Source: Salegentibacter mishustinae (GTDB lineage Bacteria; Bacteroidota; Bacteroidia; Flavobacteriales; Flavobacteriaceae). From it: DNA of 64,000 nt. Numbering within the stretch: position 1 is the first letter of the stretch; each line of letters starts with the position of its first letter. The position numbers and the translations under genes are program-made. The notes beneath the pieces are model-generated. The model saw only the letters and a program-made list of their open reading frames with translations, made no database searches and was not told the origin of the DNA. This document shows positions 1-64,000 of the stretch, in pieces. Location of the stretch: assembly GCF_002900095.1 (NCBI RefSeq), contig NZ_LLKN01000002.1, forward strand, positions 868,001 through 932,000. The letters run 5' to 3'.

Positions 1-968
1 ATTACACGTTGTAATGATTTTGCCTGGTTACCGTGTTTCTTTATTTCCTGTTGGTATTTATTTATCAGGAAGATGCAATTAGGAATTCCTATTACAATAA
101 TAAGCGGCGGAATAAGGGCCGTAAGCACGGTAATTTCGTAATGCAGTAAACCAATTACTCCAAAGGCCCACATAACGCCAATGCAAACCGTGATCATTGA
201 AATAATAGTTGCTCGAATAGATCTAAAAAAGAAAAAGAAAATGAGTGAGGTAACCGCCAGTGCTGCAAGAATAAAAAGCCCAATTTCGTCAATAATATTT
301 TGGGCATTTAATGTTCTTATATAAGGCATCCCGGAAACTTTTACATCTATGCCTGTTTTTTCTTCAAAATTGATGATAAGTGGCTGTAACTCTTCTAAAA
401 CAAAGGTTTTGCGCTCTTTAGAGTTTACAATTTCCCTATTCATATAGATCGCCGACTGTACCGTATTAGAATGAGAACTATAAACCAGGTTTTCGTAAAA
501 AGGTAATTGGTTATAAAGCTCGTCTTGATATTGCTGAAGTTCTTCTTTAGTAGGGTTTTCTTCAGAAATAAAAGGAACCATTTCAAACCGGCTGGGATCT
601 TCAAACTTTTTTAGCTGTTGAAGGTTACTAACAGAAATCGCATATTCTACTGCAGGATATGCCTCTAGTTTTTTGGTAAGTTCTTTCCAGGCCTGGAAGT
701 TTTCAGGTTGAAAAAGCGTGGAGTCTTTAACTCCCAGAAGCACAACATTTCCCTCTTCTCCAAATTTGTCTAAAAACTCGTTATAGGCAATATTATCTTC
801 GTGATCGTCTGGTAACAGGTTAGCTTCTGTATAAGAAAAGCGCATATTTTTCCACTGGGTAGAAAAAAACACTGTAGTGGCAACAATAAGTAGAAGTATA
901 ATTATCCTATTACGCAAAATTAATCGCGCAATCGAGTTCCAGAATCCGAAACTAAAAATCTTGGCCAT
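1..968 (-). CDS. RND/MMPL-family exporter, N-terminal part (runs off the window)
   Basis: The reading frame opens with ATG at 968 and stays open to base 1, giving about 322 residues without a stop; the 3' part lies outside the window. The protein starts MAKIFSFGFWNSIARLIL, has one membrane segment near residues 20-38, a long soluble (periplasmic) loop of about 190 residues, then a run of hydrophobic helices beginning near 'IGLFILAALAV'. This is the layout of Patched/MMPL-like RND exporters, which use the proton gradient to move lipids or hydrophobic compounds across the inner membrane. The substrate cannot be told from this half. A TAnnTTTG box 21 bases upstream supports the start. The neighbouring DUF5686 gene is on the same strand upstream, but the box suggests its own promoter. 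Confidence 0.8.
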   Translation of the reverse strand, partial: MAKIFSFGFWNSIARLILRNRIIILLLIVATTVFFSTQWKNMRFSYTEANLLPDDHEDNIAYNEFLDKFGEEGNVVLLGVKDSTLFQPENFQAWKELTKKLEAYPAVEYAISVSNLQQLKKFEDPSRFEMVPFISEENPTKEELQQYQDELYNQLPFYENLVYSSHSNTVQSAIYMNREIVNSKERKTFVLEELQPLIINFEEKTGIDVKVSGMPYIRTLNAQNIIDEIGLFILAALAVTSLIFFFFFRSIRATIISMITVCIGVMWAFGVIGLLHYEITVLTALIPPLIIVIGIPNCIFLINKYQQEIKKHGNQAKSLQRV

Positions 969-988
969 GAGAAGGGTTTAAGCGAGCG

Positions 989-996
989 CAAAGGTA
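989..996 (-). promoter_or_regulatory. -7 box of the RND exporter gene
   Basis: TACCTTTG on the minus strand matches the Bacteroidota -7 consensus TAnnTTTG and sits 21 bases upstream of the ATG at 968. The string GCGCAAAGGTA (plus strand) also occurs at 12155-12165 ahead of hemD. No clear TTG -33 element is seen at the right distance. Confidence 0.55.
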
Positions 997-1046
997 TAAA
1001 AAGGAAGCCTATTTATCAGGCTTTAAGAGATTAAAGTAGCGCCGAC

Positions 1047-3500
1047 TTAAATATCTAAATGAAAAGTAAATTTAAAGGCGAAATTTTCATCAAAGGTAGG
1101 CAAACTGTAAGGTCCGTAGCGATAGGCAGCTCCCAGGCCAAATCCTAAAATTATCTTTTGTAATTCTATACCAAATTCGTGATAACCTTCTTTTAAACTT
1201 TTAAAAGGAATACTATGCCTTTCGGGATTACTAATATCTCCAATGACGTGACGCGAGATAAAAACCAGTTCCGGCTGAACTAACCGGTGAATATTTATAG
1301 GTCTTAATTGATGCTTAATATGTAACATCGCTTGCTTATCACTAAAAAATTCATTGTAATACATGGTTTCAAAACTGCGTCTTCCTGCTACTGAAAACCT
1401 GCTGAGAATACCATTCCGACTGGGACTGTTGGGTAGAGAATGAAATAAATGTGTAAGCGGAACTTCGCCTGTGGCATAATTACCTTCAAGGATGATTTCG
1501 GTTCTTGATTGGTTAAGTCTTTTTATTTCGTGTTCTACCAAAAGTCCAAATTTGGTATAATCGAAATCTCCACCAAAAACTCCGGAAAACCCTTTCGTGA
1601 TCTGTCCTGTAAATTTAGGATAGCCTTTTTCTATTAATTTAGTAGCATTTGGTGTCTTTAAAAATTTAGCAAATGGTCGCCATAAGAAAGAAAATGTAGC
1701 TTCTGAAAGGATGTATTCAGAAAATTCCTGGCCGTTTAAAAGAAAACTATAATCCCGGGTTTGACTAATATCACTTTTAGAAAGCCGAAATTCTGTTTTG
1801 AAATCTGAACCAAATCTATGTGTTAAGCCACTACTTATGGTACGATGCTCGTAAAAGAAATTAATATTTACAAAACGTGGTTCTACAATAGAAAATTCAT
1901 TTTTTCCCTGTAAATAATGGAAGCTTCCGGTTTCTACAATATCCCGGGTATAATTGAATTTGAGATCGGTTTCGGTTGCTTTATTAAGATAAATTGAAGT
2001 CCCTAAATTATATTTAAAAACTTCATCTTTTGTACCATAAACCAAATAGCCGTTTAAACTGAAATCATCTGAAATCTGCTTATTGGTTTTTCCGCCAAAG
2101 CCTAATCTGATTCCTTCGTAATTATTGAATTTAAAGAATTTTCCCAGTGAAAAATCCCAAAAACCAACGGGATAATATCCAGAAGAGATCGAATTTTTAA
2201 AGCTAATCTGCTCTTCAATTTCTTTTTCTTTTATAAGCCGTTCGGCTCTTTCCTGGGTAATTTTATTTTGATTGCTTAAGGCTTCAGTTCTATTTTTCTG
2301 CCAAAAATCCTCCAAGCGGGACTTAGCTTCGGGTATTACCACAATTTCTGCTGAAGTATTCAAGCTCTCTTCAGAATTCAACTGAATATCAAAATTGGTG
2401 CTCGTGGTGGTTAGGTATAAATTAGGATCTGTCTTTCCCGGGGCGAGAATATTATTAAGAATTGATTCTTTCTTCTGCAGCGTTCCGGAAGAGATCATGC
2501 CGCCGAAGATTGAAATAGATTTGCCGCCATTTCCCGGACGAATTGTTGTTTTTTGCGTTTTTGGAAACCATAATTTTTTTTCAGGAAAATATTGATATTC
2601 CTGGTCTATTTCCAGTTTTACCGCTCCTAAAAGTTGTGCTTTTGCCTGCTGAATTGCGTAAGATTGGGTGTCTAAATAAAGTATTCCTTCTAAGCCTGCG
2701 ACCGCGCGTTGCCTTTTTGGTTTAAAATAGATAACATAAGCCGGCCGGGCAGAAGAAGTGGTATCAAGAATTTTAAAATCGTAATTTTTAAATGACGATT
2801 TCTCAAGCGGCCCTGCGTAATCGGTCTCAAAAATATTAAAATCTTTATGGTAAAGCGAAAACGGATTTACAGAAAGGGAAAGGATCTCATAAACGGGTTT
2901 TTCAAATCCCGCATTTTTTAAAGCTAAAACCTCTTCTTTTAAACCTTGTTTTTGGGAAAAATAAAATCTGGATATTTTTTCAGAAAAATAGCTGGCTCCC
3001 GAATTTATAACAGTGCTTAATTCAAAATTAGTACTGTCGCTCTGCATTTCAAGTTTATTGGCTTCATTATCTATTATAAACTTGTTATAGTTTTTAAAGT
3101 TGAAACTTTTTAATCTTTTTTCAGGATCGTTTTGCGGTTTAAGCGCAATAGCATTTTTAATAATGGCTTCAGGTTTATTTTTTTCAGAAGAAATAGTTAC
3201 AGGCTTAAGCGCTTCGATCTTTGGCGTTAATTTAACCCTAATGTATTCTACCTCTTTTGAAACTGTAAATTTTTGAGGTTCAAAGCCTATATAGGAAAAA
3301 GTAAGTTCGGTTTTGTCTTTTGTTAGGTTGAGAGAAAAACTACCATCTATTTTACTTAGATTTTCTTTATTCTCGTATTCCATTTTTGCGTAGGCAAGGG
3401 GCTCACCGGTTTGCTCATTTACAATCCTACCTTGAAGTTCTTGCTGGGCAAAGCTAATGCCTGAAAAAAGCAGAAAAATAAGCAAGAACGAATAACGCAT
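1047..3500 (-). CDS. DUF5686 / carboxypeptidase-regulatory-like outer-membrane protein
   Basis: The protein has 817 residues. A signal peptide (MRYSFLLIFLLFSGISFAQ) is followed by a carboxypeptidase-D regulatory-like beta-sandwich (about 20-95, 'GRIVNEQTGEPLAYA', 'SYIGFEPQKF') and then a long region rich in alternating aromatic and polar residues, ending in a beta-strand with a terminal aliphatic residue ('FKFTFHLDI'). This is the architecture of the DUF5686 family, predicted outer-membrane barrels common in Bacteroidota. The function is unknown; by architecture it resembles TonB-dependent receptors but lacks a plug domain. The gene follows frr on the same strand after 196 bases filled by a MITE-like repeat, so it is probably not in that operon. 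Confidence 0.82.
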   Translation of the reverse strand: MRYSFLLIFLLFSGISFAQQELQGRIVNEQTGEPLAYAKMEYENKENLSKIDGSFSLNLTKDKTELTFSYIGFEPQKFTVSKEVEYIRVKLTPKIEALKPVTISSEKNKPEAIIKNAIALKPQNDPEKRLKSFNFKNYNKFIIDNEANKLEMQSDSTNFELSTVINSGASYFSEKISRFYFSQKQGLKEEVLALKNAGFEKPVYEILSLSVNPFSLYHKDFNIFETDYAGPLEKSSFKNYDFKILDTTSSARPAYVIYFKPKRQRAVAGLEGILYLDTQSYAIQQAKAQLLGAVKLEIDQEYQYFPEKKLWFPKTQKTTIRPGNGGKSISIFGGMISSGTLQKKESILNNILAPGKTDPNLYLTTTSTNFDIQLNSEESLNTSAEIVVIPEAKSRLEDFWQKNRTEALSNQNKITQERAERLIKEKEIEEQISFKNSISSGYYPVGFWDFSLGKFFKFNNYEGIRLGFGGKTNKQISDDFSLNGYLVYGTKDEVFKYNLGTSIYLNKATETDLKFNYTRDIVETGSFHYLQGKNEFSIVEPRFVNINFFYEHRTISSGLTHRFGSDFKTEFRLSKSDISQTRDYSFLLNGQEFSEYILSEATFSFLWRPFAKFLKTPNATKLIEKGYPKFTGQITKGFSGVFGGDFDYTKFGLLVEHEIKRLNQSRTEIILEGNYATGEVPLTHLFHSLPNSPSRNGILSRFSVAGRRSFETMYYNEFFSDKQAMLHIKHQLRPINIHRLVQPELVFISRHVIGDISNPERHSIPFKSLKEGYHEFGIELQKIILGFGLGAAYRYGPYSLPTFDENFAFKFTFHLDI

Positions 3501-3546
3501 AGGTTTTTCTGGATTTTAAACAATTTTGATGAAGCCTAAAATAAAG

Positions 3547-3668
3547 GAGGCTGTTTGAGAAACTTGTTTTCGTCAAGCTTTCCCGACACTTCGGGAGTAT
3601 TTATAGCTTCTAGTTTAGATCCTGAAACCAGTTCAGGATGACGATTTTAAAATTCTTCAAACAGCCTC
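3547..3668. repeat. Composite MITE-like palindromic element
   Basis: Outer 12-base inverted repeats GAGGCTGTTTGA (3547-3558) and TCAAACAGCCTC (3657-3668) are perfect. Inside lie two hairpins: TCCCGA-CACT-TCGGGA (3581-3596) and ATCCTGAA-ACCAG-TTCAGGAT (3619-3639), the latter followed by GACG. The inner hairpins recur elsewhere in the window, without the outer arms. It fills the gap between frr and the DUF5686 gene. It may also end transcription. Confidence 0.75.
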
Positions 3669-3696
3669 TAAAATAACAAGAGAAAATGACTTTCTA

Positions 3697-4251
3697 TTAT
3701 ATAGTCATAATTTCTTTTTCCTTGTTTTCAAGGATAGAGTCAATACGTGTAATATGAGCATCGGTTAATTCCTGAACCTCATTTTCAGCATCTCTAAGTA
3801 AATCTTCAGAAATATCAAGTTTCTTTAATTCGTTGTTAGCCGATTTTCGGTCGTTTCTTACTCCAATTTTAGCATCTTCCGCTTCGGCTTTTGCTTGTTT
3901 TGTAAGTTGTTTACGGCGCTCTTCAGTTAAAGGTGGTACGTTTATAATTACACTCTCCCCGTTGTTCATTGGATTAAAACCGAGGTTTGCCATCATAATT
4001 CCTTTTTCAATATCTTTAATAAGACTTTTCTCAAAGGGCTGAATAGAAATAGTTCTGGCATCTGGTGTATTCACATTGGCAACCTGTTGAAGCGGTGTTT
4101 GAGCTCCATAATATTCTACCATTACACTACCAAGCATTGCCGGGTTGGCTTTACCCGCCCGAATGTTTTGCAATTGTTTCTTTAAGTGATCAATCGCCTT
4201 TTCCATATTTTCTTTGGCGGTGTCTATAATAAATTCAATTTCGTCTTCCAT
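3697..4251 (-). CDS. frr: Ribosome recycling factor
   Basis: The protein has 184 residues, the normal length (185 in E. coli). It releases the ribosome from mRNA after termination, together with EF-G. The three-helix-bundle signature is clear: 'HLKKQLQNIRAGKANPAML' near the N-terminus, then 'VNTPDARTISIQPFEKSLIKDIEKGI' and the C-terminal 'RNDRKSANNELKKL'. It lies 31 bases downstream of pyrH on the same strand, the widespread pyrH-frr pair. In many bacteria this pair continues from rpsB-tsf; here those genes are about 33 kb away. The ATG at 4251 gives the expected N-terminus. Confidence 0.97.
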   Translation of the reverse strand: MEDEIEFIIDTAKENMEKAIDHLKKQLQNIRAGKANPAMLGSVMVEYYGAQTPLQQVANVNTPDARTISIQPFEKSLIKDIEKGIMMANLGFNPMNNGESVIINVPPLTEERRKQLTKQAKAEAEDAKIGVRNDRKSANNELKKLDISEDLLRDAENEVQELTDAHITRIDSILENKEKEIMTI

Positions 4252-4282
4252 TTTTAAAATATTAGTTGAGCGTAATAAAACT

Positions 4283-4990
4283 TTATAAATTAACTTTTGT
4301 TCCTATTCTTTCGCCGGTAACTACTTTTAGAAGGTTTCCGGGAGTATTCATATCGAAAACAATAATTGGCAGCTCGTTTTCCTGGCTTAGGGTAAAAGCA
4401 GTGGTGTCCATTACTTTTAGACCTTTTCTAATCACATCATCAAAAGAAATAAAATCGAACTTCGTCGCTTGCTTGTCTTTTTCAGGATCGGCATTGTAAA
4501 TTCCATCTACGCGGGTTCCTTTTAAGATAACATCGGCGTGAATTTCAATAGCTCTTAAAACTGCAGCAGAATCTGTTGTGAAATAAGGATTTCCAGTTCC
4601 TCCTCCAAAGATCACCACACGGCCTTTTTCTAAATGGCGAATAGCTTTTCTTCTAATAAAAGGTTCGGCTACTTCATTTATTTTTACGGCAGATTGTAAC
4701 CTGGTTTGTACATCGGCATCTTCCAGGGCGCTTTGTAAAGCAAGCCCGTTAATAACAGTGGCAAGCATTCCCATGTGGTCGCCCTGCACGCGATCCATTC
4801 CTTTGCTGGCCCCGGCAACACCTCTAAAGATGTTTCCGCCACCAATAACTATGGCTACTTCTATTCCTTTATCGGTTACTTGTTTAATCTCTTCGGCATA
4901 TTCTGCCAAACGATCGGGATCTATGCCATATTGGCGCTGTCCCATTAATGCTTCTCCCGATAATTTTAAAAGTATTCTTTTGTACTGCAT
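4283..4990 (-). CDS. pyrH: UMP kinase
   Basis: The protein has 235 residues. It phosphorylates UMP to UDP with ATP in pyrimidine nucleotide synthesis and works as a hexamer in the cytosol. It is an amino-acid-kinase-fold protein: '[11 protein letters not shown]' at the start, '[10 protein letters not shown]' (about 48-57), '[16 protein letters not shown]', '[20 protein letters not shown]' and '[16 protein letters not shown]'. These match bacterial PyrH throughout. It is the first gene of a pyrH-frr transcript. A -7 box lies 23 bases upstream of the ATG. The dihydroorotase gene of the same pathway is at 13.6 kb. Confidence 0.97.
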
Positions 4991-5012
4991 AGTCTTTTTG
5001 TAGTGATTGGTG

Positions 5013-5020
5013 CAAATATA
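5013..5020 (-). promoter_or_regulatory. -7 box of pyrH-frr
   Basis: TATATTTG on the minus strand fits TAnnTTTG, 23 bases upstream of pyrH. It is part of a 307-base divergent gap (4991-5297) whose other recognisable content is the promoter of the Zn-peptidase gene; I see nothing else in that gap. Confidence 0.55.
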
Positions 5021-5246
5021 GGTAATATCTTAAACTGAAAAATAACATATTCACAATCAATCTTCCGCTAATTACTAATTTTTTTATTCGATAATCAAGA
5101 TTTAAATATTCGGGGCCTTGCTTCGAAATCAAAAAAATCATTTTCTGACTAATGGATTTATCACCTGATAATTTAATAAAGAGAAAGTTGGAATTCAGTT
5201 AAAATTATGGGAGGATTTTTTCAGAATGTCAGCCAGGGTTTATGAA

Positions 5247-5275
5247 TTGAAATGGCGAGGTTTTTGCTACATTTG
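5247..5275 (+). promoter_or_regulatory. Promoter of the Zn-peptidase gene (TTG-N18-TACATTTG)
   Basis: TTG at 5247-5249, an 18-base spacer and TACATTTG at 5268-5275 form a full Bacteroidota sigma-A promoter, 22 bases upstream of the ATG at 5298. Confidence 0.7.
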
Positions 5276-5297
5276 AATTAATAAAAATCGATAAACT

Positions 5298-5984
5298 ATG
5301 TTAGGATATTATATAATTGCCGGGCTCATTTTTATAGTGAGTATGTATGTGAGCAATAAACTGAAGAGTAAGTTTAAAAAATACTCTAAAGTGCATTTGC
5401 AAAACGGAATGAGTGGAAAGGAACTTGCCGAAAAAATGTTGCGTGATAACAATATTAATGATGTAAAAGTTATTTCTACACCTGGGATGCTTACCGATCA
5501 TTACAATCCTCAAAAAAAGACTATTAACCTTTCTGAAGGTGTTTATAGTCAAAGAAACGCGGCTGCAGCAGCTGTGGCAACGCACGAAACCGGTCACGCT
5601 ATTCAGCATGCTAATGCTTATAGCTGGTTAACCATGAGAAGCCAGTTGGTGCCGGTGGTAAGCGTGGCTTCAAGATTTTCACAATGGGTAATTTTTGGAG
5701 GATTAATCTTAATGGCCACTACGGCTATAGGAAGCACCGTTTTACTTATTGGAATTATTATGTTCGGGATGGGAACTTTGTTTAGTTTTATAACTTTACC
5801 CGTAGAATATGATGCGAGTAAGCGCGCTTTAGCCTGGTTAGAAACCGAAAATATGGTTTCGGGCCAGGAACACGAAGCCGCCGAAGACTCCTTAAAATGG
5901 GCCGCAAGAACTTATGTGGTTGCCGCAGTTGGTTCTTTAGCTACTTTACTTTACTTTCTTAGTATTTATATGGGAAGAGATTAA
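5298..5984 (+). CDS. Neutral zinc metallopeptidase, membrane bound (YugP family)
   Basis: The protein has 228 residues. It has an N-terminal membrane helix (about 4-20), a soluble part with the zinc motif HETGH (96-100: H96, E97 and H100) and two to three further helices (about 128-170 and 205-222). This matches the YugP/DUF zinc metallopeptidase family of integral membrane proteins. The substrate is unknown. The gene stands alone between a divergent promoter and a strong terminator, so it is probably monocistronic. The motif 'EYDASKRALAWLE' after the helices is typical of the family and probably carries the third zinc ligand. Confidence 0.88.
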   Translation: MLGYYIIAGLIFIVSMYVSNKLKSKFKKYSKVHLQNGMSGKELAEKMLRDNNINDVKVISTPGMLTDHYNPQKKTINLSEGVYSQRNAAAAAVATHETGHAIQHANAYSWLTMRSQLVPVVSVASRFSQWVIFGGLILMATTAIGSTVLLIGIIMFGMGTLFSFITLPVEYDASKRALAWLETENMVSGQEHEAAEDSLKWAARTYVVAAVGSLATLLYFLSIYMGRD

Positions 5985-6020
5985 TACTGAAATTGTTTCT
6001 TCGGAAAATTATAAAAAGAA

Positions 6021-6048
6021 AACCCGCTTCAGCTGAAGCGGGTTTTTT
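6021..6048 (+). terminator. Rho-independent terminator after the Zn-peptidase gene
   Basis: AACCCGCTTCA and TGAAGCGGGTT pair as an uninterrupted stem (AACCCGCTTC-AGCT-GAAGCGGGTT) followed by a run of six T. Confidence 0.85.
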
Positions 6049-6075
6049 ATTTCGTATAATTAGAAAAGCCTTTAT

Positions 6076-6155
6076 TCGTCAAACAGAACTAGTTTCGGCT
6101 TCTAATATGTTTTGATAATCAAAAACTTAGATCCTGAAATAAATTCAGAATGACG
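6076..6155. repeat. Dispersed palindromic repeat (degenerate copy)
   Basis: Two members of the window-wide family lie together: one starting TCGTCAAACAGAAC and ending in GGCTTCTAATATGTTT, the other TTAGATCCTGAA-ATAAA-TTCAGAATGACG (6127-6155). The second palindrome has one mismatch against the copies at 3619 and 40956. Confidence 0.6.
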
Positions 6156-6198
6156 ATGTAAAAGGAAGCTTAATTCCAGAAATATTTTTGCTAAAAAT

Positions 6199-6729
6199 CT
6201 ATTCCGGGCGTTTATCTCTAATTTGTGGGATACGCTCGTCTAGCAATTTAAGTCCAAGACCATCGGTTCCCATAAGGTCGAATAACTCAAGCGCACGGCG
6301 CATGGTTTGTTCTTCTTCCATTTGTTCCTGGATAAACCAGTGTAGAAAATATTCTGTAGTATAATCGTTTACCTTTCGGCATTTTCCTACCAGGTTATGT
6401 ATTGATTTGGTGATAGCTATTTCCTGGTCTAAAGCGGTTTCAAAGATTTCTTCCAAAGATTTAAAATCGTGGTTTACACCACTAACTTCAGGAGAAAAAG
6501 CAGTACCGCCGTTATCGTTAATATATCTAAAGATCTTCATCATATGCTCTCTTTCTTCGGCAGCCTGTTCGTAGAAAAAATCTGCGCTATAAGAAAGGGC
6601 GTTATGGTCACACCAGGATGCCATTGCTAAATAGGCTGATGAGGAGTGTGCTTCTTTTTCAATTTGTTTATTTAAAAGATCCATGACATCTACATGGATG
6701 CTTAATTTTTGTCTTACTAAATCTTTCAT
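6199..6729 (-). CDS. Ferritin (non-heme, FtnA type)
   Basis: The protein has 176 residues and stores iron as a 24-subunit cage, oxidising Fe2+ at a diiron centre. Ferroxidase residues line up with E. coli FtnA: E26 in 'EKEAHSSSAY', E59 and H62 in 'AAEEREHMM', and acidic residues in 'HWFIQEQMEEEQ'. There is no heme-binding Met as in bacterioferritin that I can identify. Upstream on the same strand are a 104-residue unknown gene and lrp, with 83 and 42 base gaps, so co-transcription is possible but not shown. A degenerate repeat lies just downstream. The start is the only ATG before the conserved first helix. Confidence 0.95.
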   Translation of the reverse strand: MKDLVRQKLSIHVDVMDLLNKQIEKEAHSSSAYLAMASWCDHNALSYSADFFYEQAAEEREHMMKIFRYINDNGGTAFSPEVSGVNHDFKSLEEIFETALDQEIAITKSIHNLVGKCRKVNDYTTEYFLHWFIQEQMEEEQTMRRALELFDLMGTDGLGLKLLDERIPQIRDKRPE

Positions 6730-6812
6730 TGGTCATTTTTTATAAAATTAGCCAAATAGCAAGTAAGAACCTAATTGCGAATTGAATTTAGAAGTAATCT
6801 AAAGTGAAGAAA

Positions 6813-7127
6813 TTAAACTGAAGTAGCGAGCAGTGAATTGAGTTCAAGCATAGCAAAAGTTCCTGTAATGAATTCTTTTAGATCTATGCATTCTAGAGTA
6901 TTAAACAGGAAAAAATGCTGACGGTTGCAAAGCATAAGCATTTCCATCCCGTGAATGTTTTGCCCGTTAAAATGTGATTCCAGGTCAATTTCCTTAACCT
7001 GTTGCCTAAAAGCCAGCAACTGGCAAAAACCAAGCTTAATGGATTTATGCGGAAACTCAATGAAAAAGCATCTTTGCTTATCGCACTGATAAGAAATAAA
7101 GAATTGAGACTGGTGTAATACTTTCAT
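6813..7127 (-). CDS. Small hypothetical protein, 104 residues
   Basis: I do not recognise a named family with confidence. The protein starts MKVLHQSQFFISYQCDKQRC and has alternating hydrophobic residues that suggest a small alpha/beta protein with no signal peptide or membrane helix. Cysteines occur at about 15, 20 and 35, with others later ('LMLCNRQHFF', 'LECIDLKEF'). It lies between lrp (42 bases upstream) and ferritin (83 bases downstream) on the same strand. A resemblance to short DUF6686-type Bacteroidota proteins is possible but weak. The frame is credible because no competing frame exists and it fills the gap neatly. Confidence 0.55.
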   Translation of the reverse strand: MKVLHQSQFFISYQCDKQRCFFIEFPHKSIKLGFCQLLAFRQQVKEIDLESHFNGQNIHGMEMLMLCNRQHFFLFNTLECIDLKEFITGTFAMLELNSLLATSV

Positions 7128-7169
7128 CTTGCGGCAAAATTAATTCTTATTTAGAATAAATCCAAAGAA

Positions 7170-7640
7170 TTAAATTTTGATTTGCCTTTTTATTTGTTGA
7201 TTTAACGAAATAAAAGTTTCTGTTCGCGAAACGCCCTCTATAGCCTGAATATTTTTATTTAAGACATTCATTAAGTGCTCGTTGTCTTTACATAAGATCT
7301 TTATAAAAATAGACCAGTTTCCAGTAGTGTAATGGCATTCTATAACTTCTGGGATTTGGCTAAGTTGCTTTACAGCTTGCGGGTTGCTAACCGCTTTATC
7401 TAAATAAACCCCCACAAAGGCCATGGTTTTATAGCCAAGCAAGCGGGGGTTAATCATAAGTTTTGAGCCTTCAATTAAACCGGCTTTTTCCAATTTTCGT
7501 AAACGTTGATGAACTGCCGCGCCGGTAATTCCAATATTCCGGGCAATTTCAAGGATAGATTTCTTAGCATCTTCCATTAAGAAATTTAAAATGGTCTTAT
7601 CTATACCATCTATAACTACATTTTCGTTTACAACTTTCAT
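7170..7640 (-). CDS. Lrp/AsnC-family transcriptional regulator
   Basis: The protein has 156 residues, the family norm. It has an N-terminal winged helix-turn-helix (about 10-60, 'DAKKSILEIARNIGITGAAVHQRLRKLEKAGLIEGS') and a C-terminal RAM ligand-binding domain (about 75-145, 'AFVGVYLDKAVSNPQAVKQL', 'VIECHYTTGNWSIFIKI'). Such proteins form dimers to octamers and sense amino acids. It lies 53 bases downstream of the saccharopine dehydrogenase gene on the same strand, so control of lysine metabolism is a reasonable inference, not a demonstrated one. Confidence 0.93.
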   Translation of the reverse strand: MKVVNENVVIDGIDKTILNFLMEDAKKSILEIARNIGITGAAVHQRLRKLEKAGLIEGSKLMINPRLLGYKTMAFVGVYLDKAVSNPQAVKQLSQIPEVIECHYTTGNWSIFIKILCKDNEHLMNVLNKNIQAIEGVSRTETFISLNQQIKRQIKI

Positions 7641-7693
7641 TGGGGGTGGTTTGTTTAATTAAAAAGCTAAAGTAGGAAATTGAATTCAAAAAT

Positions 7694-9067
7694 TTAATTT
7701 CCTACTTCGCCAAACGGATTGTACCCTAAATATTCAGTTTCGGTTTCTTTGAAAATAATATCGTGTTTTTCTAATTCTTTCAAGATAGGTCCATAAACTT
7801 CTTTCTTTATAGGAAGCTGAACGCCCGGTGTGGTTATTTCACCTTTTAAAATTTTTAAAGTGGCTATCGCAACCGGAAGTCCTACGGTTTTAGCCATAGC
7901 AGTTTCTTTTTGATCTTTCCCAATATGTACCATGGTGGCATCTATTTGTTTTTTCTCGCCATTTAGTTCATAACCGAATTTATGATACATCACGATCATA
8001 TCTTTATCATCTGCCGCAAGGCTCCATTTATCCATTAATATTTTTTGAAGAGCCTGGGCTGGAGTGGCTTCTTTAATGCCAATCTTTTTGTTTTTGTTGA
8101 AGATATCTAGCTCCAAAAGCTTCTCCCACATAAGATCGTCCTGATCTATCTTTAAATTATGCCGAAGTTTAAGCTCAACGGTATCTGTAGGAGAGTAAGG
8201 AAGAAACGAATTTACAAAATCACGATAGCTCATATCTTCTGAATCTTTAATTGTAAAGCTATCATCTGTCATTCCCAGTTGCACAAACATATTCCAAGCC
8301 CGGCTGAAACCAACTCTTCTAATTGTCCCACGATAAAGTGTAAGTACATCTTCCAGGCCGTAAATACTCATATAATCTAATGAGTTTCTATTGGCGTAAC
8401 CTTCAAATTTTCCATAACCTTCTACTTGTAAAAGTTCTGTTCTTCTAAACAGTCTATGATATGGAATGTATTTGTATTTACCTTCCTGGATAAATTTGGC
8501 AACACCACCCTGGCCTGCAACGACAACATTTCTTGGGTTCCAGGTGAATTTATAGTTCCAGAGGTTGGTATCACTTTCTGGGGCAACGAGGCCGCCGGTA
8601 AAGGATTCGAATAAGAGCATTTTTCCACCTTTATCGCGAATTCGGTCTATTACCTGCATGGCACTCATATGGTCAATGCCGGGGTCTACCCCAATTTCAT
8701 TCATAAATATGAGTCCGTTTTCCTTTACTTCTTCGTCTAAAGTTTTCATTTCTTTGCTTATGTAAGAAGCGGTTACCATATTTTTTTTGAATTTCACGCA
8801 GGCCTGGGCCACTTCAATATGAAACCTCGCCGGAAGCATAGAAATTACGATATCGGCGTTTTTAACCGCGTTCTCCCTGCTTTCTGCATTAAAAATATCA
8901 AGGTGAAATGCTTCACAGCGACTTTTATTTCCGCAGGCTTTTTTAGCATTTTCCAGATCAATATCTCCAATTTTTAAAAATAGATCTTCTGCCTCGGCTT
9001 TAGACAAAAGGTGGTCAATTAGGACGGAGGTAGATTTTCCCGCCCCTATTATTAAGATTTCTTTCAT
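7694..9067 (-). CDS. Saccharopine dehydrogenase (Lys9-like, glutamate-forming)
   Basis: The protein has 457 residues. It converts saccharopine to glutamate and aminoadipate semialdehyde (or the reverse). The NAD(P)-binding start 'ILIIGAGKSTSVLIDHLL' replaces the usual GxGxxG with GAGKS, as in Lys9/LKR-SDH proteins. 'NADIVISMLPARFHIEVAQACVKFKKNMVTASYIS' and 'GVDPGIDHMSAMQVID' are family hallmarks. No lysine-ketoglutarate reductase gene is visible here. A glutaryl-CoA dehydrogenase gene at 35 kb would act later in lysine breakdown. The adjacent Lrp regulator fits amino-acid control. ATG at 9067 starts directly at the Rossmann strand. Confidence 0.92.
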   Translation of the reverse strand: MKEILIIGAGKSTSVLIDHLLSKAEAEDLFLKIGDIDLENAKKACGNKSRCEAFHLDIFNAESRENAVKNADIVISMLPARFHIEVAQACVKFKKNMVTASYISKEMKTLDEEVKENGLIFMNEIGVDPGIDHMSAMQVIDRIRDKGGKMLLFESFTGGLVAPESDTNLWNYKFTWNPRNVVVAGQGGVAKFIQEGKYKYIPYHRLFRRTELLQVEGYGKFEGYANRNSLDYMSIYGLEDVLTLYRGTIRRVGFSRAWNMFVQLGMTDDSFTIKDSEDMSYRDFVNSFLPYSPTDTVELKLRHNLKIDQDDLMWEKLLELDIFNKNKKIGIKEATPAQALQKILMDKWSLAADDKDMIVMYHKFGYELNGEKKQIDATMVHIGKDQKETAMAKTVGLPVAIATLKILKGEITTPGVQLPIKKEVYGPILKELEKHDIIFKETETEYLGYNPFGEVGN

Positions 9068-9135
9068 AAAATAAATTAGTTTTGTGTAGTGGTTAACGAA
9101 TGTATTAAATCTTTAACTCATAAAAAATAACCTAA

Positions 9136-9525
9136 ATGAATAGGAAATTTTTAATAACCGGAGCGATTTTAGGACTTTTAGCGGTAATAATTGGGGCTTT
9201 TGGTGCACATGGCTTAAAACCATTATTAGATGAAGCAGCCAGCGATTCTTTTGAAACCGGGGCGAAATACCAAATGTATCATGCCTTGTTGTTTCTTTTA
9301 ATAGGAGGTTTTAGACTGGAGCCATTTCGCTTTCAAAAACCTATTTTTTTCTTACTATTATTTGGAGTGATTTGCTTTTCTGGCTCAATATATTTGCTAG
9401 CTACTAATAATTTAACACCTATAGATTTTAGTGGAATTGCATTGGTTACCCCGCTGGGAGGTACGCTATTAATAGCGGGGTGGACTTTTCTACTGCTCGA
9501 ATTCATAAAAATAAAGCGGAAATAA
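9136..9525 (+). CDS. DUF423 small membrane protein (YgdD-like)
   Basis: The protein has 129 residues with four predicted membrane helices (about 5-22, 43-60, 70-88 and 97-122). 'GAILGLLAVIIGAFGAHGLKPLL' followed by 'FETGAKYQMYHALLFLLIGG' is the DUF423/YgdD signature. Its function is unknown in all bacteria known to me. It is divergent from saccharopine dehydrogenase with a 68-base gap and is 76 bases upstream of pckA, which has its own -7 box. Confidence 0.9.
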   Translation: MNRKFLITGAILGLLAVIIGAFGAHGLKPLLDEAASDSFETGAKYQMYHALLFLLIGGFRLEPFRFQKPIFFLLLFGVICFSGSIYLLATNNLTPIDFSGIALVTPLGGTLLIAGWTFLLLEFIKIKRK

Positions 9526-9562
9526 TTTAAGAAAGTTTAGCAGTTTATCTCTATAAGATTTA

Positions 9563-9570
9563 TAATTTTG
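9563..9570 (+). promoter_or_regulatory. -7 box of pckA
   Basis: TAATTTTG matches TAnnTTTG, 31 bases upstream of the pckA ATG. No clear TTG partner is seen upstream, which would fit an activator-dependent promoter. Confidence 0.5.
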
Positions 9571-9601
9571 TACCCATAAACAAACCACACACTTTAATTT
9601 T

Positions 9602-11203
9602 ATGGACGTACATACCCAAACTACGAAAACGATTTCGCTAGAAAATTACGGAATCAAAAACGCAAGGGTACATTACCAGTTATCTCCTGAAGAACTTCAT
9701 TATGATACCATCGAACATGGCCTTGGAACTGAAACAAATTCTGGCGCTTTGGCAATTAATACTGGAGAGTTTACCGGGAGATCCCCAAAAGATCGCTTTA
9801 TAGTAAAAGATGAGGTAACTCGCGAGAAAGTTTGGTGGGGAGAGATCAACATCCCTTTTGATCCAGATAAATTTGACAAGCTGTATGCTAAAGTTGCAAC
9901 ATATCTTTCTGGGAAAGAAATCTATGCACGAGATGCTTATGCTTGTGCGGAAGATAAATACCGCTTAAATATTAGGGTGGTAAACGAATATCCCTGGTCT
10001 AACATGTTTGCTTATAATATGTTTTTGAGACCCGAAGAAAAAGAGTTGAAGAACTTCCAGGAAGATTGGTTAATCCTGAATGCGCCTGGTTTTAAAGCAG
10101 ATCCTAAAGTAGACGGTACCAGGCAAGAGAATTTTGCCATTCTTAATTTCAGCAAAAAAATTGCTTTAATTGGTGGCACCGGATATACCGGCGAGATCAA
10201 AAAAGGAATTTTTTCAGCTTTAAATTTTATACTTCCGGTAGATAGAGATACCCTACCAATGCATTGCTCGGCAAATGTTGGGGAAGATGGAGATACCGCG
10301 ATATTTTTCGGCCTTTCCGGTACGGGTAAAACTACGCTCTCTGCAGACCCAAATAGAAAACTAATTGGAGACGATGAGCATGGTTGGACCAAAGAAAATA
10401 AAATCTTTAATTTTGAAGGAGGTTGCTACGCGAAAGTGATTAACCTAACCGAAGAAAACGAACCCGATATTTACAGGGCTATTAAACCCGGAGCCATTCT
10501 AGAAAATGTTGTTCTGGATGACGAAGGCAATGTAGATTTTGCTGATACCAGCATTACTCAAAATACAAGGGTGAGTTATCCAATAGATCATATAGATAAC
10601 ATAAAGGTGCCTTCGGTAGGTGTAAATCCAAAAAATATATTTTTCCTTACGGCTGATGCTTTTGGAGTTTTGCCTCCAATAAGCAAACTTACACCAGGCC
10701 AGGCTGCATATCATTTTATAAGTGGATATACGGCTAAAGTGGCGGGTACAGAAGCTGGAATTAACGAGCCTTTACCAAGCTTTTCAGCTTGTTTTGGTGC
10801 TCCTTTTATGCCTTTACATCCTACGAAATATGCCGAGATGTTAAGTGCAAAAATGAAAGAAGCCGGCGTGAACGTATGGTTGGTTAATACCGGGTGGACC
10901 GGGGGAGCTTATGGTACCGGAAACCGAATGAAGCTTAAGTACACTCGTGCTATGATTAGCGCTGCGCTCAATGGAGAGCTGAAAGACGTTGAATATACCA
11001 CTCATGAAGTGTTTGGCTTAAAAATGCCTGTAAATTGTCCAGATGTTCCTGCTGAGGTTTTAAATCCTAAAAAAACCTGGGAAGATAAAGCGGCTTATGA
11101 TAAAAAGGCGGGAGAACTTTCAAGCTCCTTTAAAAAGAACTTTGAAAAGTTTGAAGAATATGCCAATGATGAAATTATGGCCGGCGGGCCAACTTCCTCA
11201 TAG
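9602..11203 (+). CDS. pckA: Phosphoenolpyruvate carboxykinase (ATP)
   Basis: The protein has 533 residues. It turns oxaloacetate and ATP into PEP, CO2 and ADP, the first committed step of gluconeogenesis. The P-loop 'GLSGTGKTTLSAD', the metal-binding 'IGDDEHGW', the substrate loop 'TGRSPKDRFIV', 'GGTGYTGEIKKGIF' and the adenine-site 'NTGWTGGAYGTGNRMKLKYTRAM' all match ATP-type PEPCK. The length is normal. The gene is single, with its own -7 box and a strong terminator. The first ATG (9602) gives the usual N-terminus. Confidence 0.98.
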   Translation: MDVHTQTTKTISLENYGIKNARVHYQLSPEELHYDTIEHGLGTETNSGALAINTGEFTGRSPKDRFIVKDEVTREKVWWGEINIPFDPDKFDKLYAKVATYLSGKEIYARDAYACAEDKYRLNIRVVNEYPWSNMFAYNMFLRPEEKELKNFQEDWLILNAPGFKADPKVDGTRQENFAILNFSKKIALIGGTGYTGEIKKGIFSALNFILPVDRDTLPMHCSANVGEDGDTAIFFGLSGTGKTTLSADPNRKLIGDDEHGWTKENKIFNFEGGCYAKVINLTEENEPDIYRAIKPGAILENVVLDDEGNVDFADTSITQNTRVSYPIDHIDNIKVPSVGVNPKNIFFLTADAFGVLPPISKLTPGQAAYHFISGYTAKVAGTEAGINEPLPSFSACFGAPFMPLHPTKYAEMLSAKMKEAGVNVWLVNTGWTGGAYGTGNRMKLKYTRAMISAALNGELKDVEYTTHEVFGLKMPVNCPDVPAEVLNPKKTWEDKAAYDKKAGELSSSFKKNFEKFEEYANDEIMAGGPTSS

Positions 11204-11230
11204 CATTGTTTTTAATTAGTTAATTGAATC

Positions 11231-11265
11231 AAAAAAATCCGGTACATATTCGTACCGGATTTTTT
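11231..11265 (+). terminator. Terminator after pckA
   Basis: AAAAATCCGGTAC and GTACCGGATTTTT pair perfectly over 13 bases around a six-base loop; T-runs on both sides let it work in both directions, so it may also serve hemD. Confidence 0.88.
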
Positions 11266-11330
11266 AATGGAAATATATAAATGGAAGGTAATCTTAAATC
11301 ACTGGGTGAAGTTTAAAATGCTTCTATAGG

Positions 11331-12077
11331 TTATTTCTTATTTGCTTCAGCAATATATTTTTGCAATGCCATCGTCATAGATGGAGTATCTGGTGTTGGC
11401 GCCTTGATGTTTACGGTTAGTCCGTGTTCCTTAGCTGCCTTTATAGTAGTGTTTCCAAACACCGCTATTTTAGTTTCATTCTGTTCAAAATCTGGAAAAT
11501 TTTCGAATAGTGATTTAATACCGCTTGGGCTAAAGAAAACCAAAATATCATAAGTTACGTCACGCAGGTTAGAAAGATCGCTTACTACAGTTTTGTAAAA
11601 TGTAGCCTGCTTCCATTCAACGCCTAATTTATCCAGGGTTTTAGGAACATCTGGCTTCAGCATATCAGAAGATGGTAATAAAAACTTCTCGTTCTTATAT
11701 TTCTTAATAAGTGGAGAAAGATCGGCAAAAGTTCTTTTGCCAACATAGATTTTCCGCTTGCGGTAAACTACATATTTCTGTAAATAATAGGCTACAGCTT
11801 CACTCAAACAAAAATATTTAAGGGTATCTGGCACCTTAAACCTCAATTCCTCGGCAATTCTAAAAAAATGATCTACGGCATTACGGCTGGTAAGGATAAT
11901 AGCTGAATACTTAGTAAGATCTACTTTTTGCTGGCGTACTTCTTTAGAAGAAACACCTTCTACGTGGATAAAAGGGATGAAATCAATTTTTACTTTTTGT
12001 TTTTCCTCAAGCTCAAAATAAGGAGAATTCTCTACTTTAGGCTCGGGCTGGGAAACCAAAATTGTTTTCACTTTCAT
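11331..12077 (-). CDS. hemD: Uroporphyrinogen-III synthase
   Basis: The protein has 248 residues. It cyclises hydroxymethylbilane to uroporphyrinogen III in heme synthesis. HemD sequences diverge strongly, but the two-domain pattern is visible: 'SAIILTSRNAVDHFF' in domain one, 'YDILVFFSPSGIKSLFENFP' and 'AVFGNTTIKAAKEHGL' in domain two. It follows the DUF4271 gene after 28 bases on the same strand, a pairing common in Bacteroidota. A TACCTTTG box inside the end of the DUF4271 gene (12158-12165) could give an extra promoter. The first ATG at 12077 is used. Confidence 0.9.
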   Translation of the reverse strand: MKVKTILVSQPEPKVENSPYFELEEKQKVKIDFIPFIHVEGVSSKEVRQQKVDLTKYSAIILTSRNAVDHFFRIAEELRFKVPDTLKYFCLSEAVAYYLQKYVVYRKRKIYVGKRTFADLSPLIKKYKNEKFLLPSSDMLKPDVPKTLDKLGVEWKQATFYKTVVSDLSNLRDVTYDILVFFSPSGIKSLFENFPDFEQNETKIAVFGNTTIKAAKEHGLTVNIKAPTPDTPSMTMALQKYIAEANKK

Positions 12078-12105
12078 ATATCAATACTTTTATTTGATCC
12101 TTTTT

Positions 12106-12708
12106 TTAAATTGTAATTAGCTTGTACAAAATAATATAAGGGGCAATTTCGAGAGCGCAAAGGTACAAAATAAAATAAAACCAATTACCTGTAATAAGAC
12201 TTTGATTTTTTCTGTAAATCAATAACAGGCTAAATATATTGGTTAGGACTAAAATACCCAATAGACTGTATAGGGTAAAGGCAGTAGGAGTAAAGGTATA
12301 GATGAATATTAAACTGGGAATTAACAAAATAAGTCCTATAAAATTGCGGTAACTTATTTTTTGGTATAGGTAAGAATCTATCTGTGCATCTAAATCAAAA
12401 ACGTTCCCAACTATTTTTTCCAGGCCAAATTTAAGTAAGACAAAACTAGCATAAGCAGTGGCGATTCTTATAAAGAGGAAGACCGGTTCTAAAGAAGATT
12501 CTTCCCAGAAGTAATTAAAAAACAGATAAAAAAGCAGGGAAAAAGAGATGAGATGAACAAAGAAAAGCAAAATGTTAAAAGGATGAAAAGCTTTGTTCTT
12601 CTTTCCCCTAAACATCATAAATTTGTTTGAAGTAAGCAGTGAAAGAAAATCTTCGAAACGCTGTGGATATGCGGTTTTCACAATGGCTAATAGCAAGAAT
12701 GCACCCAT
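12106..12708 (-). CDS. DUF4271 membrane protein (start uncertain, probably further upstream)
   Basis: The first in-frame ATG (12708) gives 200 residues with about six membrane helices and the DUF4271 pattern 'AYPQRFEDFLSLLTSNKFMMF'. The frame stays open upstream to about 12789 and encodes residues that look like the true family N-terminus (LEAVERHINSLDWITLTL) directly before this ATG. No ATG, GTG or TTG exists in that extension; CTG at 12762 or ATC at 12765 would have to serve. A -7 box at 12779-12786 would start the mRNA close to 12773, too near for a longer leader. Function unknown; it is followed by hemD. Confidence 0.85.
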   Translation of the reverse strand: MGAFLLLAIVKTAYPQRFEDFLSLLTSNKFMMFRGKKNKAFHPFNILLFFVHLISFSLLFYLFFNYFWEESSLEPVFLFIRIATAYASFVLLKFGLEKIVGNVFDLDAQIDSYLYQKISYRNFIGLILLIPSLIFIYTFTPTAFTLYSLLGILVLTNIFSLLLIYRKNQSLITGNWFYFILYLCALEIAPYIILYKLITI

Positions 12709-12778
12709 TAAAGTAAGGGTGATCCAGTCTAGTGAATTAATATGTCTTTCTACAGCTTCCAGGATTAAATTTTTTATG

Positions 12779-12786
12779 CAAATGTA
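12779..12786 (-). promoter_or_regulatory. -7 box of DUF4271-hemD
   Basis: TACATTTG on the minus strand, an exact TAnnTTTG match. Transcription would begin near 12773, about 10 bases before the suspected CTG start codon of the DUF4271 gene. Confidence 0.55.
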
Positions 12787-12844
12787 TAATTATTTTGAGG
12801 TTAAAACTTGAAGATTAAGCCGGGAAACGAAGATTTAAAATGCC

Positions 12845-12852
12845 TACATTTG
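12845..12852 (+). promoter_or_regulatory. -7 box of the glycosyltransferase-pyrC operon
   Basis: TACATTTG lies 16 bases upstream of the ATG at 12869, giving a very short 5' leader. It is the same sequence as the divergent box at 12779-12786. Confidence 0.55.
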
Positions 12853-12868
12853 TGCAAAAATTGGTAAG

Positions 12869-13603
12869 ATGGTAAAGGGGATAGTCATTGTACCCACCTT
12901 TAATGAAATTGAAAACATTGAGAGACTGGTTAGAAATGTGTTTTCTCAACAAAAAGAATTTCATATTTTGGTGGTAGATGATAACTCTCCAGATGGTACC
13001 GCAACCCGTGTAAGAACATTGCAAGCTGAGTTTCACGATAATCTTTTCCTGGAAGAAAGAATGGGAAAGCTTGGTTTGGGAACAGCTTATATTCACGGTT
13101 TTAAATGGGCGCTGCAAAGGGATTACGAGTATGTTTTTGAGATGGATGCCGATTTTTCTCATAATCCCAACGATCTTGTTAGATTGTTCAATACCTGCAA
13201 AAGGAACGATGCCGATGTGGCTATAGGTTCTCGCTATGTTACGGGTGTTAATGTGATTAACTGGCCTATGAGTAGGGTTTTGTTATCCTGGCTGGCATCT
13301 AAATATGTAAGATTTATTACCGGAATGGATATCCATGATACCACGGCCGGTTTTGTTTGTTATAAACGAAAAGTGCTAGAGACAATAGATTTGGATAGTA
13401 TTCAGTTTGTAGGTTATGCTTTCCAGATAGAAATGAAGTTTAAGGCATATTTGCTGAAATATAGATTAGAAGAAGTTCCCGTGATATTTACAGATAGAAC
13501 CCGGGGAACTTCAAAAATGAGTGGCTCCATAATTTCTGAAGCTATTTTTGGGGTAATAATAATGAAGATTAAAAGTCTTTTTAAGCAGATTAAATTGAAA
13601 TGA
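12869..13603 (+). CDS. Polyprenol-phosphate sugar synthase (GT2, DPM1-like)
   Basis: The protein has 244 residues. It is a GT-A fold glycosyltransferase that moves a sugar, typically mannose, from a nucleotide to polyprenyl phosphate at the cytoplasmic face. 'IVPTFNEIENIERLV' and 'ILVVDDNSPDGTA' form the nucleotide site, 'VFEMDADFSHNP' holds the DxD-type metal site, and 'GSRYVTGVNVINWPMSRVLLSW' is the acceptor region of DPM1-like enzymes. No C-terminal membrane domain follows, as in the soluble subgroup. Its stop overlaps the pyrC start (ATGA), so the two are translationally coupled. The product could feed a periplasmic GT-C enzyme such as the DUF2723 protein at 49-52 kb. Confidence 0.92.
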   Translation: MVKGIVIVPTFNEIENIERLVRNVFSQQKEFHILVVDDNSPDGTATRVRTLQAEFHDNLFLEERMGKLGLGTAYIHGFKWALQRDYEYVFEMDADFSHNPNDLVRLFNTCKRNDADVAIGSRYVTGVNVINWPMSRVLLSWLASKYVRFITGMDIHDTTAGFVCYKRKVLETIDLDSIQFVGYAFQIEMKFKAYLLKYRLEEVPVIFTDRTRGTSKMSGSIISEAIFGVIIMKIKSLFKQIKLK

Positions 13604-14943
13604 AGAAGGTCTTAATCAAGAACGCGAAGATTGTAAATGAGGGTAAAATTACTGAAGCCGATGTTTTTATTGAAGGTGGCATAATTGTAGAAATTGCCGA
13701 AAGCATTAGCGCTAAATCTCCAGATGTACAAATCTTTGATGCTGAAGGCACACACTTGCTGCCCGGCGTGATAGACGATCAGGTGCATTTTAGAGAACCC
13801 GGGCTAACCCATAAGGAAAATATAGAAATGGGTTCTCGCGCGGCAGTTGCCGGAGGAATCACTTCTTTTATAGAAATGCCTAATACCATTCCACAAACTA
13901 CTACCATAGAAAAACTGGAAGAAAAATTTAAGTTGGCTGAAGCGAAATCTTATGCCAACTACTCTTTTATGTTTGGTGGTACTAATGATAACCTGGAAGA
14001 AATTCTAAAGGTAGATCCAAAAACTACCGCAGCTTTAAAACTGTTTTTAGGTTCTTCCACCGGAAATATGCTGGTAGATGACGAAAAGGTTTTGGAGCAG
14101 ATCTTCTCTAAATCTCCATTGCTTATCGCGGTGCATTGTGAAGACGAAGAAACGATACAAAAAAATCTTCAGGAATACACAGAGCGTTATGGTGATGATA
14201 TTCCAATTGAAGAGCATCCAAATATAAGAAGCGAAGAAGCTTGCTATAAATCTTCTTCCCGTGCAGTGGCTTTAGCTAAAAAGACCGGGGCAAGATTGCA
14301 CGTTTTTCACGTTTCTACAGAAAAGGAACTGAGTTTATTCAGCAACAAGAAAAAGCTTAAAGATAAAAAGATCACTGCAGAGGTTTGTATTCACCATCTT
14401 TGGTTCAATGATTCCGATTATAAGAAAAAAGGAACTTTGATTAAATGGAATCCTGCGGTGAAAACCGAGAAAGATCAGGAAGCTTTAATGAAAGCTTTAA
14501 ATAACGATTTGCTTGATGTTGTGGCTACAGATCACGCCCCACATACTAAGGAAGAAAAGAAGAATGTTTATACTAAAGCTCCAAGTGGAGGCCCGCTGGT
14601 ACAGCATTCCCTTGCTGCAATGCTACAATTCTATCATCAGGAAAAAATTTCTTTAGAGAAGATTGTAGAAAAAATGTGTCATAATCCAGCTATTTTATTC
14701 CAGATAAAAGATCGCGGATTTATTAGAGAAGGTTATAAAGCCGATTTGGTACTGGTAGATCTAAACGCGCCCTGGTCGGTGCAACCAGATAATATTCAGT
14801 ATAAATGTGGCTGGTCTCCTTTTGAAGGCGTGACCTTTAAATCTCGAGTAACGCACACATTCGTGAATGGAAATTTAGTATACAGGAACTTCAAGCATCA
14901 ACCATTTGCAAAAGTGGCAGAGCGTTTGCAGTTTGATAGATAA
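13600..14943 (+). CDS. pyrC: Dihydroorotase (class I)
   Basis: The protein has 447 residues. It closes carbamoyl aspartate to dihydroorotate in pyrimidine synthesis. The amidohydrolase landmarks are 'GVIDDQVHFREPG' (57-69), 'VHCEDEETIQ', 'HVFHVSTEKEL', 'VCIHHLWFN' and 'VVATDHAPHT'. The first metal motif reads Q61-V62-H63 where most class I enzymes have His-x-His; I recall the same Gln in other Bacteroidota, so it is probably a lineage trait. The gene overlaps the upstream glycosyltransferase by four bases and is followed one base later by a DUF4296 lipoprotein gene, forming a three-gene operon. Confidence 0.95.
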   Translation: MKKVLIKNAKIVNEGKITEADVFIEGGIIVEIAESISAKSPDVQIFDAEGTHLLPGVIDDQVHFREPGLTHKENIEMGSRAAVAGGITSFIEMPNTIPQTTTIEKLEEKFKLAEAKSYANYSFMFGGTNDNLEEILKVDPKTTAALKLFLGSSTGNMLVDDEKVLEQIFSKSPLLIAVHCEDEETIQKNLQEYTERYGDDIPIEEHPNIRSEEACYKSSSRAVALAKKTGARLHVFHVSTEKELSLFSNKKKLKDKKITAEVCIHHLWFNDSDYKKKGTLIKWNPAVKTEKDQEALMKALNNDLLDVVATDHAPHTKEEKKNVYTKAPSGGPLVQHSLAAMLQFYHQEKISLEKIVEKMCHNPAILFQIKDRGFIREGYKADLVLVDLNAPWSVQPDNIQYKCGWSPFEGVTFKSRVTHTFVNGNLVYRNFKHQPFAKVAERLQFDR

Positions 14944-14944
14944 T

Positions 14945-15478
14945 ATGTTTAAAAAAATCATTTTACTTTTTAGTCTCACCGTGGTCTTTGTCGCGTGTCA
15001 GGATATTGAAAAATCTGAAAAGCCGGAAGATCTTATTTCTGAAGATAAAATGGTAGATGTAATTACTGAGATTTCCCTGCTCCAGTCAGCTAGAAATTTT
15101 AATAAGCGTATTTTTGAAAACACCGGGATTGAAGGCCAGGAATATGTTTTTGAGAAATATAATATAGATAGTCTTCAATTTAAACGCAGCAACGATTATT
15201 ACGCTGATAATTATGAAATTTATCAGCGTATTTATGACAGTGTAAAACAGGGCTTTGAAAGAATGAAAGTTAAGCTGGATACTCTTCAAAAGAAGGAACA
15301 GCGGCTTAAAGATTCTATTGCTGAAGCTAAACGGGACTCTTTAAGGAAAGTGAAAGATTCTTTAAATCCTAAAGAGCAGCGGGAAATTGAGAGAATTTCA
15401 GATTCTATTATAAACGAAAAAGATTCGCTAAATAATTTGGTGAAAGATAGCCTTCCTAATCCAATGTCCAGGAATTAA
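14945..15478 (+). CDS. DUF4296 lipoprotein
   Basis: Starting at ATG 14945, one base after the pyrC stop, the protein has 177 residues. A lipoprotein signal (MFKKIILLFSLTVVFVAC) puts the lipidated Cys at 18. The next part, 'EDKMVDVITEISLLQSARNFNK', is the DUF4296 signature. The C-terminal half is highly charged and helical ('LQKKEQRLKDSIAEAKRDSL'), probably a coiled coil. An in-frame ATG at 14906 exists but would remove the signal peptide's N-terminal position, so I reject it. Function unknown. Its 3' end overlaps the convergent epimerase gene by four bases. Confidence 0.9.
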   Translation: MFKKIILLFSLTVVFVACQDIEKSEKPEDLISEDKMVDVITEISLLQSARNFNKRIFENTGIEGQEYVFEKYNIDSLQFKRSNDYYADNYEIYQRIYDSVKQGFERMKVKLDTLQKKEQRLKDSIAEAKRDSLRKVKDSLNPKEQREIERISDSIINEKDSLNNLVKDSLPNPMSRN

Positions 15479-16488
15479 GCCTTATCTTTTTTATAGCATT
15501 TAGCCGTTTCAGCAATTACTTTTTGCATGGGCGTAAATTCAAAACCAATACTTCCTTTTATTTTTTCATTATTATACACGGCATGTTGAAATAGGGTATT
15601 TACCGTATTTTTCGTGATATTCCTTTTTGCGCCAAAAAATCCACCAATTTTCTGAAAGAACCAGCCAAACCAGAGCATCCATTTTTTTAAGGATTTTTGG
15701 GGTTTTGGTTTGCCCAATTCGGTTGCTGTTAGCTCAAAAACAGTTTTAAAACTAAGATTTTCTGAAACTAAAATATAATCTTCATTTGCAATCTCAGCCT
15801 GCATAATTTTCTGCATCACGTCTACTACATCTTTCACGCCCACGAACCCGGCAATTTTAGGGAAGTGGTAATTCATTCCCTTGTCAATTTTTGAGAAGAT
15901 TTTGCCGGTACCTTCTTCCCAAAACCCGGGACCAATAATTACTCCCGGTTTTACAATTACGGTTGGAACTCCTTCCTGCGTACCTCGCCAGGTTTCAATT
16001 TCGGCACCATATTTAGAAATTGCATAGTCGCTATGGTCGTCTTCAGGATTCCACGTGCTACGTTCGTTAATTTCTTTGTTGTTTAAGCTTTTTCCAAGCG
16101 CAGCAACACTACTTACATAACACAATTTCTCAACTTTAAAGGCAATACATAGGTTTACGATTTTTGCGGTACCTTCAATATTAATTTTTCTAAGTTTTTT
16201 ATCATCTGCAGGATCAAAAGAAACCAGGGCTGCACAATGATAAACATATTGTATGTTTTTAAATGCTACGTTGAGTTGAGGTATGTTGGTAATATCGGCT
16301 TCAAACCATTCAATTTGTTGGAATAGGCTTTTGGCTTCTTCAGTAGAAGTATAATAGTTGAAAACGTGCTCAACCGCCGCGAGGTCGCTGTTTTTTCGAT
16401 GAAGGGCTCTAACTTTTTTGCCGGCTTTTAATAAATTCAGCAATAAATGTGAACCTACAAGTCCGGTGCCGCCTGTAACTAAAATCAT
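15475..16488 (-). CDS. NAD-dependent epimerase/dehydratase (extended SDR)
   Basis: The protein has 337 residues with 'ILVTGGTGLVGSHLLLNLL' as NAD(P)-binding motif (TGxxGxxG), 'VYHCAALVSFDP', Ser in 'CYVSSVAALG' and the catalytic YxxxK in 'YAISKYGAE'. This is an extended short-chain dehydrogenase of the dihydroflavonol-reductase/epimerase type. The substrate is not clear. The C-terminal 'LKKWMLWFGWFFQKIGGFFG' is amphipathic and could touch a membrane. It converges on the DUF4296 gene with a four-base overlap of stops and is probably transcribed alone. Confidence 0.9.
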   Translation of the reverse strand: MILVTGGTGLVGSHLLLNLLKAGKKVRALHRKNSDLAAVEHVFNYYTSTEEAKSLFQQIEWFEADITNIPQLNVAFKNIQYVYHCAALVSFDPADDKKLRKINIEGTAKIVNLCIAFKVEKLCYVSSVAALGKSLNNKEINERSTWNPEDDHSDYAISKYGAEIETWRGTQEGVPTVIVKPGVIIGPGFWEEGTGKIFSKIDKGMNYHFPKIAGFVGVKDVVDVMQKIMQAEIANEDYILVSENLSFKTVFELTATELGKPKPQKSLKKWMLWFGWFFQKIGGFFGAKRNITKNTVNTLFQHAVYNNEKIKGSIGFEFTPMQKVIAETAKCYKKDKA

Positions 16489-16550
16489 GTGGTAAATATA
16501 CCAAAACCACTTAGGAAAAATAAGAGTTTATGGTATCTTTACTCGATAGT

Positions 16551-16566
16551 GGAGATTTAAATCTCC
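16551..16566. repeat. 16-base perfect palindrome upstream of tyrS
   Basis: GGAGATTTAAATCTCC is fully self-complementary and lies in the 176-base divergent gap between the epimerase gene and tyrS. It is 51 bases upstream of the tyrS -33 element. Another arm pair, CCTCG...CGAGG, flanks that -33 element (16606-16626). Confidence 0.5.
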
Positions 16567-16616
16567 GAAATTTTCCAACAAATCAAAATATTATTTAGTA
16601 ATAGAGCCTCGCGGAC

Positions 16617-16646
16617 TTGCTTCGAGGTATTTTACTATTATTTTTG
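16617..16646 (+). promoter_or_regulatory. Promoter of tyrS (TTG-N19-TATTTTTG)
   Basis: TTG at 16617-16619, 19 bases, then TATTTTTG at 16639-16646; the start codon follows 18 bases later. Confidence 0.65.
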
Positions 16647-16664
16647 CTTAAAATTACTTGAATT

Positions 16665-17960
16665 ATGAATAAGAACTTTGTAGAAGAATTAACCTGGAGA
16701 GGCATGTTGCACGATGTGATGCCGGGCACCGAAGAACATTTAAAAGAAGGAATGCGCGGCGCTTATGTGGGGATAGATCCAACAGCCGATTCGCTACATA
16801 TTGGCCACTTAGTGAGTGTAATGATGCTTAGGCATTTTCAGCTTTGTGGGCATAAACCTTTTGCATTAATTGGTGGTGCTACGGGAATGATTGGTGATCC
16901 TTCAGGAAAATCTGCAGAACGAAATTTGCTTGATGAAAAAACTTTACGTCATAACCAGCAGTCTATAAAAAATCAACTTTCTAAATTTTTGGAGTTTGGG
17001 AAGGAAGAGGAAAATGCTGCGGTAATGGTTAATAATTACGACTGGATGAAAAATTTCAGTTTCCTGGAATTTATTCGCGATGTAGGGAAGCACATTACCG
17101 TAAATTATATGATGGCGAAAGATTCGGTTAAAAAGCGTTTGTCTTCTGATGCTGCCGAGGGAATGTCGTTTACCGAATTTACCTACCAGTTAGTACAAGG
17201 TTACGATTTTCTGCATTTGTTCAGGGAAAATGATTGTACCCTGCAAATGGGCGGAAGCGACCAGTGGGGGAATATTACTACGGGAACCGAAATGATTAGG
17301 CGTGTGGCCAATGGAAAAGGTTATGCTTTAACCTGCCCCTTAATTACAAAAGCCGATGGTACTAAATTTGGGAAAACCGAAGGCGGAAATGTTTGGTTGG
17401 ATCCTAAGCGTACCTCGCCTTATAAATTCTACCAGTACTGGTTAAACACCAGTGATGTTGATGCTGAAAAATATATTAAGATCTTTACCTTATTAAGTAA
17501 AGCTGAAATAGAAAAAATTGTTGAGGAGCATAAAGAAGCACCTCATTTACGTGCGCTTCAAAAAACTTTGGCTGAAGAAATTACCGTGATGGTGCATTCA
17601 CAAGAGGATTATGAAAATGCTGTAAAAGCTTCTGAAGTACTCTTTGGTAAAAGTACCGCTGATGATTTAAAATCTTTAGACGAGGCTACTTTTTTAGACG
17701 TTTTTGAAGGTGTACCTCAAGCTGAAATTGCCAAAGCTGAAATAGAAAATGGTTTGGATATGATTGGAGCTTTATCGGCTAAAACCAATTTCTTACAATC
17801 CAACGGTGAAGCTAGAAGGGCGCTTAAGGAAAATTCTGTTTCTGTAAATAAAGAAAAGGTAAAAGAGGATTATACTATTACCGCTAATGATCTTATTAAT
17901 GGTAAATACGTAATTATTAATAAGGGAAAGAAGAATACTTATATTATTAGAACGGTTTAG
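16665..17960 (+). CDS. tyrS: Tyrosyl-tRNA synthetase
   Basis: The protein has 431 residues. It charges tRNA-Tyr. The class I signature appears as '[17 protein letters not shown]' (HIGH motif) and the KMSKS-type loop as 'KFGKTEGG'. '[18 protein letters not shown]' binds tyrosyl-adenylate. The C-terminal S4-like RNA-binding domain ends in '[23 protein letters not shown]'. The length is as expected for bacterial TyrRS. It is a single gene with its own promoter and a GC-rich hairpin after it. Confidence 0.98.
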
Positions 17961-17972
17961 TTAAAAATACAA

Positions 17973-18003
17973 AGCCCCGTAAACAGGACGTTTGCGGGGC
18001 TTG
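17973..18003 (+). terminator. Hairpin terminator after tyrS
   Basis: AAGCCCCGTAAAC and GTTTGCGGGGCTT form a 13-base stem with one mismatch. There is almost no T-run, so it may be an imperfect terminator. The rest of the 228-base gap to 18188 has no gene I can support. Confidence 0.65.
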
Positions 18004-18188
18004 CAACTAACTAACCAATCTAATATGAAAAAATTTCACTTAGCCGTAAGAATCAATTCAATTTATTCAACATTCTTCTTACATATACTAAGTCGATAGA
18101 ACTCCTGAAAATTTACAGGCTTTAGCATATTTTAACTATAACGTGCTGATATTTAGTTTTTTATTAGCTAATGTTTAGAGAGTAATTG

Positions 18189-19166
18189 TTATAGGATTAA
18201 AAGGTTGCATCCCCGAATATCGCTATTATCAAATCTTCCAAGAATTTCTGTGCTGTCATCATTTATTTGTCTAGCTAAATCTTGAGTTGCGATAAATGAA
18301 CAAGAGTTAAAATTGGCCAGGTCTATCACGTTTATGCCACCAGTCTTGTGTTTTGGGAGATAAACAAGGGCATCTTCGGGATCACGTATAAGAATTTTCA
18401 TCCACGGCGGAGTTTCAAAAACTCCGTTGCCTTTAGAATAAGATTGCGAAAGTAATTCGGTCATTCCATATTCACTATGGATTTTGTTTACTCCAAATCC
18501 TTCGGTAAGAATTTGATGCAATTCTTCCCTAATCATTTCTTTTCGACGGCCCTTCATTCCGCCGGTTTCCATAATTGTGGTGTTTTTTAAGTCGAAATTG
18601 TAAGTTTCTACTAAATTCAGTAAGGCGAATGAAACACCCAGGAGAAGAATCTTCTTCCCGGTTTTGTCTAATTCTTTAAGTTTATGTTGTAAAGCTTCAA
18701 GGTCATCTAAATAAAAGCCGCTTTCGGGATGTTTGCTGCGCTTTATTAAACTATCGGCCATATAGATTAGCGAAGAGCCCCGGCGTTCTAAATAAGAAGG
18801 TAGCAAGGCCAGAATAACTATTTCCTCAGGATTTCCGTAGAAAATTTCAAAAGCCTTTAAAAAGCTTTTTTCATATACATTTAGGTCGGTTACGTAATGT
18901 TTGCTGGTAGCAGAACCGGTAGTGCCGCTGCTGGTAAAAATTATCTCAGGAGTTTTTTCGGAAGAAATAATTTTCTTCTTTTTAAAGAATTCTATAGGTA
19001 GAAATGGAATCTCTTCGACCCTGGAAACGTTTTTCGGGTTTCGTTTTAATAATTGGCAAAATTCGCGGTAAACAGGATTGTGTTGAAACTGATAGGAAAA
19101 AACTTCAAGAGTAATTTCATTAAAATCTTTCTGAGTAGAAATATTAAAAATTCTTTCAGCTAACAT
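18189..19166 (-). CDS. LuxE-like acyl-protein synthetase
   Basis: The protein has 325 residues. It belongs to the LuxE/ANL adenylate-forming group, which activates a carboxylic acid as acyl-AMP and passes it to a cysteine. The phosphate-binding loop 'TSSGTTG' is at 78-84, 'SEYGMTELLSQSY' matches the YGxTE motif, and a Cys sits six residues from the end (C320 in 'RGCNLLIL'), where LuxE carries its acyl-accepting Cys. In luminous bacteria LuxE feeds aldehyde synthesis, but no LuxC/D or luciferase genes are here. It lies downstream of a tiny T9SS cargo gene on the same strand, 61 bases apart. The physiological acyl group is unknown. Confidence 0.85.
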   Translation of the reverse strand: MLAERIFNISTQKDFNEITLEVFSYQFQHNPVYREFCQLLKRNPKNVSRVEEIPFLPIEFFKKKKIISSEKTPEIIFTSSGTTGSATSKHYVTDLNVYEKSFLKAFEIFYGNPEEIVILALLPSYLERRGSSLIYMADSLIKRSKHPESGFYLDDLEALQHKLKELDKTGKKILLLGVSFALLNLVETYNFDLKNTTIMETGGMKGRRKEMIREELHQILTEGFGVNKIHSEYGMTELLSQSYSKGNGVFETPPWMKILIRDPEDALVYLPKHKTGGINVIDLANFNSCSFIATQDLARQINDDSTEILGRFDNSDIRGCNLLIL

Positions 19167-19227
19167 TCTTATGGAAATTTAGAAAAGCGAAGTTAAGAAA
19201 TCTAAGATATGCCTTATGGGTATAAGT

Positions 19228-19572
19228 TTATCTTACCACCAACTTTCTTGTAGCGGTAGCTTTTTCTTCTTTAATTTTTAAAATGTAGATCCCTGCGCTT
19301 AGGTTAGAAACATCGAGCTCTCTTCCCCTTAACTTAGTGCGTTGAACAGGTTTTCCTAAAACATTATAAATCTGGATATCCTTTTCTTTATTGTTGGAAG
19401 TGCTGATATAAACTTTCCCGTTGGTTACCGGGTTTGGATAAATAGATAGGCCCTCTATGGGAATTTCGGTTTTATTCCCCGAGCTAGTAGTCTCCTGGGC
19501 ATAAACTGCGTTTGGCGCAGAAAATGTGAGGAAAACAGCTATTATGAAACTATAGAAGTAGTATTGCTTCAT
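19228..19572 (-). CDS. Mini T9SS cargo: signal peptide plus type A sorting domain only
   Basis: The protein has 114 residues: a signal peptide (1-25, ending 'APNAVYAQ'), a 15-residue linker, and a complete Por secretion tail from 'GLSIYPNPVTNGKVYI' to 'ATRKLVVR', including 'IQIYNVLGKPV' and 'LSAGIYILKI'. There is no passenger domain. It should be exported by Sec, carried over the outer membrane by the type IX system and either cleaved or anchored. A -7 box lies 21 bases upstream. It sits between the terminator of the lipoprotein-TonB receptor operon and the LuxE-like gene. Its role is unknown. Confidence 0.9.
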   Translation of the reverse strand: MKQYYFYSFIIAVFLTFSAPNAVYAQETTSSGNKTEIPIEGLSIYPNPVTNGKVYISTSNNKEKDIQIYNVLGKPVQRTKLRGRELDVSNLSAGIYILKIKEEKATATRKLVVR

Positions 19573-19593
19573 TCTTTTTTCTAGAGGTTTTTA

Positions 19594-19601
19594 CAAACTT
19601 A
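19594..19601 (-). promoter_or_regulatory. -7 box of the mini T9SS cargo gene
   Basis: TAAGTTTG on the minus strand fits TAnnTTTG and lies 21 bases upstream of the ATG at 19572, so the gene has its own promoter after the preceding terminator. Confidence 0.5.
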
Positions 19602-19658
19602 CGATAAAAATTCAAAAATCTTGCCAGATTTATTGTGCATTAAGTATTAATTTTTTAC

Positions 19659-19691
19659 TAAAAAAAGGCTGCCTGTGAGGGCAGCCTTTTT
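19659..19691 (-). terminator. Terminator of the TonB receptor-lipoprotein operon
   Basis: AAAAAGGCTGCC and GGCAGCCTTTTT make a 12-base stem around a six-base loop, with T/A runs on both sides. It lies 32 bases after the lipoprotein stop. Confidence 0.88.
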
Positions 19692-19722
19692 GAGCTAAAT
19701 CATTATTAAATAATACTACAAA

Positions 19723-21693
19723 TTACTGTACCCAGCTAAACATTTCAGCATCTACAGTGGCTTCCGTTTCGTAAGCAACTTCTAAGCTTGCGTCTTCACC
19801 TTCAATCTGGATTCCAGAAAGATCTGTTCTTCCTTCCTCGGCAATATCAATTGCAGTGTCGTAACCTGAAAGAGAAAGACCTGTTATTGTAGCTCCAGAT
19901 TGTGCTTTAAATTGCAACGCAATTCCTCCGGTTTCTGAAACTGCAGTAAAATTCTCAACAGTAGGATTTCCATTTACCCCATCAGCTTCAATCGCGGTTG
20001 AAAAATTTGGAATAGTATGGTAAACATAAGTGTTGGTTACCGAACCATTCCAGCCTTCTGTCCAGTCTACAGCATCATCTTCATTATTTTCTAAATAAAG
20101 ATTGGTCGCTGATACAGAACCTCCAAAAAATTCAACGCCATCATCAGAACCGTTTAAGATCGCAATATTTTGAATGTTTGTTTCAGATCCAACTGCATAA
20201 AGCGAAAGACCGTTGTATTGTGATTCTGAATTAATTTGAGCTCCAGCATCAGATAGTATAAGGTATTCAATTGACCCTGAGTTGTCTTCAGGATTATCTC
20301 CTCCGTAGATAATTCCACCTACTTCTGCAGTAGCATCAATTCCGGCAGTAGTTTCGGCATTACCTGCAATTACAAGTCCGCCCCAGCTTCCTGCAACACC
20401 AGAGGTAGAAGACATTACCACTGGGTTATCTTCTGTTCCTTCAACATTAATCATTGCTCCTTTTTGAACAACAATATAAATGCTGGTTCCTTCTGTGTTA
20501 TTATCACTTCTTGCAGTAATTTTAGTTCCTGCAGGAATTGTTAAAGTTGCACCTTCTTCTACAGAAACCACACCGTTAATTATATATTCTGAATTTGCGT
20601 CTAAAGCAAGATCTGTATCAATAGTACCTGGAAGTACAGAAACATTTCCACGATTATCAACCCAGTCAAACATAGAAGGATCTACGGTTTGAGCTTCAGA
20701 ATAATCCATATCCAACTCTGCGGTAGCACCGTTTAATTGAATTCCAGAAAGGTCTGTTCTGCTTTCTTCAGCGATATCCAAAGCGGTATCATATCCTGAA
20801 AGGGAAAGGCCATTAATAGTTGCGCCAGATTGCGCTTTAAATTGTAAAGCAACTCCACCGGTAGAAGAAACTGCAGTAAAGTTCTCGATAGTTGGATTTC
20901 CATCCACACCATCAGCTTCAATTGCAGTAGAGAAATTTTCGATACTGTGCAGTACATAGGTATTGGTAACTGTACCATTCCAACCTTCTGTCCAGTCTAC
21001 AGCATCATCTTCGTTATTTTCTAAATAAAGATTGGTAGCTGAAACAGAACCTCCAAAGAATTCAACTCCATCATCAGAACCGTTTAAGATCGCAATGTTT
21101 TCAATAGTTGTTTCAGATCCAACTGCATAAAGGGAAAGCCCGTTGTACTGTGATTCTGAGTTGATTTGTGCGCCGGCATCAGAAAGTACAAGGTACTCTA
21201 TAGAACCAGAATTATCTTCAGGATTGCTTCCACCATAGATAATTCCACCAACTTCTGCGGTTGCATCAACACCGGCTGTAGTTTCAGCGTCACCTGCAAT
21301 TACAAGTCCACCCCAGCTTCCGCGCTGACTATTAGAAGATCTCATGATTACCGGGGCAGAAGATGTTCCCTGGATGTCTATCATTCCCCCTTTTTGAACT
21401 ACGATGTAAACACCTGTAGCATCTTCGTCGGTATCTGCAATAATCTCGGTTCCTGCAGGGATGGTTAAGGTAACTCCCGGTTCTACCGAATAAACACCTG
21501 TAAGATTGTAGGTTTCGCTTCCATCTAAGGTGCGATCTTCCTCAACACTACCGTTAAGAACAGTTCCTTCAGGGGTTGGGGTTGGATTGTCGTCGTCCAG
21601 CCTTTCAAATTCATCATCAGAGCTGCAGCTCGTGATTGACACACCTAGTGCCAGGGCTAAAGTTGGTAAAAATTTGGTTTTAAACATTTTCAT
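19723..21693 (-). CDS. Surface lipoprotein with two tandem beta-helix modules
   Basis: The protein has 656 residues. The lipobox 'SITSCSSDDE' puts the lipidated Cys at 23; the Asp-rich stretch after it resembles a Bacteroidota lipoprotein export signal. Two repeats follow (about 45-352 and 353-656), each with 'TLTIPAGT', 'YIVVQKG', 'GSWGGLVIAG', 'EYL.LSDAGAQINSES' and 'DDGVEFFGGSVSATNLYL', a pattern of a right-handed beta-helix. The 'NEDDAVDWTEGW' acidic turns could bind metal. The family is often next to TonB receptors; here the receptor gene ends 52 bases upstream on the same strand. Ligand unknown; phosphate or another nutrient under PhoB-like control is an inference. Confidence 0.85.
   Translation of the reverse strand: MKMFKTKFLPTLALALGVSITSCSSDDEFERLDDDNPTPTPEGTVLNGSVEEDRTLDGSETYNLTGVYSVEPGVTLTIPAGTEIIADTDEDATGVYIVVQKGGMIDIQGTSSAPVIMRSSNSQRGSWGGLVIAGDAETTAGVDATAEVGGIIYGGSNPEDNSGSIEYLVLSDAGAQINSESQYNGLSLYAVGSETTIENIAILNGSDDGVEFFGGSVSATNLYLENNEDDAVDWTEGWNGTVTNTYVLHSIENFSTAIEADGVDGNPTIENFTAVSSTGGVALQFKAQSGATINGLSLSGYDTALDIAEESRTDLSGIQLNGATAELDMDYSEAQTVDPSMFDWVDNRGNVSVLPGTIDTDLALDANSEYIINGVVSVEEGATLTIPAGTKITARSDNNTEGTSIYIVVQKGAMINVEGTEDNPVVMSSTSGVAGSWGGLVIAGNAETTAGIDATAEVGGIIYGGDNPEDNSGSIEYLILSDAGAQINSESQYNGLSLYAVGSETNIQNIAILNGSDDGVEFFGGSVSATNLYLENNEDDAVDWTEGWNGSVTNTYVYHTIPNFSTAIEADGVNGNPTVENFTAVSETGGIALQFKAQSGATITGLSLSGYDTAIDIAEEGRTDLSGIQIEGEDASLEVAYETEATVDAEMFSWVQ
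19725..21561. repeat. Tandem duplication of about 930 bp inside the lipoprotein gene
   Basis: Matching blocks lie exactly 930 bases apart (for example TCCAGTCTACAGCATCATC at 20061 and 20991), shrinking to 924 near the module start because of a two-codon difference. Long blocks around 20050-20300 and 20980-21230 are almost identical at base level, while other parts have diverged. Confidence 0.9.
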
Positions 21694-21744
21694 AATTTAG
21701 GTTTTAATAAAATTGAATGGTTAATATTTATATTTGAATGGTTA

Positions 21745-24549
21745 TTAAAATGAATAGTTTACTCCAAGGCTTAAGACTGCGCCTCTAGTATAAGATCTTA
21801 CCGTTTGCGTGGCTTCTATACCGGTAGAACTTGGTCTAATATCCTGTACTCTTTCTATTTCAGGATTTAAAAGGTTTTGACCGCGGAACTGGAAATCCCA
21901 ATGATCGCCTAAACTTTTACTTACAACAAGATCAAGCGTTACAAAACCCTTTTCTACAATTTCGTCGTTGTAAAATACATCACCCTCGTTCTGGGCTTCA
22001 GGAGCACCAAGCGCATATATTTTATCTGAAGCGTAATTTCCTACTAAAGAAGCTCTAAATGGATTTTCAGACTCTGTAGAAACATTTATCGAACCGTTAA
22101 AGATCCAATCTGAAGCTCCCTGTAAGCCGATCTCACTTTTATTATTATATCTAAAAGTTCTAATAAAGGTTTCCCCATCAAATACATCTTTTAGGTCTTG
22201 TTTGTGCCACATTCTTGAAGCGTTAAATGCCACTTCCAGGTCTAAACCTTCTGGAGTTTCATTATCGATTACCTCAAGTCTAGTTTCAAGTTCTAATCCG
22301 TAGATATTTGCTTCTTCCCCGGCGTTGAAATAAGAGAAAACACCTGCTGCACCTCTATCCTGAACTTTATTGATTGGATCTTCAATATTTTTATAGAATC
22401 CGGTTAGGGAAATTAATTGTCCCGAAGATGGAAATAGTTCATATTTTAAATCGAAATTCAGGTTGTTTGAAGCGTCAAGATCTGGATTACCCCTGGTTAC
22501 CTGTCCTGTTTGAGAAACATATTCAAAAGGAGCAATTTCTTTAAATTCAGGTAGGGTAATTGTTTTACTAGCCGAGAACCTGATGTTTGAATTCTCGTTT
22601 GGAGAGAATTTTACATTTACACTCGGGTAAATATTGTTGTAGGATTGATTGGAAAACTGTGGCAGGTTTGTAGGGTAGTTGTTTACGTCAAAATCTACAT
22701 TAAGTTCGTCTTCCTGGAAACGTGCTCCAAGGTTAACATTCCAATTATCTTTCCCGTAGTTAAAGTTTACAAAACCACCGTAAGATTGCAATTCTGCATT
22801 ATAAAAATCGGGTGTAAGCTCGTTAATTTGCAAGTTTCCACTTCTAAAATTCTCTATGGTGAAAACACTGGATAGATTGTCTAAAGAAGTTGGATTATAA
22901 GTGTTTGTAGGGCGCTCTATAACTCCAAAGAAACGGGAAACAAAGTCTCTTTGTTTGTTTCGGTAACTTCCACCAAAGTCTACGAAGATGTTCCTGGTGT
23001 CGTCTTCATTTTCTTCAGAATTAGCGAAAGTGATCTTGTCTTCAACATAAGCATTGATCTCGTTATCCTCAATTTTTTGAGAAGACTTTCTTTGCTGGTA
23101 GCCACCCATTCTTCCTAATTGAATAAAATCTTCGCCATCGTAGTTCACTTCATTTCTTATACGGTTAGGCTCATCGGCATTAACAAGGTTATAACCCAAG
23201 CCCCAATTCAATTCATTTTTATCTGATATATTGTGCGTACCGTGTAATTGGTTTATCCATAAACGAGTTTGTTTAATATTCTGGTCACGTACAAATTGGT
23301 TAAGGCCTTCGGCAGGTCCTGTTTCTTCAAAAACAACACCTTCACCATTTCTACCGGCTTCATAAACTTCATCGGTAAGTTTATTGATAAAAAGGCTGGT
23401 TGCTTTTATTTCGTGATCATCATTAAACTCGTAGAGCACATCTAACATCCCGGTAGTATTATCGGTTTGAGTAAAATTCTCTACATCGGTGAAATAATCG
23501 TAGCGGTTATTGTTTCGGTATTCGGTAAATTCACCTTCACGATACTCAAATTTCCTTGATTGTGAAGCTGTTAAAAGTACTTTTAAGTTTTGGCCGAATT
23601 TTTTTCCGGCTGTTAAAGCATATCTCCTGTTAATTGGAGCATCTGCAGTTTGTGTATCCCAGCTTTGGTTGTAAAGCGTATATTCAATTGGGGTATTTTG
23701 CTGGTGAAAGCCGAAATAGGCATTGTCTTGATTAGGGCTTACTTTAAAGTTTGAAAATTCTCCAACTGCATTGGTATTTACGCCAACTCTAATTCCAAGG
23801 TCAAGTTCTTCGCTGCCTACCAATTCTCTGGATTCAATATCGATATTTCCCGAAGCCTGGTCTGCAGAATAGGAAGGTGAATAAGTTTTGCTTATTCCCA
23901 CACTTTTAATAACCCGTGTAGGGAATAGACCTAAATCTATATTCTTGCGTTCTACATCATCAGATGGAATTGGTAAACCGTTTAGAGTCGAGTATAGGTA
24001 ACGATCTCCTAACCCTCTCACAAATATATCTCCGGAAGCTTCACTGCTGGTAACTCCCGAAATTTTGGTGGTAGCGGTACCCGCATCAGAAACGCCTATT
24101 TTAGCCAGTTCCTGGGCGCCAATACTTTCCTTTATTTGTATCGCACTTTTTTGTTCCAAAAGTAAAGCCACTTCAGAATCCTGTCTTGAAACGGTAGAAA
24201 TTACAACTTCGTCTAAAGCTGCAGCGCTAGCTCCAAGGCCGGTGTTCACTTCAGTTACTTTTCCCGCAACAACTTCAACATTGGGTATTGTTAAGGTTTC
24301 GTAACCTATAAAGCTAAATTCTACAGTATAAGTTCCGGGCTCAACATTTTTTAAGGAATACAGCCCGTCAAAATCTGAAGTAGTTCCTTTGTTTGTTTCC
24401 TTAATAATTACATTGGCGAAAGGAAGAGGTTCGCCCTCCACTTCATTGTCAGATAATTTCCCGGCAATTGTTCCGGTAGTCTCGTCCTGGGCTTGTGTTG
24501 TTATGCTTAAAATAAGCAGACTTAAGATAAATAAATAATTCTTCATCAC
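21745..24549 (-). CDS. TonB-dependent receptor with carboxypeptidase-like N-domain
   Basis: The protein has 934 residues. A signal peptide ends at 'SITTQAQ'; a CarboxypepD_reg-like domain (about 25-110, 'PLPFANVIIKETNKGTTSDFDGLYSL') precedes the plug ('SAIQIKESIGAQELAKIG', 'DIFVRGLGDRYLYSTLNGLPIPS') and a long barrel with a C-terminal 'GAVLSLGVNYSF' that ends in Phe. It imports a ligand through the outer membrane with energy from TonB. It lacks a SusD partner; the lipoprotein gene downstream (52-base gap) is the likely partner. It is divergent from a PhoB/PhoR-like pair, with 11-base direct repeats between them, so nutrient-limitation control is likely. Confidence 0.93.
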   Translation of the reverse strand: MMKNYLFILSLLILSITTQAQDETTGTIAGKLSDNEVEGEPLPFANVIIKETNKGTTSDFDGLYSLKNVEPGTYTVEFSFIGYETLTIPNVEVVAGKVTEVNTGLGASAAALDEVVISTVSRQDSEVALLLEQKSAIQIKESIGAQELAKIGVSDAGTATTKISGVTSSEASGDIFVRGLGDRYLYSTLNGLPIPSDDVERKNIDLGLFPTRVIKSVGISKTYSPSYSADQASGNIDIESRELVGSEELDLGIRVGVNTNAVGEFSNFKVSPNQDNAYFGFHQQNTPIEYTLYNQSWDTQTADAPINRRYALTAGKKFGQNLKVLLTASQSRKFEYREGEFTEYRNNNRYDYFTDVENFTQTDNTTGMLDVLYEFNDDHEIKATSLFINKLTDEVYEAGRNGEGVVFEETGPAEGLNQFVRDQNIKQTRLWINQLHGTHNISDKNELNWGLGYNLVNADEPNRIRNEVNYDGEDFIQLGRMGGYQQRKSSQKIEDNEINAYVEDKITFANSEENEDDTRNIFVDFGGSYRNKQRDFVSRFFGVIERPTNTYNPTSLDNLSSVFTIENFRSGNLQINELTPDFYNAELQSYGGFVNFNYGKDNWNVNLGARFQEDELNVDFDVNNYPTNLPQFSNQSYNNIYPSVNVKFSPNENSNIRFSASKTITLPEFKEIAPFEYVSQTGQVTRGNPDLDASNNLNFDLKYELFPSSGQLISLTGFYKNIEDPINKVQDRGAAGVFSYFNAGEEANIYGLELETRLEVIDNETPEGLDLEVAFNASRMWHKQDLKDVFDGETFIRTFRYNNKSEIGLQGASDWIFNGSINVSTESENPFRASLVGNYASDKIYALGAPEAQNEGDVFYNDEIVEKGFVTLDLVVSKSLGDHWDFQFRGQNLLNPEIERVQDIRPSSTGIEATQTVRSYTRGAVLSLGVNYSF

Positions 24550-24630
24550 TGTGTTTAGTTCTCTGGTGCAAATTAACGGTGGAAGTGTAAAGCCTCTGTT
24601 AAGCTGAAATTATGTGTTTATGATTATAAT

Positions 24631-24709
24631 GTTAGCTTAAGGTTACCAAGTATGATGCAATTATAAAAGTTCAAATTAATGGTTACTTTTACCTAATATT
24701 TACCAATTC
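24631..24709. promoter_or_regulatory. Candidate PhoB-type operator: paired 11-base direct repeats
   Basis: GTTAGCTTAAG|GTTACC starts at 24631 and 24642, and TTTACCTAATA|TTTACC at 24688 and 24699; both pairs repeat at exactly 11 bases, the spacing used by OmpR/PhoB winged-helix dimers. A further GTTAAG at 24598 is 33 bases (three steps) before the first. GGTTACT (24681-24687) directly precedes the second pair. The region lies between the TonB receptor gene and the response regulator gene. The operator role is inferred from geometry. Confidence 0.45.
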
Positions 24710-24721
24710 AAGTAAACTAAA

Positions 24722-25405
24722 ATGAAAAAAAAGGACCTTAAAATCTTACTGGTAGACGATGAGCCAGATATCCTGGAAATTGTTGGATATAACCTATCTG
24801 CAGAGGGATACCAGGTGATTACTGCAGATAATGGTGCAGATGCTGTAAAACTTGCTAAAAAGAAAAAGCCACAGCTTATTATCCTGGATGTAATGATGCC
24901 CGAAATGGATGGGATTGAAGCCTGTGCACAAATTAGAAAGCTGCCGGAATTAGAGGAAACTATTATCGCTTTCCTTACCGCCCGTGGTGAAGATTATTCT
25001 CAAATGGCCGGTTTTGATGCGGGTGCAGATGATTATATTACCAAACCTATTAAACCGAAAGTTTTGGTAAGTAAAGTAAAAGCTTTGCTAAGAAGATTTA
25101 AAGATGATACGGCAACTTCTAATGTGGTAAAAATTAAAGACCTTATTATTAATCGCGATGAGTATAAGGTGATTAAAAACGGAGAAGAAATAATTTTACC
25201 CAGAAAGGAATTTGAATTACTCTCATTACTGGCTTCAAAACCAGGGAAAGTTTTTAAAAGAGAAGATATTCTAGATAACGTTTGGGGCGCCGAGGTTGTA
25301 GTGGGTGGCCGTACCATAGATGTACATATTAGAAAACTTCGGGAAAAAATTGGCGACGAATGTTTTAAAACTGTAAAAGGTGTAGGCTACAAGTTTGTTG
25401 TTTAA
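24722..25405 (+). CDS. OmpR/PhoB-family response regulator
   Basis: The protein has 227 residues. A receiver domain (about 7-120) has D12/D13 and the phosphoacceptor D56 in 'LIILDVMMPEMDG', then a winged-helix DNA-binding domain (about 133-227, 'PRKEFELLSLLASKPGKVFKREDILDNVWG', 'RTIDVHIRKLREKIGDECFKTVKGVGYKF'). It resembles PhoB. Its stop overlaps the kinase start (TAATG), so the two are one transcript. The divergent TonB receptor-lipoprotein operon is its likely target. Confidence 0.94.
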   Translation: MKKKDLKILLVDDEPDILEIVGYNLSAEGYQVITADNGADAVKLAKKKKPQLIILDVMMPEMDGIEACAQIRKLPELEETIIAFLTARGEDYSQMAGFDAGADDYITKPIKPKVLVSKVKALLRRFKDDTATSNVVKIKDLIINRDEYKVIKNGEEIILPRKEFELLSLLASKPGKVFKREDILDNVWGAEVVVGGRTIDVHIRKLREKIGDECFKTVKGVGYKFVV

Positions 25406-26475
25406 TGGCGAAAAAATTTAAACGTTCATATAAGTTTGCAATAAAGACTGCGCTCTATATCACCGTCTTCTTAAGCGTGGTATTGGCCGGTTTTGCTCAC
25501 TTTACTACCGGGCTTATGCTAAAACCTTTTTTCGCGTTTGTTCTTATTACCTATTTTGTTTCTTTCTTTATTATTCAATACAGGGTAGAGCACTTTATTT
25601 ACAAGCGAATTAAAAAGATCTACGATAATGTTTCGCTATTAGATTCCACTACCTTAAGTCCCAGCCAGGTTACTACAGATATGGCTACGCTTACCCGTGA
25701 AGTTGAAAAATTCACCAAAGATAAAAAGCTGGAGATAGACACGCTTAAAGTTCGTGAAGCCTATAGAAAGGAGTTTATGGGAAATGTTTCGCACGAGCTT
25801 AAAACTCCACTTTTTACCGTTCAGGGATATATTCTCACATTGCTCGATGGTGCCATGAAAGACAAAGCGGTGCGAAAAAAGTATTTGCAGCGCGCCAGTA
25901 AAGGAGTGGAGCGACTTATATATATAGTGCGAGATCTGGATATGATCACCAAACTGGAAACCGGTGACCTTCATTTGGAAAAGGAGGACTTTAATATTGT
26001 GGAGCTAATTCAGAGTTCATTTGATCTTTTAGAAATGAAAGCTTCAAAGAAAAATATCACCCTTACTTTCGATATTGATTATGACGAACCTATTTGGGTG
26101 TATGGAGACAGGGATAGAATTCAGCAGGTTTTAACCAATTTGATTGTAAATTCTATTAAATATGGAAAGGAAGACGGAACTACTGAAATCAGCATAGAAA
26201 ACCTTATAAAAAATAAGGTGATCGTGCGGGTAACCGATAATGGAGAAGGTATAGAAAAAGAAAATCTGCCACGTGTTTTTGAACGTTTTTACCGAGTAGA
26301 TAAAAGTGGCTCCAGGAAAGAAGGAGGCTCCGGTTTAGGACTTTCTATCGTAAAACATATTATAGAAGCCCACGATGAGAAAATCTACGTGGAAAGTGTT
26401 TTTGGAGTGGGTAGCGAATTTTCATTTACCCTTGAAAAGAGTAAAAATGTCCCTGAAACTGACACTGAAATCTAG
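25405..26475 (+). CDS. Membrane sensor histidine kinase (PhoR-like)
   Basis: The protein has 356 residues. Two membrane helices near the N-terminus (about 14-32 and 40-58) with almost no periplasmic loop, then a linker and HisKA with H130 in 'FMGNVSHELKTPLF', and HATPase_c with 'NLIVNSIKYG' (N box), 'VTDNGEGIEKENLPRVFERFYR' (G1/F) and 'GGSGLGLSIVKHI' (G2). The short loop means it senses membrane, cytosolic or partner signals, as PhoR does through PstSCAB. The 3' end overlaps the convergent glycosyltransferase gene by 54 bases. Confidence 0.93.
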   Translation: MAKKFKRSYKFAIKTALYITVFLSVVLAGFAHFTTGLMLKPFFAFVLITYFVSFFIIQYRVEHFIYKRIKKIYDNVSLLDSTTLSPSQVTTDMATLTREVEKFTKDKKLEIDTLKVREAYRKEFMGNVSHELKTPLFTVQGYILTLLDGAMKDKAVRKKYLQRASKGVERLIYIVRDLDMITKLETGDLHLEKEDFNIVELIQSSFDLLEMKASKKNITLTFDIDYDEPIWVYGDRDRIQQVLTNLIVNSIKYGKEDGTTEISIENLIKNKVIVRVTDNGEGIEKENLPRVFERFYRVDKSGSRKEGGSGLGLSIVKHIIEAHDEKIYVESVFGVGSEFSFTLEKSKNVPETDTEI

Positions 26476-27480
26476 GCTGCTGAAGCCCGAAAAATCTTTC
26501 AGGTCCTCAAGTTTTGAAATGTCAAAATCCTCTTGTTTGCAAAAAGGAGCTATTCCCAGTTTCTTAAAACGTCTGGCTAAATATTCCTGTTCATACTGGC
26601 CGGGAGTTGGTATCAGAAAGGCTTTTTTCTCAAGTTTGGCCAAATCCATAATGCTGGAATAACCAGAACGACAAATTATTACCTCGCTACTTAGAATTAC
26701 TTCTTGCAAGGCTTTAGAGGTTAAGTAATTTTTGATCTTAAGATTTCTGTTTTTAGAAGAAATAGTGTTTTCAGTCATAACTCCTCTTACCAGGATTATT
26801 TTTCTATCTGAACTCTGAAAAGAACTGAGCAATTTTTCTTCCAGCATAGTCCGTTGTGGTTCGGGGCCAGATAGAATCGCTGCGTAATCATACTTTTTTT
26901 GCTGAGGTATTTTATTAAAGCGGCTAAGTGGCCCAATGTATTTGACGTTTTTAGGTGTATCCTTTAAATGACCCATAACTCCGCTTAGGTTATGGTTTCC
27001 GGGCGTGTCGGGAATCCAGCATTCATGGAATTTTGAAATGTAGTTTTGGTGTATTTTGCTGCTTAAATAGGTGGTGTTTCCGCTTAGCACACTTAACTGG
27101 TGAGTTATAAAAACAGAGGTGATATTTTCATGCCGGCATCCAAAGCGGTTGTCAGAAATTATTCCGTTAAGATGGTGGGTTGCAACCAGGTCTTTAATTT
27201 TCTTTCTTTCCAGCCTTATCGCCTTTAATATGCCCGGAGTTTCAGTAAATAGTTTCCATTTAAAAGAATTTGCAGATTTGCTATAGGAAATATTATAGGA
27301 GGGGAGTTCAAAAGCTTTAATTGATGAGAATTCCTTTTTTAGTAATTCCAGGGCAGCACCATCTGAAGCGATAAAAACCTCAAAATTATGCTGCTGTAAT
27401 TCCTTAATAACAGGTATGCACCTCGTAGCGTGGCCAAGCCCCCAATTTAAAACCGCTACTAAAATTCGTTTCTTATGCAT
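26422..27480 (-). CDS. Glycosyltransferase, MurG/GT28-like
   Basis: The protein has 352 residues. It has a GT-B layout: N-terminal 'ILVAVLNWGLGHATRCIPVIKEL' (acceptor side, GxGH motif as in MurG), 'GIISDNRFGCRH' and a C-terminal nucleotide-sugar part with 'YIGPLSRF', 'AAILSGPEPQRTMLEEKLL', 'CRSGYSSIMDLAKLEKKAFLIPTPGQYEQEYLARRF'. This resembles MurG and the 'glycosyl transferase family 28' proteins of Bacteroidota; it is too short and divergent to be MurG itself. Sugar and acceptor are unknown. A TATATTTG box ends four bases before the ATG, suggesting an almost leaderless mRNA. Confidence 0.86.
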   Translation of the reverse strand: MHKKRILVAVLNWGLGHATRCIPVIKELQQHNFEVFIASDGAALELLKKEFSSIKAFELPSYNISYSKSANSFKWKLFTETPGILKAIRLERKKIKDLVATHHLNGIISDNRFGCRHENITSVFITHQLSVLSGNTTYLSSKIHQNYISKFHECWIPDTPGNHNLSGVMGHLKDTPKNVKYIGPLSRFNKIPQQKKYDYAAILSGPEPQRTMLEEKLLSSFQSSDRKIILVRGVMTENTISSKNRNLKIKNYLTSKALQEVILSSEVIICRSGYSSIMDLAKLEKKAFLIPTPGQYEQEYLARRFKKLGIAPFCKQEDFDISKLEDLKDFSGFSSLDFSVSFRDIFTLFKGK

Positions 27481-27484
27481 ATAT

Positions 27485-27492
27485 CAAATATA
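27485..27492 (-). promoter_or_regulatory. -7 box of the glycosyltransferase gene, almost at the start codon
   Basis: TATATTTG on the minus strand lies only four bases upstream of the ATG at 27480. If used, transcription would start at or just inside the start codon. Confidence 0.4.
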
Positions 27493-27548
27493 TTATTAAG
27501 GGCCTGTGCGCTATTTTCTTTAGTTTTACCAAAATATTAAATTAAGGC

Positions 27549-28223
27549 GTGGGAAGTAAGAATAAATTAAGACGATTCAGGGAGAACGAAACATTTGAAA
27601 ATGTGATACAACCCTCCCGGGAAGAGCTGGAGAAAGATCAATTCAGTTTAAAAGGAAACTGGAATAAAGATTTTTTTAAAAACGATAATCCTATAGTGCT
27701 GGAGTTAGGCTGCGGAAAGGGCGAGTATACTATTGGTCTTTCTAAGCAAGATTCAGCAAAGAATTTTATAGGAATAGATATTAAAGGCGCCAGGTTTTGG
27801 AGAGGTGCAAAAACGGCTATTGAAGAAGATCTGGAAAACGTAGCTTTTTTAAGAACTCAAATTGAATTAATAGATCGCGTTTTTGCTGAAAATGAAGTAG
27901 ATGAGATTTGGATCACTTTTCCCGATCCGCAAATTAAATATAAGCGCACCAAGCACCGATTGACCAATGCCGAATTCCTTCAGAAATATAAACATATTTT
28001 AAAAGCTGAAGGGCTGGTGAATCTTAAAACCGATAGTGAATTTATGCACGGTTATACACTTGGTCTGCTTCACGGTGAAGGTCATGAGATTTTATATTCG
28101 CATCACGATATTTATAAAAATGAATATTCGCCAAAAGCAGTAAGGGAAATTCAAACTTTCTATGAAAAACAGTATCTTGACCAGGGAAAACCTATAACTT
28201 ATATTCAATTTAGAATAAAATAA
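27549..28223 (+). CDS. trmB: tRNA (guanine-46-N7)-methyltransferase
   Basis: The protein has 224 residues and starts with GTG (MGSKNKLRRF). It methylates G46 of tRNA using SAM. 'PIVLELGCGKGEYTIGLS' is SAM motif I, 'NFIGIDIKGARFWRGAKTA' motif II and 'DEIWITFPDPQIKYKRTKHRLT' the TrmB signature. Eight bases later comes a LysE exporter gene, then an alkyltransferase-like gene; all three have non-ATG starts and look like one operon. The start is fixed by the family N-terminus. Confidence 0.95.
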   Translation: MGSKNKLRRFRENETFENVIQPSREELEKDQFSLKGNWNKDFFKNDNPIVLELGCGKGEYTIGLSKQDSAKNFIGIDIKGARFWRGAKTAIEEDLENVAFLRTQIELIDRVFAENEVDEIWITFPDPQIKYKRTKHRLTNAEFLQKYKHILKAEGLVNLKTDSEFMHGYTLGLLHGEGHEILYSHHDIYKNEYSPKAVREIQTFYEKQYLDQGKPITYIQFRIK

Positions 28224-28230
28224 GTCCCTT

Positions 28231-28854
28231 TTGGAGGAAACAAAGCTTTTTCTAATTACCTATTTCGCAGCCTTGCTTGGGGTGGTGCCACCCGGTTTGG
28301 TGAATATGACCGTGGCTAAAACCTGCGTTGAAAAAGGGAAGAAAAACGGACTCTACGTTGCCTTGGGAGCTACTATTGTAGTGATTATTCAGGCTACCGT
28401 GGCTGTTTTGCTGGCTAAATATATATTCAGAAATGAATTTGTTCAGAATATTTTATTGCGTGCCGGGCTGGTAATATTTATTCTCCTGGCTGTTTACTTT
28501 TTTATTCAGGCAAAAAAACGCGGCGGAATAGAGCATAAATCCCGCAAAGCAAATTCCAACAGTATTTTTAAAGGAATGCTTGTGGCGGCGTTAAATATTT
28601 TTCCCGTTCCTTATTTTGTAGCTATTGCGGGAGCCCTGAATATCGGTGTAGGTGCCTCTTACGATTGGTCCCGAATAATAGCATTTATTTTAGCAGCATT
28701 TATAGGTAGTTTTACTACATTATATGTTTACGTACTGTCCTTTATTAGAATTGAAAAACAAGCCGAAGCATTTTCTAAATATTCCAACTACTTTATGACG
28801 GCCCTTATGCTTATTCTGGTAATTGTAACCCTTTTAAGAATTTATTACTCCTAG
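28231..28854 (+). CDS. LysE/RhtB-family exporter
   Basis: The protein has 207 residues with about six membrane helices. The N-terminus 'FLITYFAALLGVVPPGLVNMTVAK' has the glycine/proline-rich first helix of LysE-type amino-acid exporters. The substrate is unknown. The start is TTG at 28231; no ATG precedes the conserved first helix, and the next one (in 'VNMTVAK') would cut it. It lies in a run with trmB and an alkyltransferase-like gene, separated by seven and two bases. Confidence 0.85.
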   Translation: MEETKLFLITYFAALLGVVPPGLVNMTVAKTCVEKGKKNGLYVALGATIVVIIQATVAVLLAKYIFRNEFVQNILLRAGLVIFILLAVYFFIQAKKRGGIEHKSRKANSNSIFKGMLVAALNIFPVPYFVAIAGALNIGVGASYDWSRIIAFILAAFIGSFTTLYVYVLSFIRIEKQAEAFSKYSNYFMTALMLILVIVTLLRIYYS

Positions 28855-28856
28855 GT

Positions 28857-29186
28857 TTGGAAGAAAAGAACTTTTTTGAAAGGGTTTATGAAGTAGTGAG
28901 ACAAATTCCAAAGGGAAAAGTAACTTCCTATGGTGCAATTGCAAAAAGCATAGGAGCAGCAAAAAGCGCCAGAATGGTTGGTTATGCAATGAATTCGGCT
29001 AAAGAACTGGATGATGTTCCGGCGCACCGCGTGGTAAATAGAAACGGACTCCTTACCGGGAAAAGTCATTTTGGAGATCACAGCGCTATGGAGCAAATGT
29101 TAGCTGCTGAAGGCATTAAAGTAGAAGACAATAAAATTCAGGATTTTGAAAAACATTTTTGGGATCCGGTGAAAGAACTGAAATAA
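28857..29186 (+). CDS. Alkyltransferase-like protein (MGMT fold without the active Cys)
   Basis: The protein has 109 residues and starts with TTG two bases after the LysE stop. It has the O6-methylguanine-DNA methyltransferase DNA-binding domain: 'VVRQIPKGKVTSYGAIAKSIG', 'SARMVGYAMN' (recognition helix and Arg finger region) and 'VPAHRVVNRNG'. The catalytic PCHRV motif reads PAHRV (A56), so it cannot accept the alkyl group. Such ATL proteins bind O6-alkylguanine and hand the lesion to nucleotide excision repair. It is the last gene of the trmB operon. Confidence 0.9.
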   Translation: MEEKNFFERVYEVVRQIPKGKVTSYGAIAKSIGAAKSARMVGYAMNSAKELDDVPAHRVVNRNGLLTGKSHFGDHSAMEQMLAAEGIKVEDNKIQDFEKHFWDPVKELK

Positions 29187-29275
29187 AATTTTAGGTGTAA
29201 ATTACTCCATAACTTGGCTTTATTCTTCTATAAATCAATTATGGGTAAATACTTCGTTTTCTTAGCTTTTACACT

Positions 29276-29283
29276 TATATTTG
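29276..29283 (+). promoter_or_regulatory. -7 box of the mrp-nfu operon
   Basis: TATATTTG fits TAnnTTTG. It predicts a leader of nearly 100 bases before mrp, which contains an imperfect hairpin around ATATCCTGA/TCAGGAATAT (29347-29371). No other feature is seen in the 198-base gap. Confidence 0.5.
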
Positions 29284-29384
29284 CGTTTAGAATGAATCTA
29301 TATAAGCTGCCTGGTTTTTTGCGAAAAACCTCGTTAATGCAGCTAAAAATATCCTGATATTCTCAGGAATATAAAATGTTTTAA

Positions 29385-30518
29385 ATGAAGTTAGACAGGA
29401 AAGAAATATTAAAATCGCTGGAAACTATTTCTGTAGCCGGAGAAGGCAAAAATATGGTAGAAAGCGGTGCTATTCAAAACGTGATGACCTTTGGTGATGA
29501 GGTAGTTGTAGACCTTGTTTTACAAAATCCTGCTTTGCATATAAAAAAACGTGCGGAAGTGGATGTTATGAAAGCTATTCACGAACACGTAAATCAAAAG
29601 GCCAAGGTTAAAGTTAATATTAAAGTAGAATCGGCAGATAAGAAGCCGGAAATTAAAGGAAAATCTATTCCTGGAATTTCTAATATTATCGCCGTTGCTT
29701 CTGGAAAAGGAGGCGTGGGTAAATCTACAGTAACTGCTAACCTAGCGGTAACTTTATCTAAAATGGGCTTTAAAGTCGGGATTTTAGATGCCGATATTTA
29801 TGGACCTTCTATCCCAATGATGTTTGATGTTGAGACCGAAAAACCACTCTCGGTAACTGTAGATGGAAAGTCTAAAATGAAACCTATTGAAAACTACGGA
29901 GTAAAAGTACTTTCAATTGGTTTTTTCACCAAGCCTAATCAGGCTGTGGTTTGGCGTGGGCCAATGGCCGCTAAGGCGTTAAACCAAATGATTTTTGATG
30001 CTGCCTGGGGCGAGTTAGATTTTCTTTTAATAGATCTTCCGCCTGGAACAGGAGACATCCATTTATCTATAATGCAATCGCTTCCTATTACCGGTTCGGT
30101 TGTAGTTAGTACGCCGCAAAATGTTGCTCTGGCCGATGCTAAAAAGGGAGTGGCAATGTTCCGCCAGGAAAGTATAAACGTGCCTGTTTTAGGGATAGTT
30201 GAGAATATGGCATATTTTACTCCAGAAGAACTTCCTGAGAATAAATATTATATCTTCGGAAAACAAGGAGCTAAAAATCTTGCTGAAGATATAGATACTC
30301 CATTCCTGGGAGAAATTCCATTAGTGCAAAGTTTAAGGGAATCTGGAGATATAGGTCGCCCTGCAGCTTTGCAAACGGCAACACCCTTAGAAACAGCTTT
30401 TGAGGATATTACCCGTAATATGGTTCAGGAAACAGTAAATAGAAACAAAAGTCTGCCTCCAACTGAAGCGATAAAGATCACTACAATGGCCGGATGCAGT
30501 GCAGTTAAAAAGAAATAA
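29385..30518 (+). CDS. mrp: Mrp/ApbC iron-sulfur cluster carrier ATPase
   Basis: The protein has 377 residues. An N-terminal DUF59/MIP18 domain (about 1-85) is joined to a P-loop NTPase with the deviant Walker A 'GKGGVGKST' (107-115), 'ILDADIYGPSIPMMF' (switch I), 'LLIDLPPGTGDIHLS' (Walker B) and 'GIVENMAYF'. It carries [4Fe-4S] clusters to target proteins in the cytosol. The one Cys near the end ('TMAGCSAVKKK') may be a ligand. The stop is directly followed by the nfu-like gene (no gap), so both are one transcript. Confidence 0.94.
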   Translation: MKLDRKEILKSLETISVAGEGKNMVESGAIQNVMTFGDEVVVDLVLQNPALHIKKRAEVDVMKAIHEHVNQKAKVKVNIKVESADKKPEIKGKSIPGISNIIAVASGKGGVGKSTVTANLAVTLSKMGFKVGILDADIYGPSIPMMFDVETEKPLSVTVDGKSKMKPIENYGVKVLSIGFFTKPNQAVVWRGPMAAKALNQMIFDAAWGELDFLLIDLPPGTGDIHLSIMQSLPITGSVVVSTPQNVALADAKKGVAMFRQESINVPVLGIVENMAYFTPEELPENKYYIFGKQGAKNLAEDIDTPFLGEIPLVQSLRESGDIGRPAALQTATPLETAFEDITRNMVQETVNRNKSLPPTEAIKITTMAGCSAVKKK

Positions 30519-30761
30519 ATGACGAGCGAAGAAGTAAAATTAAATGTAGAAAAAGCCCTTGATGAAATTCGTCCTTTTCTGGAAAGTGACGGGGGTAATA
30601 TTTCTTTGATCTCTATAGAGAACGATCGGCTGGTTAAAGTTCGTCTGGAAGGCGCCTGTGTAGATTGCACAGTAAATCAAATGACGCTTAAATCTGGAGT
30701 AGAAATGACGATTAAAAAATATGTACCTCAAATAGAAAGCGTGGTAAATATTCAAAAGTAA
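30519..30761 (+). CDS. NifU-like C-terminal domain protein (Nfu scaffold)
   Basis: The protein has 80 residues and consists only of the Nfu domain. The cluster-binding CxxC is C47-C50 in 'GACVDCTVNQMTL'; 'IRPFLESDGGNISL' starts the fold. Two such proteins hold one [4Fe-4S] cluster between them and pass it to targets. It abuts mrp and is 32 bases before the ferredoxin reductase gene, which points to shared Fe-S delivery. Confidence 0.95.
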   Translation: MTSEEVKLNVEKALDEIRPFLESDGGNISLISIENDRLVKVRLEGACVDCTVNQMTLKSGVEMTIKKYVPQIESVVNIQK

Positions 30762-30793
30762 GCAACGAGCTTACCTCAAAATTTGCAAATAGC

Positions 30794-31855
30794 ATGATTA
30801 AAACCGATATACTTATAATTGGCGCAGGGCCAACAGGCCTTTTTGCGGTTTTTGAAGCCGGATTATTAAAATTAAAATGCCATTTAATAGATGCGCTTCC
30901 ACAACCGGGAGGGCAGTGTTCAGAGATCTATCCTAAAAAACCAATTTACGATATCCCCGGGTTTCCCGAGGTTTTGGCTGGAGATCTTGTAACCAATTTA
31001 ATGGAGCAAATAAAGCCTTTTGAGCCTGGATTTACGCTTGGCGAAAGAGCGCAAACCATAGACAAACAAGAGGATGGTAGTTTTATTGTAACCACCAATA
31101 AGGGAACAAAACATCACGCACCGGTGGTAGTGATTGCCGGTGGTCTTGGAAGTTTTGAACCCAGAAAACCCCCTATTGCAAACATTGCACAGTTTGAAGA
31201 TAAAGGTGTAGCTTATATTATTCGGGAGCCGGAGGTTTACCGCGATAAAAAAGTAGTAATTGCGGGTGGAGGTGATTCAGCATTAGACTGGGCAATTTAT
31301 CTGGCCGATATTGCTAAAGAAGTTTCCCTGATTCACCGAAGAAAAGATTTCCGTGGTGCTTTAGATTCCGTAGAAAAGGTAGAAGAACTTTCAAAAATTG
31401 GAAAGATCAACCTCATTACCGATGCTGAGGTAACCGATCTTCAGGGAGAGAATGAGCTGGAAAATGTAGTGATTACTCACAAAGCTTCGGCTTCAGAAAA
31501 AGAAATAAAGGAAACCGATTATTTTATTCCTTTATTCGGACTTTCGCCTAAATTAGGACCTATCGCAGATTGGGGTCTGGAAATAGAGAAAAACGCTATT
31601 AAGGTTGATAATGCTTACGATTATCAAACTAATATTCCGGGGGTTTACGCCATTGGTGATGTAAACACCTACCCGGGAAAATTAAAGTTGATTCTTTGCG
31701 GTTTTCACGAAGCGGCCATTATGTGCCAAAGTGCTTACCAGCGTATTTTCCCAGATAAGAAATATGTGATGAAGTACACTACCGTTAGTGGAGTGAGCGG
31801 ATTTGACGGTAGCAAAAAGGAAGCTAAGAAAGAAGTAGTAAAAAGTATAAATTAA
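30794..31855 (+). CDS. Ferredoxin-NADP reductase, thioredoxin-reductase type
   Basis: The protein has 353 residues. FAD site 'DILIIGAGPTGLFAVFEAG', 'ALPQPGGQCSEIYPKKPIYDIPGFPEVLAGDLV', NADPH site 'VIAGGGDSALDWA', and 'GVYAIGDVNTYPGKLKLILCGFHEAA' match the YumC/TrxR-like FNR family. There is no CxxC redox pair as in real thioredoxin reductase. It moves electrons from NADPH to ferredoxin; the 2Fe-2S ferredoxin gene next to it is the likely partner. Confidence 0.93.
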   Translation: MIKTDILIIGAGPTGLFAVFEAGLLKLKCHLIDALPQPGGQCSEIYPKKPIYDIPGFPEVLAGDLVTNLMEQIKPFEPGFTLGERAQTIDKQEDGSFIVTTNKGTKHHAPVVVIAGGLGSFEPRKPPIANIAQFEDKGVAYIIREPEVYRDKKVVIAGGGDSALDWAIYLADIAKEVSLIHRRKDFRGALDSVEKVEELSKIGKINLITDAEVTDLQGENELENVVITHKASASEKEIKETDYFIPLFGLSPKLGPIADWGLEIEKNAIKVDNAYDYQTNIPGVYAIGDVNTYPGKLKLILCGFHEAAIMCQSAYQRIFPDKKYVMKYTTVSGVSGFDGSKKEAKKEVVKSIN

Positions 31856-31877
31856 AACAGAAAAATTCAGTTGTAGT

Positions 31878-31942
31878 GTCGTTAACCTGAACTTGTTTCA
31901 GGCTCTAAGAGCTTAGATTCTGAATCAAGTTCAGAATGACGT
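31878..31942. repeat. Dispersed palindromic repeat, two units
   Basis: CCTGAACTTGTTTCAGG and ATTCTGAATCAAGTTCAGAAT are both self-complementary; the outer edges are GTCGTT and GACG. It fills the gap between the reductase and ferredoxin genes. Confidence 0.7.
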
Positions 31943-31972
31943 ACCATCTTGAATATTCTTTTATTAGGAGAT

Positions 31973-32308
31973 ATGTCTGATATTAAAATTACAATTATAG
32001 ACCGGGAAGGGGAAGCCCACGTGGTAGATGCCCCAACAGATATGAATATGAATCTTATGGAAGTTGTTCGTTCTTTTGAACTTGCTCCTGAAGGTACTGT
32101 CGGTATTTGTGGCGGGATGGCGATGTGTGCATCGTGCCAATGCTATATTCTTAATTTTGAGCATATGTTGCCCGAGCAAAGTATTGAGGAGGAAGATATG
32201 CTGGATCAGGCCTTTTTTGTACAGGATAATAGCCGTCTAAGCTGCCAAATTCCAATTACTGAAGAATTAGATGGTTTGGAAGTAAAGCTTGCGCCTGAAG
32301 CTCCTTAA
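31973..32308 (+). CDS. 2Fe-2S ferredoxin (adrenodoxin/ISC type)
   Basis: Starting at ATG 31973, the protein has 111 residues. Cluster ligands are C46, C52, C55 and C91 (C-x5-C-x2-C-x35-C), in 'GICGGMAMCASCQC' and 'RLSCQIP'. The acidic stretch 'PEQSIEEEDMLDQA' is the usual partner-binding surface. An upstream in-frame ATG at 31949 would add eight residues (MNILLLGD) but lies next to a repeat and is less likely. It probably receives electrons from the reductase encoded upstream. Confidence 0.93.
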   Translation: MSDIKITIIDREGEAHVVDAPTDMNMNLMEVVRSFELAPEGTVGICGGMAMCASCQCYILNFEHMLPEQSIEEEDMLDQAFFVQDNSRLSCQIPITEELDGLEVKLAPEAP

Positions 32309-32319
32309 ACCTATTTTTA

Positions 32320-32354
32320 TTCGTCGAACTGAACTGGTTTAAGCTTCTAATATT
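32320..32354. repeat. Dispersed palindromic repeat, partial copy
   Basis: TCGTCGAACTGAACTGGTTT followed by AAGCTTCTAATATT matches the half-elements at 6076 and 57590 with changes. Confidence 0.5.
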
Positions 32355-32389
32355 GAGCTTAACTTAGGGATCACTGATAGTGTAATATA

Positions 32390-32430
32390 AAAACCTCACA
32401 CATTTTATGATCTGTGAGGTTTATTTTTTT
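32390..32430. terminator. Bidirectional terminator between ferredoxin and DUF3050 genes
   Basis: AAACCTCACA and TGTGAGGTTT form a 10-base stem with a 12-base loop; TTTATTTTTTTT follows on the plus strand. It ends both convergent transcripts. Confidence 0.8.
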
Positions 32431-33239
32431 TAAGTCGTTTGTAAGTTTTTAGATTCTATATTTTCTGAAATCTCTTCTTCAATACCTTCCCATAGTTTCA
32501 AACGGGCATCAAGCGCTTCTTCTGCGGTACGTTTTACTTCTTCCCATTTCTTCTCATCATTCCCACAGAGTTCTTCTACCATTCTAAAGGCCATTGGTCC
32601 GTGCTCATCGCCATCCAGTTCTATGTGGCGATCAAAATAATATTTAAATAAACTAAGATCTTCTTTTGGGAAATTCTGCTGCACATTTTCTATAATAGAA
32701 GTGAACATCCCAGGAATAAGTCCTTCGCGCCCAAAAGTAAATGCTGAAGCAATTTTATGAGGTTTTTCTTCTGAAATTACTTCAAAGGTATTTTTTAGAA
32801 ATACTTTAATATTTAGCGGAAGTTTGGTAGCTGCAATAAGTAAAAAGATATCGGTGCCGTGATGAACCTGGAGTAAAAAGTCTTTAATCCTCCCGGTATC
32901 GGCGCCACTTTTTTCCATTGCACCCAGATACATTTCAAAATGGCTTTGATGATCACCGAAGTAATTCACATCGGTTTCTTCAGCAAGTACTATTTCATTG
33001 ATTAAATAACGAGTTTCAGGATTGCCTACAGGCACCCAGGGATTGGTAGTTTTGGTAAGTTTCTCCTGTAAGGCAGTAAGCAAAGACATAAAATCCCACA
33101 CAGCAAAAACGTGATGCTCCATAAAGATTTGTAGATGCTTTGGAGTCTTTATTTTTTGATATAAAGAATGCTCTAAAAGTTCGTTTATTTTAGGCTGTAG
33201 TGCCTTATTTACCTCATTTATTCTATTTTTCTCTCCCAT
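32430..33239 (-). CDS. DUF3050 protein (heme-oxygenase-like fold)
   Basis: The protein has 269 residues and is all-helical, with no signal or membrane segment. 'IKTPKHLQIFMEHHVFAVWDFMSLLTALQ', 'NEIVLAEETDVNYFGDHQSHFEMYL' and 'FDRHIELDGDEHGPMAFRM' are DUF3050 hallmarks. D209-x3-H213, with H205 and E207 nearby, looks like the last metal-ligand helix of heme-oxygenase-like diiron oxidases, and acidic/His residues in the earlier helices could complete a site. It converges on the ferredoxin gene. The reaction is unknown; a redox enzyme fed by that ferredoxin is an inference. Confidence 0.85.
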   Translation of the reverse strand: MGEKNRINEVNKALQPKINELLEHSLYQKIKTPKHLQIFMEHHVFAVWDFMSLLTALQEKLTKTTNPWVPVGNPETRYLINEIVLAEETDVNYFGDHQSHFEMYLGAMEKSGADTGRIKDFLLQVHHGTDIFLLIAATKLPLNIKVFLKNTFEVISEEKPHKIASAFTFGREGLIPGMFTSIIENVQQNFPKEDLSLFKYYFDRHIELDGDEHGPMAFRMVEELCGNDEKKWEEVKRTAEEALDARLKLWEGIEEEISENIESKNLQTT

Positions 33240-33243
33240 TTTG

Positions 33244-33251
33244 CAAAAATA
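33244..33251 (-). promoter_or_regulatory. -7 box of the DUF3050 gene, next to the start codon
   Basis: TATTTTTG on the minus strand ends four bases before the ATG at 33239, so the mRNA would be leaderless or nearly so. The string is AT-rich and could arise by chance. Confidence 0.35.
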
Positions 33252-33338
33252 AGATTCTCTTTAGGATTTATAAAATTTAAACATTCATTTAAAACTGAAT
33301 TAACGCTCAATTTCAGCTTTTTAAAGTATATTCAAAAT

Positions 33339-33518
33339 ATGGCGAAACAGTTTTTAAATTCATATAATGTCATTGTTTTTTATTCAAATAAATCAAAAGA
33401 TTATTTGCAAATAGACGGGGTTGTGGCTAAAAATCCCAAGCCGCTTAAAAAAGAATGCTGCGAAAAATATAAAAAGGGCAAACGCTGTAAACGCTGCCCT
33501 TGTTTTGATCTGCTTTAA
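33339..33518 (+). CDS. 59-residue cysteine-rich protein
   Basis: A complete reading frame ATG 33339 to TAA 33516-33518. The protein starts MAKQFLNSYNVIVFYSNKSK and ends with a basic Cys cluster, C40-C41-x8-C50-x2-C53-x-C55 ('KRCKRCPCFDLL'). This could bind zinc or a cluster. I remember similar short Cys-rich proteins in Bacteroidota but no named family. It starts 100 bases upstream of the divergent DUF3050 start and is followed 69 bases later by a lipoprotein gene on the same strand. The clear Cys pattern, basic content and absence of a competing frame argue that it is real. Confidence 0.7.
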   Translation: MAKQFLNSYNVIVFYSNKSKDYLQIDGVVAKNPKPLKKECCEKYKKGKRCKRCPCFDLL

Positions 33519-33587
33519 AAACATAATTTTTGTTAAAAAATGTTAATAAATGTTTATTTTAGCTGACAATCAAAAATCATCAGTCAA

Positions 33588-35024
33588 ATGAAACGTTTAT
33601 CTATTGCCTTAGTTTTAGCCTGTTTTAGCCTATTCAGCTGTTCAACAGAAGAAGAACCAGAAGTGAATCCAGCACCATCTGAACCTGCTCTTTTAACAGG
33701 TGTTTTTTTAGATTCTCCTGTGGAGGGTTTAATTTATAAAACAAATACCCAGGAAGGCATAACCAATTCCGCTGGAGAGTTTCAGTTTGAAGAAGGTGAG
33801 ACAGTCAGTTTTTTTGTAGGGTCAGTCAAAATTGGAGAAGCTAAAGGTGAAAATACAATTACGCCCATTGATATAGCTGTTACTCCAAACGCTAATATTA
33901 ACTCTTCTGAAGTGAAAAATATTGCTGCTTTCTTACAGACTTTTGATGCCGACAAAGAACCTGAAAATGGTATTCAAATTTCAGATGAAGCGGTAGAAGC
34001 TATGTCGCTAACTGAAATTGATTTTAGAAATCCTATTATCCAATTATTGGGTGAATTAGTGATGGAAATTAATATGAATACTCTAGCAGATCTGGAAGTT
34101 GTTTTTCCTGAAGAAGCTACGAACCATCTTGCTCAAAGTCTCGAATTAGATTACGAAATGTCGGGATTAGAAGGGGGTGCTTTCTTTCATATTGTAGAAT
34201 CATGGGAAACCAGAACCCGGAATGTGCATTGGATTCATGAATTTGATTCCGAAGGGAAAATTTCAAAGTCTAAGGCGTTTGAGAAATATCCCTGGAGGCC
34301 ACTCCTTTCTTATAGTTATAGTGATTACAATACTAACGGATTTCCAGAATTTTTTACCGGAGACCATCTCCGTGCAGATGGTTCCAGCGGATTTACCTTG
34401 AATTATTATTTTTCCTATGAAGAAAATTCTAAAATCGAGTCTTTTTCATATAGTCCTTCGTCGATGAGTGATTCAGATCTATATGTTTGGAAAATAGATG
34501 CAATTGATGAAGAAAGAAGAGTAACCGAGGTCTCGATTTTTGAGCAGGGTACTTCTACTGGAAGCACTCTTTATGAGTTTGATGATCTTAATAATTCTAA
34601 TAAGATTCTCATATATGTTAATGGGACGAGTGAACCAAAAACGATAGAAGAACTTGTTTTTACCGAATTCGGCTCTTTAGCAATCAAGAAAATGTATGAT
34701 GGGAGCAGGCTAACTCAATTAACGAATAGACATTATCGGGAAGATTATACTCCCGAGAAAGAAGTAAGAATAGATTACAGAGATTCATTGCCAGATCTCA
34801 AGACAATTGAATTTAAAGATGAAAACGGGCAGATTAATAGAATAGAAAAATATACGGCTGACGTTTTGTTTGAGCTTTTTGAAAGGTTAGAAGACGGTTC
34901 TTCTACAAATACAGTTTACAATATAGAAGACGGATCTTACTATATTGAATACAGAGATACTAATAATCAAAAGTATAAGACAGAATATTATGATGCTGAT
35001 GGGAACCTCCTTTCCACTGAATAA
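33588..35024 (+). CDS. Lipoprotein of unknown function, 478 residues
   Basis: A signal peptide with lipobox ends at C18 ('FSLFSCSTEEE'), followed by an acidic Bacteroidota-type export segment. The first domain (about 35-110, 'LLTGVFLDSPVEGLIYKTNTQEG', 'SAGEFQFEEGETVSFFVG') is a beta-rich module seen at the N-terminus of many marine bacterial surface proteins. The rest contains repeated YD/RHS-like strands ('EFDSEGKISKSKAFEKYP', 'FEFDDLNNSNK', 'EYYDADGNLLS'), giving a beta-sheet surface protein. No enzyme motif is seen. The gene stands alone with a terminator behind it. Confidence 0.82.
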   Translation: MKRLSIALVLACFSLFSCSTEEEPEVNPAPSEPALLTGVFLDSPVEGLIYKTNTQEGITNSAGEFQFEEGETVSFFVGSVKIGEAKGENTITPIDIAVTPNANINSSEVKNIAAFLQTFDADKEPENGIQISDEAVEAMSLTEIDFRNPIIQLLGELVMEINMNTLADLEVVFPEEATNHLAQSLELDYEMSGLEGGAFFHIVESWETRTRNVHWIHEFDSEGKISKSKAFEKYPWRPLLSYSYSDYNTNGFPEFFTGDHLRADGSSGFTLNYYFSYEENSKIESFSYSPSSMSDSDLYVWKIDAIDEERRVTEVSIFEQGTSTGSTLYEFDDLNNSNKILIYVNGTSEPKTIEELVFTEFGSLAIKKMYDGSRLTQLTNRHYREDYTPEKEVRIDYRDSLPDLKTIEFKDENGQINRIEKYTADVLFELFERLEDGSSTNTVYNIEDGSYYIEYRDTNNQKYKTEYYDADGNLLSTE

Positions 35025-35037
35025 TAAAAGAATTTAT

Positions 35038-35074
35038 AAAAAGGCCCGGTTATTAAATATCCCGGGCCTTTTTA
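35038..35074. terminator. Bidirectional terminator, lipoprotein / acyl-CoA dehydrogenase
   Basis: AAAGGCCCGG and CCGGGCCTTT pair over ten bases around a loop of about 12; A/T runs lie on both sides. It separates two convergent genes. Confidence 0.85.
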
Positions 35075-35077
35075 CTT

Positions 35078-36256
35078 TTATTGAAAAGCGGGAATCCCTG
35101 TAATATCCATTCCAGTTATTAGTAAATGTATATCGTGCGTACCTTCGTAAGTGATTACACTTTCCAGGTTCATCATATGGCGCATAATGCTGTATTCGCC
35201 GGTAATCCCCATACCGCCTAGAATTTGTCTTGCTTCCCGGGCTATTTTTATCGCCATTTCTACATTATTTCTTTTGGCCATAGATATTTGAGCCGAAGTC
35301 GCCTTTCCCTCATTTCTAAGAACACCCAATCTCCAGGCCATAAGCTGAGCCTTGGTGATCTCGGTGATCATTTCTGCTAATTTTTTCTGCTGAAGTTGTG
35401 TCCCGGCAATTGGTTTGTCAAATTGCACGCGCTCTTTTGCATAACGCAAAGCGGTGTCATAGCAATCCATTGCAGCGCCAATAGCTCCCCATGCAATTCC
35501 GTAGCGGGCAGAATCAAGACAACCTAATGGAGCACCAAGTCCGCTTTTATTCGGCATTAGATTTTCCTTTGGCACTTTTACATTATCAAAAATAAGTTCT
35601 CCGGTTGCGCTAGCGCGAAGTGACCATTTATTATGAGTTTCAGGAGTAGAAAAGCCTTCAATTCCTCTTTCTACGATAAGACCATGAATACGTCCGTTTT
35701 CATCTTTCGCCCATACCACTGCAATATCTGCAAAAGGTGCATTAGAGATCCACATTTTAGCCCCATTTAATAAATAATGATCGCCTTTATCTTTAAAATT
35801 AGTGGTCATCCCGCCTGGATTAGAACCGTGATCTGGCTCGGTAAGCCCAAAACAGCCCATAAATTCTCCCGATGCTAATTTTGGTAAGTATTTTTTGCGT
35901 TGTTCTTCTGTACCGTATTTAAAAATAGGATACATTACCAGTGAGCTTTGAACAGATGCGGTAGAGCGAACCCCACTGTCACCACGTTCAATTTCCTGCA
36001 TGATAAGTCCGTATGAGATTTGATCCAGGCCAGCACCGCCATATTCTTCCGGGATATAAGGACCAAAAGCTCCAATTTCGGCTAAACCGCTAATTATAGA
36101 TTTAGGGAATTCTGCTTTTTGAGCAGCATCTTCAATTATTGGAGAAACTTCGCGTTTCACCCATTCTCTGGCGGCATCGCGAACTATCTTATGTTCATCG
36201 GTAAGCAGCTCATCGATATTATAATAATCTGGAGCCTGGAAGTTATCTGTTCTCAT
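35078..36256 (-). CDS. Acyl-CoA dehydrogenase, glutaryl-CoA dehydrogenase type
   Basis: The protein has 392 residues. It oxidises and decarboxylates glutaryl-CoA to crotonyl-CoA, with FAD, in lysine and tryptophan breakdown. 'CFGLTEPDHGSNPGGMTT' and 'MWISNAPFADIAVVWAK' bind FAD and substrate; the catalytic Glu is in 'VITYEGTHDIHLLI', typical of GcdH. 'RYGIAWGAIGAAMDCYDTAL' is also GcdH-like. A promoter-like CAAATGTA lies 18 bases upstream on the plus strand. It may work with the saccharopine dehydrogenase at 8 kb, but a full pathway is not visible here. Confidence 0.9.
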   Translation of the reverse strand: MRTDNFQAPDYYNIDELLTDEHKIVRDAAREWVKREVSPIIEDAAQKAEFPKSIISGLAEIGAFGPYIPEEYGGAGLDQISYGLIMQEIERGDSGVRSTASVQSSLVMYPIFKYGTEEQRKKYLPKLASGEFMGCFGLTEPDHGSNPGGMTTNFKDKGDHYLLNGAKMWISNAPFADIAVVWAKDENGRIHGLIVERGIEGFSTPETHNKWSLRASATGELIFDNVKVPKENLMPNKSGLGAPLGCLDSARYGIAWGAIGAAMDCYDTALRYAKERVQFDKPIAGTQLQQKKLAEMITEITKAQLMAWRLGVLRNEGKATSAQISMAKRNNVEMAIKIAREARQILGGMGITGEYSIMRHMMNLESVITYEGTHDIHLLITGMDITGIPAFQ

Positions 36257-36273
36257 CTGTGTGGTGTTTTACA

Positions 36274-36281
36274 CAAATGTA
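36274..36281 (-). promoter_or_regulatory. -7 box of the glutaryl-CoA dehydrogenase gene
   Basis: TACATTTG on the minus strand, 18 bases before the ATG. TTG elements on the same strand lie 16 and 20 bases further upstream (CAA at 36298 and 36302). Confidence 0.6.
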
Positions 36282-36312
36282 ACTAAGCTTTTTAAAGCAA
36301 ACAATTTTAAGA

Positions 36313-37035
36313 TTATAATTTAAGATAGAAGTCTTTTACAAGCTTTTTATAAGCATCTGTATAATTATGTCGTGAAATTTCAATGATAAGTTCATTTTCT
36401 TCAGCCTGCTCCTTTTTAAAATTAAAGCTTAGCAAACTTCTCTTTATTTCTGATTTTTCATTGCCGCGAACCCGGATAATTTTCTTTGGAAAAAGCCCAA
36501 ATACACGGGCGAGGCTTATAAAATTACTTTCTTCCTTATGCGGAATAATCGCATTGAATTCCCCATTTGGATGAAGTAGTTTTGAAACACCTTCAAGTAA
36601 TTCTGAAAAAGGCAGAGCTTCAGCAAAACGGGCTTTATTTCTACTAGCGCTTTCTGAAGTATAATCTTCAGCATAAAATGGCGGATTTGAGATAATTAGC
36701 TCGTACTTGTCTTCATCCTGCATTTCTTCTACAAATTCATCAAAAGCGGCATGATAGCAAAATAGCCTGTCGCCCCAGGGGCTTTGTTCAAAATTATCTA
36801 CAGCTTGTTCGTAAGCATCTTCATCAATTTCTAAAGCATCAATAAGAAGGGCAGGGGAGCGTTGTGCTAGCATTAACGCAATTAGGCCTGTTCCTGTTCC
36901 AATATCAAGTATACTGTCTGGTTTCTGCTCCAGGGAAGCCCAGGCGCCTAGTAAAACACCGTCGGTGCCAATTTTCATGGCGCAGCGATCTTGTTCTATC
37001 TTAAATTCTTTAAACTGAAATGCTTTTTCTGACAT
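36313..37035 (-). CDS. tRNA1(Val) A37 N6-methyltransferase (TrmN6/YfiC-like)
   Basis: The protein has 240 residues. It methylates N6 of adenine-37 in tRNA-Val1 with SAM. 'MKIGTDGVLLGAWA' and 'SILDIGTGTGLIALMLAQR' make the SAM pocket; 'LIISNPPFYAED' is the NPPY/F motif for the exocyclic amine of adenine. The length and order match YfiC. It follows the terminator of the tsf operon and precedes the acyl-CoA dehydrogenase gene on the same strand with a 56-base gap. Confidence 0.92.
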   Translation of the reverse strand: MSEKAFQFKEFKIEQDRCAMKIGTDGVLLGAWASLEQKPDSILDIGTGTGLIALMLAQRSPALLIDALEIDEDAYEQAVDNFEQSPWGDRLFCYHAAFDEFVEEMQDEDKYELIISNPPFYAEDYTSESASRNKARFAEALPFSELLEGVSKLLHPNGEFNAIIPHKEESNFISLARVFGLFPKKIIRVRGNEKSEIKRSLLSFNFKKEQAEENELIIEISRHNYTDAYKKLVKDFYLKL

Positions 37036-37046
37036 TTGATAAAATT

Positions 37047-37080
37047 AAAAAAACCGCTCCAGATAAGTGAAGCGGTTTTA
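37047..37080 (-). terminator. Terminator of the ribosomal/tsf operon
   Basis: AAACCGCT and AGCGGTTT pair around a 12-base loop; on the minus strand seven T follow, as needed to end tsf transcription. Confidence 0.75.
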
Positions 37081-37090
37081 GATTTATTAG

Positions 37091-37114
37091 GATTTCCGCC
37101 TGCGCGGAAATGAC
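37091..37114. repeat. Short palindrome ending in TGAC
   Basis: TTTCCGC-CTGC-GCGGAAA followed by TGAC, directly after tsf. It shares the GATGAC-like foot of the dispersed repeats but has a different stem; a related stem (TTCCGCTG) occurs at 39024-39040. Confidence 0.55.
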
Positions 37115-37123
37115 AAATTTTAA

Positions 37124-37951
37124 TTACTCTCCTAAAGCAACTCTTTCGAAACCTACAACAGTAAGATCTGAATCTACAGATTTTACGTAGTCTGCAACGC
37201 TTTGCTTACCGTCTTTGATAAACGCCTGGTTAACTAAAGTGTTGTCTTTAAAGTAACGCTGAATTTTTCCTTTTGCTATTTTGTCTAGCATTTCTTCAGG
37301 TTTACCTTCCTGACGAAGTGTATCTTTAGCAATCTCTACTTCTTTATCTATGGTTTCCTGGTCTACACCTTCTTCGTTAAGTGCGATAGGGTTCATAGCG
37401 GCAGCTTGCATAGAAACGTTTTTTGCAGCTTCATCTGCACCTTCAACATTTTTAGAAAGACCGGTGATTACAGCAATTTTGTTTCCTGCGTGAATATAAG
37501 AACCTACAAACGGAGCTTCTAAAGTTTTAAAAGCACCAATTTCTATTTTCTCACCGATTACACCAGTTTGCTCAGTTAATTTATCTTCAACTGAAATGCC
37601 ATTGTAATCTGCTTTAAGCAATTCTTCTTTTGAAGAAACAGTAAGTGCGATATCTGCGAAATTGTTTGCCATTTTTACGAAATCATCGTTTTTAGCAACA
37701 AAGTCGGTTTCACAGTTAAGAGAGATGATAATACCTTTGGTGTTATCGTCGTTTACCTTAGCAATTGCAGCACCTTCGGCTGAATCTCTATCGGCTCTCT
37801 TAGCAGCAACTTTCTGACCTTTTTTACGAAGTACTTCAATAGCCTTGTCAAAATCACCATCTGCCTCTACAAGTGCCTTTTTACAATCCATCATACCGGC
37901 ACCGGTAGCTTTTCTTAATTTGTTTACTTCTGCGGCGGTTATCTTAGCCAT
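37124..37951 (-). CDS. tsf: Elongation factor Ts
   Basis: The protein has 275 residues. It is the nucleotide exchange factor of EF-Tu. 'ITAAEVNKLRKATGAGMMDCKKALVEADGDFDKAIEVLRKKG' is the UBA-like N-terminal domain; 'SLNCETDFVAKNDDFV' carries the TDFV motif that contacts EF-Tu. It lies 88 bases downstream of rpsB, as in nearly all bacteria, and a terminator follows. Confidence 0.98.
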   Translation of the reverse strand: MAKITAAEVNKLRKATGAGMMDCKKALVEADGDFDKAIEVLRKKGQKVAAKRADRDSAEGAAIAKVNDDNTKGIIISLNCETDFVAKNDDFVKMANNFADIALTVSSKEELLKADYNGISVEDKLTEQTGVIGEKIEIGAFKTLEAPFVGSYIHAGNKIAVITGLSKNVEGADEAAKNVSMQAAAMNPIALNEEGVDQETIDKEVEIAKDTLRQEGKPEEMLDKIAKGKIQRYFKDNTLVNQAFIKDGKQSVADYVKSVDSDLTVVGFERVALGE

Positions 37952-38039
37952 AGTATTGTTTTTTATTTAAAAAAGTCGCTTAGAGACCAACTGTTAGGAA
38001 AGAAACTAAACGACTTTTTGAATGTTATAAAATGTTATT

Positions 38040-38933
38040 TTATTCTTCTTCGTTAGATGAAGCTTTGTCTAAAGTTTCTTTCTTAGACTCAAGTTTTACA
38101 TCTTTCTTAGCTTCTTTCATTGCCTTTTTGTCTTCGGCATCTTTAGAAGGAGCTTCAGCCTCTGGTTGCTTTACAGCAGCCTTTGGTGCTTTTGGCTCTT
38201 TTTCTTCTTTGTCAGCTTTCTCTTTTTTAGATTCTTTAGAAGCTTTTCTTTCAGAAAGGCCGTCTACAATAGAATCTGCAACATAAGAAACCACTTTGTT
38301 GATAGACTTTGAAGCATCGTCATTAGATGGAATTACGTACTCAACCTCACGAGGATCTGAGTTTGTATCTACCATAGCGAAAATTGGAATGTTTAATTTT
38401 TGAGCTTCTTTAATAGCAATGTGTTCACGAGTAATATCAACAACAAAAAGCGCTCCTGGAAGTCTGCTCATATCAGAAATAGAACCAAGGTTCTTTTCTA
38501 ATTTAGCTCTTAAACGATCTACCTGAAGACGTTCTTTTTTAGAAAGTGTATTAAAAGTACCATCTTTCTTCATTCTATCAATAGAGGCCATTTTCTTAAC
38601 AGCTCTACGAATAGTTACAAAGTTGGTAAGCATACCACCGGGCCAACGCTCGGTAATGTATGGCATATTTGCTTTTTCAGCTTGTTCGGCTACTATTTCT
38701 TTAGCTTGTTTCTTGGTAGCTACGAAAAGTATTTTTCTTCCGCTGGCTGCAATTTTTGCAAGGGCATCACCTGCCTCCTGCATTTTAGCAGCACTCTTAT
38801 ATAAGTTGATGATGTGAATCCCATTACGCTCCATATAGATGTATGGGGCCATATTTGGGTTCCATCTTCTTGTAAGATGTCCAAAATGTACACCTGCATC
38901 AAGTAATTCTTTTACTTCTACTTTGTTTGCCAT
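38040..38933 (-). CDS. rpsB: Small-subunit ribosomal protein uS2 with a long charged tail
   Basis: The protein has 297 residues; E. coli S2 has 241. The core (1-225) is standard: 'LLDAGVHFGHLTRRWNPNMAPYIY', 'RWPGGMLTNFVTIR', 'LPGALFVVDITREHIAIKEA', 'IPSNDDASKSI'. The last 65-70 residues are almost only K, E, A, S and D and must be disordered. S2 tails of this kind are frequent in Bacteroidota. The gene is preceded by three hairpins and 165 bases of untranslated sequence after rpsI. Confidence 0.97.
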   Translation of the reverse strand: MANKVEVKELLDAGVHFGHLTRRWNPNMAPYIYMERNGIHIINLYKSAAKMQEAGDALAKIAASGRKILFVATKKQAKEIVAEQAEKANMPYITERWPGGMLTNFVTIRRAVKKMASIDRMKKDGTFNTLSKKERLQVDRLRAKLEKNLGSISDMSRLPGALFVVDITREHIAIKEAQKLNIPIFAMVDTNSDPREVEYVIPSNDDASKSINKVVSYVADSIVDGLSERKASKESKKEKADKEEKEPKAPKAAVKQPEAEAPSKDAEDKKAMKEAKKDVKLESKKETLDKASSNEEE

Positions 38934-38977
38934 TTTTGTAATAGTTTACGTTCTGTTGAAGATAGCAACAAGTAAGT

Positions 38978-39040
38978 GGCTGTTTTAAAAACACGGCCTT
39001 ACCTGTTTAGATGCTAAACTAACTTCCGCTGGCAGCGGAA
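38978..39040 (-). promoter_or_regulatory. Candidate structured leader of rpsB
   Basis: Three adjacent hairpins lie between rpsI and rpsB: TTCCGCT-GGC-AGCGGAA (39024-39040), GTTTAG-ATG-CTAAAC (39005-39019), and GGC-TGTTTT/AAAACA-CGGCC with a two-base bulge (38978-38998). No T-run follows the first, so it is not a clear terminator. Such stacks in front of rpsB often serve autoregulation by S2, but that is inference. Confidence 0.5.
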
Positions 39041-39098
39041 TAACAACAAAAATCTTTTTAATATTAAATGAACTTTGGAATATAAATTCCAATAAAAA

Positions 39099-39485
39099 TT
39101 AACGTTTAGAGAACTGAAATTTCTTACGAGCTTTCTTCTGTCCAAACTTCTTACGCTCTACCATTCTTGGGTCTCTGGTCATTAAACCTTCTGGCTTTAA
39201 CACCGCTCTGTTCTCTGCATCCAGTTCTACCATTGCTCTTGCAAGTGCAAGACGAATAGCTTCTGCCTGTCCTGTAATACCACCACCGTAAACATTTGCT
39301 CTTACGTCAAAGTTATCGTCATTACCGGTAAGGTTAAGGGCCTGGTTTACTTTGTAAAGTAAAGGACCTGTGGTAAAGTAGTCTTTAAGGTCTTTTTTGT
39401 TTACGCTAAATTTTCCGCTTCCTTCAGAAACATAAACACGCGCAACCGCCGTTTTTCTACGGCCAATTTTGTGAATAACCTCCAT
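39099..39485 (-). CDS. rpsI: Small-subunit ribosomal protein uS9
   Basis: The protein has 128 residues with the diagnostic 'KIGRRKTAVARVYV' start, 'NVYGGGITGQAEAIRLALARAMVEL' and the basic C-terminal tail 'RMVERKKFGQKKARKKFQFSKR' that reaches the P-site tRNA. Its ATG shares one base with the rplM stop (TAATG), so the genes are translationally coupled. Confidence 0.98.
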   Translation of the reverse strand: MEVIHKIGRRKTAVARVYVSEGSGKFSVNKKDLKDYFTTGPLLYKVNQALNLTGNDDNFDVRANVYGGGITGQAEAIRLALARAMVELDAENRAVLKPEGLMTRDPRMVERKKFGQKKARKKFQFSKR

Positions 39486-39940
39486 TACTTAAGATCGTTT
39501 AAGTTAATAGTTTTAGGCTTTTGTGCAGTGTGATCGTGTTCTGATCCTGCGTAAACCTTTAAATTTCTAAATAGGTCTGCTCCAAGTTTGTTCTTTGGTA
39601 GCATTCCTTTTACTGATTTTTCGATTAATCTCTCTGGATTCTTTTCGAATAATTCAGCTGCTGTTAGACTTTTTTGTCCACCCGGGTAGCCAGTATGACG
39701 AATGTATTCTTTCGAATCCCATTTCTTACCGGTTAAGTTGATCTTTTCTGCATTGGTAACGATTACGTTATCACCACAATCAACGTGCGGGGTGAAGTTA
39801 GGTTTGTGCTTACCTCTTAGTAGCTTGGCTACTTTAGAAGCTAGTCGGCCCAACGTCTGTCCTTCAGCATCTACGTGTACCCAATCCTTGGTCACGGTAG
39901 CCTTGTTGGCTGATACTGTTTTGTAGCTTAATGTGTCCAC
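39485..39940 (-). CDS. rplM: Large-subunit ribosomal protein uL13
   Basis: The protein has 151 residues with '[42 protein letters not shown]' and '[40 protein letters not shown]', diagnostic of L13. The start is GTG at 39940 ([16 protein letters not shown]). It is the first gene of rplM-rpsI-rpsB-tsf and has a structured 70-base leader after a full promoter. Confidence 0.98.
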
Positions 39941-40013
39941 ACTAATTAAATTTACTTATTATTAAACATTCCATTCCCATTCCCAGCATAAATCATGTCG
40001 GGAAATCGGGGTG
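39941..40013 (-). promoter_or_regulatory. Candidate L13 autoregulatory leader
   Basis: The predicted 5' leader of rplM has a hairpin at 39980-40004: TTCCC...GGGAA outer stem (with one G-U extension), one A-C mismatch, then CAT/ATG around a five-base loop. Purine-rich GGGAATGGGAATGGAATG follows. Ribosomal leaders ahead of L13 are described in Bacteroidota; I infer that this is one. Confidence 0.55.
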
Positions 40014-40043
40014 CAAATGTACAATTATAAATTCATATAGCAA
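40014..40043 (-). promoter_or_regulatory. Promoter of the rplM operon (TTG-N19-TACATTTG)
   Basis: On the minus strand TTG (40041-40043), 19 bases, TACATTTG (40014-40021). The part of the 341-base divergent gap from 40044 to 40252 has no feature I can support. Confidence 0.75.
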
Positions 40044-40252
40044 ATCCGAAATTAATTAATTTATTTTGAGGGATATAGCTGCGGAACTTAATTCCATAAA
40101 TGAACAAAACCTGTTCAATTTTAGATTATAGGTTTTCACTTGCGGCTTATTTCCCACTACCTCTTACTACCTAAAATCGATAAAAGGCACATAATGAATG
40201 TTAAACGGTAATTTTTATGTTAATAAAGTCATAAAAATCTTTAAATACTCCT

Positions 40253-40260
40253 TAGCTTTG
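40253..40260 (+). promoter_or_regulatory. -7 box of the lipocalin-like lipoprotein gene
   Basis: TAGCTTTG fits TAnnTTTG and sits 21 bases before ATG 40282. It lies inside the longer upstream reading frame, which supports the later start. Confidence 0.55.
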
Positions 40261-40281
40261 TTCTCTCAAATTGATTTAGCT

Positions 40282-40869
40282 ATGAAAAACCTACTTAGAT
40301 TAAAAAGTCTCTTTATATTAGGAATTATCTTTAGTATAGCATCTTGTGAACCTAACCAGGACCATGTGGCCGAAACTGAGGTAAATAATTTAAATGCTAC
40401 TGCAAACATTACTCCAGAAGATCTTGAAGGAGAATGGGAACTTTCAGCTATGAATACCGATTTTGCGGTGAATCTTAATAATGATACCATCCATAACAAG
40501 AACATTTTACTTGAAACCGATTGTTTTAAAAATGTGGGCGTGATTTTTAATCCAGATGGAAGTATGACTACTACCAATTCTAAACTCGATTTTAAGGCCG
40601 GTGAAAGTAATGATGATTTTAAATGCCTTTCAGGAAGAACAGATACCGGGAGCTGGGATGTAGAAAATGTAAACGGTGATGAGCGTCTGGTAATTACGAT
40701 GACTATTGATGGCACTACTCGTACCCACAGCCGAATTTTAGATAGAACTGCCAATACCTTTGCTTTTGAAATAAGCAAATTTGAATCTGAGCAATACTAT
40801 GGAAATCCAGACGGGACGGATGCCGAAGAGGTTACCGTTTTATCTTTAGAATATACAAGGGTGAACTAG
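40282..40869 (+). CDS. Lipocalin-like lipoprotein
   Basis: From ATG 40282 the protein has 195 residues. A lipoprotein signal (MKNLLRLKSLFILGIIFSIASC) sets Cys22 as the lipidated residue. 'LEGEWELSAMNTDFAV' begins a beta-barrel like the lipocalin-like domains of Bacteroidota lipoproteins, with 'TMTIDGTTRTHSRILD' and a final 'TVLSLEYTRVN' strand. An ATG at 40198 would add 28 residues ahead of the signal and lies upstream of the -7 box, so I reject it. Ligand unknown. It is divergent from the rplM operon. Confidence 0.8.
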   Translation: MKNLLRLKSLFILGIIFSIASCEPNQDHVAETEVNNLNATANITPEDLEGEWELSAMNTDFAVNLNNDTIHNKNILLETDCFKNVGVIFNPDGSMTTTNSKLDFKAGESNDDFKCLSGRTDTGSWDVENVNGDERLVITMTIDGTTRTHSRILDRTANTFAFEISKFESEQYYGNPDGTDAEEVTVLSLEYTRVN

Positions 40870-40898
40870 CCTAACCAATCTTTTTAGTGTTAGATAGA

Positions 40899-40932
40899 AA
40901 AACCTCGCAACTTTGGTTGCGAGGTTTTTTGT
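40899..40932 (+). terminator. Terminator after the lipocalin-like gene
   Basis: AACCTCGCAA and TTGCGAGGTT pair perfectly over ten bases, followed by TTTTTT. Confidence 0.9.
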
Positions 40933-40950
40933 TTTTCCAACCCTTTAGGA

Positions 40951-40980
40951 GTTAGATCCTGAAACAAGTTCAGGATGGCG
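40951..40980. repeat. Dispersed palindromic repeat, well preserved
   Basis: ATCCTGAA-ACAAG-TTCAGGAT (40956-40976), an exact eight-base stem, followed by GGCG. It is the same stem as at 3619-3639. Confidence 0.75.
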
Positions 40981-41047
40981 TAATTAATCTATCTTAGTTA
41001 GAGCATTACGAATTGATTATTGGGTGAAAAGCTTTTAAATTCTTATT

Positions 41048-43879
41048 CTAATGCGCTTCTAGCCAGTTATTGCCTTCTCCTAATTCTACATCTAAAGGAA
41101 CTTCCAGTTTGTAAGCGTTTTCCATTTCAAACTGAATCATTTTCTTTACTTCTTCAACTTCGTCTTTGTGGGCATCAAAAACCAATTCATCATGCACCTG
41201 AAGTAACATTTTGGTTTTGAATTTTCCTTCCGTAAGTTTTCGGTAAATATTTATCATTGCCAGTTTTATAATATCTGCAGCGCTACCCTGTATTGGTGCA
41301 TTAACCGCGTTCCTTTCTGCAGCGCCACGCACTACAGCATTTTGTGAATTGATATCTTTTAAATACCGCCTTCTGCCTAAAATGGTTTGTACATAACCGT
41401 TCTCCCTGGCAAAAGCTACCTGGTCTGCAATATATCCGGTCAATTTAGGATAGGTTTTATAATAGGTATCAATAAGTTCTTTTGCTTCGGCACGAGATAA
41501 ATTGGTTTGATTGCTTAATCCGAAAGCCGAAACACCATAAATAATTCCAAAATTTACAGTTTTAGCGTTGCTTCTTTGCTCGCGGGTTACTTCATCTATA
41601 TTTACATTAAAAACCTGGGCGGCGGTAGAAGCGTGAATATCTTTGCCTTCTTTAAAGGCTTTAATCATATTATCTTCTTCGCTAAGTGCGGCGATAATTC
41701 GCAATTCAATTTGAGAATAATCGGCAGCGAGTAGAATATGATTTTCATCTCGTGGAACAAAAGCTTTTCTAACCTGGCGACCACGCTCGGTTCTTATCGG
41801 TATATTTTGAAGGTTAGGATTGTTGGAACTCAATCTTCCTGTAGCTGCAATAGTTTGCACATAATCGGTATGAATTCTGCCGGTAGCTTTCTGCACCTGA
41901 TTTGGTAAAGAATCTACATAAGTATTTTGGAGTTTTACCAAAGCACGATACATTAATACATCTTCTACGATTTTATGCTCTTTGACTAAAACCGAGAGTA
42001 CATCTTCGCTGGTTGAATATTGGCCTGTTTTGGTCTTTTTTGGTTTCTTAACCAACTCCATTTTTTCAAAAAGGATAATTCCTAATTGTTTTGGAGAGCT
42101 AATTTTAAATTCTTCCCCGGCTTCTTTATAAATATTTTGTTCCAGTTCTTTAATATCACTATCTAAAGCATCAGAAAGGGATTTAAGGAAATTCTCATCT
42201 AATTTTATGCCTTCCAGTTCCATTGCGGCTAGCACTCTAACTAGCGGAATTTCAATTTTATCAAAAAGCTTTCGGGTTTCTGCTTCTTTTAATTCCTGTT
42301 CAAAGAATTTTTTAAGCTGTAGGGTGATGTCGGCATCTTCTACACCATATTCGGTCTGTGCTTCAACAGGAACATCTCGCATCGACTTTTGATTCTTTCC
42401 TTTTTTTCCTATTAATTCTGAAATAGGTTGCGGCGTATAATTGAGGTAAGTTTCGGCAAGCACGTCCATATTATGACGCATATCTGGATTGATCAGGTAA
42501 TGCGCGATCATGGTATCGAAAAGCTTTCCTCTTATTTCAATATTATATTTAGCTAAAACCTTGATATCATATTTAAGGTTTTGCCCAATTTTTTCAATTT
42601 TTTCGTCTTCAAAAAACGGTCGCAACTCCTCAATAAGTTCCTGTGCTTTTTCGCGTTCTTCGGGGAAAGGCAGGTAAAAACCTTTGCCTGGTTCCCAGGA
42701 AAAAGCAATGCCCACCAGCTCTGCTTCCAGCGCATTTAAACTTGTGGTTTCAGTATCCAGGCAAACGCTGTTTTGTTTCATTAAATTCTGAAGAAACATT
42801 TGCCTGGCCATTTTAGTATTCAGGCTTTGGTATACGTGAGCAGTATCTTTTAAAGATTTTCTTCCGCCAGAACTGGCTTCAATTTTATCTGAATCGTCTC
42901 CTGAAAACAATGAAAACTGTCCTTCTCCGGCAGTTTTTGAAACTTTTTTGGCTGAAGGAGAATTGCTAACCTGGGTTTGTTGTTGATCTTCTTCTCCGCT
43001 AAATAATTTTATAAATTGATCTTTAAGTCTTCTGAATTCAAGCTCATCAAAGATCTCCTGAACTTTATCTGAATCGGGTTGAGAAAGTTCATAATCTTCA
43101 GCGTGAAATTTCACATCGCAATCGGTAAGAATAGCTGCCAGTTTTTTAGAAAGAATTCCCTGTTCGGCGTGACTTTCAACTTTTTCTTTCATCTTTCCTT
43201 TCAGCTGGTCGGTATTGGCTAGCAGCTCTTCCATACTTCCAAATTGCTTCAGGAATTTTTTGGCGGTTTTCTCGCCTACCCCGGGAAGTCCAGGGATATT
43301 ATCTACCGCATCGCCCATCATTCCAAGGAAATCTATTACCTGCTCGGGACGTTCAACTTCAAATTTCTTTTGAACTTCGGGGATACCCCAAATTTCGATT
43401 CCGTTACCCATTCTCGCCGGGCGGTACATAAAAATATTTTCGGTTACCAGTTGGGCAAAATCCTTATCTGGCGTTACCATAAAAACCTGGTAATTTTCTT
43501 TCTCGGCTTGTTGGGCAAGAGTTCCAATAATATCATCGGCTTCCATTCCGGCTAATTCCACTACAGGAATATGCATGGCTTTTAAAATATCCTGGATAAT
43601 AGGAATCGCGTCCTTTATAGGCTCTGGTGTAGCATCGCGGTTAGCTTTGTACTCTGCGAACATTTCGGTTCTAACCTGGCTGCCTTCTTTATCAAAGCAA
43701 ACGGCAAGATGATCTGGTTTTTCCCGCCTAATTACATCGAAAAGAGAATTCATAAAACCCATTATCGCTGAAGTATCAAAACCTTTAGAATTAATCCTCG
43801 GGTTTTTAATAAAGGCATAATAACCTCTAAAAATCAGGGCATAAGCATCAACAAGAAACAGGCGTTTTTGAGCAGACAT
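41048..43879 (-). CDS. polA: DNA polymerase I
   Basis: The protein has 943 residues with all three domains. The 5' nuclease is at about 1-290 ('FLVDAYALIFRGYYAF', 'GMEADDIIGTLA', 'GDAVDNIPGLPGVGEKTA'). The 3'-5' exonuclease retains its acidic residues ('VCLDTETTSLNALEAELVGIAFSW'), unlike the many PolA proteins in which it is dead. The polymerase domain has 'LLAADYSQIELRIIA', 'NAKTVNFGIIYGVSAFGL' and 'QVHDELVFDA'. It fills gaps and removes primers in repair and lagging-strand synthesis. It has its own -7 box. Confidence 0.97.
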   Translation of the reverse strand: MSAQKRLFLVDAYALIFRGYYAFIKNPRINSKGFDTSAIMGFMNSLFDVIRREKPDHLAVCFDKEGSQVRTEMFAEYKANRDATPEPIKDAIPIIQDILKAMHIPVVELAGMEADDIIGTLAQQAEKENYQVFMVTPDKDFAQLVTENIFMYRPARMGNGIEIWGIPEVQKKFEVERPEQVIDFLGMMGDAVDNIPGLPGVGEKTAKKFLKQFGSMEELLANTDQLKGKMKEKVESHAEQGILSKKLAAILTDCDVKFHAEDYELSQPDSDKVQEIFDELEFRRLKDQFIKLFSGEEDQQQTQVSNSPSAKKVSKTAGEGQFSLFSGDDSDKIEASSGGRKSLKDTAHVYQSLNTKMARQMFLQNLMKQNSVCLDTETTSLNALEAELVGIAFSWEPGKGFYLPFPEEREKAQELIEELRPFFEDEKIEKIGQNLKYDIKVLAKYNIEIRGKLFDTMIAHYLINPDMRHNMDVLAETYLNYTPQPISELIGKKGKNQKSMRDVPVEAQTEYGVEDADITLQLKKFFEQELKEAETRKLFDKIEIPLVRVLAAMELEGIKLDENFLKSLSDALDSDIKELEQNIYKEAGEEFKISSPKQLGIILFEKMELVKKPKKTKTGQYSTSEDVLSVLVKEHKIVEDVLMYRALVKLQNTYVDSLPNQVQKATGRIHTDYVQTIAATGRLSSNNPNLQNIPIRTERGRQVRKAFVPRDENHILLAADYSQIELRIIAALSEEDNMIKAFKEGKDIHASTAAQVFNVNIDEVTREQRSNAKTVNFGIIYGVSAFGLSNQTNLSRAEAKELIDTYYKTYPKLTGYIADQVAFARENGYVQTILGRRRYLKDINSQNAVVRGAAERNAVNAPIQGSAADIIKLAMINIYRKLTEGKFKTKMLLQVHDELVFDAHKDEVEEVKKMIQFEMENAYKLEVPLDVELGEGNNWLEAH

Positions 43880-43919
43880 ATATTTTGGAATATTATTTTT
43901 TCTGAATATCCCAAAACTA

Positions 43920-43927
43920 CAAAGATA
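43920..43927 (-). promoter_or_regulatory. -7 box of polA
   Basis: TATCTTTG on the minus strand, 40 bases before the polA ATG, fits TAnnTTTG. Confidence 0.5.
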
Positions 43928-43988
43928 TTATCATACAGGCTTTAGGCCGCACTAAAAACTTACGGATTAAAACCGGAGAAATATTTAA

Positions 43989-45302
43989 TTATGCAACCAC
44001 AACTTTTCTTCTCTTATTGCTAAATGCGTAATAAAAAATGTAAGCGTAACAAGCCATTACTAAAATTAGGGCTATGTTGAAATTGAAAGAGTCGGTTAAG
44101 TAACCGTAAGCCGGTGGAATTATAGCGCCACCCACAATCATGGTACATAATACTCCAGATCCCTGAGCTTTATCGTCACCAAGCCCGTCTAAAGCAAGGC
44201 TGAAAATTGTAGGAAACATTATTGAATTAAATAATCCAACTCCTATTATAGTCCACATGGCGGCTAGACCAACCGAGAAATTGGAAATAAGAATCATTCC
44301 AATTGCTCCCAGAGCGAAAATGCTTAAGATTTTTGCAGGATTAAATATAGAAGTAAGGTAAGAACCAATAAATCTTCCAATCATGGCTCCCGTCCAATAG
44401 AAAGTCACAAAAACTCCCACTACCGCCATATCACTGGAAGACGAAACACCGGTGCTTAAGATCCATTCAGCAATTGTGCGCATAAAAGAAGTTTCTCTTA
44501 CCGTGGCGGCAAGGTCCAGGCTTAAAAAGTAATTTACCATATAGCTCCCCAGGGAAACTTCGGCACCTACATAGCAAAATAGGGCAATGGAACCCAGTAT
44601 AAGGTTTCTGTTCTTTAAGACTTTGCGGTAATCGTTGGAGGCTTCTTTATCGCCAACTTTTGGAAGTTTTACGAAGAAGAACACAAGGGCAATTACCCCA
44701 ATAAAAGCTGCAATTCCTAAAAATGGAGTTTGTACTGCGGCAGCCTCAGCAACCAAATAACTTTTTTGAGCGGCAGCATCCAGTGCTTCTATTTCAGCCG
44801 TAGTTTTTACTTTATCCTGAAGAATAAAAAGTGCTCCAAGAGCAGGGGCGATGGCAGTTCCCAGTGAGTTGAAAGCCTGGGATAGATTCAGTCTACTGGA
44901 AGCGGTTCTTTCGGGGCCCAGGATAGTAACATAAGGGTTAGCGGCAACCTGAAGAATAGTAATTCCGGCAGCAAGTGTGAAATAACCCAACATAAAAATA
45001 CCGAAGACACGATAAGAAGCAGCGGGATAAAATAATAAACAGCCTATTGCCATTGTGCTAAGGCCCAGGATAATTCCTCTTTTATATCCAATTTTTGATA
45101 AAATGTATCCTGCTGGAATGGAAAGTAAAAAATAAGCGCCAAAAAACGCGAATTGTACCATTCCGGCCTGAAAATAAGAAAGTGTAAAAACTTCTCTAAG
45201 TCTCGGGATTAGCGAGTCTACAAGAACGGTGATAAATCCCCAAAGAAAAAAAAGTATAGTTACAAATATAAACGCGGTACGGTAAGATTTTTTTTGTTCC
45301 AT
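43989..45302 (-). CDS. Sugar permease, FHS family (FucP/NagP-like MFS)
   Basis: The protein has 437 residues and 12 predicted membrane helices. 'FFLWGFITVLVDSLIPRLREVFTLSYFQAGMVQFAFFGAYF' is the start of the fucose-galactose-glucose:H+ symporter group, which includes FucP and the N-acetylglucosamine permease NagP. 'VAANPYVTILGPERTASSRLNLSQAFNSLGTA' is another FHS signature. The start codon directly follows the glycosylasparaginase stop (45303), so they form a two-gene operon. Import of GlcNAc or a glycan fragment is a likely job. Confidence 0.9.
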   Translation of the reverse strand: MEQKKSYRTAFIFVTILFFLWGFITVLVDSLIPRLREVFTLSYFQAGMVQFAFFGAYFLLSIPAGYILSKIGYKRGIILGLSTMAIGCLLFYPAASYRVFGIFMLGYFTLAAGITILQVAANPYVTILGPERTASSRLNLSQAFNSLGTAIAPALGALFILQDKVKTTAEIEALDAAAQKSYLVAEAAAVQTPFLGIAAFIGVIALVFFFVKLPKVGDKEASNDYRKVLKNRNLILGSIALFCYVGAEVSLGSYMVNYFLSLDLAATVRETSFMRTIAEWILSTGVSSSSDMAVVGVFVTFYWTGAMIGRFIGSYLTSIFNPAKILSIFALGAIGMILISNFSVGLAAMWTIIGVGLFNSIMFPTIFSLALDGLGDDKAQGSGVLCTMIVGGAIIPPAYGYLTDSFNFNIALILVMACYAYIFYYAFSNKRRKVVVA

Positions 45303-46274
45303 TTATAGATAAGATTGGCTAGGAGTATTGGTGTTTTGGTTGTCCTGATATTTTACAAAGGTAAAACCTTTGTGGAGGCAAAAAGAACCTATTTCTCCAT
45401 TTTTTGCCAAAGCTAAGAAAGCTACCTGGAAATCTTTATAATTGGAGTTCTGTTTAACAATTCGCTCCACGGCAATTTCACAGGCTTCCTGAGCGCTTTT
45501 ACCCTGGCGCATTAATTCTACGATAAGGAAACTGCCTACACTTTTCATAATTGCTTCCCCCATTCCGGTAGCTACGGCGCCTCCAATCTCATTGTCAAGA
45601 TAAAGGCCGGCACCAATAATAGGAGAATCCCCAACCCGGCCATTCATTTTATATGCCAGGCCAGATGTAGTACACGCACCGGCAATATCGCCTTTTTCGT
45701 CAAGGCAAAGCATTCCTATGGTATCGTGATTCTCAATATTGATAATTGGTTTATATTCTTTTTTCTCCAGCCATTTTTTCCAGTTTTCTTCAGATTCTTT
45801 TGTCAGTAAATTTTTCCGCTGAAATCCCTGCTGAATAGCAAACTGTAAAGCACCTTCTCCCGCTAGCATAACATGCGGAGTTTCTTCCATAACCTTCCTG
45901 GCTACCGAAACCGGATGCTCAATTTTTTTTAAATAAACCACGCTGCCACAGTCTCCCGAGGGCGACATTATGCAGGCATCTAAAGTAACGTTGCCATCCC
46001 TGTCTGGTGCGCCGCCATTTCCTACGGTAGTATTTTTAAGATTGGCCTCCTCAACTCTTACCCCTTGTTCGGCCGCATCTAAGGCTGAAGCTCCTTTGTA
46101 AAGAAGCTCGCCGGCAGTTTTGCTGGCTTCGTGAAAATTCCAGGTAGCAATGCAAATAGGAGTGGGTTTTTCCTGTTTTTTAAAGGTGGCAGCATTTAAA
46201 TTATGGGTAACCGGAAAGAGGCTAAGGCTGGCGCCAGAAATCCCAGCAGCTTTTATAAAATTTCTTCGTTTCAT
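45303..46274 (-). CDS. Tat-exported N4-(beta-N-acetylglucosaminyl)-L-asparaginase
   Basis: From ATG 46274 the protein has 323 residues. A Tat signal (MKRRNFIKAAGISGASLSL) is followed by a glycosylasparaginase of the Ntn-hydrolase class. Self-cleavage should occur between D184 and T185 in 'ENHDTIGM', freeing Thr185 as nucleophile; 'RVGDSPIIGAGLYLDNEIGGAVATGMGE' is the substrate pocket. It cuts the GlcNAc-Asn bond left after glycoprotein breakdown, in the periplasm. An upstream ATG at 46334 adds 20 residues before the Tat motif and is less likely. The FHS permease gene follows at once. Confidence 0.93.
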   Translation of the reverse strand: MKRRNFIKAAGISGASLSLFPVTHNLNAATFKKQEKPTPICIATWNFHEASKTAGELLYKGASALDAAEQGVRVEEANLKNTTVGNGGAPDRDGNVTLDACIMSPSGDCGSVVYLKKIEHPVSVARKVMEETPHVMLAGEGALQFAIQQGFQRKNLLTKESEENWKKWLEKKEYKPIINIENHDTIGMLCLDEKGDIAGACTTSGLAYKMNGRVGDSPIIGAGLYLDNEIGGAVATGMGEAIMKSVGSFLIVELMRQGKSAQEACEIAVERIVKQNSNYKDFQVAFLALAKNGEIGSFCLHKGFTFVKYQDNQNTNTPSQSYL

Positions 46275-46477
46275 CACTAGTTTGATTATAATTGAAAAGC
46301 CCTGAAAAATACTTCTTATTGAGGGTATAGTCAAATTTTATAGCTAAACAACATTTCTGGCACTATTTAGGTTCAAATCAATTTAGGGTTTTGGCTTGTG
46401 ACAGGCGTTAAATTAAACCTAAACCAAATTTATAAAGTGATGATTAAAAGTATATTCGCAAAAATTTAGGATTGCTC

Positions 46478-47704
46478 ATGCGTTGGATAATTTTTATAGT
46501 TTTTTTCTTATTAATCGAGATTTATGCCTACCAGGCATTAAAAACCATAACCCGAAATTACTGGGTGGTAATCCTGTATTTTGTGGTTACCCTTGCGGTA
46601 TTTGCTAACTTTCTTTATCAATGGTTAACACCGGTAGAAGGGAGCGTACTCACGGGGGCACGAGGCTATGCTTTCGGGTTTTTACTTTCGGTATTGCTTT
46701 TTAAACTTATCCTGACTTTAATAATGTTCGGGGAAGATATTTTTAGATTGGGTGCCGGTGGATTTGAGAAATTATTTTCTGTAAAAGGAGAATTTTCAAT
46801 GCCATCCAGGAGAAAATTTTTGAGTCAGTTGGCCATGGGGATCGCTGCCATTCCACTAGCTTCGGTTTTATATGGAATGTACCAGGGCAGGTATAATTTT
46901 AGGGTGCTTAATTACACCCTTTATTTTGATGATCTGCCAGAAGCTTTTGATGGGTACCGGCTAGCGCAAATTAGCGACATTCATAGTGGAAGTTTTGATA
47001 ATAAAAAAAAGATAAAATACGGGGTAGATCTTCTTAATGAACAGGAAACCGATATGGTGGTTTTTACCGGGGATTTGGTAAATAACGAAGCTTCAGAAAT
47101 GGAACCATGGAAAGAATTGTTTGGGCAAATAAAGGCTAAAGACGGTGTTTATTCTATTCTTGGAAATCACGATTACGGAGATTATAAAAGCTGGAGCTCT
47201 CCCGAAGCAAAAAAGCAAAACTTAGACACCTTAAAAGATACTCACGCTAAAATGGGATGGAAACTTTTGCTAAATGAGCATAAACTTATTGAGCGAAACG
47301 GAGAAAAGATTGCTCTAGTAGGTGTCGAAAACTGGGGTGCCGGCGGATTCAAAAAAGAAGGTGATCTCGATAAAGCAGGAGCAGGATTGAGTGAAAAAGA
47401 TTTTAAAGTTTTATTGAGTCACGATCCTTCTTACTGGCAGGAAAAGATTAAAAAGGATAAAAATAATTATCATTTAACGCTTAGCGGGCATACCCACGGC
47501 ATGCAGTTTGGAATTGAGATTCCAGGCTGGTTCAAGTGGAGTCCTGTGCAGTATCGATACCAAAACTGGGCTGGAATATATGAGGAATTTGGTCGTTATA
47601 TTAATGTAAATCGCGGATTTGGTTATTTGGCTTTTCCCGGAAGAGTGGGAATTTGGCCAGAAATAAGTGTAATTGAACTCAAAAAAGGCCCAAAACCTGC
47701 ATAA
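46478..47704 (+). CDS. Membrane-anchored metallophosphoesterase
   Basis: From ATG 46478 the protein has 408 residues. Three to four N-terminal membrane helices (about 1-85) precede a calcineurin-like phosphoesterase domain with all metal motifs: 'AQISDIHSGSF', 'FTGDLVNN', 'LGNHDYGDYKSW' and 'LSGHTHGMQFG'. It resembles YkuE/YaeI-type enzymes, some of which act on lipid-linked phosphates. TTG at 46472 is an alternative start two codons earlier. It stands alone, 126 bases before a thioredoxin-like gene. Confidence 0.92.
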   Translation: MRWIIFIVFFLLIEIYAYQALKTITRNYWVVILYFVVTLAVFANFLYQWLTPVEGSVLTGARGYAFGFLLSVLLFKLILTLIMFGEDIFRLGAGGFEKLFSVKGEFSMPSRRKFLSQLAMGIAAIPLASVLYGMYQGRYNFRVLNYTLYFDDLPEAFDGYRLAQISDIHSGSFDNKKKIKYGVDLLNEQETDMVVFTGDLVNNEASEMEPWKELFGQIKAKDGVYSILGNHDYGDYKSWSSPEAKKQNLDTLKDTHAKMGWKLLLNEHKLIERNGEKIALVGVENWGAGGFKKEGDLDKAGAGLSEKDFKVLLSHDPSYWQEKIKKDKNNYHLTLSGHTHGMQFGIEIPGWFKWSPVQYRYQNWAGIYEEFGRYINVNRGFGYLAFPGRVGIWPEISVIELKKGPKPA

Positions 47705-47830
47705 TCTGAAGAATTTACTATATTTGAGTTAGTGATTTCTCCGGAAAATTAACCAGGTAAGTATAGAGATTATTAACCTCGTTTTAAAAAATGAAATTGA
47801 GGATAAAATTTAACTTAAAGAATAAGCTAC

Positions 47831-48127
47831 ATGTCAAAATTTGGTGAACTAATAGATCTCAATATTCCGGTGTTGTTGGATTTTTATACCGAATGGAACG
47901 AGGATTCGAAAGCTATGAACCCGGTGTTGCGGGAAGTTGCCGCTTCAATGGGTAACAAGGTAAAGGTGATAAAAATAGACGTAGATAAAAATTCCCAGCT
48001 TGCAGAAGCGCTTAGGGTAAAGACTTTACCTACTCTTATGATCTATAAATCTGGGGAGATGAAGTGGCGTCAAAGCGGTGAACAGGACGCTGCAACACTT
48101 GTAGGCATTCTTAAAGAATATGTTTAA
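47831..48127 (+). CDS. Thioredoxin-fold protein without active-site cysteines
   Basis: The protein has 98 residues and the full thioredoxin fold: 'PVLLDFYTEWNEDSKAMNPVLREVA', 'VKVIKIDVDKNSQLAEALRVKTLPTLMIYKSGE' with the cis-Pro loop. The WCGPC motif is W22-N23-E24-D25-S26, so no redox Cys remain and the protein has no Cys at all. It cannot reduce disulfides and may bind a protein partner instead. Its stop overlaps the convergent deacetylase gene by four bases. Confidence 0.9.
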   Translation: MSKFGELIDLNIPVLLDFYTEWNEDSKAMNPVLREVAASMGNKVKVIKIDVDKNSQLAEALRVKTLPTLMIYKSGEMKWRQSGEQDAATLVGILKEYV

Positions 48128-48792
48128 AGCGCTTTAAAATCAAAGCCTTTTTCAGCATAATAATCCAATACCTTTGGTAGCGCGAATTTTAAACTTTCTG
48201 AAGCTTTAATACTGTCGTGAAAAACAATAGTGCTTCCTGCTGAAGCATTTTTCAGCACATTCTCCAAACATTTATTTTTAGATATCCTGGAATCAAAATC
48301 CCCGCTAATAACGTCCCACATCACTATCGTATAATCCTGCTTTACAAGTTTTGCAGCCTCTGAGTTTTTGATCTTTCCGAAAGGGGGTCTAAAGAGTTTG
48401 GTTTTTTGAGGGCTAAATCTTTCAATTTCTTTTTCTGCCAAAAGCGTATTTTCAATATATTTTTCTTTGGAAGTTTTCCACCCATTTAAATGATTAAATG
48501 TGTGGTTACCTATCTTATGTTTTTCTTTTAATATTTGCTGAAAAACTCCAGGATTTTTTCTAATATTATCTCCTATACAAAAGAAAGTGGCTTTTGCGTT
48601 ATACTGTTTTAAAGTATCTAAAACCCAGGGTGTGATTTCAGGAATTGGGCCATCATCAAAGGTGAGATAAATGGATTTTTCGGCTTTAATTTTGGTGATT
48701 CTATTGGGGTAGAGTTTCTTTAGAACAAAAGGATATTTGATGAAAAACGGGTTCATATAGAATGGTAAATAGAACGATTGTTTAAAGTACAA
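48124..48792 (-). CDS. Polysaccharide deacetylase (NodB/CE4 type)
   Basis: The protein has 222 residues. NodB motifs are present in order: 'YLTFDDGPIPEITPWVLDTL' (metal Asp), 'KIGNHTFNHLNGW' (HxxxH metal ligands), 'FRPPFGK' and 'VMWDVISGDFD'. It removes acetyl groups from GlcNAc polymers or related glycans. There is a hydrophobic N-terminal stretch (1-18) that could anchor it. It is 70 bases downstream of the DUF2723 gene, behind a terminator. Confidence 0.92.
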   Translation of the reverse strand: MYFKQSFYLPFYMNPFFIKYPFVLKKLYPNRITKIKAEKSIYLTFDDGPIPEITPWVLDTLKQYNAKATFFCIGDNIRKNPGVFQQILKEKHKIGNHTFNHLNGWKTSKEKYIENTLLAEKEIERFSPQKTKLFRPPFGKIKNSEAAKLVKQDYTIVMWDVISGDFDSRISKNKCLENVLKNASAGSTIVFHDSIKASESLKFALPKVLDYYAEKGFDFKAL

Positions 48793-48803
48793 TTTTTAAC
48801 TAT

Positions 48804-48840
48804 AAAAAAACCTGTAAAGCGATATGGCTCTACAGGTTTG
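48804..48840 (-). terminator. Terminator of the DUF2723 gene
   Basis: AAACCTGTA and TACAGGTTT pair over nine bases around a 14-base loop, with seven T following on the minus strand. Confidence 0.8.
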
Positions 48841-48861
48841 TGTTTAAAATTGGAATAGCTC

Positions 48862-51800
48862 TTATTCCGAAGAATCTATTCTGAGTGAATTATTTCCTCC
48901 ATTTAATTCGGAATTCATTCCTTCTTCAATTAATGTTTCTTCTGGCTCTGCCGGAGTTATTTCTTCTTCCTCTCCATAAAAATGGCGAAACATTTCCAGG
49001 TGTTCATTAAACTCATCGGCTTTTTCTTCCAGCATTTCTTCATCCTGATGCACTACAAGTAAATCTATCAGGGCTCTATAGCGTTCAATATTAGATACAA
49101 TTTCGTTAAAGTAACGGTATTGTCTATCTATATCCCAGCTGCCGTAATAGGCTAAATTTTCTTTATAATGCGTGGCGATTTTTTCCCAGATCTCCCTGGC
49201 TTTTTCGGGTTCACCAACTTCATAATATCCGGTAACATAAGGCTCCAGTAAAGCGTAGTAATTATAATGTTCTACCGGCATATTCTCCATAGCAAGATCA
49301 AGTACTTTTTTTGCTCTCGTGGTATCTTGCTCGTTTAGCAGGTTTTCTACCAGCCTGGCCAGGTTACTCCTGTAGGTAATAGAATTTCTACGAGTTTCGG
49401 GGTCGTGGTAAATATCGTCTGATCCCATATTACCCCAATCCCAGTTCATCACAATATCATACATTTTATCTGTATTGATACGTCCCATATCGTAAGGATT
49501 TCTAGGATCTACCGGAGTTTTAATCGGCACTAATTTATAAGCAACTCCCTCTAGTTGAAGGTATTCTTTCATCCAGAGGTAATCTTCGTCTTTAAAGCTT
49601 CCGCCAGAGAAATAAATTGGCCTTTCCCAATTATTATTAGCAAGAATATCCAGCATCATCAGAGTGTTTTTGTAAATAACCTGGGTATCTAGATTAATAA
49701 CAATTTCATCTACAATTTGATCGGCAAAACGTTCATCTACAATTCCATTTTCCAAAACAGTTTCCTTATCAACCGGAATACTTACATTTTTTGTAGGGAA
49801 AGTATTTATCATCTGTCCGCTTTGTAACTCGGCCTGAGTTCTTGGATCATCATTCTGAATATAATTTAACCAGGTTTTAAGCGGAATGGTATCCTTAGTT
49901 ACTTCTTTCGCAAACACAGCGTCATTAACACCGTTGTAATCTTCATTTTCAAATTGTGAAGGGATTGGATCACTCTCAAATGCTTTTCGCTTCATTTGGT
50001 CTATGTACCAATCTGTAGCAAAAAGGCTGGTATTTACAATCCTTACGTCGGTGCGGTAGCGTTCAATTTGCTGCACATACCATAGCGCGAAAGTATCGTT
50101 ATCTCCTATGGTGAAGATTATACCGTTTTCATCTATAGAATCCAGGTACATTTTGGCCATAGTAAGGGTAGTATCTCTACCACTGCGGTCGTGATCGTCC
50201 CAATTTTCGGAAGCTAAAAGCACCGGCACCGCTAGTAGTGAAGCAGCAATTACAATTGGCGCCGCAAGCTTTGGTTTTAGGAATTTCTTGGCCCAATCAA
50301 AGAGGGCATAGGCTCCAAAACCAATCCAAATCGCAAAAACGTAGAAAGAACCTACTAAGGCATAATCACGCTCACGTGGCTCAAAAGGTCTTTCGTTAAG
50401 GTATATTTTTAGAGCGATTCCTGTGAAAAGGAAAAACACGAGTAATACCCAGAAGTTATTTTTATCTCGTTTAAACTGAAAAACGAGCCCAATTAAACCT
50501 AAAATTAACGGAAGAAAATAGTACGTATTTCTCGCTTTATTGTTCTTAACGTCACTTGGAAGGTTGTCCTGAGGGCCAACGTGCATCTCGTCTATAAAAT
50601 CGATACCGCTGATCCAGTTCCCGTTCATGTCGGTATATTTTCCCTGGTTGTCGTCCTGGCGTCCAACAAAATTCCACATAAAATAACGCCAGTACATATA
50701 ACCGATCTGGTATTCTAATAAATAGCCAATATTAGAAGCGAAAGATGGTTTTTCTACATTCAGGTAGTCCCCGAATTGGCGTAAGAAATTATGATAATCA
50801 CTATTGTCGAGTTCTCCCTGCGCATAACGGTTCTGAAATTCATTTACCGCACTAACCAGCCTTTCTTCTCCCTGGTATTCCTGTTTTATGGTAAAATCCA
50901 GCGGCCCGGTAAAATCCATATAATTTGCCGCGTGTTGCGAACTCCACATTCTTGGTAAGAAAGCTTTATGGGAATCATCCAGGTTTTGCCTGGCATTCTT
51001 ATAATCGTTTACAATAATATATTTTCCGGCCTCTTCGTCTTTTTCGTATTTGGGCTTGGCATCAGAGTAAGGATTGTCTTCATCTAAACCTGCATACATT
51101 TCAGAAAACTGCGGGCCGTAAAATAAATGTGTTTCCCCATATTGTTCCCGGTTGTAATAGGCTAGTAATTCACGAGCATTATCGGGACTGTTTTCATTAA
51201 TAACTGTAGGTGCATTAGATCTTATAGGAAGCATTACCCAACTTGAAAATCCAATTAGGATAAACAGGATACAAAGGAATAAGGTGTTTAGCTGAAAATA
51301 GTTTTTCTTTCGGGTATAATTAATTCCGAAGTAAAAGATGGCTACAATCACTAAAAGCGCGATTACGGTACCGGTGTTAAACGGTAGACCAAGCGAATTG
51401 GTAAAGAACAATTCTGAAGCGGCAAAGAAAGTAAGCGTGTAAGGCAGAAGTAGTTTAAAAATGAACATCAAAACTGCAACTACTACGATATTTGCTATAA
51501 TAAAATTCTTAACAGTAACCTTTTTATAATTTTTGAAGAAATATAAAAAGCCGATAGCCGGAATAGTAAGCAGTCCTAAAAAGTGGACTCCAAAAGATAA
51601 GCCTACCACTAATGAGATTAAAATTAGCCAGCGATTTCCACGAGGTTTAAACATATCGCGTTCCCATAGCAAACCTAAGTAGAAAAGAAGAGCCATAATG
51701 CAGGCCGCCATAGCATAAACTTCGGCCTCTACGGCACTGAACCAAAAACTATCAGTATAAGTGAATGCTAAAGATCCAACAAGAGCGCTACCTAAAACAG

Positions 51801-52158
51801 CCATTTTATTGGCGGGATTAAGTTTGTCAACTGGTCCCGCTATTTTTAAAACCAATAAACTTATGGACCAGAACATGAAAAGTACTGCAAAAGCACTGGC
51901 GGCTCCAGACATAAAGTTTACCATTAGCGCTACCTGCGAATTATCGGTCGCAAATGTAGAAAAGAATGCACCCAGCATTTGGTATAAAGGCGCTCCCGGC
52001 GGATGACCTACTTCAAGATTTGCGGAAGTTGCAATGTATTCTCCTGCATCCCAAAAGCTTGCTGTTGGTTCCAGTGTTAGGGTGTAAGTAGTAAGTGCAA
52101 TTAAAAATACCAGCCATCCTAATATTTTATTCCACTTCCTGAAGCTAAAATCTGTCAT
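48862..52158 (-). CDS. DUF2723 membrane protein, GT-C type glycosyltransferase
   Basis: The protein has 1098 residues. About 12 membrane helices fill the N-terminal 600 ('LGWLVFLIALTTYTLTLEPTASFWDAGEYIATSANLEVGHPPGAPLYQ' holds the acidic first loop of GT-C enzymes), and a soluble periplasmic part follows with helical repeats near the end ('KVLDLAMENMPVEHYNYYALLEPYV'). It belongs to the DUF2723/GT117 family, related to protein O-mannosyltransferases, and should use a polyprenyl-linked sugar. The DPM1-like synthase at 12.9 kb may supply it. A short acidic tail ends the protein. Confidence 0.88.
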   Translation of the reverse strand: MTDFSFRKWNKILGWLVFLIALTTYTLTLEPTASFWDAGEYIATSANLEVGHPPGAPLYQMLGAFFSTFATDNSQVALMVNFMSGAASAFAVLFMFWSISLLVLKIAGPVDKLNPANKMAVLGSALVGSLAFTYTDSFWFSAVEAEVYAMAACIMALLFYLGLLWERDMFKPRGNRWLILISLVVGLSFGVHFLGLLTIPAIGFLYFFKNYKKVTVKNFIIANIVVVAVLMFIFKLLLPYTLTFFAASELFFTNSLGLPFNTGTVIALLVIVAIFYFGINYTRKKNYFQLNTLFLCILFILIGFSSWVMLPIRSNAPTVINENSPDNARELLAYYNREQYGETHLFYGPQFSEMYAGLDEDNPYSDAKPKYEKDEEAGKYIIVNDYKNARQNLDDSHKAFLPRMWSSQHAANYMDFTGPLDFTIKQEYQGEERLVSAVNEFQNRYAQGELDNSDYHNFLRQFGDYLNVEKPSFASNIGYLLEYQIGYMYWRYFMWNFVGRQDDNQGKYTDMNGNWISGIDFIDEMHVGPQDNLPSDVKNNKARNTYYFLPLILGLIGLVFQFKRDKNNFWVLLVFFLFTGIALKIYLNERPFEPRERDYALVGSFYVFAIWIGFGAYALFDWAKKFLKPKLAAPIVIAASLLAVPVLLASENWDDHDRSGRDTTLTMAKMYLDSIDENGIIFTIGDNDTFALWYVQQIERYRTDVRIVNTSLFATDWYIDQMKRKAFESDPIPSQFENEDYNGVNDAVFAKEVTKDTIPLKTWLNYIQNDDPRTQAELQSGQMINTFPTKNVSIPVDKETVLENGIVDERFADQIVDEIVINLDTQVIYKNTLMMLDILANNNWERPIYFSGGSFKDEDYLWMKEYLQLEGVAYKLVPIKTPVDPRNPYDMGRINTDKMYDIVMNWDWGNMGSDDIYHDPETRRNSITYRSNLARLVENLLNEQDTTRAKKVLDLAMENMPVEHYNYYALLEPYVTGYYEVGEPEKAREIWEKIATHYKENLAYYGSWDIDRQYRYFNEIVSNIERYRALIDLLVVHQDEEMLEEKADEFNEHLEMFRHFYGEEEEITPAEPEETLIEEGMNSELNGGNNSLRIDSSE

Positions 52159-52347
52159 TTTTGAGTAAAATTGAATCTTATGTGGCGAATTTAATAATAA
52201 AAATAAGAATGTTTTAGTAACGGACTTTAAAACGAAATATTTTCTGAAAAGACTGAAAATAAAGCTGTTTTACAAAATTTGTTTTTCGAGAATTTAAGGC
52301 AAAATTGAGCTGATAAAAAAATACTCTTCATTTTTTAAAGAAAAAGT

Positions 52348-52377
52348 TTGCGCAATAGAAACTTTGTTTTAAATTTG
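52348..52377 (+). promoter_or_regulatory. Promoter of tRNA-Gln (TTG-N19-TAAATTTG)
   Basis: TTG at 52348-52350 and TAAATTTG at 52370-52377, 17 bases before the tRNA. The upstream part of the gap (52159-52347) shows nothing else. Confidence 0.7.
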
Positions 52378-52394
52378 CATCCGCATTACAGCAA

Positions 52395-52467
52395 TGGCCT
52401 ATGGTGTAACTGGCAACACGTCTGGTTTTGGTCCAGAAGAGTCTAGGTTCGAGCCCTAGTAGGCCAA
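52395..52467 (+). tRNA. tRNA-Gln (anticodon TTG)
   Basis: A cloverleaf can be folded: acceptor arms TGGCCTA and TAGGCCA, anticodon stem TCTGG/CCAGA with loop TTTTGGT giving anticodon TTG, and a T arm CTAGG-TTCGAGC-CCTAG. The CCA end is not encoded. The U1-A72 pair is typical for tRNA-Gln. A promoter precedes it and a terminator follows. Confidence 0.95.
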
Positions 52468-52474
52468 CAAAATT

Positions 52475-52507
52475 AACCGAATTCTGAAAAGAGTTCGGTT
52501 TTTTGTT
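52475..52507 (+). terminator. Terminator after tRNA-Gln
   Basis: AACCGAA and TTCGGTT pair, followed by a T-rich run (TTTTTTGTTTTTT). Confidence 0.8.
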
Positions 52508-52545
52508 TTTTGGAATAATTTGCCCGGCACATATTTCTAAAAAGT

Positions 52546-52583
52546 GCGTCATTGTGAGGAGGCGTTAGCCAACGTGGCAATTT
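52546..52583. repeat. Intergenic repeat of the CGTCATTG-GAGGAGGCG type
   Basis: CGTCATTGTGAGGAGGCGTT...AACGTGGCAA resembles a widespread Bacteroidota dispersed repeat (CGTCATTGCGAGGAGGCG...GTGGCAATC). It differs from the palindromes of this window but starts with the same CGTCAT. Confidence 0.55.
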
Positions 52584-52625
52584 ATAATTACGCTTTATTC
52601 CTTCTTTCGTAATAACGGAAAAGCA

Positions 52626-53387
52626 TTAGCTAAGATTAAATCCTACCCCAATTTGTAGTTGTGAAGTATATTCCCTGGTGTTTAAAGGTGTTTTACTGTC
52701 AAAATAATAATCGTAGATCATAAAAACCTTAAACCAATTTGCCAGCGGAATATCCAGCCTGAATTGTTTTAGAATCCTGTAATCCTCTAAATTTCTATAA
52801 AGTGGTTGATAGTAAACGGTATTAGTGATAGAAAATCTATTAGATTTGGAGAGATAGGAAATTGATAAGTAGGTGCTATTTCTATGATTATAATTTGTTG
52901 AACCAGCCCTGTCGCTATATTCTACCTCATACAAATAGCTGTTTCCCAGGTAACCTGTAAAATATTCCCGGTCCATCCATTTCATCCTTAAACCTGCACC
53001 AACCAGGTTTCTTTGTTCTACCACCAAAAGTTGATTGTATTGTCCCTGGAGAAAAGCCTCCAGTCTCAATAGGTTGCTGAATTTGTAATTAAATCTTGTA
53101 TGTAGAAACCAGGAGTTCTGTAAATTTCCTTCTTCAGCATCTATTAATTTGTAGTTCCCTAAAAAAAGATAGATTTTCCTTAAATCTTTAGATTTTAATT
53201 GCGTGGTAAGCGTTCCATTTAGTTGATTTACCGCTAGTCCATCATTATTAGAATGGTTAAAAGCAAAATCGGCATTCAATACAAAACGAGAAGAATCGGT
53301 TTGAAGTCTTTTAGTTTCTATGTTTACTAATTGGGCGTTTGCAAAAATTGGGCAGAGTAAAAGGAGAAAAAGAAATCTTTTGAACAT
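52626..53387 (-). CDS. DUF481-type outer-membrane protein
   Basis: From ATG 53387 the protein has 253 residues: a signal peptide (MFKRFLFLLLLCPIFANAQ) and a beta-barrel of alternating strands ('RFVLNADFAFNHSNNDGLAVN', 'HTRFNYKFSNLLRLEAFLQGQYNQ', 'YTSQLQIGVGFNLS'). The pattern fits DUF481 proteins, salt-inducible outer-membrane barrels of unknown function. An ATG at 53405 is rejected because a -7 box at 53403-53410 overlaps it. The gene stands alone. Confidence 0.85.
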   Translation of the reverse strand: MFKRFLFLLLLCPIFANAQLVNIETKRLQTDSSRFVLNADFAFNHSNNDGLAVNQLNGTLTTQLKSKDLRKIYLFLGNYKLIDAEEGNLQNSWFLHTRFNYKFSNLLRLEAFLQGQYNQLLVVEQRNLVGAGLRMKWMDREYFTGYLGNSYLYEVEYSDRAGSTNYNHRNSTYLSISYLSKSNRFSITNTVYYQPLYRNLEDYRILKQFRLDIPLANWFKVFMIYDYYFDSKTPLNTREYTSQLQIGVGFNLS

Positions 53388-53402
53388 TAGGTCTATTTGG
53401 GG

Positions 53403-53410
53403 CAAAGATA
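53403..53410 (-). promoter_or_regulatory. -7 box of the DUF481 gene
   Basis: TATCTTTG on the minus strand, 15 bases upstream of ATG 53387; it decides for the later start codon. Confidence 0.5.
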
Positions 53411-53579
53411 AAAACTAGGCACTATATGTAAAAAGACAAATATCTAATTCCTTAATTTTAGCTGAATTGTAAAAATAATACCTGTTTCTAGTTTTTTCTT
53501 AAAAAATTAAGATCCCGTTTTCTTAATAATTCGTTCAACACTTTGTAATTTAGTTTCCATAAATCCTAACCAATAAAAT

Positions 53580-54812
53580 GTGGCTTTAGAATTTTTTAAA
53601 GAAAACGAGCAAGTATTTAATACCTTATTCGAAGCGGCTTCAGAGGGTGTTGTGGTGGTAAACGATCAGCAAACAATCGTTACCGCAAACAAGGCTGCCC
53701 TGGAGATGTTCGGGTACCAAAAAGAAGAGCTTGTAGGAGCAAACCTCAATATCCTTATTCCTAAACAATATAAAGCCAACCATCATGAACATTTCGATAA
53801 GTTTATGGCTCATAGCGAAAAGAGACAGATGGGCCACGGAAGGGATCTTTTTGGAGTGAAAAAAAACGGAACGCAATTTCCTGTTGAAGCAGGATTGAAT
53901 CCGTTTAAGGTAGATGGTGAGCGCTTTGTAATGTCTTTAATTGTAGATATTACGATTAGAAAAGAAAACCAGCGTCAAATTAGAGAATTGAATGCTGAAT
54001 TGGAGGATAAAATAAAGATAAGAACCCAGGAACTTAGTAATACGGTTGATGACCTGGAGAAGGAAATTTCAAAAAGAAAAGAGGCGGAAAAACGAATTAA
54101 ACTGGCCTTAAAACAGGAAAAAGAACTCAATGAATTAAAAACGAAATTTCTTTCCCTGGTTTCACACGAATTTAAAACCCCGCTAAGCGGAATACTTACT
54201 TCGGCCACTTTAGCCGAAAAATATACCCAAACCGAACAACAGGAGAAACGTACAAAGCACCTTACCACCATAAAAAACAAGGTGCATTATCTCAATAATA
54301 TTCTAAACGATTTCCTTTCGCTGGAGCGCCTGGAATCTGGTAATGTAAATTATAAATACACTGCATTTAGTCTTAATAAGTTAGTGAACGAGGTGATTTA
54401 CAATGCCAATGTAACACTTAAACACGGGCAGGAAATAGAGTATGATAATGACATGGAAGATGTTACCCTATATCAGGATGAAAAGATCCTGGAACTCATT
54501 CTTTCAAATTTAATCGGGAATTCTATTAAATATTCGCCAGAAGATTCCACGATATATTTCAGAATATTTCCGAAGGATAAAAAGATTATTTTTGAAGTAG
54601 AGGATGAAGGAATGGGAATTCCGCAGAAAGATCAGAAGCATATCTTTGAGCGTTATTTTAGGGCTGAAAATGCCCTGCTAAACCAGGGAACCGGGATTGG
54701 GCTCAATATTGTAAAGGTGCACGTAGAAAATATGGGCGGCACCATATTTTTTGAAAGTGTAGAAAATAAAGGCACTAAATTTACCGTAACATTACCTAAC
54801 CAAAATAGATAG
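53580..54812 (+). CDS. Soluble PAS sensor histidine kinase
   Basis: The protein has 410 residues and starts with GTG (MALEFFKENEQ); the overlapping ATG at 53578 meets a stop after two codons. A PAS domain (about 12-128), a coiled coil (130-185), HisKA with H196 in 'FLSLVSHEFKTPLSG' and HATPase_c ('NLIGNSIKYS', 'VEDEGMGIPQKDQKHIFERYFR', 'GTGIGLNIV') follow. No membrane helix, so it senses a cytosolic signal. PAS residues H68 and R88 align with heme-contact positions of FixL, but many non-heme PAS domains share them. The partner is the receiver-CRP protein encoded 39 bases downstream. Confidence 0.92.
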   Translation: MALEFFKENEQVFNTLFEAASEGVVVVNDQQTIVTANKAALEMFGYQKEELVGANLNILIPKQYKANHHEHFDKFMAHSEKRQMGHGRDLFGVKKNGTQFPVEAGLNPFKVDGERFVMSLIVDITIRKENQRQIRELNAELEDKIKIRTQELSNTVDDLEKEISKRKEAEKRIKLALKQEKELNELKTKFLSLVSHEFKTPLSGILTSATLAEKYTQTEQQEKRTKHLTTIKNKVHYLNNILNDFLSLERLESGNVNYKYTAFSLNKLVNEVIYNANVTLKHGQEIEYDNDMEDVTLYQDEKILELILSNLIGNSIKYSPEDSTIYFRIFPKDKKIIFEVEDEGMGIPQKDQKHIFERYFRAENALLNQGTGIGLNIVKVHVENMGGTIFFESVENKGTKFTVTLPNQNR

Positions 54813-54851
54813 TCACCAGTTTTTGTTGGTGAACATTGAAAATAGTTTGAA

Positions 54852-55883
54852 ATGAAGAAAATACTTTTAATTGAAGACGATGTAACCGTTAGGGAGAATA
54901 CAGCCGAATTGCTGGAACTCTCAAATTATGAAGTAGTAACCGCGCCCGATGGAAAAAAAGGCGTAGATAAAGCCAAAGAAGAAATTCCAGATATTATTGT
55001 GTGCGATATTATGATGCCAGAGCTAGATGGCTACGATGTGCTTAGTAGGTTATCTGAAGATCCTACCACAAAAGGAATTCCTTTTATTTTTCTTTCCGCA
55101 AAAACCGAGCATAAAGATGTAAGAAGAGGAATGGATCTTGGAGCAGACGACTATCTAACCAAACCTTTTGAAGAAGAAGATCTCTTAAGTGCAATTGAAA
55201 GTAGATTAGCGAAAGTAGAAATCTTACAATCTCAGAAAAATGAAGATGAGGGTGAATCTGTACAAAATTTATCTGCTTTTAGGGAAATGATGAGAAACCG
55301 GGAACAAATACAGTTTAAAGCCGGTGAGAGTATTTATGAAGAAGGAAAATCTTCGCTTCATTTTTATATGGTAGGCCGCGGCGTGGTAAAAGCTCATAAA
55401 TTTGATAGCAGGGGGAAAGAGATGATCACTGAATTGTACAAAGAAGATGACTTTTTTGGAAACCTTAGCTTTAATAAAAATTCGGCTTATGGAGAGTACG
55501 CCACAGCTTTAGAAGACAGTTTGCTTTACGTGGTTTCCAAAGATAATTTGCGTGGTATTCTGAAGAATAACAGCAATATTAGCATGGAATTATTGCAGGA
55601 AATGGGCGATCATTTAATGGGTGTAAAAGAGCAATTAATGGAAATTGCCTATGCTTCGGTGAGAAGAAAAACTGCACGCACCATTTTGCTATTCGCTCAT
55701 AAAATAAAGAAAAATCCTTTGCACAGCATTAGGATCTCCCGCGCCGACCTGGCGGGAGTTGCAGGTATAGCCTCAGAAACTTTAATAAGAACTCTTTCAG
55801 ATTTTAAAAAAGAAGGACTAATAGAGATTGAAGGGCGAAATGTCAAGCTCTTAGACGCCGAAAAACTGGAGCGTATTAGTTAA
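54852..55883 (+). CDS. Response regulator fused to a CRP/FNR-type transcription factor
   Basis: The protein has 343 residues. A receiver domain (1-122) with phosphoacceptor D52 in 'IIVCDIMMPELDGYDVL' and 'SAKTEHKD...DYLTKPF' is joined by a short linker to a cyclic-nucleotide-binding-like domain (about 150-260, 'QFKAGESIYEEGKSSLHFYMVGRGVVKAHKFDSRGKEM') and an HTH_Crp domain (about 265-343, 'ISRADLAGVAGIASETLIRTLSDFKKEGLIEI'). Phosphorylation by the PAS kinase likely drives DNA binding. No N-terminal Fe-S cysteines as in FNR are seen. It sits between its kinase and a stress gene that has a matching dyad. Confidence 0.93.
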   Translation: MKKILLIEDDVTVRENTAELLELSNYEVVTAPDGKKGVDKAKEEIPDIIVCDIMMPELDGYDVLSRLSEDPTTKGIPFIFLSAKTEHKDVRRGMDLGADDYLTKPFEEEDLLSAIESRLAKVEILQSQKNEDEGESVQNLSAFREMMRNREQIQFKAGESIYEEGKSSLHFYMVGRGVVKAHKFDSRGKEMITELYKEDDFFGNLSFNKNSAYGEYATALEDSLLYVVSKDNLRGILKNNSNISMELLQEMGDHLMGVKEQLMEIAYASVRRKTARTILLFAHKIKKNPLHSIRISRADLAGVAGIASETLIRTLSDFKKEGLIEIEGRNVKLLDAEKLERIS

Positions 55884-55893
55884 TTTTTCGAAG

Positions 55894-55939
55894 ACCTGAC
55901 GGGAATCATATTTGGGATTGATCTTTCAAACTATTTTTG
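55894..55939 (+). promoter_or_regulatory. CRP/FNR-type dyad and promoter of the universal stress gene
   Basis: The dyad ACCTGA-N6-TCATAT (55894-55911) is centred at 55902.5. A promoter follows: TTG (55912-55914), 17 bases, TATTTTTG (55932-55939). The dyad centre is exactly 33 bases before the centre of the -7 box, about -40.5 from the start of transcription, which is the class II activator position. Confidence 0.65.
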
Positions 55940-55968
55940 GCCAAAATTAGCGCTGAAATTTCAAGCCC

Positions 55969-56712
55969 ATGAATGTTTTAATACTTACAGACTTTTCTGC
56001 TCAGGCCTATAATGCTGCCAGGTATGCCCTAAACTCTACGCCTGGGCCATCTAATTTTTATGTGCTCCATGCTTCTAATGGGGAAGCTGCACAAATGGAT
56101 GAGGCTCTTTCAGAATTGGTAGGTAAACTTAAGAAACAGCCTGCGGCGAAGCAGCATTGTTTTTCAGCTCTTCCTTTTTCCGATAATCTTATTAACGCAA
56201 CTCGAAAAGCTGTTATAGAAAAACGAATTGATATAATAGTGATGGGAGCTTCAGGAAAAAATACTTCTAATTTTCAGGGGCTTGGAGGAAATACCTGTAA
56301 CGTAGTAAAGAAAGTGAAATGCCCGGTGTTGGTGGTGCCAAACTGCGATTTTGAGCAATGGGAGCAATTATATCTTCCTTTAGATTTACGTTTTCCGGTA
56401 AATACCCAGGCGTTACAGTTATTGCAAAAGCTGCCGGTAACAGAAAATGTATCGCTAAATGTTTGGGAATTCGATCTAAATAATTCGGGAGCGAATATTG
56501 AGGATTTCAAGTCGGTTAATTACGAGCTTCATCGCCAAACCTTAAAAAAAGAATCAGATTTTCTGGATAAGTTCTGGCCAGAAGCGAATGCTAAGGCCAA
56601 TCTAATCGTATTTTTTGCCCGTCAACTTCATATTACCGAAAAGCTTTTAAACAGGCTTTCTACTGTGGGAAAAAGAAAGCAAAATCTTCCTGTACTTATA
56701 CTTCACGGGTAA
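55969..56712 (+). CDS. Universal stress protein, two-domain
   Basis: The protein has 247 residues. The first UspA domain is normal ('NVLILTDFSAQAYNAARYAL', 'IIVMGASGKN...GNTCNVVKKVKCPVLVVPN', with the GxG-type nucleotide motif). The second, after 'QLYLPLDLRFPVNTQALQLL', is degenerate and lacks the ATP motif. Such proteins respond to oxygen limitation or stress. It is 85 bases after the receiver-CRP gene and has its own dyad and promoter. Confidence 0.88.
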   Translation: MNVLILTDFSAQAYNAARYALNSTPGPSNFYVLHASNGEAAQMDEALSELVGKLKKQPAAKQHCFSALPFSDNLINATRKAVIEKRIDIIVMGASGKNTSNFQGLGGNTCNVVKKVKCPVLVVPNCDFEQWEQLYLPLDLRFPVNTQALQLLQKLPVTENVSLNVWEFDLNNSGANIEDFKSVNYELHRQTLKKESDFLDKFWPEANAKANLIVFFARQLHITEKLLNRLSTVGKRKQNLPVLILHG

Positions 56713-56881
56713 TCTTATAAGTTTTGGTTAAAGTTTGCTCTTAACCTATTAAAATCTAACCTTTAAGCGCTTGTGTTTTTGCTAAATATAGCAGAAAGCC
56801 CTATGTTTATGAATTAAGGATTAAAGCAATTTTGCGCTTTTAGTTCCGCAGGAAAAAATTAAAATTTTTAAAGAGGAAATT

Positions 56882-57448
56882 ATGACTAAAGAGGAAGTAT
56901 TAAATAGATTAAAAGAAGGTAATCAACGTTTTATTGAGGATAAAAAGGAGGGGAAATTACAGGATAAATCCCGAAGAGAAGAGTTAACCGGCGGGCAGTC
57001 ACCTTACGCTATTGTTTTGAGCTGTGCCGATAGCCGTGTAGTGCCAGAACTTGCTTTTGACACAGGCCTTGGAGAATTGTTTACCGTGAGGGTAGCGGGA
57101 AATATTGCCAATAGCTCCTCTATTGCCAGTATGGAATATGCTGTAGCGATTTTGGGGACCGAAATTATTGTAGTAATGGGACATGAAAGCTGTGGTGCTG
57201 TTAATGCTGCTATGAGTGGAGGCGATAATGGCTATAATTTAAATCATCTTGTTTCCCATATTGCTCCTGCTATTGCAGCCTCTAAAAAAGATGCGACTGT
57301 AAATGAGGTAGTGAAGAAAAATGCACACTTAACTGCCGAAGAACTTACCAGACGTTCTACGATAATTAAAGACGCTGTAGATAGCGGAAAATTAAAAATT
57401 GTACCGGCTTATTATAATCTCGATTCCGGGAAAGTAGATTTTCTATAA
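56882..57448 (+). CDS. Beta-class carbonic anhydrase
   Basis: The protein has 188 residues. It interconverts CO2 and bicarbonate. Zinc ligands C48, H101 and C104 and the catalytic dyad D50-R52 are in 'SCADSRVVPELAFDTGLGELFTVRVAGN' and 'VMGHESCGAVNAA'. No signal peptide, so it is cytosolic. It follows the stress gene after 169 bases; a CAATTTTG at 56827 could be a -7 box, but I find no dyad before it. A terminator follows. Confidence 0.95.
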   Translation: MTKEEVLNRLKEGNQRFIEDKKEGKLQDKSRREELTGGQSPYAIVLSCADSRVVPELAFDTGLGELFTVRVAGNIANSSSIASMEYAVAILGTEIIVVMGHESCGAVNAAMSGGDNGYNLNHLVSHIAPAIAASKKDATVNEVVKKNAHLTAEELTRRSTIIKDAVDSGKLKIVPAYYNLDSGKVDFL

Positions 57449-57466
57449 ATATATTTATTTCATAAC

Positions 57467-57503
57467 AAAAGCCCTAAAAGTATCTGCTTTTAGGGCTTTT
57501 TTT
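57467..57503 (+). terminator. Terminator after the carbonic anhydrase gene
   Basis: AAAAGCCCTAAAAG and CTTTTAGGGCTTTT pair over 14 bases, followed by more T. Confidence 0.9.
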
Positions 57504-57524
57504 GTTCAGTTTAAATGAAAAAAA

Positions 57525-57602
57525 CGTCATCCTGAACCTGTTTCAGGATCTAAGTCGTTTGAATCGAAAGATATTAGAAGCTGAAACCAGTTCAGCTTGA
57601 CG
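57525..57602. repeat. Dispersed palindromic repeat, two complete units
   Basis: ATCCTGAACCTGTTTCAGGAT (57529-57549) preceded by CGTC, and AAGCTGAA-ACCAG-TTCAGCTT followed by GACG (to 57602). The CGTC...GACG edges are inverted, so the two units form a larger symmetric element. Confidence 0.75.
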
Positions 57603-57623
57603 AAATTAACCTTTTTATATAAT

Positions 57624-58007
57624 CTATTTTCTTGCCTGAAACATCTTTAAATATAAATGAGAAGACATTTTACGAGCGTTGTTTTTAGCCCGGTTGGCTA
57701 GTTCGCCCTCAAACAATTCGTCTATAGTTTCAAACCATAGGTTTAGCCATATTCCAAAATGATAGGAAGAAATTTCCTGGTGATTTTCCTGATCTACCTT
57801 AACATGAACTTTTTGCGGGTTCCCTGTATAAAGTGCTTTAAAAAAGAGGTTGCTTTCCCAGAAATCGGTTAACTTTTCGAGATGTGCATCCCAATCCTGT
57901 ATAACCTCATTAAAAAAATGACCAATTTCAGGGTTTTGCCTTACTTTTTTATAGAACCCGGAAACAAGTAAAAAAACATCTTCCCGGGTTTTAATATCAC
58001 CAGACAT
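57624..58007 (-). CDS. Group III truncated hemoglobin
   Basis: The protein has 127 residues, with 'DVFLLVSGFYKKVRQNPEIGHFFNEVIQDWDAHLEKLTDFWESNLF' typical of group III (trHbP). The likely proximal His is H68 in 'QKVHVKVD'; 'YHFGIWLNLWFETIDELFEG' is the following family motif. In Campylobacter the group III protein helps with oxygen supply and nitrosative stress; the role here is inferred. It follows the small membrane protein gene after nine bases in one transcript, with a CRP-like dyad upstream. Confidence 0.92.
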   Translation of the reverse strand: MSGDIKTREDVFLLVSGFYKKVRQNPEIGHFFNEVIQDWDAHLEKLTDFWESNLFFKALYTGNPQKVHVKVDQENHQEISSYHFGIWLNLWFETIDELFEGELANRAKNNARKMSSHLYLKMFQARK

Positions 58008-58016
58008 AAAAAGTAT

Positions 58017-58298
58017 TTAAAAAATATTTATAAGAATAAAGGTAGTGGAAATAGCAAGGCTTAGTAACAGAGCATTAAAAACAACTTTAGATTTGAATTG
58101 CGCTAAAATTACCGTGTTAAAACCCATACAGGCTACCACAACAATAAATAGTTGAAACATATCTAAAAAGCTGTGTCCGTTCATTAAAATTAGCATAGCC
58201 GCTACAGATCCTAAACAACTGGAAGCTATAATTCCCATTGCTGAATATCCCAAGCTCATCTCTTCAAAATCGACTAGTAAATTCTTGTAAAGTTTCAT
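58017..58298 (-). CDS. Small three-helix membrane protein
   Basis: The protein has 93 residues with three predicted membrane helices (about 20-40, 46-64 and 74-92) and a short charged N-terminus ('MKLYKNLLVDFEEMSLGYSA'). I do not recognise a named family. It is the first gene of the hemoglobin operon (nine-base gap), which suggests a link to respiration or oxygen handling. The upstream dyad with a -7 box at the correct distance supports this start. Confidence 0.72.
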   Translation of the reverse strand: MKLYKNLLVDFEEMSLGYSAMGIIASSCLGSVAAMLILMNGHSFLDMFQLFIVVVACMGFNTVILAQFKSKVVFNALLLSLAISTTFILINIF

Positions 58299-58321
58299 GA
58301 TTTTAATTTTTAATTCTGGCG

Positions 58322-58367
58322 TAAAATTAAAGGGACAACAGTAGTTTTTTTATGAGTAAAATCATAA
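58322..58367 (-). promoter_or_regulatory. CRP/FNR-type dyad and -7 box of the hemoglobin operon
   Basis: TTATGA-N6-TCATAA (58350-58367), a perfect dyad centred at 58358.5, lies upstream on the minus strand of TAATTTTA (58322-58329, centre 58325.5, last base off consensus). The distance is 33 bases, exactly as in front of the stress gene. There is no TTG -33 element, as expected for an activated promoter. Confidence 0.65.
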
Positions 58368-58375
58368 GAACCGAA

Positions 58376-58411
58376 AAAAAGCCTGAAGAAAGTTGAGTTT
58401 CTTCAGGCTTT
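58376..58411 (-). terminator. Terminator of the CoA-transferase transcript
   Basis: AAGCCTGAAGAAA and TTTCTTCAGGCTT pair over 13 bases around a six-base loop; seven T follow on the minus strand. Confidence 0.9.
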
Positions 58412-58432
58412 AAAATCATTAAAAATATTCTT

Positions 58433-59707
58433 TTATCTAAACTGGGTGTACGATTCTTTTTCCAGTTGTTCCCTATGATCTGGATGCGCTATAGAAATAA
58501 GTTCTTTGGCTCTTTGCCTAAGGTTTTTTCCGTAGAGATTTACCACGCCGTATTCTGTAGCTATATAATGCACGTGCGCCCTGGTAGTGGTTACACCTGC
58601 GCCTTCTTTGAGAAAAGGAACTATTTTTGAAACCCCGTTTTTGGTGATGGAAGGCATAGCGATAATAGGTTTGCCACCTTCAGAAAGAGCTGCGCCTCTT
58701 ATAAAATCCATTTGCCCGCCAACTCCAGAGAATTGATATTTCCCAATGGTGTCGGCGCAAACCTGGCCGGTTAGATCTATTTCTATAGCCGAGTTTATTG
58801 CGGTCACCTTAGGGTTCCTCCGAATAATTGCGGTATCATTTGTATATGCAGCTTCTTTAAAATGGACTATTGGATTGTCATCTATAAAGTCATATAATTC
58901 AGGCGAACCTATAGCGAAACAAGTGACCAGTTTCCCGGTTTTTATCTCTTTGTTTTTCCCGGTTATTACTCCAGATTTAACAAGTGGTAAAATGCCATCA
59001 GAAAACATTTCGGTATGTATTCCCAGGTTTTTATGGTTTTTTAAATTGTTTAAAACCACGTTCGGGATTCCGCCAATGCCCATTTGCAAGGTGGCGCCGT
59101 CTTCAATTAAGCTGGCTACGTGTTTTCCAATTGCCTGTTCAATTTGTGTAGGAGTGGCTATTGAGGTAGCAAAAATAGGTTCATCTACTTCTATGGCTGC
59201 ATCAATTTGGCTAATGTGAATGATTCCATCTCCGTGAGTTCTTGGAACTTTTGGGTTTATTTGGGCAATTACTTTTTTCGCCGTTTGAATAGCGGGTAAA
59301 GTTATATCTACCGATGTTCCAAGTGAGCAATAGCCGTGTTTATCTGGTGGTGACACCTGGATGAATGCAACATCTAATGGAAGAAGATTTCTTCGGAAAA
59401 GATTATGAATTTCACTTAAGAAAATTGGGATATAGGCTCCTTTATTAGAATTAACTGCGCTTCTTACATTGCCTGCAACAAAGCAAGAGTTTATGTTAAA
59501 AGCTTTCGAATAAGGTTCTTCCGTATATTTGGCGTTACCTTCAGTATGAATTTGAAGAATTTCTACATCTGATAACTCATTATATCGCTCACATAAGGCA
59601 TCAATTAATTTAATTGGGGTCATTGCTGCACCCTGAATAAAAATACGATTACCGGAATTTACGCTAGCAACGGCTTGTTGTGCGGATAATATTTTTGGAT
59701 TTTTCAC
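58433..59707 (-). CDS. Acetyl-CoA hydrolase/transferase family CoA-transferase
   Basis: The protein has 424 residues, like 4-hydroxybutyrate CoA-transferases. 'IFIQGAAMTPIKLIDALCERY', 'VDVAFIQVSPPDKHGYCSLGTSVD' and 'LQMGIGGIPNVVLNNLKNHKNLGIHTEMFSDGI' carry the glycine loop and a Glu of the CoA site; 'YGVVNLYGKNLRQRAKELISIAHPDHREQL' closes the domain. It moves CoA between short acids and acetate, useful when respiration is limited. The exact acid is unknown. It lies four bases after a YceI-like gene, in the same operon. Confidence 0.9.
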   Translation of the reverse strand: MKNPKILSAQQAVASVNSGNRIFIQGAAMTPIKLIDALCERYNELSDVEILQIHTEGNAKYTEEPYSKAFNINSCFVAGNVRSAVNSNKGAYIPIFLSEIHNLFRRNLLPLDVAFIQVSPPDKHGYCSLGTSVDITLPAIQTAKKVIAQINPKVPRTHGDGIIHISQIDAAIEVDEPIFATSIATPTQIEQAIGKHVASLIEDGATLQMGIGGIPNVVLNNLKNHKNLGIHTEMFSDGILPLVKSGVITGKNKEIKTGKLVTCFAIGSPELYDFIDDNPIVHFKEAAYTNDTAIIRRNPKVTAINSAIEIDLTGQVCADTIGKYQFSGVGGQMDFIRGAALSEGGKPIIAMPSITKNGVSKIVPFLKEGAGVTTTRAHVHYIATEYGVVNLYGKNLRQRAKELISIAHPDHREQLEKESYTQFR

Positions 59708-59711
59708 AATG

Positions 59712-60290
59712 CTAAGTTTGAATATTCAGATTAAAATCGATCTCAATCTCTTCATCAATTACAATTAGGCCAAAAATTTTGGTAGGTGCTTGTAAATTAA
59801 AATCTTTGATGTTTAGATCTAATTTTCCTTTAAAACGAACCTGGTTCTCCCAGGTTATTTCAATTGGAAAACGGTAATCGTTTTCAATTCCCGCAATGGT
59901 AAAACTTAGCGTTACGGTGGCCTCTTCCTCTCGGTTTAGGTCTATTTTTTTTATTTTTAAAAAAATCTCCGGGTATTTTTCAGTTTTAAGAAGCTTATGA
60001 AAATCATTATTGATTTTTCTATGTCCGCAGTCAAAATTTTGATTTTCAAGGGTAAGAATACTGTTTTTAAATATGAGGCTACGTGCTTTATCAATATAAT
60101 GAACCTTAAAGCTTTCGTTTTTGAAGTAGAGCGGATTAAAGTCACATTCAAAGTCATTGATATTGGTAGTCCCAGAAATACTAAGATTACTGTTGGGTAG
60201 AATTGTAATTTCCCTGGTTTCAAAATCAGTTTGGGCTATCCCTGGAATGGTAAAAAACAGCGTCAAGAATAATAGAAAGTAAGTTTTCAT
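59712..60290 (-). CDS. YceI-like periplasmic lipocalin-fold protein
   Basis: The protein has 192 residues: a signal peptide (MKTYFLLFLTLFFTIPGIAQ) and a YceI-type barrel ('SGTTNINDFECDFNP', 'DCGHRKINNDFHKLLKTEKYPEIFLKI', 'VTLSFTIAGIENDYRFPIEI'). It is more divergent than the paralog at 62 kb. YceI proteins bind polyisoprenoid lipids. It precedes the CoA-transferase by four bases. No dyad or clear -7 box is seen upstream. Confidence 0.85.
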   Translation of the reverse strand: MKTYFLLFLTLFFTIPGIAQTDFETREITILPNSNLSISGTTNINDFECDFNPLYFKNESFKVHYIDKARSLIFKNSILTLENQNFDCGHRKINNDFHKLLKTEKYPEIFLKIKKIDLNREEEATVTLSFTIAGIENDYRFPIEITWENQVRFKGKLDLNIKDFNLQAPTKIFGLIVIDEEIEIDFNLNIQT

Positions 60291-60363
60291 ACTGATTGAA
60301 TTAGGGTGTTATTATAATATACGCAATACAATTTTCACATAAAAATTACAGAAAATAGGAAAT

Positions 60364-60404
60364 AAAAAGCCCCGGCGAATCTCTTAGAGATAACATCCGG
60401 GGCT
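60364..60404 (-). terminator. Terminator of the YceI-porin operon
   Basis: AGCCCCGG and CCGGGGCT pair on the outside, with ATCTC-TTA-GAGAT as an inner stem; TTTTTATTT follows on the minus strand, after the porin stop. Confidence 0.85.
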
Positions 60405-60415
60405 CAACATTCAAC

Positions 60416-61678
60416 TTAAAAACTAATCGCTGCTTCTAGCGTAATTCCGTTGAATTGTCCTCCATTGTATATGTCTCCTGTAGGATAGTCGTTGTATTCC
60501 TGGTTAACATATTCCAACTTAGCAAGGATGTTTTTAGTTAAGAACCAACCTGCACCTAATTGAAAGCGGTTTACACTAATATCAGTATTACTGTTCAGTT
60601 CCCCGTCTACTGTACTGTAACGACCTCCAAGGTAGAAATCTTCATCGGCACCAAATCTGTAGATAAGTTCACCAGCATAGTGGTTGTATGTTCTTGTATC
60701 TGTATCGTTTGCATCCTGCCCACTAATAGTTTCAATGATTCCGAAGAATTCAAGTCCACCATACTTAATGAATGGGTTGATCATTACAGATGTCATCTCA
60801 TTTTTGAAAGATGGATTGATACGTCCAGCTCTAAAACCAGGTCCGTTTCCATCAACATCAGTCATTACGTTATAGTAACGAGTACCGGCACGGTCACCTG
60901 TGTAAAGGTAGTTACCACGTCCGTAGTTACGTCCACTGTAAAGAAGAGATCCAGTTAATCTAAATCTAAAGTCTTCATTAAATTGATTATCATATCCTAA
61001 TTTAGCAAGGAAAGAAGGATCTGTCTCACCGTTACCGGCAGTAGACTGGTTTAGTTTACCGTTGGTGAATCCTACCATACCTAACCATGGGCCGTTGAAC
61101 ATATATACTTCAGCACCAACTTCGGTAGTAAAACTATCCATTAAATAGTTTCCTACAAATGGGTTGTGAAGTGAGTGAGCGTTATCGGTTCTTCTAAAGT
61201 GAGCATCACCATAGTTGTTTTCCATGTGCCCAATCTTAATTCTCATATGATCCATAAGACCTTCTGCAAATCCTTCATTTATGAAGTCTAATTTATCGAT
61301 CTGTATATATCCACCTTTTACCCAGGCATCTTCGTGGTTTTGAGAAGAAAGATAAGTTCTCAAGTGCATTCTCACACCATCATAAAGTAATACATCAAGG
61401 TCTAGGTTAGCAGTAGCCAGGTTAAAGTTTCCTTCAAGATCTGGAAGAGTTCCTAAGGTGTTTTCGTGATCTAAAGACTGGAACTGGATGGTAGAAGCAC
61501 CACCAACTCTAACGTGAACTCCATCGAAGCTTGTAATGGTGTCTTTAGGAGCTTCAAAAACGTTTATTCCCCGTTTATCTGGAGCCCTGTAGTTGTCAAG
61601 GTCCCTGTCTTGTGCCTGTGCTTGAAAGCCTGCGGCCATCATAAGGGCAATTCCGAAATATTTAATTGAATTTTTCAT
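60416..61678 (-). CDS. OprO/OprP-type porin
   Basis: The protein has 420 residues: a signal peptide (MKNSIKYFGIALMMAAGFQAQAQ) and a 16-strand-like barrel with 'GVHVRVGGASTIQFQSLDHEN', 'RIKIGHMENNYGDAHFRRTDNAHSLHNPFVGNYLMDSF', 'DEDFYLGGRYSTVDGE' and a last strand ending in Phe ('GITLEAAISF'). This is the phosphate-selective porin O/P family, but in Bacteroidota many members are not proven to carry phosphate. It follows a YceI gene after 24 bases. Confidence 0.9.
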   Translation of the reverse strand: MKNSIKYFGIALMMAAGFQAQAQDRDLDNYRAPDKRGINVFEAPKDTITSFDGVHVRVGGASTIQFQSLDHENTLGTLPDLEGNFNLATANLDLDVLLYDGVRMHLRTYLSSQNHEDAWVKGGYIQIDKLDFINEGFAEGLMDHMRIKIGHMENNYGDAHFRRTDNAHSLHNPFVGNYLMDSFTTEVGAEVYMFNGPWLGMVGFTNGKLNQSTAGNGETDPSFLAKLGYDNQFNEDFRFRLTGSLLYSGRNYGRGNYLYTGDRAGTRYYNVMTDVDGNGPGFRAGRINPSFKNEMTSVMINPFIKYGGLEFFGIIETISGQDANDTDTRTYNHYAGELIYRFGADEDFYLGGRYSTVDGELNSNTDISVNRFQLGAGWFLTKNILAKLEYVNQEYNDYPTGDIYNGGQFNGITLEAAISF

Positions 61679-61702
61679 TGTAATGGTTTTTAAATTGAAT
61701 AG

Positions 61703-62290
61703 TTATTTAGAAAATGTTGATTTGAATTTAATAGTTAGGTCTTCTCCTGTGGTAATTGTTCCAAACATAGCAGTAGGAGGGTCTACTTTGTAATGAGTCA
61801 TATTGATTTTTTGTTCACCATTAATTTGTAATTTATTTCCACTAAGTTTTACTGTAAACGCTACCGGAACTTGTTTAGAAACCCCTGAAATTTTTAAAGT
61901 TGCAAGACCGTTCACTTTGTAGGAGTCGCTTCCCTGAGCTTCAATCTTTTTAACTTCGTCCAGTTTAAATTCTATATTTTTATATTCGCTGGTATTAAGC
62001 GCTTTATAGGCATTTTTGTCCATTCCGCCTTTTCCGCTATCTAAACTTTCAGCAGGAACGGTAACCTGTAGGCTGGAAATTCCTGTAAGCTTACCATCTT
62101 CGGTAGTGATTGTGGCGCCTCCTTTTTTAGAATTTGCCTTCATTTCCCAATCGTGGATATTAGAAGTTCCTTCAACAATAATTTCTGAGGAATTATCCAT
62201 TCTAAAATTTTGGCCAACCATGCTTCCCGCGGTTAGCAACATAAAAAATACGCCTGTAAGTATTACTTGGTATGATTTTAAAACTTTCAT
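61703..62290 (-). CDS. YceI-family periplasmic protein
   Basis: The protein has 195 residues: a signal peptide (to 'GSMVGQ') and the full YceI fold ('IIVEGTSNIHDWEMKANSKKG', 'SSLQVTVPAESLDSGKGGMDKNAYKALNTSEYKNIEFKL', 'NMTHYKVDPPTAMFGTITTGEDL'). It binds long lipids such as polyisoprenoids in E. coli homologs. It is the first gene of an operon with the porin, controlled by a promoter with a CRP-type dyad. Confidence 0.94.
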   Translation of the reverse strand: MKVLKSYQVILTGVFFMLLTAGSMVGQNFRMDNSSEIIVEGTSNIHDWEMKANSKKGGATITTEDGKLTGISSLQVTVPAESLDSGKGGMDKNAYKALNTSEYKNIEFKLDEVKKIEAQGSDSYKVNGLATLKISGVSKQVPVAFTVKLSGNKLQINGEQKINMTHYKVDPPTAMFGTITTGEDLTIKFKSTFSK

Positions 62291-62314
62291 GATATTAGGT
62301 TTTTAAGTTTGGTA

Positions 62315-62360
62315 CAAAGTTGGGGTAGAAATGCAGCAGAATTTATGACGAGAGTCAGGT
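62315..62360 (-). promoter_or_regulatory. CRP/FNR-type dyad and -7 box of the YceI-porin operon
   Basis: On the minus strand ACCTGA-N6-TCATAA (62343-62360, centre 62351.5) precedes CAACTTTG (62315-62322, centre 62318.5; first base off TAnnTTTG) by 33 bases. The half-site ACCTGAC is the same as in front of the stress gene. The rest of the 268-base gap up to 62558 shows nothing I can name. Confidence 0.6.
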
Positions 62361-62558
62361 TTGAGAATATTTCTTACAAAGACTATTTTGGGCCATACTA
62401 AAAGGGATTATAGTATTTACAGGGGTTTGCAGCGGCTAAAACGTTTTCGCGATACCAAAATAAAAAAAATATTTCTGCTGAAAAAACAGCAAAATAGGCT
62501 AGAAATTATATCGAGATAATTCTATTTCTGAAGAAAAAGGGGGATAAAAACTCGCTTT

Positions 62559-63437
62559 TTAGTAATAAAGCTCGTCGGTTTTTAGGTTTAGAAATCTCGA
62601 AGTGGCGAAAAATGTACTTAACCAGGTAATGAATATGCCCAACAGAAAAATTCCTATAAAAAGGCCCGCAAGTAGTTTTACATCTGAAGTTAGGGCGAGC
62701 TGAGGAAAACTATTGTTAAGGTAATACAATGCACCGGCCATTCCAATAAGTGCTATTATGGCACCAATAATTCCCAGCTTTACACTTTGCCAGATAAATG
62801 GCCTGCGAATAAAACCTTTGGTGGCACCTACCATTTGCATGGTTTTTATAATAAATCGTTTAGAATAAACCGAAAGCCTAATAGAGCTGTTGATAAGCAA
62901 TACCGCAATAAATGTGAAAACTCCACTGGCAATAAGTATCCAAAAACTAATTTTCTTTACGTTTTCATTTAAAAGGGCAATAAGTGGTTTATCGTAAACC
63001 ACTTCATCTACAAAGTTTTTAGAAGTGAGATCGGCTGCAATTTCATCTACCTGCTCGCCAGAGACAAAATCGGCATTCATATAAACATCTATAGAGTTCT
63101 GTAAAGGATTATAACCCAAAAACTCCATAAAATCCTCGCCTATTTCCTTGCTATGCGCCTCGGCTGCTTCTTCTTTAGAAACATAGGTGGTAGATTTGGT
63201 ATAATCTGCCATCGCCAGGCTTTTCTTGAGTTGTTCTATTTCAACTTCTTTGGCGTTATCTTTTAAATATACCGTAAGCGCAATTTGTTCTTTAAAGTGA
63301 TCGGCTACTTTTTTGGTGTTTAGAACCAGCAATCCCAACATTCCCAATAAAAAAAGTACTAAAGCAATACTAATTACTACCGAAAAATAAGAAGATACCA
63401 GGCGGCGTTTCTGGTATTTTTCAAAGGATGTGCTCAT
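62559..63437 (-). CDS. ftsX: Cell-division permease FtsX
   Basis: The protein has 292 residues with four membrane helices (about 20-38, 163-185, 220-240 and 255-278) and an extracellular domain ('ALTVYLKDNAKEVEIEQLKKSLA', 'DFMEFLGYNPLQNSIDVYMNADF'). 'RFIIKTMQMVGATKGFIRRPFIWQSVKLGIIGA' is the FtsX signature that couples to FtsE. It controls cell-wall hydrolases during division. ftsE is not next to it, as is usual in Bacteroidota. Confidence 0.93.
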   Translation of the reverse strand: MSTSFEKYQKRRLVSSYFSVVISIALVLFLLGMLGLLVLNTKKVADHFKEQIALTVYLKDNAKEVEIEQLKKSLAMADYTKSTTYVSKEEAAEAHSKEIGEDFMEFLGYNPLQNSIDVYMNADFVSGEQVDEIAADLTSKNFVDEVVYDKPLIALLNENVKKISFWILIASGVFTFIAVLLINSSIRLSVYSKRFIIKTMQMVGATKGFIRRPFIWQSVKLGIIGAIIALIGMAGALYYLNNSFPQLALTSDVKLLAGLFIGIFLLGIFITWLSTFFATSRFLNLKTDELYY

Positions 63438-63580
63438 AGGGCGATCTCAGATTTTTTGTAAAAATAAAAAAGATAAGCTTGCAATATCTTTAAAACGTCT
63501 AAAGTTTAAAAAAATTAGCGAAGTATTAAATTTTTTATTTCGGAATGAAAAACTACTATAAGATGTCTGCGAAAAATTAT

Positions 63581-63626
63581 TCGTCAAGCTGTCCCGACGC
63601 TTCGGGATGTTTCAGCTTCTAATATG
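63581..63626. repeat. Dispersed palindromic repeat
   Basis: AAGCTG...CAGCTT arms enclose TCCCGA-CGCT-TCGGGA; the element starts with TCGTC and ends with TCTAATATG. It is close to the left inner part of the composite element at 3570-3610. It lies in the 372-base gap 63438-63809, which otherwise holds the long hairpin at 63692. Confidence 0.65.
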
Positions 63627-63691
63627 TTCATTAACTTAGAGGTTATGATAAGTTTAGAATCCTGGCTTATTGAAAGAGACCAAATTTTACA

Positions 63692-63766
63692 TCCTGCAAG
63701 GTTTGTGCAACCTTGTAGGTTTGGGAACTTTTTCAAACCTACGAGGTGTAAAAAAACCTTGCAGGA
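63692..63766. repeat. 75-base nested palindrome
   Basis: Outer arms TCCTGCAAGGTTT (63692-63704) and AAACCTTGCAGGA (63754-63766) are exact over 13 bases. Inner arms CCTTGTAGGTTTG (63711-63723) and CAAACCTACGAGG (63734-63746) match with one mismatch that would be a G-U pair in RNA. The inner arm is itself similar to the outer one (CAAGGTTT / TGTAGGTTT). It lies 44 bases before the ketopantoate reductase gene. Confidence 0.8.
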
Positions 63767-63809
63767 AGATGGGTTGATTTTTATATAGCAACGAAAAAAC
63801 ACAAATAAT

Positions 63810-64000
63810 ATGAAAATACTAATCTTCGGAATTGGTGGCGTAGGCGGCTATTTTGGCGGAAAACTTGCCCAGACAGGTTCCAATGTAACAATGATTGCCC
63901 GCAGAAAACACCTGGAGGCGATCAACAAAAACGGACTTGAAGTTGAAAGCATCAATGGGAATTTTAAAGTGAAACCAAACCTTGTTACCGATGAATTAGC
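63810..64000 (+). CDS. panE: 2-dehydropantoate 2-reductase, N-terminal part (runs off the window)
   Basis: ATG at 63810 opens a frame of 63 codons to the window end without a stop. The start MKILIFGIGGVGGYFGGKLA has the NADP-binding GxGxxG of ketopantoate reductases, followed by 'NVTMIARRKHLEAINKNGLEVES'. The enzyme reduces ketopantoate to pantoate for pantothenate and CoA synthesis. Other ApbA/PanE-like reductases look alike at this length, so the symbol is tentative. Confidence 0.82.
   Translation, partial: MKILIFGIGGVGGYFGGKLAQTGSNVTMIARRKHLEAINKNGLEVESINGNFKVKPNLVTDEL

Follow-up and report, generated by a model that had tools for sequence, protein, structure and literature searches.

A FixL-like kinase paired with a receiver-CRP fusion regulator: a candidate low-oxygen circuit in Salegentibacter and other Flavobacteriaceae

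The kinase and fusion regulator locus

Which signal would a CRP-type activator answer when it carries a phospho-receiver, and which genes would it control? The question is raised by two adjacent genes in a 64,000-nucleotide stretch of the Salegentibacter mishustinae genome (the window, to which plain coordinates refer). The first (53580..54812, + strand) encodes a soluble FixL-like sensor kinase of 410 aa with a GTG start, and the second (54852..55883, +) a response regulator of 343 aa in which a receiver, a CNB fold and an HTH_Crp domain are fused. A sequence-only reading of the window had described a PAS kinase side by side with a receiver-CRP fusion carrying D52; both ORFs were recovered at the same coordinates, and domain search agreed with the description. 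The two genes share a strand and are separated by a 39-base gap, an arrangement that would fit co-transcription. No experimental study of such a kinase/receiver-CRP pair was found in the open-access literature.

Pfam search of the kinase revealed PAS_9 at residues 22-125 (E 7e-16; 53643..53954, +), HisKA at 187-254 (3e-13) and HATPase_c at 300-408 (5e-27), and sequence inspection showed no apparent transmembrane segment. The predicted phosphoacceptor, H196 (54165..54167, +), lies in the HisKA box SHEFKTP and is present in 79/79 orthologues; this kinase core is shared with FixL. In the regulator, Response_reg (4-116, 5e-30), cNMP_binding (153-240, 4e-16; 55308..55571, +) and HTH_Crp_2 (275-342, 4e-13; 55674..55877, +) were detected, all three being families named in the sequence-only reading.

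The kinase gene stands directly upstream of the fusion gene in 78 of 80 Flavobacteriaceae loci fetched independently, and a universal stress protein (Usp) gene, at 55969..56712 (+) in the window, is the third gene in nearly all of them. The receiver-CRP architecture occurs in 56 of 395 Bacteroidota genomes, spread over several families of the class (E<=1e-50, at least residues 4-337 covered). The pairing and this distribution together indicate that the arrangement is not due to chance, and the pair is old. Its nearest relatives are from Salegentibacter. Other recurrent neighbours in the 80 loci, with gene names assigned by reading the sequences, are hemN, ccoN, ccoP, ccoG, ccoI, a truncated hemoglobin and a 93-residue protein. 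The neighbours had earlier been used as a clue to the signal. Of these, the beta-carbonic anhydrase (56882..57448, +) and the CoA-transferase were considered as conserved partners and rejected, both being local only in the 80-locus comparison.

The PAS sensor and its signal

The best solved relatives of the kinase PAS domain found by sequence search are FixL and DosP (1d06, E 1e-19). A PAS profile built from 42 orthologues and compared with the PDB gave FixL at 1e-32 and DosP at 1e-27, while the best LOV domain reached 1e-13. In a fold search with the PAS model (mean pLDDT 87.5), the top 15 matches were all FixL heme domains, with 34% identity to 1d06. H68 (53781-53783, +), which aligns with the heme-ligand His of FixL, is kept in 79/79 kinases and is invariant in distant families too, and R88, at the position of the FixL/DosP pocket Arg, is kept in 74/79. 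The similarity to the heme PAS of E. coli DosP (Ec DOS) includes both of these positions; DosP, however, is a phosphodiesterase and not a kinase. The curated FixL model NF041777 scores the kinase at 103 bits versus 850 bits, and we therefore call it FixL-like rather than FixL. A His at the PAS heme position is no proof of heme, but judged from these alignments heme sensing by the kinase PAS is likely. The kinase would then bind heme and read O2 through it.

The sensors of more distant relatives were also compared by reading their motifs. In three distant Bacteroidota (L105, L111 and L114), the kinase beside the fusion has a near-textbook FixL PAS (H-D-x-Y-I ... IIGIGRE) that reads almost like that of Bradyrhizobium FixL. 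The fusion partners in L094, L095 and L100 are other sensor kinases. Those of L094 and L095 (genomes G226 and G103) contain the LOV-like motif NCRFLQ followed by another PAS, suggesting light input to the same receiver-CRP output module. Since the fusion has a LOV-PAS kinase as its partner in some relatives (L094, L095 and L100), O2 is not a universal input; by its sequence context, the output module is coupled to differing inputs elsewhere.

These relatives bear on a second interpretation, in which the two proteins do form a two-component system but respond to another ligand, flavin, redox or stress instead of O2 via heme, with a general stress regulon (Usp, Hsp20) as output. The coupling of LOV-PAS kinases to the same output speaks for it, as do the constancy of Usp, the most constant neighbour, and the dissimilarity of the PAS subtype to FixL over much of its sequence. 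Yet the nearest solved PAS structures are all heme sensors, with LOV far weaker by profile, H68 is invariant, and either neighbourhood or the DNA box described below connects the pair with cbb3, hemN and nos genes. We consider a signal other than O2 possible but rather unlikely.

The fusion regulator and its DNA box

The receiver of the fusion has the acidic pocket and the phospho-Asp, Thr/Ser and Lys positions of response regulators. D52 (55005..55007, +), the aligned phosphoacceptor and predicted phosphorylation site, is invariant in 81/81 orthologues together with K104 and C51; E8, D9, D10 and S82 are each found in 80/81, and D52, K104, E8 and D9 are also invariant in 46 more diverse sequences. 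The CRP half has the CNB fold and HTH_Crp of the CRP/FNR superfamily and aligns with structures of GlxR, Mycobacterium CRP, DNR and FixK2. The predicted structure of the whole protein showed good domains with uncertain domain packing (pLDDT 83.5, pTM 0.62), and none of the best structural matches was a solved chain covering both receiver and CRP. The recognition helix reads SETLIR, with E309 and R313 invariant and I312 nearly so.

The fusion shares its fold with cAMP-CRP and GlxR, the best solved relatives of its CRP half, but the cAMP phosphate-binding cassette is absent from its CNB, where FFGNLS...SAYGEYA stands against MFGELS...PRTSSA (GNL...YGEYA in place of G-E-L...R-S-A), and a receiver has been gained. 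The four Fe-S ligand cysteines of FNR are absent as well, the sole cysteine of the protein being C51 in the receiver. From FixJ, a receiver joined to a LuxR-type HTH, it differs in combining the receiver with CNB and HTH_Crp_2. The sequence-only reading had taken CRP/FNR proteins to be normally ligand-sensing, which does not always hold, since FixK is controlled through FixLJ (PMC2908626). Its proposal that here a CRP-type activator is under phosphorylation control is well supported by the architecture, the pairing and the residue conservation. According to the mechanism we propose, a drop in O2 would leave the deoxy-heme kinase active and lead to phosphotransfer to D52; the phospho-receiver, instead of cAMP or an Fe-S cluster, would then serve as the switch by which the CRP half dimerises productively and binds DNA.

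The FNR box TTGAY-N4-RTCAA was tried first as a candidate site and gave 28 sites in the genome versus 11 in a reversed control. It was dropped because it was absent from the best palindromes upstream of linked genes, and de novo search gave ATGAY-N4-RTCAT instead. In this blind palindrome search of 106 kb of intergenic DNA from 80 loci, ATGAT-N4-ATCAT occurred 21 times and ATGAC-N4-GTCAT 14 times, each versus 0.1 expected (35 exact palindromes combined versus about 0.2). The sites lie mostly 50-70 bp upstream of start codons, including those of Usp, cbb3 and other genes. A box (A/C)TGAY-N4-RTCAT with a match of at least 9/10 is found just 3' of the fusion gene, in the Usp promoter, in 76/80 loci compared with 4% of shuffles, and its distal half is CTGAY in most loci. 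In the window this box, CTGACGGGAATCAT, occupies 55896..55909 (+).

Class II sites of CRP/FNR activators are centred at -41.5. In 59 of 81 sites a -7 element TAnnTTTG was found at an offset of exactly +29 relative to the centre of the box, and it never occurred at a different one; 8/8 hemN sites share this spacing. Since TAnnTTTG is the Bacteroidota -7 consensus with its T at -12 (PMC6847099), this spacing centres the box at a predicted -41.5, the transcription start in these 59 sites being that predicted from the consensus. The Usp promoter of the window has the element TATTTTTG (55932..55939, +; consensus in PMC6847099) at this fixed distance, and relative to the predicted start the centre of its box falls at -41.5. 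No such -7 spacing was found in the ccoI promoters of other genomes, so that the geometry is not universal. A further alternative is an inhibitory receiver, phosphorylated at high O2 to turn the regulator off. The sign of control is not fixed by sequence, but O2 binding inactivates FixL kinases (PMC4999443) and the box stands at an activator position; we regard this alternative as quite improbable.

Across the S. mishustinae genome, counts of exact ATGAY boxes were uninformative (13 versus 23 in the control), whereas position and orientation were informative, as was the CTGAY form with 15 sites versus 4 in the reversed control. By the annotation used, 11 of the 15 are intergenic, and 8 of those are followed by a start at a distance of 58-80 bp and have the CTGA half on the far side from it. 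Boxes precede ccoI (60 bp before the start), ccoS/ccoN (58 bp), hemN (56 bp), the cytochrome gene heading the nos operon (62 bp, measured from an internal ATG), Usp (67 bp), Hsp20 (80 bp) and a WG-repeat gene adjoining a Usp cluster (62 bp). Two further boxes lie on the - strand of the window. One, CTGACTCTCGTCAT (62345..62358), is 62 bp before a gene for a YceI-like protein (61703..62290, -) and is followed, at the fixed distance, by the weak -7 element CAACTTTG. The other, ATGATTTTACTCAT on the gene strand (58352..58365, one mismatch), is 61 bp before orf93/hemoglobin, and the -7 element at the fixed distance from it is close to the consensus. Here orf93 (58017..58298, -) encodes a membrane-like protein of 93 aa with no Pfam family, and it adjoins the gene for a group III truncated hemoglobin (57624..58007, -; 2ig3, E 4e-11). 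This 93-aa family, present in 29/80 loci, is often found beside a truncated hemoglobin with a box in front.

Low oxygen had been put forward as the signal in the sequence-only reading. It gains from the proximity of the PAS to FixL/DosP, from the cbb3, hemN and Usp neighbours and from FNR-type boxes before respiratory genes. These features suggest that the pair turns on low-oxygen genes controlled elsewhere by FNR or by FixL-FixJ-FixK. Bound to (A/C)TGAY-N4-RTCAT boxes at -41.5, the fusion, as the putative reader, would bring about class II activation, and the activated set would comprise cbb3 oxidase, hemN, nos, Usp, Hsp20, truncated hemoglobin and YceI genes. The whole chain, from low O2 through the kinase and the phosphorylated fusion to class II activation as a shortened FixL-FixJ-FixK circuit, seems to us somewhat probable.

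Readers of the box, FNR and the FixLJ-FixK cascade

A box specific to the fusion regulator was considered and rejected, as genomes without the fusion also have it. In Flavobacterium genomes that lack the fusion, ccoI and hemN are preceded by the same box, and beside ccoI these genomes encode a CRP protein of 226 residues in which four cysteines are invariant, presumably an Fe-S FNR. Its recognition helix and that of the receiver-CRP protein have E..IR in common. By these comparisons the box is of the FNR type and common to both proteins, and its presence is not enough to tell which protein reads it, because these Flavobacterium genomes possess it without the fusion. Besides the fusion and a paralogue, no cysteine FNR was detected in the Salegentibacter genome at E<=1e-12, and two further Salegentibacter genomes in the sample lacked it too. 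Among 298 Flavobacteriaceae genomes, 109 have both proteins, 60 the fusion only (including all three Salegentibacter), 97 FNR only and 32 neither. The two proteins are thus only weakly anticorrelated (odds ratio 0.60, p 0.058, uncorrected for phylogeny). In five loci (L045, L047, L056, L078 and L086), a 225-aa CRP gene with an N-terminal CxxC lies just past Usp, which places an FNR-like gene in one neighbourhood with kinase, fusion and Usp. In a tree, the copy from L045 grouped with the cysteine FNRs.

The paralogue of the fusion (L146:13041-14054; G000:C2:1763040-1764053) is receiver-dead, with D52 replaced by K and no receiver domain found by Pfam. Its recognition helix retains the residues E, I and R. 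FNR-type boxes flank the gene, Hsp20 and three Usp genes come after it, and in the tree the protein sits on a long branch within the receiver-CRP group. Judged from its sequence, it may also read the box or share the regulatory task. The -41.5 boxes could even be read by another CRP-type protein altogether, namely this paralogue here and cysteine FNR elsewhere, with the fusion acting elsewhere or only at its own Usp promoter. The same box in genomes without the fusion, and the position of the paralogue between boxes with its recognition residues kept, would be expected from this. However, 76/80 loci conserve the box that directly follows the fusion gene, Salegentibacter retains its boxes without a cysteine FNR, and the contact residues of the fusion suit the same box. 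We judge a different reader unlikely, and infer that the fusion reads the box. In Salegentibacter, where cysteine FNR is lacking, control of the set in response to O2 would fall mainly to the fusion, perhaps together with the paralogue.

Compared with FNR, the fusion has in common the TGA-N6-TCA box at -41.5, the recognition helix E..(S/I)R and the low-O2 gene set, but it has no N-terminal cysteines, carries an added receiver and would be controlled by a kinase. The FixL-FixJ-FixK2 system of Bradyrhizobium and Caulobacter likewise has a FixL-type PAS kinase and a CRP/FNR-family output without Fe-S cysteines, and its gene set overlaps in cbb3, hemN, Usp, Hsp20 and PNPOx (PMC2908626, PMC9104804). 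It differs in that one receiver-CRP protein here takes the place of the FixJ and FixK steps, so that phosphorylation would target the CRP protein directly rather than the transcription of its gene; the box of the cascade is TTGAY-N4-RTCAA as against (A/C)TGAY-N4-RTCAT, and the host phylum here is Bacteroidota.

In Caulobacter, FNR has been displaced by FixLJ-FixK (PMC2908626, PMC4999443). By analogy, FNR may have been replaced by the kinase-fusion pair in Salegentibacter. In a broader form, a heme-PAS kinase and a fusion that kept the box would have assumed control of the FNR regulon in Salegentibacter and perhaps in a fifth of Flavobacteriaceae genomes (the 60/298 that have the fusion but no detectable cysteine FNR), exchanging the Fe-S sensor for phosphorylation of an FNR-type activator independently of the Caulobacter takeover. 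This broader form is a serious possibility that falls short of being probable. The earlier reading of the window had noted neither the likeness to FixL nor the DNA box nor the lack of a cysteine FNR in Salegentibacter. If the proposed circuit is correct, an FNR-type activator would be directly under phosphorylation, in an oxygen wiring that merges FixJ and FixK in one protein, and many marine Flavobacteriaceae would have a candidate O2 circuit for cbb3 oxidase, denitrification and stress genes. The candidate circuit has a defined box and promoter geometry that are directly testable. The receiver-dead paralogue and the LOV-coupled relatives are cases of the output module joined to other inputs.

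A box-like site was also observed 71 bp upstream of a ScdA/hemerythrin (ric-like) gene (185-907 in L149:106-3092). Downstream of this gene lies a short CRP protein of 198 aa (L149:2496-3092), possibly a NO or nitrogen-oxide regulator.
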